DNA of 32,363 bases from Afipia sp. (lineage in GTDB: Bacteria; Pseudomonadota; Alphaproteobacteria; Rhizobiales; Xanthobacteraceae). Both the position numbers and the translations under genes were made by a program. The DNA lies in the NCBI GenBank assembly GCA_017474385.1, contig JAFVHU010000026.1, positions 1 to 32,363 on the forward strand. The letters run 5' to 3'. Within the stretch, counting starts at the first letter, position 1, and the number at the start of each line of letters is the position of its first letter. The notes under the pieces were generated by a model, which ran no database searches, was not told the origin of the DNA, and saw only the letters and a list, made by a program, of their open reading frames with translations. This document shows, one piece after another, positions 1 through 32,363 of this stretch.

Positions 1-1
1 A

Positions 2-292
2 GCCGCCGAAGCCCGCAAGAAGCAGAAGGTCGTCGAGATCAAGGAGATCAAGCTCCGCCCGATGATCGACGATCACGACTACGACGTGAAGATGCGCGCG
101 ATGCTGCGGTTCTTCGAGGAAGGCGACAAGGTCAAGATCACGCTGCGCTATCGCGGCCGTGAAATGGCGCATCAGGAAATCGGCACCAAGCTGCTCGACA
201 AGGTGAAGGCCGCCGTCGCGGAGGTCGCCAAGGTCGAACAGGACGCCCGCTTCGAAGGCCGTCAGGTCGTCATGGTGCTGGCGCCGCGCTAA
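2..292 (+). CDS. infC: Translation initiation factor IF-3, C-terminal part (5' end outside window)
   Basis: This reading frame is open from the first bases of the window and ends at TAA 290-292. It encodes the C-terminal domain of IF-3, which binds the 30S subunit, keeps it apart from 50S and checks the start codon-initiator tRNA pairing. The visible part (about 96 residues) has the typical [28 protein letters not shown] and VVMVLAPR stretches of the family. The gene continues to the left of the window, so its start, N-terminal domain and linker cannot be seen. It is followed by a strong intrinsic terminator at 329-360, so it is probably the last gene of its transcript. Confidence 0.97.
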
Positions 293-328
293 GGAGCGCT
301 GCACTTTCGCATCGAATTATTGTTGCAG

Positions 329-360
329 ACGGCCCGCCGGATACCCGACGGGCCGTTTTC
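329..360 (+). terminator. Rho-independent terminator of infC
   Basis: The 8-bp stem ACGGCCCG (329-336) / CGGGCCGT (349-356) encloses a 12-base loop and is followed by TTTTC. It lies 37 bases after the infC stop codon. Confidence 0.85.
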
Positions 361-437
361 GTTCCCTGCGGAAGTTGATCCGGCCTGCCGTGGGTGTGAT
401 ACAATGCTCAAAACTACGCACAGCTCTGGAGCCATGC

Positions 438-638
438 ATGACGACCTCGCCGGCTGAACGACCCGAAAGCGGCGTCGATCCCAAATTACTGGAAATTCTG
501 GTGTGCCCGCAGACCAAGGGTCCGCTGGAGTTCGACAGCGCACGGCAGGAACTGATCTCGCGCTCCGCAAAGCTCGCCTATCCAATCCGCGACGGCATTC
601 CGATCATGCTGCCGGAAGAAGCCCGGCGGATCGACTAA
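438..638 (+). CDS. Trm112-like / UPF0434 family small protein
   Basis: A 66-residue protein of the Trm112/UPF0434 (YcaR) family. Eukaryotic Trm112 is a small zinc-ribbon partner that activates methyltransferases; the role of bacterial members is not settled. The core [16 protein letters not shown] ... [17 protein letters not shown] is characteristic. Only one cysteine remains in the first knuckle (CPQTK) and no second CxxC pair is seen, so zinc binding is doubtful; I recall the same loss in other alphaproteobacterial members. I chose ATG 438 because the family homology begins just after it; the frame stays open to 375, but the extra residues look like untranslated leader. The NTF2-like gene starts 18 bases downstream, suggesting one transcript. 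Confidence 0.88.
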
Positions 639-656
639 CACCACCGGAGACGCCCG

Positions 657-1058
657 ATGCGACCCTTCGCTCTCGACCGCTGGCACGACTTTATCAAATC
701 TCATGATGAGAAGGCGTTGTGGGATCTGCTTCACCCCGATGCCGTATTCGAAAGTCCCGTCGTCCATACGCCGCAGCGCGGGCGCGACATTACGTTCAAA
801 TATCTGGCCAGCGCCGGAACGGTGCTCGGCGGTCCGGGCTTCAAATATCTCGGCGAATGGCGCAGCGACAACGGCGCGGTGCTTGAATTCGAGAACGAGG
901 TCGAAGGCATCAAGATCAACGGCGTCGACATCATCACGTTCAGCGATGACGGACGCCAGATCACGCATTTCAAGGTGATGGTCCGCCCGCTGAAGGCGAT
1001 GAACCTGCTGCACCGCCTGATGGGCGAGCAACTGGCGAAGCTGGCCAGCGCCGGATAA
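657..1058 (+). CDS. SnoaL/NTF2-like fold protein of unknown function
   Basis: A 133-residue soluble protein with the layout of the nuclear transport factor 2 / SnoaL-like superfamily: an N-terminal helix (LDRWHDFIKSHD), then LWDLLHPDAVFESPVVHTPQRG and the long beta strands GAVLEFENEVEGIKINGVDIITFSDDG and ITHFKVMVRP. Members range from isomerases and hydrolases to non-catalytic binding proteins. No catalytic set can be assigned from sequence alone, so the substrate is unknown. It lies 18 bases after the Trm112-like gene and has GGAG upstream of its ATG, so it is probably cotranscribed. A palindromic repeat fills the gap to the convergent UbiH-family gene. Confidence 0.8.
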   Translation: MRPFALDRWHDFIKSHDEKALWDLLHPDAVFESPVVHTPQRGRDITFKYLASAGTVLGGPGFKYLGEWRSDNGAVLEFENEVEGIKINGVDIITFSDDGRQITHFKVMVRPLKAMNLLHRLMGEQLAKLASAG

Positions 1059-1063
1059 CTCTT

Positions 1064-1137
1064 CGTCATTGCGAGCGAAGCGAAGCAATCCATAGAAAAG
1101 GTGGATTGCTTCGTCGCTTACGCTCCTCGCAATGACG
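1064..1137. repeat. Intergenic palindromic repeat between convergent genes
   Basis: CGTCATTGCGAG (1064-1075) pairs with CTCGCAATGACG (1126-1137), and an inner arm GAAGCAATCCA (1082-1092) pairs with TGGATTGCTTC (1102-1112). The element fills almost the whole 81-bp gap between two convergent genes and ends 2 bases before the stop codon of the UbiH-family gene. From memory, palindromes with CGTCATTGCGAGCGAAGCG arms are common in Bradyrhizobiaceae genomes. It may act as a bidirectional terminator or mRNA 3' stabiliser. Confidence 0.85.
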
Positions 1138-1139
1138 GC

Positions 1140-2360
1140 CTACAGCGCCTCGCCCTTGAGCAAGCGCGGCACTTCGCCCGAGAGACCAGCCGCCTGACGA
1201 ATGAAGGCGCTTTTCAGCGGCGGCATACGATCAACCAGCCCGAGACCGATGTCGCGCACCGTGCGCAATAGCGTGGACTTGTTCGAGAACAGCATGTTGA
1301 GCGAGTTGGTGGCGACGCCCATCGCCACCGTGTCGAACCGCCGCCAGCGCTGATAGCGCTCCAGCACATCGGCCTGTCCGGGATCGATGCCGAGCCGCGC
1401 GGCGTCGACGATTACTTCGGCGAGCGCCGCCGCATCCTTCAGACCCATGTTAAGCCCCTGCCCTGCGATGGGATGAATCACATGGGCGGCGTCGCCGACC
1501 AGGGCGAGCCGTTCGCCGATGAACGACCGCGCCACGAAATAGCCGAGCGGAAATGCGCGCGGCTTGTCGAGCGCCTTCACCTCGCCAAGATGCAGGCCGA
1601 ACCGCGTCTCGAGTTCGGTCTGAAATTCATTCTCCGGCAGTTCGATGATGCGCGCGGCTTCGCGGCGGCTTTCGGTCCAGACCAGCGATGAGCGGTTGTC
1701 CTTCAGCGGCAGGATCGCGAACGGGCCTGCGGGGAGAAAGTGCTCTTCGGCACGGCCGTGATGATCGCGCTCGTGTCCGACGGTGACGACAATGCCGGAC
1801 TGATCGTAGTCCCAGCCATGGGTCGCGATGCCGGCGCGCTCGCGCAGTTTCGATTTCGCGCCGTCGGCGGCAACCAGAAGGCTCGCATCGATAACGCGGC
1901 CGTCGCTCAGGGCGACGCGCGTGCCTTCGGCATTCGAGTCGTAGTCAGAGACCGCGACCGCGTTGAGTTCGACGCCCTCGGCTTCCGCACGGGTCACCAG
2001 TGCATTGATCAGGTGACGATTCTCGACCATGTGCGCGAACGGCTCACCGGGCTCGACGTCGCCTGCAAATGTCAGGAACACCGGCCGCGTCGCATCTTCG
2101 AGATTCGAGTCGGTCACCACCATATCGAGGATCGGCTGGGCGCTTTCGGCCACCTGATCCCAGACGCCAACCACCTCGAACAACCGCCGGCAGGCCGCAA
2201 CGATCGCGGATGCGCGCGGATCGCGGCTCGGCCGCATGGCAAAAGCAGGATCGGCGACGACGATCGGAACATCGGGGCCGAGGCCCTGCCGCAGCGCCAG
2301 CGCCAGCCCCAGACCGGCAAATGCGCCTCCACCGATCACGATACTTCGTTGCGACGACAT
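1140..2360 (-). CDS. UbiH/UbiF/COQ6-family FAD-dependent ubiquinone-biosynthesis hydroxylase
   Basis: A 406-residue class A flavoprotein monooxygenase that hydroxylates the aromatic ring of a ubiquinone precursor at the inner membrane. Visible motifs are the N-terminal dinucleotide fold GGGAFAGLGLALAL (from about residue 10), the DG motif LLVAADGAKSKLRERAG (about 160-178) and the GD motif LALVGDAAHVIHPIAGQGLNMGLKDA (about 285-310), which contacts the FAD ribose and is the family signature. Length is normal. Alphaproteobacteria carry several paralogues (UbiH, UbiF, UbiL, UbiM) with different ring-position specificity, and sequence reading alone does not tell which this is, so no symbol is given. 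It is divergent from tesB across a 178-bp gap. Confidence 0.9.
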   Translation of the reverse strand: MSSQRSIVIGGGAFAGLGLALALRQGLGPDVPIVVADPAFAMRPSRDPRASAIVAACRRLFEVVGVWDQVAESAQPILDMVVTDSNLEDATRPVFLTFAGDVEPGEPFAHMVENRHLINALVTRAEAEGVELNAVAVSDYDSNAEGTRVALSDGRVIDASLLVAADGAKSKLRERAGIATHGWDYDQSGIVVTVGHERDHHGRAEEHFLPAGPFAILPLKDNRSSLVWTESRREAARIIELPENEFQTELETRFGLHLGEVKALDKPRAFPLGYFVARSFIGERLALVGDAAHVIHPIAGQGLNMGLKDAAALAEVIVDAARLGIDPGQADVLERYQRWRRFDTVAMGVATNSLNMLFSNKSTLLRTVRDIGLGLVDRMPPLKSAFIRQAAGLSGEVPRLLKGEAL

Positions 2361-2538
2361 CAGAGCCGGACTTTCATAGGTGCAATTCGTTTCATGGCTG
2401 CCCTTGCCTCAAGCCCGGCCATGGAGGAAATATGCCCCATGAATAGGCCCGAAGAGAGGCCTGCGCTGTTTATCAGGGTTTGCGGGTGACCGGAAACCAC
2501 CCTGTCGTCCCCGAATGCCGAAGATCGGAACATCGTGA

Positions 2539-3423
2539 ATGTCGAAAAGCCTGATTGATCTGTTGTCGATCCTCGATATCGAGCAGTTAGAGGTGAACAT
2601 GTTCCGCGGCGTCAGCCCCAAGACGCGCTGGCAGCGGGTGTTCGGCGGCCAGGTGATCGGTCAGGCGATGGTGGCGGCCTGCCGCACCGTCGAGAACGTC
2701 GAGAAGCGGCTGCCACATTCGCTGCATTGCTATTTCATCCTGCCCGGCGATCCGCAGATTCCGATCGTCTACGAGGTCGAGCGGCTGCGCGACGGCAAGA
2801 GCTATTCGACGCGGCGGGTGACCGCGATTCAGCACGGCCATGCGATCTTCTCGATCATGGTGTCGTTCCACGCCGAGGAAGAAAGTTCGTTCAATCACCA
2901 GGACAAGATGCCGGACGTTCCGCCGCCCGAAAAGCTGACGGCGGAAGAGGTCTCCAAGCAGCCGATGTTCAAGGAGATGCCGGAATTCATCCGCCGCTAC
3001 TATGAATCAGACCGGCCCATCGAGCTGCGTCCGGTGGAGCTTGGCAGGTACTTCGGCCAGAAAATCGAGGACGGCCGGATCAATATCTGGATCCGCACCG
3101 TCGCAAAGCTGCCCGAGGATCCGGCGCTGCACATGTGCGCGCTGGCCTACGCGTCGGACTTCTCGCTGCTTGACGCTGCAATGGCGCGCTATGGCCGCAC
3201 CCTGTTCGACAACCGCATGATGCCGGCCAGCCTCGACCACGCGATGTGGTTTCATCGCCCGTTTCGCGCCGACGAATGGCTGCTCTACAGCCAGGATTCA
3301 CCGAGCGCGCAGACCGCGCGGGGTCTGACGCGCGGCCTCATCTTCAAGCAGGACAGCACGCTTGTCGCGTCCGTCGCGCAGGAAGGCGTCTTGCGCGAGC
3401 GCAAGGAAAAGCCGCCGGCATAA
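2539..3423 (+). CDS. tesB: Acyl-CoA thioesterase II
   Basis: A 294-residue double-hotdog thioesterase that hydrolyses acyl-CoA to free fatty acid and CoA in the cytoplasm. The first hotdog contains RVFGGQVIGQAMVAA and LPHSLHCYFILPGDP; the second contains HMCALAYASDFSLLD and SLDHAMWFHRPFRADEWLLY. The catalytic triad known from E. coli TesB (Asp204, Thr228, Gln278) corresponds to Asp207, Ser231 (conservative change) and Gln281. Length is normal. The TAA stop lies in the loop of a terminator-like hairpin (3411-3431). It is convergent with the GYF_2 membrane protein gene. Confidence 0.95.
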   Translation: MSKSLIDLLSILDIEQLEVNMFRGVSPKTRWQRVFGGQVIGQAMVAACRTVENVEKRLPHSLHCYFILPGDPQIPIVYEVERLRDGKSYSTRRVTAIQHGHAIFSIMVSFHAEEESSFNHQDKMPDVPPPEKLTAEEVSKQPMFKEMPEFIRRYYESDRPIELRPVELGRYFGQKIEDGRINIWIRTVAKLPEDPALHMCALAYASDFSLLDAAMARYGRTLFDNRMMPASLDHAMWFHRPFRADEWLLYSQDSPSAQTARGLTRGLIFKQDSTLVASVAQEGVLRERKEKPPA

Positions 3424-3431
3424 CCGGCGGC
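3411..3431. terminator. Hairpin shared by tesB and the convergent membrane gene
   Basis: GCCGCCGG (3411-3418) and CCGGCGGC (3424-3431) form a perfect 8-bp stem whose 5-base loop contains the tesB stop codon. Read on the minus strand the stem is followed by TTTTCC, a better terminator than on the plus strand, so it probably serves the minus-strand gene ending at 3451 and possibly both. Confidence 0.7.
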
Positions 3432-3450
3432 TTGAAGAGCAGCAGACGCG

Positions 3451-4362
3451 TCAGACGCGCGCGGCTTCGATCGCGCGTTCGGGTGTCGCGTCGCGCGGTA
3501 CCACCGCGAGTTGCGACACGAACCACTGCCAGTACCAGCGCACGACCCACGGAATCGGAATGATCAAGACGCAACCGATGACCGTTACGATTCCGCGCCA
3601 GAGAATTTCCAATCCGGAGCCGTTGAAGATCACCGCGCGGTGCGTGCCTTCGATGTTCTGGCAGATCCACCGCATCCATGCCGAATAGACCCACGCCCAG
3701 CCGATGATCGTGAGGATCGAAAGAATCGCCAGCACGTTCCAGCCGAGATAGGCCCAGACCGTTCCAGAGAAACTCAGTCCAAGCGGCTGTCCGTCGGAAG
3801 CGAGATTTGCAACCAGCCACTTAATTAAAAGCCAGTACAGCACCAATTGGACGACGATCATCAGATTGCTGAGCAATTCGCTCCCGATCAGGGAAATTGC
3901 AATCGCAAGCACGAGGGCGCCGAAATACCATGGAACGACCGTCATCGCCGTCCCCTCGAAGCTAAGGTTCGGCCGCCCCGGCACCCGCACACACGGCACG
4001 AGCCACTTGAGATACCAGACCAGCAGCCACGGCACCGGTATGATGAAAATCGAGCCGATGACGAACACAAGACTCCGCCACACCAGCTCCCAGAGCGGGA
4101 AATCGGAGGTCAAGGCGCCCTGTGTGCTGCCGGCGGAAGCATATGAAGCCGAAGCGGCCTGCCCAAAACCCGCAGGCGGCGCGACGCCGCCTGAAAGCAG
4201 CCCTGGAATATCTCCCGCGTACTTCCAGTCCTGCATGCCGTCGGCCCACACATAGGTGTCCGCCCTGATAGTCCCCCGCGCGATCAGATCGCGAAACTCG
4301 TCTTCGGAATACGGGCCTTCCTGCTTATCCCCGGCGGCAACAAACCAAGATCGGCCCGGCAT
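3451..4362 (-). CDS. GYF_2 (DUF4339) domain membrane protein with DUF898-like repeats
   Basis: A 303-residue protein. Residues about 1-50 form a GYF_2 domain (SWFVAAGDKQEGPYSEDEFRDLI, then YVWADGMQDWKYAGDIPGL), a presumed protein-interaction module. After an Ala/Gly linker the rest is membrane-embedded and internally repeated: WRSLVFVIGSIFIIPVPW recurs as WRGIVTVIGCVLIIPIPW, and LSFEGT / LSFSGT / VIFNGS precede each unit. The FxGT...WNxLxILTI...W pattern resembles DUF898 (YjgN-like) membrane proteins. Function is unknown. I chose ATG 4362 because the reverse strand has AAAGGA about 5 bases upstream; an in-frame ATG at 4425 would add 21 residues unlike the family. It is divergent from glnK1. 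Confidence 0.82.
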   Translation of the reverse strand: MPGRSWFVAAGDKQEGPYSEDEFRDLIARGTIRADTYVWADGMQDWKYAGDIPGLLSGGVAPPAGFGQAASASYASAGSTQGALTSDFPLWELVWRSLVFVIGSIFIIPVPWLLVWYLKWLVPCVRVPGRPNLSFEGTAMTVVPWYFGALVLAIAISLIGSELLSNLMIVVQLVLYWLLIKWLVANLASDGQPLGLSFSGTVWAYLGWNVLAILSILTIIGWAWVYSAWMRWICQNIEGTHRAVIFNGSGLEILWRGIVTVIGCVLIIPIPWVVRWYWQWFVSQLAVVPRDATPERAIEAARV

Positions 4363-4607
4363 GAGTTTTCCTTTGTTCTTGGGAAAATGAAGCGCCGGAC
4401 CAGCCGCGAGAAAATCCTGCGGCATCAGAGCAATGGCAGTCGGTCTCAGCCCCCGAAAGTGTCGATGCTACAAACGGACCGCGCTTTGCCGCAACGGTTT
4501 TCAATCGAACCTGCATATTTTTCTGCCCCATTGCCCAAAAAGGTAGCGGATTAGCGCAGGCCCGCGTAAAGACTCGTGGCGCTGCCGCGCTGAACTTTAA
4601 GGGATGA

Positions 4608-4955
<348 letters not shown>

Positions 4956-5023
4956 TTTTATTTTTCTAGAGTCTGCATCACCAAGCGACTGCAGCGGCGC
5001 GTGCAAGATGCCGCAAGGTCTTC

Positions 5024-5188
5024 CTAGTGTCCTCAATCCGAAGTTCGCTTCATTTTTCGGCGCGCTCCATAGCGAACTTCGGATTCAAAAGGACACTAGA
5101 ACATTATCATTCTCGTGTGGTTTTGGTTCGCAGGTCCGCAAGAGAATGTGCCGCAGAGATGATGCGGACCTGCGAACCACCACACGAG
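5024..5188. repeat. CTAG-bounded composite palindromic element, copy 1 (hairpins A and B)
   Basis: Hairpin A is 5024-5099. CTAGTGTCC (5024-5032) pairs with GGACACTAG (5091-5099); an asymmetric internal loop (TC against CAAAA) follows; AATCCGAAGTTCGCT (5035-5049) pairs with its complement at 5071-5085; the apical loop is 21 bases. A 12-base spacer AACATTATCATT follows (5100-5111). Hairpin B is 5112-5188: CTCGTGTGG pairs with CCACACGAG, the internal loop is TTTT against A, GGTTCGCAGGTCCGCA (5125-5140) pairs with 5163-5178, and the loop is 22 bases. It lies between glnK1 and amtB1, ending 14 bases before the amtB1 start. Confidence 0.95.
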
Positions 5189-5202
5189 CCGGGGGGATTA
5201 CC

Positions 5203-6513
5203 ATGTTGAGATTGCCGCGTGCGGTCGCACATTTTGCGACGGCGGTTTCTGCTGTGAGCTTCGCTGTTACATCTGCGACGCCAGCACTCGCTGAAACGAT
5301 CAAGATCGATGCCGCCGATACCGCGTGGATGATCACGGCGACCGCGCTCGTCCTGATGATGACGATACCGGGCCTCGCGCTGTTTTATGCCGGCATGGTG
5401 CGCAAGAAGAACGTGCTGGCGACCATGGCGCAAAGCCTGATCGCCGTGGCGCTGATTTCTCTTCTTTGGGTGATCTACGGCTACAGCCTGGTGTTTGCCG
5501 GCGACGGCGCCTGGCTCGGCACGCTGGAGCGCTTCCTGCTGGCCGGCATGACGATGGACGGCGTCAACAGTGCGGCAAAGACCATTCCGGAAGCGCTGTT
5601 CGTGATCTACCAGATGACCTTTGCGGTCATCACCGTCGCGCTGGTGGCGGGATCGGTCGCCGACCGCATGCGCTTTTCATCCTACGTCCTGTTTTGCGTC
5701 GGCTGGTTTACATTTGTGTACGTCCCGCTGGCGCACTGGGTCTGGGGCGGCGGCTTTCTCGCGCAGGCCGGCGTGCTCGATTTCGCCGGCGGCCTTGTGG
5801 TTCATCTCAGCGCCGGCACCGCTGGCCTTGTCGCAGCGGTCGTGATGGGACGACGCCGCGGCTACGGCACCGAGAACCTGGCGCCCTACGATCTTTCGCT
5901 CGCGGTGATCGGCACCGGACTGCTCTGGGTCGGCTGGTTCGGCTTCAACGGCGGCTCGGCCTTGCAGGCCAACTCGCGCGCCGTGATGGCGATCCTCGCG
6001 ACGCATCTGGCCGCCTGCGCCGGCGCGCTGACGTGGAGCGCGATCGAATGGATGACGCGGCGCAAGCCGTCGGTGCTCGGCATGATCTCCGGCGCCGTGG
6101 CCGGTCTCGGCACCATTACACCCGCCTCGGGCTTCGTGGAGCCCTGGCACGGCATCGTGATCGGCGTGGTGGCAGGGGCGGTTTGCTTCTGGGCCTGCAC
6201 CAGTCTCAAGCACCGCTTCAACTATGACGACACGCTCGACGTGTTCGGCATCCACGGCATCGGCGGATTGCTGGGAACACTGATGACCGGTGTTTTCGCC
6301 ACCGCCGCCATCGGCGGGACGGCCGGGCTGATCGAGGGCAATCCCAGGCTGCTGCTGACCCAGGCCTATGGCGTGGCGGTGGTGTTCGTCTGGACCGGCG
6401 GGATGACGTTCGTTCTGCTGAAGGTGGTCGACATGCTGGCCGGTCTGCGGGTTCCGCACGAGCACGAGGTCGAAGGGCTCGACATCACCCAGCACGGCGA
6501 GGCGCTCCAATAA
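5203..6513 (+). CDS. amtB: Ammonium transporter AmtB (copy 1)
   Basis: A 436-residue Amt/Rh channel for ammonium uptake across the inner membrane. It has an N-terminal signal peptide (cleavage probably after TPALA, about residue 30) and then 11 expected membrane helices. The pore residues are present: the twin histidines in VLDFAGGLVVHLSAG and LDVFGIHGIGG, the Phe-gate region QMTFAVIT and WFGFNGGS. It lacks the Ala/Lys-rich TM4-TM5 loop of copy 2. I chose ATG 5203 because the signal peptide begins there; the open frame further upstream runs through glnK1 and the palindromic element and is not coding. It should be regulated by the adjacent GlnK, but the inserted element makes operon readthrough uncertain. 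Confidence 0.95.
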   Translation: MLRLPRAVAHFATAVSAVSFAVTSATPALAETIKIDAADTAWMITATALVLMMTIPGLALFYAGMVRKKNVLATMAQSLIAVALISLLWVIYGYSLVFAGDGAWLGTLERFLLAGMTMDGVNSAAKTIPEALFVIYQMTFAVITVALVAGSVADRMRFSSYVLFCVGWFTFVYVPLAHWVWGGGFLAQAGVLDFAGGLVVHLSAGTAGLVAAVVMGRRRGYGTENLAPYDLSLAVIGTGLLWVGWFGFNGGSALQANSRAVMAILATHLAACAGALTWSAIEWMTRRKPSVLGMISGAVAGLGTITPASGFVEPWHGIVIGVVAGAVCFWACTSLKHRFNYDDTLDVFGIHGIGGLLGTLMTGVFATAAIGGTAGLIEGNPRLLLTQAYGVAVVFVWTGGMTFVLLKVVDMLAGLRVPHEHEVEGLDITQHGEALQ

Positions 6514-7184
<671 letters not shown>

Positions 7185-7221
7185 TTTCGCGCAAACCTCA
7201 TCTTATCAGGAGTACAAACAA

Positions 7222-8664
<1,443 letters not shown>

Positions 8665-8719
8665 GCGAGTTCAGGAACAACGGTTGGGGCACAAACCCGG
8701 CAATGCCCCGTCCGTCGGA

Positions 8720-8753
8720 GGGCCCCAGCGCAAGCTGGGGCCCTTACTTTTTG
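8720..8753 (+). terminator. Rho-independent terminator of glnK2-amtB2
   Basis: A perfect 10-bp stem, GGGCCCCAGC (8720-8729) with GCTGGGGCCC (8734-8743), closed by a GCAA tetraloop of the GNRA type and followed by TTACTTTTTG. It is the clearest intrinsic terminator in the window. Confidence 0.93.
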
Positions 8754-8948
8754 TGCCGCGACATCTACGAAAATGGAGGCCGGTTTTCGGATAAGATGCC
8801 CTCCGAAGGAGGCGGCAAACCACGCCCGCGCGGCGATGGTTAATCGCGTCTTAACCTCGCCGCACCTATGGTGACGTGATCAAATCCCGCGTGGCCCCCT
8901 GACCGACCCGCAGGATCGACGGACCTTAAAAGTGCTGGCGTTTTTCGA

Positions 8949-10178
8949 ATGGCCATGACCGCTTCTTCCCGCTCGGCTTCCGCCGCCGGCGCCCAAGACG
9001 GCGAGCGCTCGCCGTTTGCCCGGCTGACCGAGCTGCTGAGCGCCTATACGCCGGGCAAGCCGTTGATAAACATGTCAATTGGCGAGCCGCAGCACCCGGT
9101 GCCGGGCTTTGTCGGACCGGTGCTGGCCAGCCATATCAACGAGTTCGGCCGCTACCCGATTGCCAAGGGCATCGAGCCGTTCCGGCAGGCGGCGGCCGCC
9201 TGGATCTCGCGGCGATTCGGGCTGGCCAAGGCGATCGATCCCGAAACCGAAATTCTGGTGCTCAACGGCAGCCGCGAGGGGCTGTTTTTCGCAGCCATCG
9301 CCGCCGCGCGCTATGTCGGTCCCCGCAAGGGTACGCCCGCGATCCTGATGCCCAATCCGTTCTATCCGGCCTATGCGGCCGGTGCGCGGGCCGCCGGATG
9401 TGAAGCGGTGTTTCTGCCGACCACGCGCGAGAACGGCTTTCTGCCCGATCTCGATTCCCTGAGCGCGGAAACGCTCGACCGCACCGTCGCCTTTTACCTT
9501 GCCTCGCCTGCGAACCCTCAAGGCTCGGTGCCATCGCGCGCGTATTTCGACCGCGTGAAGCAGCTCGCCGACCGTCACGGCTTCATCGTGCTCAGTGACG
9601 AATGCTATTCCGAAATCTACACCGGCGAAGCGCCGGGCAGCATGCTCGCCTCCGCCGGACATGATTTTGCCAATGTGGTTGCGTTCCAGTCGCTTTCCAA
9701 GCGGTCGAACCTGCCGGGCCTGCGCGTCGGCTTCGTCGCCGGCGACAAGAATTTTCTCGCGCGCTTTCATGAGCTGCGCAATGTCGCTGCGCCCCAGGTG
9801 CCGGTCCCGCTGCAGCATGTCGCTGTCGCCGCCTACAGCGACGAAACCCATGTCGACGAGAACCGCAGGCTCTACCGGATCAAGTTCGATCTCGCGGACC
9901 AGATTCTCGGCAACCGTTTCGGTTACCGGCGGCCCGCGGGCGGATTCTGCATCTGGCTCGATGTCTCCGCGCATGGCGGCGACGAAGCCGCGACAGTGAA
10001 GCTTTTTAAGGAAGGCGGCGTACGCGTCATTCCCGGAAGTTATCTGGCCCGGCCGCAAGCCGACGGCAGCAACCCCGGCACCGGATACATCCGCGTCGCC
10101 CTGGTGCAGCAGGACAGTGAAACAACGGCTGAAGCGTTGCACCGAATGGTCGACGTCTTGAACGAAGCTCGAGGCTAG
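8949..10178 (+). CDS. dapC: Fold-type I PLP aminotransferase, probably succinyldiaminopimelate transaminase
   Basis: A 409-residue class I/II aminotransferase. Substrate-binding and PLP motifs visible are LINMSIGEPQHP (about 38-49), NPFYPAY, ASPANPQGS (the Asn-Pro pair contacting PLP), LSDECYSEIY and SLSKRSNLPGLRVGF, with Lys251 as the Schiff-base lysine. The last motif and overall pattern fit DapC, which makes N-succinyl-LL-2,6-diaminopimelate for lysine and peptidoglycan; related aminotransferases with other substrates cannot be excluded. The neighbour ftsK (cell division) is typical in relatives. Start is ATG 8949 (ATG 8955 is also possible). The TAG stop (10176-10178) is part of the CTAG that opens palindromic element copy 2. 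Confidence 0.83.
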   Translation: MAMTASSRSASAAGAQDGERSPFARLTELLSAYTPGKPLINMSIGEPQHPVPGFVGPVLASHINEFGRYPIAKGIEPFRQAAAAWISRRFGLAKAIDPETEILVLNGSREGLFFAAIAAARYVGPRKGTPAILMPNPFYPAYAAGARAAGCEAVFLPTTRENGFLPDLDSLSAETLDRTVAFYLASPANPQGSVPSRAYFDRVKQLADRHGFIVLSDECYSEIYTGEAPGSMLASAGHDFANVVAFQSLSKRSNLPGLRVGFVAGDKNFLARFHELRNVAAPQVPVPLQHVAVAAYSDETHVDENRRLYRIKFDLADQILGNRFGYRRPAGGFCIWLDVSAHGGDEAATVKLFKEGGVRVIPGSYLARPQADGSNPGTGYIRVALVQQDSETTAEALHRMVDVLNEARG

Positions 10179-10341
10179 TGTGGTGGTTCGCAAGTCCGCA
10201 TCATTTCTGCAGCACGGTCCATTTGCGGACTTGCGAACCAAAACCACACTAGAATTATATTTTTCTAGTGTCCTCTCGAATCCGAAGTTCGCTCCGGGAG
10301 GATGCCGCGAAAGAAAGCGAACTTCGGATTCGGGACACTAG
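10175..10341. repeat. CTAG-bounded composite palindromic element, copy 2 (hairpins B' and A')
   Basis: Hairpin B' is 10175-10252: CTAGTGTGG pairs with CCACACTAG, the internal loop is T against AAAA, GGTTCGCAAGTCCGCA (10185-10200) pairs with 10224-10239, and the loop is 23 bases. A 12-base spacer AATTATATTTTT follows (10253-10264). Hairpin A' is 10265-10341: CTAGTGTCC pairs with GGACACTAG, extra TCT sits on the left arm, AATCCGAAGTTCGCT (10279-10293) pairs with 10316-10330, and the loop is 22 bases. It is copy 1 in reverse orientation, diverged. The left CTAG holds the dapC stop codon, and the right end is 7 bases from the ftsK ATG. Confidence 0.95.
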
Positions 10342-10348
10342 TAAACCT

Positions 10349-12802
10349 ATGCCAGCGATCGAACGCGTCATTCCCATCGTCGGCCAAATCTCCGATCCGT
10401 TGCGCGAGATGCTGGCGCGCCGCCTGCGCGAACTCGCCGGGCTCGGCGTTATCGCGCTGTCGTGTGTCGTCGCCGCCGCGCTCATGACCTGGTCGGTGCA
10501 GGATCCGAGTCTCAGCCACGCAACCTCCGGTCCGATCCGCAATCTGATGGGCCGCCCGGGCGCGATCGGCGCCGACATGCTGATGCAGATTCTCGGCCTC
10601 GGCGCGATCATGCTGATCCTGCCGGTGGCGATCTGGGGCTGGCGGCTGCTGACGCATCGCCATTTCGACCGCGAAGCCTTGCGGATCGCCTGCTGGATTC
10701 TGTGTGCCGTGATCGCGGCGGGATTTGCAAGCTGCCTGCCACGCAGCGGCGCGTGGCCGTTGCCGACCGGACTCGGCGGCGTCGTCGGCGATGCGCTGGT
10801 GCGTTTCCCTGCGGTGGTGTTCGGTCCGCCCGGCCTGATCTATCGCATCGTACTTGGCGTCATCCTGTTCGCCGCAATGATCGGAAGCTTCGTCTTCGCA
10901 TGCGGCGCGGGCGCGCAGGAAAAGATCGTCGAGCGCACACGGCCGCCGATGATCGAGGACGAAGAGGATTTCGAAGAAAGTGACCGCCGCTCGATTTCGC
11001 TCGGCTGGATCGTTCATACCGCCATGAGCGCAAAAACGCGCATGGTACGGGCACTTTCGGCCTTCTTCGCGATGCTCGTCGGACGCTCGGAGTCGCGCCG
11101 CGCCGCATCGTTCGAGCGCATGGAGCCGGATCTTGGCGGCGGACGCCGCGCTCCGTCGCTGGTGCCGCAAGACGAGTACGAAGAGGAGCAGGAAGAAGAG
11201 GACGAGGAGGAAGAAGAGGAAGAGCCCGCCCGTGCGACGCGCAAGCGCGCCGAGCCAAAGGCGTCGAAACGCAAGGGCGCTTTCGTACTGCCGCCGATCT
11301 CCGTGCTGGCCGCGCCGAAATCAACGGATCGCCAGCCCCTCAGCAAGGACGAGCTGGAAGCCAACTCGCGCGCGCTGGAAGGCGTGTTGCAGGACTTCGG
11401 CGTGCGCGGCGAAATCACCAATGCGCATCCCGGCCCGGTCGTCACGCTGTACGAACTCGAACCAGCGCCCGGCATCAAGTCCTCGCGCGTGATCGGCCTG
11501 GCCGACGACATCGCCCGCTCGATGAGCGCGGTGTCGGCCCGTGTCGCCGTCGTTCCTGGCCGCAACGCCATCGGCATCGAACTGCCGAACCAGCATCGTG
11601 AGAAGGTTTATCTGCGCGAGCTGCTGGTCGCCAAGGAAGGCAACGAGTCCACCGCCAAGCTGCCGCTGTGCCTCGGCAAAACCATCGGCGGCGTCTCGAC
11701 CATCGTCGATCTCGCCCGCATGCCTCACCTGCTGATCGCCGGCACCACCGGCTCCGGCAAGTCGGTCGCCATCAACACCATGATCCTGTCGCTGGTGTAT
11801 CGCCTGCGCCCCGATCAGTGCCGCCTGATCATGGTCGACCCGAAGATGCTCGAACTCTCGGTCTATGACGGCATTCCACATCTGCTGACGCCGGTCGTGA
11901 CCGATCCGAAGAAGGCCGTCGTCGCGCTGAAGTGGGCGGTGCGCGAGATGGAGCAGCGCTACAAGAACATGTCCAAGCTCGGCGTGCGCAACATCGACGG
12001 CTACAACGCCCGCGTTGCCGAAGCCAAGGCCAAGGGCGAGGAGCTGACCCGCACCGTTCACACCGGCTTCGACAAGGAAACCGGCAAGGCGATCTACGAG
12101 GAAGAAAAACTCGAACTCGAACCGTTGCCCTTCATCGTCATCATCGTGGACGAAATGGCCGACCTGATGATGGTCGCCGGCAAGGACATCGAAGGCGCGG
12201 TGCAGCGCCTTGCGCAGATGGCGCGCGCTGCCGGCCTGCATGTGATCCTCGCCACCCAGCGGCCGTCGGTGGACGTCATCACCGGCACCATCAAGGCAAA
12301 CTTCCCGACCCGCATTTCCTTCCAGGTGACGTCGAAGATCGACAGCCGCACCATTCTGGGCGAGATGGGCGCCGAGCAACTGCTCGGTCAGGGCGACATG
12401 CTCTATATGGCCGGCGGCGGCCGCATCAGCCGCGTCCACGGCCCGTTCGTCTCGGACGAGGAAGTCGAAAAGATCGTCCGTCACCTCAAGTCGCAGGGTC
12501 AGCCCGAATATCTCGAGGCGGTCACGGCGGAAGAAGAAACCGACGAGGACGGCAACGCCGTGTTCGACGGCACCAGCATGGGCGCCAACGGCGGCGAAGG
12601 CGACCTGTTCTCGCAGGCCGTTGCGATCGTCAAACGCGATCGCAAGGCCTCCACCAGCTACATCCAGCGCCGGCTCCAGATCGGTTACAACCGTGCCGCC
12701 ACCCTGATGGAGCGGATGGAGCTGGAAGGCATCGTCGGACAGGCCAATCACGCCGGAAAACGTGAGATTCTGGTCGCCGAGGAAGAGGATCGATTTGGCT
12801 GA
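10349..12802 (+). CDS. ftsK: DNA translocase FtsK
   Basis: An 817-residue FtsK/SpoIIIE ATPase that pumps chromosome termini through the closing septum and activates XerCD at dif. Membrane segments lie at about residues 31-48, 77-98, 111-129 and 164-186. A highly acidic linker run of Glu/Asp follows (about 276-293), then the motor with Walker A GTTGSGKS (about 465-472) and Walker [15 protein letters not shown] (about 594-607). The C-terminal winged-helix gamma domain is [37 protein letters not shown] (from about 752), which reads KOPS. I chose ATG 10349; the frame stays open to GTG 10268, but that segment is the palindromic element. No Shine-Dalgarno outside the element is visible. Confidence 0.96.
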
Positions 12803-12886
12803 GACCCTGTTCGCAGCCGCGAAAACGCCATAGCTTGGGGCTAGCCCCGACGGAAAGATCACAAGACATCCCGACAGGACGGACCG

Positions 12887-13723
12887 TTGAGAAAATTCCA
12901 TCGCAATCAGCCGTTCTGCCAGCCCCGGCGCCCCACACGTGCTGTTTCTGTCGCGAAAGTGCCGATGATGGCGCTGGCGGCAACAATTGCAGCATCGCTG
13001 ATGATGCCATCGGCACTGGCCCAGGCTGTTCCGGTTCCAAAGCCCGCGCCAAAAGCCCGCATCGGGGACACTCCTGCACCGCCGGTGCAAGGACCAGCCA
13101 CGTCGGCACCACCGACGCCGATCATTCCGGATCTGCGCAGCCTGTTCGGCGGCGGAACGCCAAACCAGAACTTCGACGCCAATCAAAAGGCGCTGGCCGG
13201 CAAGGTCAGCACCTATCTCTCGTCGTTGCAGAACGTCTCGGGCAATTTCGTGCAGGTCGGTCCGGACGGAAAACGCACGACCGGCGATTTTTATATCCAG
13301 AAGCCCGGCAAGATCCGCTTCGAATATGACGATCCGTCGCCGATCGCGCTTGTGGCCGACGGCACCTCGGTGGTCGTGCTGGATCGCAGGCTCGCGACCC
13401 AGGACGTCTATCCGTTGTCGCAAACGCCATTGCGCTACCTGCTGTCCGACCGCATCGATCTGCTGCGCGACACCAATGTGGTGGGCGTCTCCGCGGACAA
13501 CATGTTCATCAGCGTGACCATCGAGGAAAAGCAGGCGCTGGTCGGGACCAGCCGGCTGATGCTGATGATCGGGGTCAAGGACAACCAGCTCAAGCAATGG
13601 ACCGTCACCGATCCGCAGGGCTACGACACCACAGTCGCGGTCTACAATCTCGACACCACCAAGAAGCTCGATCCCTCGATGTTCAAGATCGACTTCACCA
13701 ACTACCAGAACTCGAACAACTAG
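12887..13723 (+). CDS. lolA: LolA-like outer-membrane lipoprotein carrier protein
   Basis: A 278-residue periplasmic protein of the LolA family. LolA accepts lipoproteins from the LolCDE transporter and ferries them to the outer membrane. The LolA region starts at about residue 100: YLSSLQNVSGNFVQVGPDGKRTTGDFYIQKPGKIRFEYDDPSPI, followed by LRYLLSDRIDLL and a Tyr/Asn-rich C terminus. The N terminus has a basic stretch, a hydrophobic core MMALAATIAASLMMPSALAQA (signal peptide) and a Pro-rich linker. The start is probably TTG 12887, with AGGA 7 bases upstream; ATG 12965 or 12968 would give a shorter, more usual signal peptide. It follows ftsK by 84 bp and may be cotranscribed. Confidence 0.87.
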   Translation: MRKFHRNQPFCQPRRPTRAVSVAKVPMMALAATIAASLMMPSALAQAVPVPKPAPKARIGDTPAPPVQGPATSAPPTPIIPDLRSLFGGGTPNQNFDANQKALAGKVSTYLSSLQNVSGNFVQVGPDGKRTTGDFYIQKPGKIRFEYDDPSPIALVADGTSVVVLDRRLATQDVYPLSQTPLRYLLSDRIDLLRDTNVVGVSADNMFISVTIEEKQALVGTSRLMLMIGVKDNQLKQWTVTDPQGYDTTVAVYNLDTTKKLDPSMFKIDFTNYQNSNN

Positions 13724-13732
13724 GTCGTTGCC

Positions 13733-13844
13733 GTCACCCTGAGGTGCGAGCCTCTTCGGCGAGCCTCGAAGGCCGACGGTAGCCCCGTCACTCGTATCTC
13801 GTCATCCTTCGAGGCGCGCAAGAGAGCGCGCACCTCAGGATGAC
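13733..13844. repeat. Palindromic intergenic repeat, GTCAYCCTGAGGTGC type (copy 1)
   Basis: The outer arms are GTCACCCTGAGGTGC (13733-13747) and GCACCTCAGGATGAC (13830-13844), with inner GCCTCGAAGG / CCTTCGAGGC segments. The same type occurs at 24852-24952. It lies directly after lolA, where it may act as a terminator or RNA stabiliser. Confidence 0.85.
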
Positions 13845-13880
13845 GTTTCCTCGCCGCGCGGCCTGTGCTTTACGTTTCCC

Positions 13881-14696
13881 ATGCGTCTTACCCTGACCAC
13901 GTGGAACATCAATTCGGTGCGGCTGCGCATCGATCTGGTCGCGAAGTTCATCAAGTCCGTGCGGCCCGATGTGCTGTGTCTTCAGGAAACAAAATGCATC
14001 GATGACGCATTTCCGCTGAAGCGTTTCAAGCGGCTCGGTTACGAGCACGTCGCGCTCAATGGCCAGAAGGGCTATCACGGCGTCGCTATCGTCTCGAAGA
14101 TACCCTTCGAGAGCAGCGATGTGCGGACGTTCTGCGGCAAGGTCGATTCACGGCATATTTCCGTGGCGTTCGGGCAGAAGGCGCAAATTGCCGAACCGCT
14201 GGTCGTGCATAACTTCTACGTGCCCGCCGGCGGCGATATTCCCGATCCCGAACTCAACCCGAAGTTCGAACACAAGCTCACGTTCCTCGACGAGATGCGC
14301 GACTGCGAACCGCTGCATCCGAAAGCCCCCGACCGGCATATTCTCGTCGGCGATCTCAACGTCGCGCCGCACGAGCATGACGTGTGGTCACACAAGCAGC
14401 TCTTGAAGATCGTTTCGCATACGCCGATCGAGTGCGAGAAGCTGCTCGCAGTTCAATCCCACGGCAACTGGATCGACGTTGCACGGCAACGGATTCCCCT
14501 CTCGGAGAAAGTCTATACATGGTGGAGCTATCGCTCTGCGGACTGGAGCGCGGCGAACAAGGGCCGCCGTCTCGATCACATCTGGGTCTCGCAGGCGCTG
14601 GGCGATAGTGTTCGCGATTTCAGAATCACCAGGGACGCGCGCGGCTGGGAGCGCCCGTCAGACCATGTGCCGGTGACCGCCGTCCTCGATGTGTGA
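13881..14696 (+). CDS. xthA: Exodeoxyribonuclease III
   Basis: A 271-residue Mg-dependent exonuclease III / AP endonuclease of the base-excision repair pathway; it cleaves 5' of abasic sites and degrades 3' ends of duplex DNA. The endonuclease/exonuclease/phosphatase motifs are complete: TTWNINSVR (Asn), LCLQETK (catalytic Glu, about residue 35), HGVAIVSK, ILVGDLNVAPHEHDVW (Asp and Asn), RRLDHIWVS (Asp) and the C-terminal SDHVPV (His). Length is normal. It is convergent with the cyclic-nucleotide-binding gene, with only 12 bp between the two stop codons. Confidence 0.95.
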   Translation: MRLTLTTWNINSVRLRIDLVAKFIKSVRPDVLCLQETKCIDDAFPLKRFKRLGYEHVALNGQKGYHGVAIVSKIPFESSDVRTFCGKVDSRHISVAFGQKAQIAEPLVVHNFYVPAGGDIPDPELNPKFEHKLTFLDEMRDCEPLHPKAPDRHILVGDLNVAPHEHDVWSHKQLLKIVSHTPIECEKLLAVQSHGNWIDVARQRIPLSEKVYTWWSYRSADWSAANKGRRLDHIWVSQALGDSVRDFRITRDARGWERPSDHVPVTAVLDV

Positions 14697-14708
14697 GTCG
14701 CGATAAAA

Positions 14709-15149
14709 CTATCGCAGCGTTTCGGTCGCCCGAACCATGGCACCGGCGGCTGCGTTGGTGCGCGCGGCAAAATCATCGCGCAGACGCCGTGCCGCTTCAG
14801 GATGACTTTCGAGCACGCGCTGGAACAGACTGCGCGAAATACGCAGCACCGACGACGGTTCGAGAGCCGTCGCCGTCGCCGGCCGCGCCATCGCCACCAC
14901 GAGCGCGAGTTCGCCGATCAGAACATTCTGGCCTGCAATGGCTTCTTGTCCGTCGTCCGAGGCGATGCGAAACGCGCCGTGCCTGACAATGAAACCGGAA
15001 TCCGCCGCGTCGCCCTGTTCGAACAACCGCTCACCGAAACCGTAGTCGCGTTGCTCGGCGCCGATCGCAAGCACCTGCAATGCCGCCGCACCCAACAAAT
15101 TCAATGTCGGGACGCGCGAAAACAGGGCGATGTCGTCTTCAATGGCCAT
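14709..15149 (-). CDS. Stand-alone cyclic-nucleotide-binding domain protein
   Basis: A 146-residue protein made almost entirely of one CRP-like cNMP-binding beta-roll: ERLFEQGDAADSGFIVRHGAFRIAS and the phosphate-binding-cassette-like segment IGELALVVAMARPATATAL, with the GE and Arg positions kept, then the C helix FQRVLESHPEAARRLRDDFA. There is no DNA-binding HTH and no catalytic or membrane domain, so it is not a CRP-type regulator by itself. Whether it binds cAMP or cGMP is unknown. It lies 33 bp downstream of the CenR-like regulator on the same strand, so the two may be cotranscribed and functionally linked. Confidence 0.85.
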   Translation of the reverse strand: MAIEDDIALFSRVPTLNLLGAAALQVLAIGAEQRDYGFGERLFEQGDAADSGFIVRHGAFRIASDDGQEAIAGQNVLIGELALVVAMARPATATALEPSSVLRISRSLFQRVLESHPEAARRLRDDFAARTNAAAGAMVRATETLR

Positions 15150-15182
15150 AGCGTGCCGAAATAAATCGGCGATTGATTCGCC

Positions 15183-15869
15183 TCATGGCACCAGCTTATA
15201 GCCCCCGGACTCAGTCACAAGAATTTCGGGGTTTGCAGCGTCTTTCTCCACCTTCTGGCGCAGGCGATAGATATGCGTTTCCAGCGTGTGGGTGGTCACG
15301 CCGGAATTGTAGCCCCAGACCTCCTGGAGGAGGGTCTCGCGCGACACCGGCATCTGCCCGGCGCGATAGAGAAAACGCAGGATCGCGGTTTCCTTTTCGG
15401 TGAGCCGGACCTTCTTGGCGTTGGCGCCGGTCAGCATCTTGGAGCCCGGGCGGAAACTGTAGGGGCCAACCGAAAACACCGCGTCTTCGCTGGCTTCATG
15501 CTGGCGCAACTGCGCACGAATGCGGGCCAGCAGCACGGCAAAGCGGAAAGGCTTCGCGACATAGTCGTTCGCGCCCGATTCGAGGCCGAGAACCGTGTCC
15601 GAATCGGTGTCGTGCCCGGTCAGCATGATGATCGGCGACTTGAAGCCGCCCTTGCGCAGGCTGCGGACAACTTCGCGGCCGTCGGTATCGGGCAGGCCGA
15701 CATCCATCAGCACGAGGTCGGGCGAGTTGCTTTTCGCCGCCAGCGCGCCTTTCGCGCCGGTATCGACGGCGGATGCCTCGAACTCCTCGTGAAGCGACAA
15801 CTGCTCCACCAGGGCATCGCGCAGATCGGTATCGTCATCCACGATCAGGATCTTGCGGGCGTTGGCCAT
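15183..15869 (-). CDS. cenR: OmpR-family response regulator, CenR-like
   Basis: A 228-residue two-component response regulator. The receiver domain (about 1-122) has the acidic pair DD (11-12), phosphoacceptor Asp56 in VLMDVGLP, Thr in MLTGHD and the Lys in YVAKPF. The C-terminal winged helix (about 132-226) has LTEKETAILRFLYRAG and VTTHTLETHIYRLRQKVE. The receiver opening ILIVDDDTDLRDALVEQLSLHEEF and VGPYSFRP closely match, from memory, the alphaproteobacterial cell-envelope regulator CenR, which is essential for envelope integrity in several species. No histidine kinase gene is adjacent. The nearby envelope gene (L,D-transpeptidase, divergent across 129 bp) is consistent with that role but is not proof. 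Confidence 0.82.
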   Translation of the reverse strand: MANARKILIVDDDTDLRDALVEQLSLHEEFEASAVDTGAKGALAAKSNSPDLVLMDVGLPDTDGREVVRSLRKGGFKSPIIMLTGHDTDSDTVLGLESGANDYVAKPFRFAVLLARIRAQLRQHEASEDAVFSVGPYSFRPGSKMLTGANAKKVRLTEKETAILRFLYRAGQMPVSRETLLQEVWGYNSGVTTHTLETHIYRLRQKVEKDAANPEILVTESGGYKLVP

Positions 15870-15998
15870 TGCATCCAGTCCTTTAAAATTCGGCTTGTAT
15901 AAGAGGGTCCAGAGAACAATCTCGAGGAACCTCGGCGAAATAGAGCATTTGCAGGCGAAAGCGCAAGCCGGAGTTGTACGCAGTCACGGGAACCAATT

Positions 15999-16568
15999 AT
16001 GGGAAATATAGGCTTTCCAATGGCTTATCGAACACCGTTGCGTGATCGACCGCTTTTCGCTGTCAGGGTTCATGCTGCCGCAGGCCGGCCGAACCAGGGT
16101 TGGCTGGTCGCCGGCACGCATGTCCTACCGGTCGCGCTTGGACGCGGCGGAATCAAGGCCAACAAGTTCGAAGGCGATGGCGGAACCCCCCGCGGCATCT
16201 TCCGGCCGGTGCGGCTGTGGTGGCGCGCCGACAGGCACCCCCGGCCGCGAACCTATCTGCCGATCCGGGCGATCGGTCCCGCCGACGCCTGGTCGGAAGA
16301 TCCCACTGATCGGCACTACAATCGCGCGGTCAAACGCGCGCCCGGCGAGGGCGGTGACCGGTTGGCGCGGGAGGATCATCTTTATGATTTCATCATCGAG
16401 ATCGACCACAACACCCGGCCGCGCGTCGCGAAAAGAGGCAGCGCCGTTTTCCTGCATCTCGCCCGCGAGAAATTTTCACCAACCGCAGGCTGCGTCGGAC
16501 TCACCAAAAACGCGATGCTGAGATTGCTGTCGCGGTTGGGACCGGAGACGAAAATCGTGATCGGCTGA
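15999..16568 (+). CDS. L,D-transpeptidase (YkuD) family protein
   Basis: A 189-residue protein with a YkuD-type catalytic domain. The signature is SAVFLHLAREKFSPTAGCVGLTK, with His153 and the nucleophile Cys165 in AGCVGLT. Family members make 3-3 peptidoglycan cross-links or attach outer-membrane proteins to the wall; this is a short version of the kind common in Rhizobiales. No signal peptide is evident, which is odd for a wall enzyme; export may be by another route or the true start may differ. ATG 16020 is an alternative start 7 codons in. It is divergent from the CenR-like gene and convergent with yggS, with 13 bp between stops. Confidence 0.85.
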   Translation: MGNIGFPMAYRTPLRDRPLFAVRVHAAAGRPNQGWLVAGTHVLPVALGRGGIKANKFEGDGGTPRGIFRPVRLWWRADRHPRPRTYLPIRAIGPADAWSEDPTDRHYNRAVKRAPGEGGDRLAREDHLYDFIIEIDHNTRPRVAKRGSAVFLHLAREKFSPTAGCVGLTKNAMLRLLSRLGPETKIVIG

Positions 16569-16581
16569 ACGCTCGCGAAAA

Positions 16582-17271
16582 TCAGCGATGACCGAAGATC
16601 GCGGAGCCAACACGCACATGGGTAGCGCCGAGCTGAATCGCGGTGGCGAAATCCGCGCTCATCCCCATCGACAATAATTTCAGTCCGTTGCGCGCCGCGA
16701 TCTTGGCGGTCAGCGCGAAATGCGCCGCCGGCGGATCCTCGACCGGCGGGATGCACATCAGTCCGGAAATTTGCAGGCCGTAGACGTCACGGCAGCTCGC
16801 AATGAATGCGTCGGCGTCGGCCGGCGCGATCCCCGCCTTCTGCGGTTCTTCGCCGGTGTTGAGCTGAACGAACAGTTGCGGATGCCGGTCTTGCTTAACG
16901 ATTTCCTTCGCCAGCGCCTCACAGAGACTGGCGCGATCCACCGAGTGGATGGCGTCGAACAGCGCGACGGCTTCCTTGGCCTTGTTCGATTGCAATGGCC
17001 CGATCAGGTGAAGCGCAAGACCGGGATGTTCGGCCATCAACGGCGGCCACTTGGCCTTCGCTTCCTGCACCCGGTTTTCACCGAACACGCGCTGACCCGC
17101 GCGGATCACCGGCGCGATGGCCTCGCCATCGAATGTTTTCGACACAGCTACGAGCGTCACCGAGGAGCGATCACGGCGGGCGTCCTTGCACGCGCGCGAC
17201 ACTTCGCGCTCTACGGCGGCAAGCCCGTTTGGTGAATCAGATGTTACCGGCGGCACATTATCCACAGCCAT
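16582..17271 (-). CDS. yggS: YggS family pyridoxal-phosphate homeostasis protein
   Basis: A 229-residue PLP-binding protein (PLPBP/YggS/PROSC) with a single alanine-racemase-like TIM barrel. It binds PLP without known catalysis and keeps free PLP and amino-acid pools in balance. Visible motifs are LVAVSKTF with the PLP lysine Lys45, VFGENRVQEAKAKW, LHLIGPLQSNKAKEAV, HSVDRASL, VQLNTGEEPQKAGI and the C-terminal LSMGMSADFATAIQLGATHVRVGSAIFG. Length and motifs are normal. It is divergent from the diguanylate cyclase gene with 106 bp between starts. Confidence 0.95.
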   Translation of the reverse strand: MAVDNVPPVTSDSPNGLAAVEREVSRACKDARRDRSSVTLVAVSKTFDGEAIAPVIRAGQRVFGENRVQEAKAKWPPLMAEHPGLALHLIGPLQSNKAKEAVALFDAIHSVDRASLCEALAKEIVKQDRHPQLFVQLNTGEEPQKAGIAPADADAFIASCRDVYGLQISGLMCIPPVEDPPAAHFALTAKIAARNGLKLLSMGMSADFATAIQLGATHVRVGSAIFGHR

Positions 17272-17377
17272 CGATGCAACCTTGCCTTCAAAATAAGGAT
17301 CATTCGAATTTTAGCGAATTCAAGAAAGGGTCCTTGAAGCCTTTTTTGTAGTGTTGGCGTGGGGCAAGGGAATACCG

Positions 17378-19069
17378 ATGTCAATCGCCAGCTTCGGCCG
17401 CAACACGTCTAAACTCAAGGCGCTATTCGGGATTCGCGCGCGCCTTGTGCTTCTGGCGTTGATTCTGGTCGTCCCGTTGATGCTCGATCGCGTCCGTTTG
17501 CTGGAAGACTCGCGCTCCAGGCAGATGATGCAGGCCGCAAACGAGCTGTCGGAGCTCGCAAAACATACCGCCGATGCGCAGCGCGAAATCATATCGACGG
17601 TCCAGGCCGTTGTGAAATCCTCCGCCTACATTTATGCCGCCGCTTCCCAGCAGGGCCGCGGTTGCGCGGTGATGCGCGCAAGCCTTCGTGTTGATTTACC
17701 CTGGATCAGAAACCTTTCGATTATTGGTCCGGAGGGTAAGATCGATTGTTCGACATCGCAAAGCATCGTCGGTTTCGATCTCAGCGACCGCGACTATGTC
17801 ATCAAGGCGCGTGAGCTTCACGAGTTCGTTCTGAGCGACTACATCTCAAGCCGCATTACCGGCCTGCCGACGATGATTGCCGCATACCCGGTTTCGGCGG
17901 TGGACGGCGGACAGGAATCGGTGGTCATCGCTGCGATCGATCTGAAATGGATGTCGCAGTTGCTGGCGAATCGCGGCGGACGCTCCGGCGTATCGGTCGT
18001 TCTTGTCGATGGCACAGGAAAGATTCTCGCATCTCCTCCCGAAAGCGCAAGTCTGATCGGACAGCCGCTCAAGGACACATCGCTTTTTGAGGCAGTCGTC
18101 CTTCGCGAGATCAATCTCGATCGGGAATACGGTTCGATCTCCTTCGAGTCCGCCGATGGCGAACGCAAGGCAGTGTCCTTCGCGCGGGTCACCGGCACAC
18201 GGGCCCGCATGATTGTCAGCACCAACCAGTCCCTGATGCTGGGTGATATCAACCGCGATATTCGGACTGCATACATACAGCTCGCAATCGTGGTTCTCGC
18301 GACGCTGCTCGGCGCCTGGTTCGCCGGCGAGCGCCTGATCATCCGGCCGCTCCGCATGATGACCGACACCGCCAATCGGTTTGGCCGCGGCGAATTCTCG
18401 GCGAAGGCCTCGAACGCCTCATTGCCGATTGAGTTCATTCCGCTCGCCAAGGCCTTCGATACCATGGCGTCGCAACTGTCCGAGCGGGAGCGCGAAATGG
18501 CCGCCGCCAACGACCGGCTGACCGTCATCGCATCGCTCGATCTTGTGTCCGGGCTGGCCAACCGCCGGGGCTTCCAGAGCCGGCTCGAATTCGAATGGAT
18601 GAAAGCGCTGCAATCCGACAGCCGGCTTTCGCTTCTGATGATCGACGTCGATCATTTCAAGCTTTTCAACGACACCTATGGCCATCCGGAAGGCGACGCC
18701 TGTCTCAGCCGCGTCGGCGAAGCGCTCTCGACAATCGCGGATGCCTGTGCCGGCTTCGCAGCCCGCTATGGCGGCGAGGAATTTTGTCTGTTGCTGCCGA
18801 ACAGCAATCCGGCCCGCTCGCTGCAGGTGGGCGAAAAAGTTCGCACAACAATCGAAGAGCTGTCGATTCCGCACATCACCAGCGACTTCAAGCGCGTCAC
18901 TGTCAGCGTGGGCATCGCAACGGTCACGCCGGGCAGCGCCCAGCCGCAGGACGACCTGATCGAGGCGGCGGACGCGGCGCTGTATGCGGCCAAACGCCGG
19001 GGCAGGAACGCGGTGGTCGAACACGGCCTGATCCGGCCTGCCGATCGGCCGGTTTCGCTGGCCGGCTAG
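17378..19069 (+). CDS. Membrane-bound diguanylate cyclase with periplasmic Cache-type sensor
   Basis: A 563-residue signalling enzyme that makes cyclic di-GMP from two GTP. Order: membrane helix about 20-37, a periplasmic domain about 40-295 with double-Cache character (RDYVIKARE, YPVSAVDGG, ILASPPESASLIGQPL), a second membrane helix about 300-320, a HAMP-like linker about 322-375 and a GGDEF domain about 385-550. The active site is RYGGEEF (465-469) with LLMIDVDHFKLFNDTYGHPEGD upstream. The RxxD product-inhibition site normally 5 residues before GGEEF is absent (ACAG there). I chose ATG 17378 because AAGGGA lies about 7 bases upstream; GTG 17351 would add 9 residues. The TAG stop is formed by the CTAG opening element copy 3. 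Confidence 0.92.
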   Translation: MSIASFGRNTSKLKALFGIRARLVLLALILVVPLMLDRVRLLEDSRSRQMMQAANELSELAKHTADAQREIISTVQAVVKSSAYIYAAASQQGRGCAVMRASLRVDLPWIRNLSIIGPEGKIDCSTSQSIVGFDLSDRDYVIKARELHEFVLSDYISSRITGLPTMIAAYPVSAVDGGQESVVIAAIDLKWMSQLLANRGGRSGVSVVLVDGTGKILASPPESASLIGQPLKDTSLFEAVVLREINLDREYGSISFESADGERKAVSFARVTGTRARMIVSTNQSLMLGDINRDIRTAYIQLAIVVLATLLGAWFAGERLIIRPLRMMTDTANRFGRGEFSAKASNASLPIEFIPLAKAFDTMASQLSEREREMAAANDRLTVIASLDLVSGLANRRGFQSRLEFEWMKALQSDSRLSLLMIDVDHFKLFNDTYGHPEGDACLSRVGEALSTIADACAGFAARYGGEEFCLLLPNSNPARSLQVGEKVRTTIEELSIPHITSDFKRVTVSVGIATVTPGSAQPQDDLIEAADAALYAAKRRGRNAVVEHGLIRPADRPVSLAG

Positions 19070-19228
19070 TGTCCCGTATCCGACGTTTGCTTCATTCTGC
19101 AGCGCCTCCCGAGCAAACGTCGGATACGAAAGGACACTAGCAAACTGTAATTCTAGTGATCCTTGGGTTCTGACATTCGTAAAAGGGCCTGCGAAGGATG
19201 TCATACGAATGTCAGACCGGATCACTAG
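19066..19228. repeat. CTAG-bounded composite palindromic element, copy 3 (hairpins C and D)
   Basis: Hairpin C is 19066-19140: CTAGTGTCC pairs with GGACACTAG, the internal loop is C against GAAA, GTATCCGACGTTTGCT (19076-19091) pairs with 19112-19127, and the loop is 20 bases. A 12-base spacer CAAACTGTAATT follows (19141-19152). Hairpin D is 19153-19228: CTAGTGATCC pairs with GGATCACTAG, the longer side of the internal loop is on the left, TCTGACATTCGT (19169-19180) pairs with 19205-19216, and the loop is 24 bases. The left CTAG contains the stop codon of the diguanylate cyclase. The right end is 101 bases from the leuS start. Confidence 0.95.
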
Positions 19229-19286
19229 GGCCGCGCAGACCATATTTGCGCCTAAGGCGTTGACCCATCGCGGTCTTTTGTGGCTA

Positions 19287-19319
19287 GTCTGCCGCCTCCT
19301 TTATCCCCCTTTGGCAGAC
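19287..19319 (+). promoter_or_regulatory. Possible leader hairpin before leuS
   Basis: GTCTGCC (19287-19293) and GGCAGAC (19313-19319) are a perfect 7-bp inverted repeat around a pyrimidine-rich 19-base loop, 11 bases upstream of the leuS ATG. A TTGACC (19260-19265) nearby could be a -35 element, but no good -10 is visible. Function is speculative. Confidence 0.35.
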
Positions 19320-19329
19320 GACCGATCCG

Positions 19330-22191
19330 ATGAGCACCGAACGCTATAACGCCCGCGAATCCGAGCCACGCTGGCAAAAGCTCTGGGATGAGCGGGCGAT
19401 TTTCGCCACGCGCAACGACGATCCCCGGCCGAAATACTACGTGCTCGAGATGTTCCCCTATCCGTCGGGGCGCATCCATATGGGTCACGTCCGCAACTAC
19501 ACCATGGGCGACGTGGTCGCGCGCTACATGCGCGCCAAAGGCCACAACGTGCTGCATCCGATGGGCTGGGACGCCTTCGGCCTGCCGGCGGAGAATGCGG
19601 CGATCGAGCGCAAGGTCGCTCCGAAGGCATGGACCTACGAGAACATCGCCGCGATGAAAAAGCAGCTCCAGACCATGGGGCTGTCGCTCGACTGGTCGCG
19701 CGAATTCGCGACCTGCGACCCGAGCTACTACAAACATCAGCAGAAGATGTTTCTGGATTTCATGAAGGCGGGGTTGGCCGAGCGCGAAAAGCGCAAGATC
19801 AACTGGGACCCGGTCGACATGACCGTGCTCGCCAACGAGCAGGTGATCGACGGGCGCGGCTGGCGCTCCGGCGCTGTCGTCGAGCAGCGCGAGATGAACC
19901 AGTGGGTCTTCAAGATCACGAAGTACTCGCAGGACCTGCTTGACGCACTGGACACGCTCGATCGCTGGCCCGACAAGGTTCGGCTGATGCAGCGCAACTG
20001 GATCGGACGGTCCGAGGGCCTGCTGATCCGGTTCGCACTCGACACCGCGACCGCGCCGAATGGCGATACCGAACTCAAGGTTTTCACGACGCGGCCCGAC
20101 ACGCTGTTCGGCGCCAGGTTCATGGCGATCGCGGCGGATCATCCGCTCGCGCAGGCGGCTGCGTTGAAGAATCCAAAGCTCGCCGAATTCATTGCCGAGA
20201 CCAAACGTCAGGGCACCGCGCAGGAAATCATCGACACCGCCGAGAAGCAGGGCTTCGACACCGGCATCAAGGCCGTCCATCCGTTCGATCCGGACTGGAA
20301 GCTGCCGGTCTATGTCGCCAACTTCGTGCTGATGGAATACGGCACCGGCGCCATCTTCGGATGCCCGGCGCACGATCAGCGCGACCTCGATTTCGTCAAC
20401 AAGTACGGTCTTGGAAATACGCCGGTGGTCGGCCCGCCGGACGTCGATCCGAAATCGTTCGTCATCACCGACACTGCCTATGATGGCGAAGGCCGCATGA
20501 TCAATTCGCGCTTCCTCGATGGCATGACCATCGAAGAGGCGAAGGAAGAGGTCGCAAAGCGGCTTGAGACCGTTACGTGGGGCTATAAGATCGAGCTTCC
20601 GTCAGGATCAACGGAGAAAGATGGAATTCTGAGCACGCCGATTGTTCGAAGCGTGGCTGGAAGTCCTGTCGCCCCGTTTGATAGGACATTAGAGTTTGGC
20701 TTCGACGAATTGTTGGGATCGACTTTGACAAGCTGGTCTCCCGACAGACGATATTCTATCGTCGGCTCGAAAGAGTTGTTCGAAAGCCGCAACCTCATAC
20801 AATTCGCCCAACACGTTGCGGTTGCCGAGCGGCAGGTCAACTTCCGCCTGCGCGACTGGGGTATCTCGCGACAACGCTATTGGGGTTGCCCGATCCCGGT
20901 GATCCACTGCGCTGTCTGCGGAGTCGTGCCGGTGCCGGATAAAGATCTGCCAGTGGTGCTTCCCGACGATGTGACCTTCGATAAGCCGGGCAACGCGCTC
21001 GACCATCATCCGACCTGGAAGCACGTCAGATGCCCCGAATGCGATAGAACGGGAGCGGAACGCGAAACCGACACGATGGATACGTTCGTCGATTCGTCGT
21101 GGTATTTCGCGCGCTTCACCGATCCGTGGAACGAAAACGCGCCGACTACGCCTGCCGTGGCCAACCACATGATGCCGGTCGATCAGTATATCGGCGGCGT
21201 CGAACACGCGATCCTGCATCTTTTGTATTCGCGCTTCTTTACCCGCGCGATGAAGGCGACGGGACACATCGGCATGGACGAGCCGTTCGCCGGCATGTTC
21301 ACGCAGGGCATGGTGGTGCACGAAACCTACAAGAAGCAGGACGGTACCTTTGCCTCGCCGGCCGAGATCAACATCGAGACCGTCGGCGACAAGCGCAGCG
21401 CGACATTGCTGACGACGAAAGAGCCGATCGAGATCGGTCCCATCGAGAAGATGTCGAAGTCGAAGCGCAACACCGTCGACCCCGACGACATCATCGGCAC
21501 CTACGGCGCCGACACCGCGCGCTGGTTCATGCTGTCCGACTCGCCGCCCGACCGCGACGTAATCTGGAGCGAGGAAGGCGTGCAGGGCGCCGGCCGTTTC
21601 GTGCAGCGGATCTGGCGGCTGGTGAATGCTGCCGCTCCGCATCTGCCGGAACCGGGCACGACCATCGCGGAGAACAACGACGGCGCGATGGCGCTCCGGC
21701 GCATTGCTCACCGTACCCTTGCGGATGTCTCGACCGCCATCGAGCGGCTTCGTTTCAATACCGCAATTGCAAAGCTCTATACCTTTGTCGGCGCGCTCGG
21801 GGACGTCGTCGACGGCCCGGCGAAATCTCTGCAGACCGACCCCGCCGTCGCGGCGGCGGCCCGGGAGGCATTCGACATCCTGGTCCGGCTGATTTCCCCG
21901 ATGATGCCGCATCTGGCCGAGCAATGCTGGCAGGCCCTGGGACACCAGGAGCTGGTTTCGGAGGCAAATTGGCCCGAAACCGAAGCCAAATTGCTGGTCG
22001 ATGACACAATTACGCTGCCAGTGCAGGTTAATGGCAAGAAACGCGCGGATGTCACGGTCGCCCGAAATGCTTCAAACGGGGAAATTGAGGCTGCCGTTTT
22101 GACACTCGATGCAGTAAAAATGGCGCTGGACGGGAAACCTCCCCGAAAAGTCATTGTCGTTCCGCAGAGGATCGTGAATGTCGTGGTTTAA
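19330..22191 (+). CDS. leuS: Leucyl-tRNA synthetase with an unusual internal insertion
   Basis: A 953-residue class I aminoacyl-tRNA synthetase charging tRNA-Leu. Motifs: [15 protein letters not shown] (HIGH box, about 43-57), the CP1 editing domain with [10 protein letters not shown] and [15 protein letters not shown] (editing Asp), the catalytic return [16 protein letters not shown] (about 504-519), zinc-like cysteine pairs (CAVCG, CPEC), EKMSKSKRN (KMSKS box), the anticodon-binding domain and a C-terminal domain. Usual alphaproteobacterial length is about 870, so this is some 80 residues long. The excess is residues about 418-495 (20581-20815), between the editing domain and the catalytic return. 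That stretch has 51% GC by hand count (122/240 over 20581-20820) and some rare codons (AGA, ATA), unlike its flanks. All catalytic motifs are intact. lptE overlaps its 3' end by 14 bases. Confidence 0.96.
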
Positions 22192-22732
22192 TAAGCGCAT
22201 CGCTGTCCGGCTCATCGCCGTGGCCGCCCTTGCGGCACTGACGGCCGGGTGCTTCCAGCCGATGTACGGCGAGCGGAGCGCGACCGGCGGCTCGGCCCTG
22301 CGCGAGAAGCTGCAGGGCGTCGAGGTTCCCCCGCTCAACCTGCCGAACGGTTCGCGCGAGGCGCGGCTTGGCGTCGAGATTCGCAACAATCTGATGTTCA
22401 GCATGTATGGCAGCGCCGTCGGCGGGCCGCCGACCCACCGTCTGGTGATGCGGCTGACCACAACCCGGCTGTCGATCATCGTCGATCCGACCACCGCACG
22501 ACCCGACATCGAGAACTACGGTATCGATGCGACCTATGAGTTGAAGGACAATGCCACCGACAAGACAGTGCTGACCGGCACCACCTTCTCGCGTGTGTCC
22601 TACGACATTCCGGGACAAGCCCAGCGCTTCGCGCGCTCGCGCGGATTGCGCGACGCGGAAGACCGCGCCGCCAAGACAATTGCCGACAATATCAGCCAGC
22701 GTCTCGCGTCGTTCTTCGTCGCCGGCTCCTGA
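22178..22732 (+). CDS. lptE: LPS-assembly lipoprotein LptE
   Basis: A 184-residue lipoprotein. LptE plugs the LptD beta-barrel and helps place lipopolysaccharide in the outer leaflet of the outer membrane. A short signal sequence ends in the lipobox LTAGC, with Cys25 as the lipidated residue, followed by FQPMYGERS, the usual alphaproteobacterial LptE start. The rest has the family pattern [13 protein letters not shown] and [39 protein letters not shown]. The start ATG lies inside the end of leuS (14-base overlap) and holA follows after 24 bp, so leuS-lptE-holA is one operon, the standard order in the group. Confidence 0.93.
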
Positions 22733-22756
22733 TCGCACTCGGGACTATAAACATTC

Positions 22757-23785
22757 GTGGTCGCGCTTCGCGGGAAAGAAATCGACGCGTTTCTGGCCCG
22801 GCCCGATCCGTCGCGGCCGATCATTCTGCTTTATGGTCCCGACGCAGGCCTCGTGCGCGAACGCGCTGATGCCTTGATGGCATCCGCCGTCGACGATCCA
22901 AGCGATCCGTTTTCTCTGGTCCGCATGGACGGCGACGAACTCGCCGCCGAGCCGTCGCGCCTGGTCGATGAAGCCATGACGGTGCCGCTGTTCGGCGGCC
23001 GCCGCGCGATCAGAATTCGCGCCGGCTCGCGCAGCTTCGCCAGCGGCATCGATACGCTGGCCGAGATGCAGCCGAAAGACTGCCGCATTGTCATCGAGGC
23101 CGGCGAGTTGCGCCCTGATGCACCATTGCGGAAGGCCTGCGAGAAAGCCAGGACCGCTGTCGCGATCGCCTGCTACGCCGACACCGAGCACGATCTTGCC
23201 AAGCTGATCGACGACGAACTGCGCTTATCGAATCTGAAGATTCAACCAGACGCGCGTGCGGCGCTGACGTCGCTGCTCGGCGGCGACCGGCAGGCGTCAC
23301 GCAATGAGATTCGGAAAGTTGCGCTTTACGCGCACGGTCAGCGTGAGGTCACACTCGATGACGTGGTGGCCATCGTGACCGACGCATCGGGTCTCGCGCT
23401 CGATCCTATCGTCGACAACGCTTTTGCCGGGCGGGCCGCCGACGTCGAAACCGCGTTCGCCAAGGCGATGGCCGCCGGGACCTATCCCGGTTTGATCATC
23501 ATGTCGGCACAGCGCCACGCCGCGCTGCTCCACAAGGCGCGTTTATCGATCGAAGAGGGCCGCAGCGAACTTGAAGCGCTCGACAGCGGATTTCCGCGGC
23601 TGCACTTTTCGCGCAAGACACTGGTCGAGACGGCATTGCGCAATACCAGCTCCGAGCGCATGGGGCGGGTCATGGCGCAACTGGCCGACGCCGCGTTCGA
23701 CATGCGCAAACAGTCGTCATTGGCAGAAGTCATCGCGCAGCGCGCACTGCTTGCGATTGCGGTGAACGCGCGGCGTAGGGGATGA
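22757..23785 (+). CDS. holA: DNA polymerase III subunit delta
   Basis: A 342-residue clamp-loader subunit that opens the beta clamp during its loading onto primed DNA. The N-terminal AAA+-like domain contains FLARPDPSRPIILLYGPDAGLVRERADAL (degenerate nucleotide site, as expected for delta), then FGGRRAIRIRAG, LRKACEKARTAVAIACYADTEHDLAKLI and LTSLLGGDRQASRNEIRKVALYA. The C-terminal collar domain is ETAFAKAMAAGTYPGLIIMSAQRHAALLHKAR onward. The start codon is GTG 22757. It is the last gene of the leuS operon; a cloverleaf-like repeat lies between it and convergent parB. Confidence 0.94.
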   Translation: MVALRGKEIDAFLARPDPSRPIILLYGPDAGLVRERADALMASAVDDPSDPFSLVRMDGDELAAEPSRLVDEAMTVPLFGGRRAIRIRAGSRSFASGIDTLAEMQPKDCRIVIEAGELRPDAPLRKACEKARTAVAIACYADTEHDLAKLIDDELRLSNLKIQPDARAALTSLLGGDRQASRNEIRKVALYAHGQREVTLDDVVAIVTDASGLALDPIVDNAFAGRAADVETAFAKAMAAGTYPGLIIMSAQRHAALLHKARLSIEEGRSELEALDSGFPRLHFSRKTLVETALRNTSSERMGRVMAQLADAAFDMRKQSSLAEVIAQRALLAIAVNARRRG

Positions 23786-23796
23786 ACTCTCAACAC

Positions 23797-23884
23797 GTCA
23801 TGCCCGCGCTTGTCGCGGGCATCCACGTCTTTCTGAAGTATCCAAAAACAAGGCGTGGATGGCCGGGTCAAGCCCGGCCATGAC
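23797..23884. repeat. Cloverleaf-like palindromic repeat between holA and parB
   Basis: The outer arms GTCA (23797-23800) and TGAC (23881-23884) enclose two hairpins, TGCCCGCG-CTTGT-CGCGGGCA and ATGGCCGGG-TCAAG-CCCGGCCAT, and a central stem TCCACG/CGTGGA with a large loop, so the whole can fold as a junction of three arms. From memory, repeats of this type are very common in Bradyrhizobium and Rhodopseudomonas. It sits in a convergent gap and may end transcription both ways. Confidence 0.85.
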
Positions 23885-23901
23885 ACCTTTCTTGAAGCAC
23901 C

Positions 23902-24789
23902 TTATTTGCCGGCTTCAAGCCGCCGCAAAATCTCGTCGAGCTGATCGAGATCGGTGTACTTGATCTGCACCGTGCCGCCGGGATTGCGGTGATCGACGCT
24001 GACCTTCAGACCGAGCACATCGCTGACCCGCTTTTCGAGCGCGATGGTGTCGGGATCCTTCACTTTGGCCGAGCTGCCACCGCGCGCCTTCTGGGCGCCG
24101 CGCTCCGGCACGCCTTCTTCATGCGCCAGCGCCTCGGTCTGACGCACGTTCAGACCTTCCTCGACAATCCGCTTCGCCGCGGCTGCCGCATCGGGCACGC
24201 CGATCAGCGCGCGCGCGTGACCCGCCGACAACTTGCCTTCGGCGATGTAGGCCTGAACCTGATCGGGCAGCTTGGTCAGACGCATCATGTTGGCGACATG
24301 GCTGCGGCTCTTACCGACGATCTTGGCGATATCTTCCTGGCTGCGTTTGAATTCCGCGGCGAGCGCGTGATAGCCCTGCGCTTCCTCCATCGCGTTCAGG
24401 TCGGAGCGCTGCACATTCTCGATGATCGCGATTTCGAGCGCGTCGCTGTCGTTTACTTCGACAGTGACGATCGGCACATCGTGCAGACCGGCGCGCTGCG
24501 ACGCGCGCCAGCGGCGCTCGCCGGCGATGATCTCGAAACGATCCTGCGCGCCCTTCACCGGGCGCACCACGATCGGCTGAATCACGCCGTGCTGTTTGAT
24601 GGACGCCGACAGTTCGTTGAGTTCGTCGTCGGAGAAAGTCCGGCGCGGATTGCGCGGGTTGGCTTTCAGAAATTCGATCGGAACGCGGCGCGGCGTGCGC
24701 GCGGGACGATCGACATGCGCCGCCTCGCCGCCAACATCGCCGATCAGACTTGCAAGACCGCGACCCAGTCGCGAACGCTCCTCGGCCAT
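23902..24789 (-). CDS. parB: Chromosome partitioning protein ParB
   Basis: A 295-residue centromere-binding CTPase clamp that loads at parS and spreads along DNA, recruiting ParA and SMC. The start is MAEERSRLGRGLASLIGD, typical of alphaproteobacterial ParB. The N domain has PIEFLKANPRNPRRTF, IKQHGVIQPIVVRP and the CTP-binding motif IIAGERRWRASQRAG. The parS-reading HTH region is EDIAKIVGKSRSHVANMMRLTKLP, and LSAGHARALIG follows. The C-terminal dimer domain ends in LDQLDEILRRLEAGK. I chose ATG 24789, with GAGGGA upstream on the reverse strand; GTG 24819 would add 10 residues. Three perfect parS targets lie 1.6-3.7 kb upstream. It is separated from parA by 172 bp with a palindromic repeat. Confidence 0.96.
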   Translation of the reverse strand: MAEERSRLGRGLASLIGDVGGEAAHVDRPARTPRRVPIEFLKANPRNPRRTFSDDELNELSASIKQHGVIQPIVVRPVKGAQDRFEIIAGERRWRASQRAGLHDVPIVTVEVNDSDALEIAIIENVQRSDLNAMEEAQGYHALAAEFKRSQEDIAKIVGKSRSHVANMMRLTKLPDQVQAYIAEGKLSAGHARALIGVPDAAAAAKRIVEEGLNVRQTEALAHEEGVPERGAQKARGGSSAKVKDPDTIALEKRVSDVLGLKVSVDHRNPGGTVQIKYTDLDQLDEILRRLEAGK

Positions 24790-24851
24790 TGCCGCTTCCC
24801 TCGCACTCAACTCACGCACTCCGCCTGTAAACTCAATCGTTCAAGACTTCC

Positions 24852-24952
24852 GTCATCCTGAGGTGCAAGCCCTTGCGAGCCTCGAAGGATGGCGGTTGCA
24901 TTGTTCTGTCACCCTTCGAGGCCTTCGCTTCGCTGCGGCACCTCTGGGTGAC
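24852..24952. repeat. Palindromic intergenic repeat, GTCAYCCTGAGGTGC type (copy 2), between parA and parB
   Basis: The outer arms are GTCATCCTGAGGTGC (24852-24866) and GCACCTCTGGGTGAC (24938-24952), with GCCTCGAAGG / CCTTCGAGGC inside. It is the same family as 13733-13844. It lies in the 172-bp gap between parA and parB, which are usually nearly contiguous. Confidence 0.87.
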
Positions 24953-24961
24953 GATGGCTAC

Positions 24962-25819
24962 CTAGTGCGTGCGCAACTCGCGCTCGCGCTGAATGACTTC
25001 AGTCGCGAGTTTCAGATACGCTTCGCTGCCGACGCACTTGAGATCGTAGACCAGAACCGGCTTGCCATAGGACGGCGCTTCGGAGATGCGCACGTTGCGC
25101 GGGATCATGGTGTCGTAAACTTTCTTGCCCATGAACTGTCGCACATCGGCGACGACCTGATTCGACAGGTTGTTGCGCGAGTCGAACATCGTCAGCACGA
25201 TGCCGTGGATCGATAGCGTCGGGTTGAGCGTCGAGCGCACCTGCTCCACCGTCTGCAGCAACTGCGACAGACCTTCGAGCGCGAAGAACTCACACTGCAA
25301 CGGAACGAGAATCGCGTGCGACGCCGCCATGGCGTTGACGGTGATGAGATTGAGCGACGGCGGGCAATCGATCAGCACGTAGGTGTAATCGGTGTCCGGC
25401 GCGACATTGACGTTGAGGTCGGCGATGGCGTCGCGCAGACGAAACGCGCGGTCGCGCGTGGTGCCGAGCTCAAGCTCGAGGCCCGAGAGATCCATGGTCG
25501 ACGCCGCGATGTGCAGGCGAGGCACTGCGGTCGGAATGATGGCCTCGCGCAGCTTGGCTTCGCCGATCAGCACGTCGTAGGTCGAGCAGTTGCGGTTGCG
25601 GCGATCGATGCCAAGTCCGGTGGACGCATTGCCCTGCGGATCGAGATCGACAATCAGCACCCGCTCGCCGATGGCGGCCAGCGCGGTCCCGAGATTGATC
25701 GCGGTCGTGGTCTTGCCGACGCCGCCCTTCTGATTGGCGAGCGCCAGGATGCGGGGATGACCCCGTTCGCCCGTCGCCGTGCCGTTCTCGTCCTCAAAAA
25801 TTCCGTCGATGCCAACCAT
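24962..25819 (-). CDS. parA: Chromosome partitioning ATPase ParA
   Basis: A 285-residue deviant-Walker ATPase (Soj/ParA) that binds DNA non-specifically in its ATP dimer and moves ParB-parS complexes. The deviant Walker A is KGGVGKTT (31-38) with the signature lysine Lys31, followed by VLIVDLDPQGNASTGLG (A' motif), YVLIDCPPSLNLITVNAM (Walker B) and RNVRISEAPSYGKPVLVYD. A short Gly/Glu-rich N-terminal extension of about 22 residues precedes the core. It is the third gene of mnmG-rsmG-parA-parB; rsmG ends 34 bp upstream. Confidence 0.97.
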   Translation of the reverse strand: MVGIDGIFEDENGTATGERGHPRILALANQKGGVGKTTTAINLGTALAAIGERVLIVDLDPQGNASTGLGIDRRNRNCSTYDVLIGEAKLREAIIPTAVPRLHIAASTMDLSGLELELGTTRDRAFRLRDAIADLNVNVAPDTDYTYVLIDCPPSLNLITVNAMAASHAILVPLQCEFFALEGLSQLLQTVEQVRSTLNPTLSIHGIVLTMFDSRNNLSNQVVADVRQFMGKKVYDTMIPRNVRISEAPSYGKPVLVYDLKCVGSEAYLKLATEVIQRERELRTH

Positions 25820-25853
25820 TGCCTGGCCGCCTTGTACCTGTACTGCCGGAGGA

Positions 25854-26510
25854 TTATCGCCGCTCGATTGTGTTGAGCTCGACGATCCAGCCGTGTCCGC
25901 CGGTGCGGCTGGGATGTAAAATGGGCTCGATATTCCAGTATTTAGTAGCTTCCGTCAATTCGGACTCTACATCTTGTCCCTTTAGAAAGAGTGCTTTCGC
26001 GCCCCGGCTCACCAGAGGTTCCGCATAGTCCAGCAACATATGTAGTGGAGCGACCGCACGCGCTGTGACGCAATCTATCGGCACATGCGAGCTATCCACA
26101 TAATCCCCGATGTCGGCGAGGATAACCGAGCCGGCAGCGCCGGTGACTCGAAGCGCTTCGCGCAGAAACGCCGCCTTCTTGGCGTTGCGCTCGACGAGCT
26201 GAACGGACGCGCCTTCATGCTCCGCCATTGCACAGGCCAGCACCACACCGGGAAAGCCGCCGCCGCTGCCGAAGTCGAGCCAATGTCTCGCCGACGGCGC
26301 GAGATCCAGAAGCTGGAGAGAATCGGCGATGTGCCGGGTCCAGAGCTGCGGAAGCGTGGAGGGCGAGATGAGATTGGTCTTGGCCTGCCACGCCACAAAC
26401 AGATCGACATAGCGATCGAGCCGCGCCTCTGTTTCACGTGAAACAGGAGTCAGCGCCAAAGCCGCCGCCTTGTCCGAAGCCGGGTTGGAAATGGAGGCCG
26501 CTTTGGCCAT
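25854..26510 (-). CDS. rsmG: 16S rRNA (guanine-527-N7) methyltransferase RsmG
   Basis: A 218-residue SAM-dependent methyltransferase (GidB) that methylates G527 of 16S rRNA; loss gives low-level streptomycin resistance in other bacteria. The SAM site is WLDFGSGGGFPGVVLA (about residues 83-98), followed by VQLVERNAKKAAFLREAL and DCVTARAVAPLHMLLDYAEPLV. I chose ATG 26510 (MAKAASISNP), 8 bp after the mnmG stop; the frame is open further upstream only inside mnmG. The codons for PVSRET near residue 23-28 form a perfect parS site at 26430-26445, so the gene doubles as part of the centromere. Confidence 0.95.
   Translation of the reverse strand: MAKAASISNPASDKAAALALTPVSRETEARLDRYVDLFVAWQAKTNLISPSTLPQLWTRHIADSLQLLDLAPSARHWLDFGSGGGFPGVVLACAMAEHEGASVQLVERNAKKAAFLREALRVTGAAGSVILADIGDYVDSSHVPIDCVTARAVAPLHMLLDYAEPLVSRGAKALFLKGQDVESELTEATKYWNIEPILHPSRTGGHGWIVELNTIERR
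26430..26445. promoter_or_regulatory. parS site 1 (inside rsmG)
   Basis: TGTTTCACGTGAAACA is a perfect 16-bp palindrome identical to the canonical bacterial parS. ParB binds it as the centromere seed. It lies within the rsmG coding sequence and reads as part of PVSRETE. Confidence 0.96.
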
Positions 26511-26518
26511 GAGATGCC

Positions 26519-28390
26519 TCAGGCCGATGCGGCGGAAGACCGGCGCGCCTCGCGGCGCAGATAGGCCGCGAGAATTGCCAGCGCCGCCGGGGTCATGGCC
26601 TCGATCCGGCCCGCCTGTCCGATGGTCCGGGGACGAACCTTTTCGAGCTTCTGCCGGGCTTCGTTCGAGAGACCCGGAACGGCGCTGTAATCGACGTCCG
26701 TCAGAACAAGGCCTTCGTCGCGGCGGAACGCCTGAACGTCGGCGGCCTGGCGGGCGAGATAGACATCGTACTTGGCGTCGATCTCCAGATGGACGGCGAT
26801 CTTGGGGTCGATCTCGGTGAGCTGCGGCCAGATCGAGGTGACGGTGGCCCACTCGACCTCGGGATAGGCCAGCATTTCGAATGCCGTGCGGCGTTGGCCA
26901 TCATGGTTGAGCATCAAGCCGTGCTTTGCGGCCTCATTCGGCGTCACAGAGAGTGATTTTGCCAATGATTTCGCAGTGTTAAGCGCCGCGACCTTGGCGG
27001 CATGACGCCCTGCCCGCTCAGTGCCGACACAGCCGAGCGCAATTCCCCGGCCGGTCAGGCGCTGGTCGGCGTTGTCGGCACGAAGGGTCAGGCGATACTC
27101 GGCCCGCGAGGTGAACATGCGATACGGCTCGGTGATGCCGCGCGAGGTCAGATCGTCGATCATCACGCCGAGATAACCGTCGGCGCGGTCGAACACCACC
27201 GGTTCGCCGCCGCCGGCCAGCAAGGCGGCGTTCAGCCCGGCCACAAATCCCTGCGCACCGGCTTCTTCATAGCCCGTGGTGCCGTTGATCTGCCCGGCCA
27301 GGAAAAGACCCGGCACGCGCTTGGTTTGGAGGGTCGGATCGAGTTCGCGCGGATCAACATGATCGTATTCGATGGCGTAACCCGGCCGGACCATTTTCAC
27401 GTGCTCGAGGCCGGGAATGGTCGCCAGAATCGCCTGCTGGACCTCTTCCGGCAGCGATGTCGAGATGCCGTTCGGATAAACCGTGGTGTCGTCGAGCCCT
27501 TCCGGCTCCAGAAAGATCTGATGGCCGTCGCGATCCCCGAACCGGACGATCTTGTCCTCGATCGACGGGCAATAGCGCGGACCGGAGCTTTTTATCTGGC
27601 CGGAGTACATCGGCGAGCGATGGACATTGGCCCGGATGATCTCATGGGTCGCGTTGGTGGTCCGGGTGATCCCGCATTCGATCTGCGGGGTCGTGATCCG
27701 GTCCGTCAGCACCGAAAATGGTTCGATCGGGTCATCTCCGGGCTGCATTTCGACCGCCGACCAGTCGATGGTCGAGCCATCAAGCCGCGGCGGCGTCCCG
27801 GTCTTGAGACGGCCCAGGGTAAATCCTGCCCGCTCGAAGGATTTTGAGAGACCCATCGCCGGAGCTTCCCCGACCCGTCCGGCCGGCCAGTTCTTCTCGC
27901 CGAGATGGATCAGGCCCCGAAGAAACGTCCCGGTGGTCACGACCACGGCGCCGACGGTGAATTCCCGGCCATCGCCCAGGCGAATTCCGCAGATCCGGCC
28001 CTCGGACAGCAAAAGCTCGTCGGCTTCACCCTCGATCACGGTCAGATTGGGCGTGTTCCGGATTTCCGCCTGCATCGCCGCCGCATAAAGCTTGCGGTCG
28101 ATCTGGGCGCGGGGACCTCGCACGGCCGGCCCCTTGCGGCGGTTCAGAACCCGGAACTGAATGCCGCCCTGATCGGCCATTCGGCCCATCAAACCGTCCA
28201 AAGCATCGATCTCCCGGACCAGATGACCCTTTCCGAGGCCCCCGATGGCGGGATTGCAGGACATCGCGCCGACGGTCGCGAATTGATGAGTGACCAGGGC
28301 GGTTTTCGCGCCTGCGCGCGCGGATGCCGCGGCGGCTTCACAGCCGGCGTGGCCTCCCCCGATCACGATGACGTCGAACATGTTCTGCAT
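26519..28390 (-). CDS. mnmG: tRNA uridine-5-carboxymethylaminomethyl modification enzyme MnmG
   Basis: A 623-residue FAD enzyme (GidA) that, with MnmE, installs cmnm5 groups on the wobble uridine of certain tRNAs. Motifs: [31 protein letters not shown] (FAD fold at the N terminus), [36 protein letters not shown], and the family signature [32 protein letters not shown], then [20 protein letters not shown]. The C-terminal helical domain binds MnmE and tRNA. The start is probably ATG 28390 (MQNMF) or 28381; ATG 28417 is less likely. No clear Shine-Dalgarno decides it. Two parS sites lie between it and mnmE. Confidence 0.95.
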
Positions 28391-28445
28391 GCGCAGACTT
28401 CTACCGCTTTGATGCAAAAGCTCAACGACGGAAATCGATCAGGAG

Positions 28446-28461
28446 TGTTTCACGTGAAACA
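28446..28461. promoter_or_regulatory. parS site 2 (mnmG-mnmE intergenic)
   Basis: A perfect TGTTTCACGTGAAACA. Bound ParB here would lie over the probable mnmG promoter or leader region. Confidence 0.97.
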
Positions 28462-28477
28462 CCGGGGCGGGCAGACT

Positions 28478-28493
28478 TGTTTCACGTGAAACA
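28478..28493. promoter_or_regulatory. parS site 3 (mnmG-mnmE intergenic)
   Basis: A second perfect TGTTTCACGTGAAACA in the same gap. Its start is 32 bp from the start of site 2, about three helical turns, so both sites face roughly the same side of the DNA. Confidence 0.97.
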
Positions 28494-28544
28494 GGGCCAT
28501 TGGCCCACCTGGAACCCGCCATAGGCCAATGGCCTACTTTCCAT

Positions 28545-29879
28545 TTACTTGCCGATGCAGAACTCACGGAAGATCACATCGAGGATGTCCTCGACATCCA
28601 CCCGGCCAGTCAACCGGCCCAACGAATGAATCGCGATTCGTAGCTCTTCAGCCAGCAGCTCGTCGCCCTTCCCGGCTGAGCGCCCTGCCCGTTCCAGCGC
28701 ATAGACCGTTTCCCGCAGCAGCGTCCGATGCCGGGCGCGGCTGACGAGGGCCATCTCGCCTGCCCCGAAATAATCCTGGGCGTAGGACACCAGTGCCGCA
28801 ATCAACTCCGGAACCCCATCGCCCCGCGCAGCCGAAATATCGAACTGCGCCCTCGCCGCGCCCTCACCTTTGCCGCCGGTCAGATCGACCTTGTTGCGCA
28901 CGATCCAGACCGGCGCATGATCGTCTTCGTTTTGCGGCGACGGCGCGGTCTTGTCGTTGGCGTCGACCAGCCACAGCACCAGATCCGATGTGCGCGCACG
29001 ATCGCGCGCGCGGCGCACCCCTTCCTGCTCGACGGGATCGTGGGTGTCGCGCACGCCCGCGGTGTCGATCAGCGTCACCGGATAGCCGTCGAGATCGAGA
29101 TGAACTTCGATCACGTCGCGCGTGGTGCCGGCATGCGGCGACACGATCGCAGCCTCGCGCCGCGCCAGGCGATTGAGCAGCGTCGACTTGCCGGCGTTCG
29201 GCGGGCCGGCAATCGCAACCGTCAGGCCTTCGCGCAGGCGTTCACTTTGTGCCGATGCGCGAAGGGTTTCTTCGATTTCGGATTTCAGCGCCGCGACCTT
29301 GCGCAGCGCCGGTGCGACAAGCTCCGCCGACACGTCACCCTCGTCGGAGAAATCGATCCCCGCCTCAACCAGCGCCGACGCCTCAATGATCTGCTGTCGC
29401 CAGCTCTCGGCTTTTACGCCGAGCAAACCTTTCAAATGCCGCAGCGCCTGACGGCGCTGACGATCGGTGTCGGCATGAATCAGATCGTCGAGACCTTCGG
29501 CTTCGGTGAGATCGAGCTTGCCGTTCTCGAAAGCGCGGCGCGTGAACTCCCCCGGCTCTGCCGGACGCAAGCCGTCGACCGCACCGAGCGCATCGAACAT
29601 CGCCGCGATGACGGCTCGGCCGCCATGAACATGAAATTCCGCGACGTCTTCGCCGGTCGCGCTGTTCGGACCCGGAAACCAGAGCACGACCGATTCGTCG
29701 ATGGCGCTGCCGTCGAGATCGCGCAGGGTCGCGAGATGGGCAACACGAGGTGTCGGCAGTTTTCGACACAGCCGCTCGACCGCCGCCCTCGCCTGCGGAC
29801 CGGACACGCGGATGATGGCAATCGCCGACGGCGCGCGGCCTGACGACAAGGCGAAGATGGTCTGGTCGGGGGAATGCAT
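28545..29879 (-). CDS. mnmE: tRNA modification GTPase MnmE
   Basis: A 444-residue GTPase (TrmE/ThdF), partner of MnmG in wobble-uridine modification. The N-terminal folate-binding domain is [24 protein letters not shown] and [17 protein letters not shown]. The helical domain follows. The G domain has G1 GPPNAGKST, the G2 region [25 protein letters not shown] (G3) and NKVD (G4). The C terminus is FCIGK, the conserved Cys-containing tail. Length is normal. Start ATG 29879. The gene precedes mnmG across the parS-bearing gap of about 150 bp, so the two are transcribed in the same direction, with the centromere between them. Confidence 0.97.
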
Positions 29880-30006
29880 GCCTATTTGTCGGACACCTGC
29901 CCGGCAGGCAACGAAAAATCCCCGGAGATCATGATTCTAAAATTGCTGCATCGCAATATGTTGCAATGATGGGTGCAACAATTTCATTACTGCGACGCAC
30001 AATCGA
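29880..30006. promoter_or_regulatory. mnmE upstream region with TTGC dyads
   Basis: This is the 127-bp gap upstream of mnmE and downstream of the acetyltransferase gene. It is AT-rich relative to its surroundings and carries two overlapping-style dyads, ATTGC (29942-29946)/GCAAT (29953-29957) and GTTGCA (29960-29965)/TGCAAC (29974-29979). They could form an operator; no regulator is identified. Confidence 0.35.
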
Positions 30007-30717
30007 CTATCGTCCGCGCGCGGCGGTGATCACGTCCGTCAGCGACATCCGCTGACGCCCTTCCCGATCAAAATTCTCGGGCGCCAGCCATTGCTCGTAA
30101 GCGCGTTTGAGCGCCGGCCATTCGCTGTCGAGAATCGAAAACCAGGCGGTGTCCCGGTTGTGGCCTTTGACCACCAGATGATTGCGGAAGATTCCCTCGA
30201 AGCGAAATCCGAGCCGCAGCGCGGTGTGTCTCGACGGCGCGTTGAGCGAGTTGCACTTCCATTCGTAACGCCGGTAGCCGAGTTCGTCGAACACGTAGCG
30301 CATCAAGAGATACATCGCCTCGGTGGTGGTGGGTGTGCGCTTCAGCGTGTCGGCATAATGGATGCTGCCGATTTCAACGACACCGTTGGCAGGATCGGGC
30401 CGCATGAATGCGCAGACGCCGCCGGCGCGTCCTGACGCGCGGTCGATGATGGCGCTGTAGATGTAGTCCTTGCTGTTCGCAGCTTCGGTCAGCCAGTTCA
30501 GAATCCCGGCGTCATCCGCGAACGGACCGATGAACAGATACACCCATGACGCTTCGTCGGTGGCTCTGAACGCCGCCAGCAAATCATCACCATGACGCGC
30601 AACATCCAGCGGCTCGATGCAGCAGGTGCGGCCATCGATCGTGACCGGTTGCGGTGACGCACGGCGCGTCCAGTCGGGCAGGGCAATACCGAGCGGAAGA
30701 CGGGATTCTGACGTCAA
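30007..30717 (-). CDS. GNAT family N-acetyltransferase (RimJ/RimL type)
   Basis: A 236-residue acetyl-CoA-dependent acetyltransferase of the long RimJ/RimL-like subgroup. The fold is seen in GRTCCIEPLDVARHGDDLLAAF (first strand and helix), [101 protein letters not shown]. The substrate is unknown. I chose the TTG at 30717 because AAGGGAGAT lies 7 bases upstream on the minus strand and the family alignment starts there (LTSESRLPLG); the frame runs on to an ATG at 30858, but that extension crosses a hairpin and the rho terminator. It lies between mnmE and rho in the same orientation. Confidence 0.85.
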   Translation of the reverse strand: MTSESRLPLGIALPDWTRRASPQPVTIDGRTCCIEPLDVARHGDDLLAAFRATDEASWVYLFIGPFADDAGILNWLTEAANSKDYIYSAIIDRASGRAGGVCAFMRPDPANGVVEIGSIHYADTLKRTPTTTEAMYLLMRYVFDELGYRRYEWKCNSLNAPSRHTALRLGFRFEGIFRNHLVVKGHNRDTAWFSILDSEWPALKRAYEQWLAPENFDREGRQRMSLTDVITAARGR

Positions 30718-30797
30718 GAAGAAATCTCCCTTTACCGTCGTATCCTGTATCGACGCGAACGGCGGAATCATCCTGACCGGATACATCAAAAATGCAA

Positions 30798-30848
30798 ATG
30801 CCCGGCACATCGATACGAAGACGTGCTTCGCACTGATGGGCCGGGCAT
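30798..30848. repeat. Imperfect hairpin repeat upstream of the acetyltransferase
   Basis: ATGCCCGGC (30798-30806) pairs with GCCGGGCAT (30840-30848). Going inward there is a 1x1 mismatch, a 4-bp stem CATC/GATG, a 4x4 internal loop, and a 5-bp stem CGAAG/CTTCG with a 5-base loop. It is one base from the rho terminator. It is probably another dispersed palindrome. Confidence 0.75.
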
Positions 30849-30849
30849 A

Positions 30850-30880
30850 GCAAAACAAGCTGACCGCCGTTGGCGGCCAG
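30850..30880 (-). terminator. Rho-independent terminator of rho
   Basis: Read on the minus strand, CTGGCCGCC (30880-30872) and GGCGGTCAG (30868-30860) form a 9-bp stem with one G-U pair and a 3-base loop, followed by CTTGTTTTGC. It begins 10 bases after the rho stop codon. It is apt that the rho gene ends at an intrinsic terminator. Confidence 0.8.
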
Positions 30881-30889
30881 AAGCTCGTA

Positions 30890-32155
<1,266 letters not shown>

Positions 32156-32363
32156 TGGGGTTGTCCTGTGGAGCATGTGGAGAAAAGAGAGGGGAGGGGA
32201 GCGAAAGGTTCAGCCTGCTGACGACATACGGACTACAAACGCGATCAGAAGTCCGCAGGTCTTGAGCGAGGAAGGTGCCGGGAGGCTTCGAACCTGATGT
32301 GGCGGCCGGTCCAACAATGAGACCGGGACTCAACCACATCCGCCTGCGTTCGGTGGGATGACA
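32156..32363 (-). promoter_or_regulatory. rho upstream region / 5' leader
   Basis: I see no supported gene in these 208 bases. On the minus strand, 32209-32179 is an almost G-free, C- and T-rich tract shortly upstream of the start codon, resembling a Rho-utilisation (rut) region. Autoregulation of rho by premature termination in its leader is known in E. coli; here it is inferred from composition only. Confidence 0.45.

Follow-up and report, generated by a model that had tools for sequence, protein, structure and literature searches.

The genome of Afipia sp., a relative of Bradyrhizobium, carries a small element made of two facing hairpins, which is mobile and has CTAG as its genomic target site; the two-hairpin structure, the mobility and the target, taken jointly, are in our judgement very likely to be right. 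Three copies lie in the 32,363-nucleotide stretch of contig JAFVHU010000026.1 analysed here (hereafter the window). Their parts, together with an unoccupied CTAG, are the following:

5024..5188, plus strand: copy 1 (A-spacer-B), between the P-II gene (4617-4955) and the ammonium transporter gene (start 5203)
5024..5099, plus strand: hairpin A of copy 1, CTAGTGTCC...GGACACTAG, with an A-rich longer bulge on the 3' (inner) arm
5100..5111, no strand: spacer of copy 1, 12 nt, AT-rich
5112..5188, plus strand: hairpin B of copy 1, CTCGTGTGG...CCACACGAG, with CTAG replaced on both arms and the longer bulge on the 5' (inner) arm
10175..10341, minus strand: copy 2 (A-spacer-B, read on the minus strand), flanked by an aminotransferase gene and an ftsK-like gene
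10175..10178, plus strand: outer CTAG of copy 2, where TAG is the stop of the upstream ORF 8949-10178; CTAG is present in the empty sites of the relatives G012, G007 and G009
10175..10252, minus strand: hairpin B of copy 2
10265..10341, minus strand: hairpin A of copy 2, 12 nt from hairpin B
19066..19228, plus strand: copy 3, in which A has another partner hairpin (CTAGTGATCC...GGATCACTAG); flanked by a GGDEF gene and a leucyl-tRNA synthetase gene
19066..19069, plus strand: outer CTAG of copy 3, where TAG is the stop of the upstream ORF 17351-19069
19066..19140, plus strand: hairpin A of copy 3, followed by a 12-nt spacer and the second hairpin
19153..19228, plus strand: second hairpin of copy 3 (variant B2)
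19284..19287, no strand: unoccupied CTAG; the relative G004 has an internally deleted element at the same site

The three double hairpins of about 165 bp had been recognized in an earlier note on this DNA, and their coordinates proved correct. Fold z-scores for copies 1, 2 and 3 are -10.35, -12.64 and -10.56, with none of 200 shuffles folding as well for any copy, and the hairpin detector found 5 of the 6 window hairpins as against 1 in 100 first-order Markov windows. Because no shuffle folds as well and the detector is nearly silent on Markov windows, the double hairpins are not due to chance. The longer bulge is located on the 3' arm of the first hairpin, where it is A-rich, and on the 5' arm of the second, that is, on the inner arm of both, so that the paired hairpins face each other, as the note had claimed. 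Its statement that copy 2 is copy 1 turned around also stands: inverted arms connect the two (71 nt with 90%, 43 nt with 91% and 48 nt with 79% complementarity), and copy 2 is 83% identical to copy 1 on the minus strand. Two generalizations need qualification. CTAG does occur at most hairpin ends, but the second hairpin of copy 1 has CTCG...CGAG, and the spacer described as fixed at 12 bp has this length in the three window copies but varies from 10 to 14 nt among 41 aligned copies (10 nt in one, 11 in 13, 12 in 23, 13 in three and 14 in one).

The note had further anticipated a high genome load, and the search indeed returned not three copies only but at least 41 in the window's genome (all copy counts per genome are lower bounds). 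At least 40 are present in the complete Afipia genome G012, and all six well-completed Afipia genomes (G012, G001, G004, G006, G010 and G011) hold copies. In the alignment of the 41 own-genome copies, stems are about 24 bp long and both of their arms carry CTAG, or a substitute for it, base-paired at the foot; 98.0% of the 1966 stem cells are paired. Double changes are found in 32 of the 48 stem pairs, a count reached in none of 500 shuffles, and identity among these copies is 0.89 in the stems compared with 0.60 and 0.53 in the loops. Pairing in the stems is preserved as their sequence changes, and the loops diverge more. A pattern scan recovered 116 further stretches (the GTDB loci), all from Alphaproteobacteria where the class or a lower group is named. 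A one-sided bulge of 2-4 nt is present in 206 of their 217 CTAG hairpins, and 97 different inner 15-mers occur among 213 oriented hairpins. The 213 hairpin arms share a loose end consensus, with one letter in at least 86% at positions 1-7, 11, 14, 17-21 and 23, which is partly fixed by the search pattern itself; outer arms of A and B agree at 17 of 24 consensus positions and form a terminal inverted repeat. Seven plasmid records match the element (61% of the query, 77% identity), phages gave no match at E 0.001, and Rfam gave none at the elements at its gathering threshold.

Orthologous empty sites, which the note had proposed to look for, were found in same-genus relatives for all three window copies. 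Filled sites read CTAG-element-CTAG, and for each copy at least one relative is empty with a single CTAG. The site of copy 1 is empty with CTAG in G001 and empty without it in G012 and G004; that of copy 3 is empty with CTAG in G012 and G004 and without it in G001. For copy 2, the empty site has one CTAG in G012, G007 and G009 and none in G001 (TTAG), G004 (CGAG), G008 (CCAG), G003, G002, G006, G010 and G011. At a fourth site, the internally deleted element of G004 sits at a CTAG that carries no insertion in the window, in G012 or in G001. The element is mobile, since at four sites at least one relative shows a single, unoccupied CTAG in place of the two that flank the element when the site is filled. 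CTAG, which the note had taken for a counterpart of the GTAG/GGAG motif, is the target site, paired in the stem foot, rather than another form of the GTAG tag, which is unpaired.

This target is rare: the window has 15 CTAGs, of which 10 lie within elements, against 113 expected from base composition and 29 from a first-order Markov model. Among 43 distinct copies in G210, a metagenome-assembled genome with a recent burst of the element, CTAG is present on the left in 38, on the right in 37 and on both sides in 32. By eye, the bases outside CTAG show no strong preference at 41 G210 sites or 40 own-genome sites. At six loci (L088, L091, L095, L255, L238 and L240) elements are nested in, or share, one another's CTAGs. 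No replication-strand bias was detected among 40 copies of G012 (19 oriented with the replication fork and 21 against it), the element being nearly symmetric.

It is very improbable that we are dealing with a conserved regulatory or RNA element (a 3'-end stabiliser, a terminator or a protein-binding site) that is not primarily mobile. Strong folds and intergenic sites would suit such a role, but the window copies are absent at orthologous places, copy 2 in 11 of 12 relatives (the twelfth, G005, did not align) and copies 1 and 3 in 3 of 3 each. GANTC sites (CcrM) in the A stem, present in the 5' arm of 34 and the 3' arm of 35 of the 41 copies, would likewise suit it, but the B half contains GANTC in 1 of 41 copies only. 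The rplY-pth site, finally, is an old one, common to three species (G001, G002 and G007), yet 9 of 13 genomes lack the element there and one has a remnant. Some observations at this site count against the mobile-element reading that we favour: the nine genomes without the element show no CTAG at that place, paired and unpaired columns have changed about equally (identity 0.81-0.85 and 0.74-0.81, respectively), and 18 of the 63 pairs of the G001 fold are broken in another species; selection on the stems after insertion is not supported at this single site examined. The compensatory stem changes could stem from template-switch correction of palindromes.

As for the moving enzyme, the note had likened the element to the BIMEs mobilized by RAYT transposases. 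The likeness holds in that the element is a mobile repeat, present in many copies, whose bulged hairpins come in facing pairs, but it is not supported for the mover. One of 13 Afipia genomes has a match to Y1_Tnp (PF01797); the window's genome (84% complete) has none, and 19 of 28 element-bearing genomes have no match while nine do (the 28 comprise 18 genomes of GTDB loci and 10 of 12 other positives, G163 and G207 being left out). Among 17 Y1 loci, viewed with 1.5 kb on each side where available, a CTAG hairpin lies near one only, 240 bp away, and the hairpin-bounded Y1 gene suggested by the note was not seen. With most carriers lacking a match and no such gene seen at these loci, we rejected RAYT/Y1 as the general mover. 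That the element is a genuine REPIN/BIME, mobilized by a Y1 (HUH) transposase of the RAYT type, is quite unlikely also in view of the stems, which at about 24 bp are, as the note had it, longer than those of REPs (5-13 bp in Table 1 of PMC3733652), and of the missing unpaired GTAG/CGTC tag. What speaks for it are the paired inverted bulged hairpins, given that RAYTs recognise hairpins, some of them bulged, plus a tetranucleotide (in the excerpts of PMC8266576), the step from one CTAG to two, which also fits single-strand insertion 3' of CTAG, and one weak Y1 match in G210. At the Y1 locus with a hairpin 240 bp off, a copy of the element seems to have received an IS200-type insertion, either within it or next to it.

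CTAG or TA targets are preferred by insertion sequences of the IS630, IS5/IS427 and IS701 types, and a MITE of such a DDE insertion sequence is a plausible, if tentative, reading. CTAG on both sides, the symmetry and the absence of strand bias agree with it, and so does the terminal inverted repeat (17 of 24 positions between A and B): given the loose consensus across the 213 arms, the enzyme could be reading a terminal repeat in double-strand form. DDE_3 (IS630, PF13358) and DDE_Tnp_1 (IS4/IS5, PF01609) were searched in 12 carriers (7 of the 13 Afipia genomes and 5 others). The window's genome has three DDE_3 and eight DDE_Tnp_1 matches and G210 five DDE_Tnp_1 matches, but G210 has no DDE_3 match despite its recent burst, and neither family is matched in the six copy-bearing Afipia genomes named above, G012 with its at least 40 copies included. 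These enzymes are therefore not required in the six genomes now, which leaves aside the window's genome and the past, and movement may be old. Moreover, a DDE enzyme would not ask for a conserved one-sided bulge or compensated stems.

No parent insertion sequence with the ends of the element was seen in the genome regions examined, which cover a fraction of each genome. An autonomous partner (A-gene-B) was likewise absent from the hairpin scan of the 116 GTDB loci, from 16 partial-hit Afipia regions, from 42 strong G210 hits, from the repeats common to loci of one genome, and from the three of five viral contigs with ORFs listed (phage-like). Intervals of about 1 kb beside lone hairpins contain an aldose-epimerase-like ORF, judged by eye, in L103 and nothing coding-like in L124. 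A fold-back element handled by another enzyme acting on folded or cruciform DNA (a tyrosine recombinase, a RuvC-like DEDD enzyme, or a host nuclease with repair) would be in keeping with a structure kept while sequence changes and with three common transposase families unmatched in six copy-bearing Afipia genomes, but has no direct evidence for it, and we regard it as unlikely. Overall, transposition of a single-strand kind guided by the hairpin and movement by a DDE transposase that duplicates CTAG or TA stay equally likely, neither reaching an even chance; something else is only slightly less likely.

We favour a non-autonomous mobile element of MITE/REPIN-like scale, with two facing, bulged hairpins of about 24 bp, which inserts at CTAG and would be moved by an enzyme acting in trans. 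Besides the loose terminal consensus, this enzyme may recognise the end of the folded hairpin with its foot, inner-arm bulge and stem. On folding, the target-derived outer CTAG pairs with the element's inner CTAG to form the four terminal base pairs of each stem, and the inner CTAG could thus select the target by complementarity, in the manner of IS200/IS605 guides. A more far-reaching proposal, which we consider doubtful, is a class of elements whose ends, two facing bulged hairpins, are read mainly by shape, in which the inner CTAG pairs with the target, the trans-acting enzyme lies outside Y1, IS630 and IS4/IS5, and insertions keep stop codons and are nearly harmless.

Being short, non-coding and multi-copy, with the target on both sides and terminal inverted repeats, the element has the general features of a MITE. 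The palindromic bacterial MITEs ERIC, Correia, RUP and YPAL are 100-170 bp long, carry no gene and duplicate their target. The present element is likewise palindromic, small and gene-free, with a duplicated target, but differs in consisting of two separate facing hairpins, in its CTAG target and in that no parent IS was found. IS200/IS605 insertion is strand-specific and lagging-strand-biased, and the ends of IS608 are direct. Unlike IS200/IS605, the element is gene-free and has inverted ends with the same CTAG at both. The two share palindromic ends beside a tetranucleotide, and the selection of IS200/IS605 cleavage sites by base pairing with guide tetranucleotides, as given in the excerpts of PMC8266576, resembles the outer/inner CTAG pairing. 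REP/BIME/REPIN sequences (RAYT-associated; GTAG and CGTC super-families), as portrayed in portions of PMC3733652 and PMC8266576, are also short, high-copy and mostly intergenic, with hairpins, some bulged, often in facing pairs and frequently as heterodimers. The element shares the inverted hairpin pairs of RAYT systems but has no unpaired GTAG/GGAG at the 5' hairpin foot and no unpaired CGTC; its CTAG is paired at both feet and equals the target, its spacer is 10-14 nt where most REP pairs are 20-100 apart, and most carriers tested have no Y1 match. The CGTC REPs combine a CGTC tag with an 8-9 bp stem (PMC3733652, Table 1), neither of which is present in the own-genome alignment. Br-REP1 and Br-REP2 of Bradyrhizobium are palindromic, intergenic and 3'-UTR repeats of related bacteria, but their consensus sequences of about 20-40 nt, as given in PMC5082802, are by eye unlike the element.

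No described family matched in the literature searched, which covered few subscription papers and not the original one on CIR, and five literal stem strings were absent from the text searched. CIR repeats exceed 100 bp and are inverted repeats with GANTC. These CcrM-associated repeats of Caulobacter, likened here by description only, are also alphaproteobacterial and intergenic (PMC10969869, in part). Passages of PMC12542641 mention both Afipia and MITEs, in separate contexts. With CIR set aside, the note's remark that no named family has this form holds for the literature searched.

The target of copies 2 and 3 is the TAG stop of the upstream gene, and a coding-like ORF ends at 11 of 46 intact outer CTAGs, compared with 13 of 225 TAGs in the window. 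For the 137 ORFs neighbouring elements, the 25 commonest of 165 Pfam families include no transposase, and no linked gene was seen. CTAG is a palindrome that includes TAG and flanks the inserted element on either side. A gene that ends at the target therefore retains its stop codon after insertion, as do both genes where two converge on a single CTAG, and insertions would thus be nearly harmless.

Palindromic repeats of small size abound between bacterial genes, many of them without a known mover. Here, the strict CTAG target, the burst in G210, the at least 40 copies of G012 with three transposase families unmatched, and the clear empty sites make the mover searchable by subtraction and testable in vitro, and the outer/inner CTAG pairing allows a direct test of whether the target is chosen by base pairing. 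The family is widespread and small, with two facing hairpins at a rare sequence that is sometimes the stop codon of a gene, and insertion that preserves such stop codons suggests how the element can spread through gene-dense genomes.

The mobile element is a double hairpin of about 165 bp bounded by CTAG, present in the window in three copies:

5024-5188, element copy 1, double hairpin
10175-10341, element copy 2, double hairpin
19066-19228, element copy 3, double hairpin

Hairpin A consists, in order, of CTAGTGTCC, an inner stem of about 15 bp, a loop of roughly 20-25 nt, the returning stem, the longer A-rich bulge and GGACACTAG; beyond an AT-rich spacer, hairpin B (CTAGTGTGG or a related sequence) faces it. 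The consensus of the own-genome copies shows agreement between A and B at 17 of 24 outer positions, the long bulge lies on the inner arm in both, and the two hairpins are diverged inverted homologues. All three copies fold far better than their shuffled versions (z = -10.35, -12.64 and -10.56 for copies 1, 2 and 3; 0/200 shuffles as good for each copy), and a CTAG-hairpin detector recovered five of the six window hairpins, missing the one that begins CTCG, versus a single hairpin in 100 Markov windows. The layout described in the earlier note stands, except that the second hairpin of copy 1 is CTCG...CGAG rather than CTAG-bounded, and the spacer, given there as fixed at 12 bp, ranges from 10 to 14 nt across 41 copies.

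A BLAST search with copy 1 retrieved at least 40 distinct copies from the same genome (4.48 Mb, 162 contigs, 84% complete; the best 40 of 67 first-look places), 34 of them near full length (E < 1e-24); adding window copy 3 brings the total to at least 41. The pattern GGACACTAG-N9-15-CTAGTGTGG occurs in at least 116 stretches of the GTDB genome set, the matches listed being titled Afipia, Nitrobacter, Bradyrhizobium, Rhodopseudomonas, Devosia, Hyphomicrobium, Pseudolabrys, Parvularculaceae, Paramagnetospirillum, Magnetospira, Acidiphilium and others, some merely 'Proteobacteria'. A covariance model of the element matched at least 13 of 190 genomes class-wide, own genome counted, and at least 10 of 299 phylum-wide, all ten being the own genome or members of its family or order; both counts are lower bounds, taken from the best 15 (class) or 9 (phylum) places per genome under strict filters. 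The Hyphomicrobiales MAG Dino_bin40 (loci L232-L271) carries at least 42 copies that are 96-100% identical to the query (best 40 of 431 first-look places), a recent expansion. Copies or single-hairpin matches were also seen in five IMG/VR contigs (L356-L360), and the three with ORFs listed resemble phage or prophage regions.

The element inserts at CTAG, as is seen directly in relatives of the same genus (G001-G012). The site of copy 2 is empty in G012 (...ggCTAGaa...), where the window reads CTAG-element-CTAG, and in G007 and G009 (ggCTAGgc); G001 has TTAG there, G004 CGAG, G008 CCAG and five more genomes other letters, G005 being left out since its flank did not align. The copy 1 site is empty in G001 (CTTC-CTAG-CCGGGG), and empty with no CTAG in G012 and G004; that of copy 3 is empty with CTAG in G012 and G004 and reads CTAA in G001. 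At a fourth site, a CTAG unoccupied in the window (19284), G012 and G001, G004 has an element with an internal deletion. Four sites therefore have a single CTAG in at least one relative and one per side when filled, if the CGAG end of copy 1 and the CCAG end of the G004 remnant are taken as later decay. An older site, common to G001, G002 and G007 and lying between putative genes that we take to be rplY and pth, has no CTAG in the nine genomes without the element there. Among 43 distinct copies in Dino_bin40 the outer CTAG is present on the left in 38, on the right in 37 and on both sides in 32; by eye, no strong base preference extends beyond CTAG at 41 of its sites or at 40 own-genome sites. 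One CTAG per side may reflect copying of CTAG, copying of TA only, or one CTAG carried by the element.

The structure of the element is under more constraint than its sequence. In the 41-copy alignment, 98.0% of 1966 stem cells are paired, a level matched by 0/500 shuffles and by no slide, and 32 of the 48 stem pairs show both-sided changes. The most similar pair of own copies has an identity of 0.90; mean pairwise identity is 0.89 for stems, 0.58 for the spacer, and 0.60 and 0.53 for the two loops. The 217 CTAG hairpins of GTDB loci have mostly 0/3 (n=115), 0/4 (n=58) or 0/2 (n=33) bulges, and 97 different inner 15-mers occur among the 213 that could be oriented. In these 213, arm positions 1-7, 11, 14, 17-21 and 23 are at least 86% one letter, which is partly imposed by the search pattern; a loose terminal consensus therefore exists alongside the fold. 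GC(A/G)GC is frequent in loops by eye, and GANTC sites lie within the A stem in most copies. At the rplY-pth site, paired and unpaired columns vary about equally, both-sided change is found at three main-stem pairs, and of 63 pairs in the G001 fold 18, including some within loops, are broken in another species; this one site hints that constraint may act while the element spreads rather than after insertion.

In the broad sense the element is a MITE, and no parent IS was found in the stretches read. Judged by tag, stem length and Y1 gene it is not a REP/REPIN sequence, and compared by eye it is not Br-REP1/2. The literature searched, outside which lay most subscription papers including the Caulobacter CIR paper, yielded neither a description of the element nor its literal stem strings.

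As to the enzymology, which we infer, the favoured reading is that recognition depends partly on the folded element ends. When the element folds, the outer CTAG pairs with the inner CTAG at each stem foot, so that an element excised in single-stranded form could present its inner CTAG for pairing with the target CTAG. This would resemble the guide tetranucleotides of IS200/IS605, which select cleavage sites by base pairing (PMC8266576). The near-symmetric layout would let either strand act, in keeping with the absence of strand bias (in G012, 19 copies lie with the replication fork and 21 against). We hold this single-strand, hairpin-guided version only tentatively. A DDE enzyme that duplicates CTAG or TA and reads a loose 24-bp terminal repeat, which we hold just as tentatively, accounts for the CTAG target no less well than single-strand movement does, but does not explain why the bulge is fixed on one side or why the stems are compensated.

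Y1_Tnp was matched in 1 of 13 Afipia genomes (not in the 84%-complete own genome) and in 9 of the 28 element carriers searched; a CTAG hairpin stood at 1 of 17 Y1 loci, and at none of the 17 was a hairpin pair seen to bound the Y1 gene. DDE_3 (IS630) matched 5 of 12 carriers, with no match in six Afipia genomes or in Dino_bin40, and DDE_Tnp_1 matched 6 of 12, with five matches in Dino_bin40 and none in the same six; the own genome has three and eight matches, respectively. Element copies are present in all six (at least 40 in G012, where movement is possibly old). The 137 ORFs adjoining elements in GTDB loci matched 165 Pfam families, and the 25 most frequent of these include no transposase. 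The six, G012, G001, G004, G006, G010 and G011, are well-completed genomes matching none of Y1, DDE_3 and DDE_Tnp_1, and look transposase-poor.

Adjoining elements have one tetramer in common in L091, L095 and, with CGAG, L255, and elements are apparently seated in the inner CTAG of another in L088, L238 and L240. The same nest recurs in L238 and L240 (92% over 317 bp); either it was mobilised whole, or two separate insertions struck the same CTAG. Lone hybrid hairpins or remnants combining the A 5' arm with the B 3' end (L227, L231 and the G004 remnant in L195) are internal deletions. In L103 (6488-6590), hairpin B and the spacer are followed by CTAGCTAG, and hairpin A seems to have been lost precisely between its two CTAGs.

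Copy 1 lies within the first of two tandem P-II/ammonium-transporter gene pairs (window 4617-8664, stretches about 75% identical) and ends 14 bp upstream of the transporter start codon; it may therefore affect transporter expression. Directly after the second transporter gene, 8672-8753 matches BjrC68, a Bradyrhizobiaceae sRNA (Rfam, 91 bits). An inverted pair at 26421-26445 and 28446-28470 has the core TGTTTCACGTGAAACA, a match to the parS site, and perhaps marks a chromosome-partition locus. Relatives of window 14670-16620 (L193, L194, L195, L198) contain other intergenic palindromes, of types CGTCATTGCGAGCGAAGCGAAGCAATCC and CCTCATCCTGAGGAGCGC, absent from the window at orthologous places; the CGTCATTGCGAGCGAAGCGAAGCAATCC type resembles the CGTC-tagged REP family.

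CTAG itself is rare: the window has 15, ten of them within elements, where base composition would predict 113 and a Markov model 29. With each element collapsed to a single CTAG, the window has eight such sites, of which three are occupied. At copies 2 and 3 the upstream ORF uses the TAG of the target CTAG as its stop codon. Of the 82 sides of the 41 copies, 46 retain the outer CTAG intact; a coding-like ORF ends at 11 of these 46, versus 13 of the 225 TAGs in the window, and in L003 the two outer CTAGs each terminate an open frame, one per flank. Because CTAG is palindromic and present on both sides, either or both stops are kept on insertion, and such stop-codon preservation would, we infer, ease the spreading of the element.
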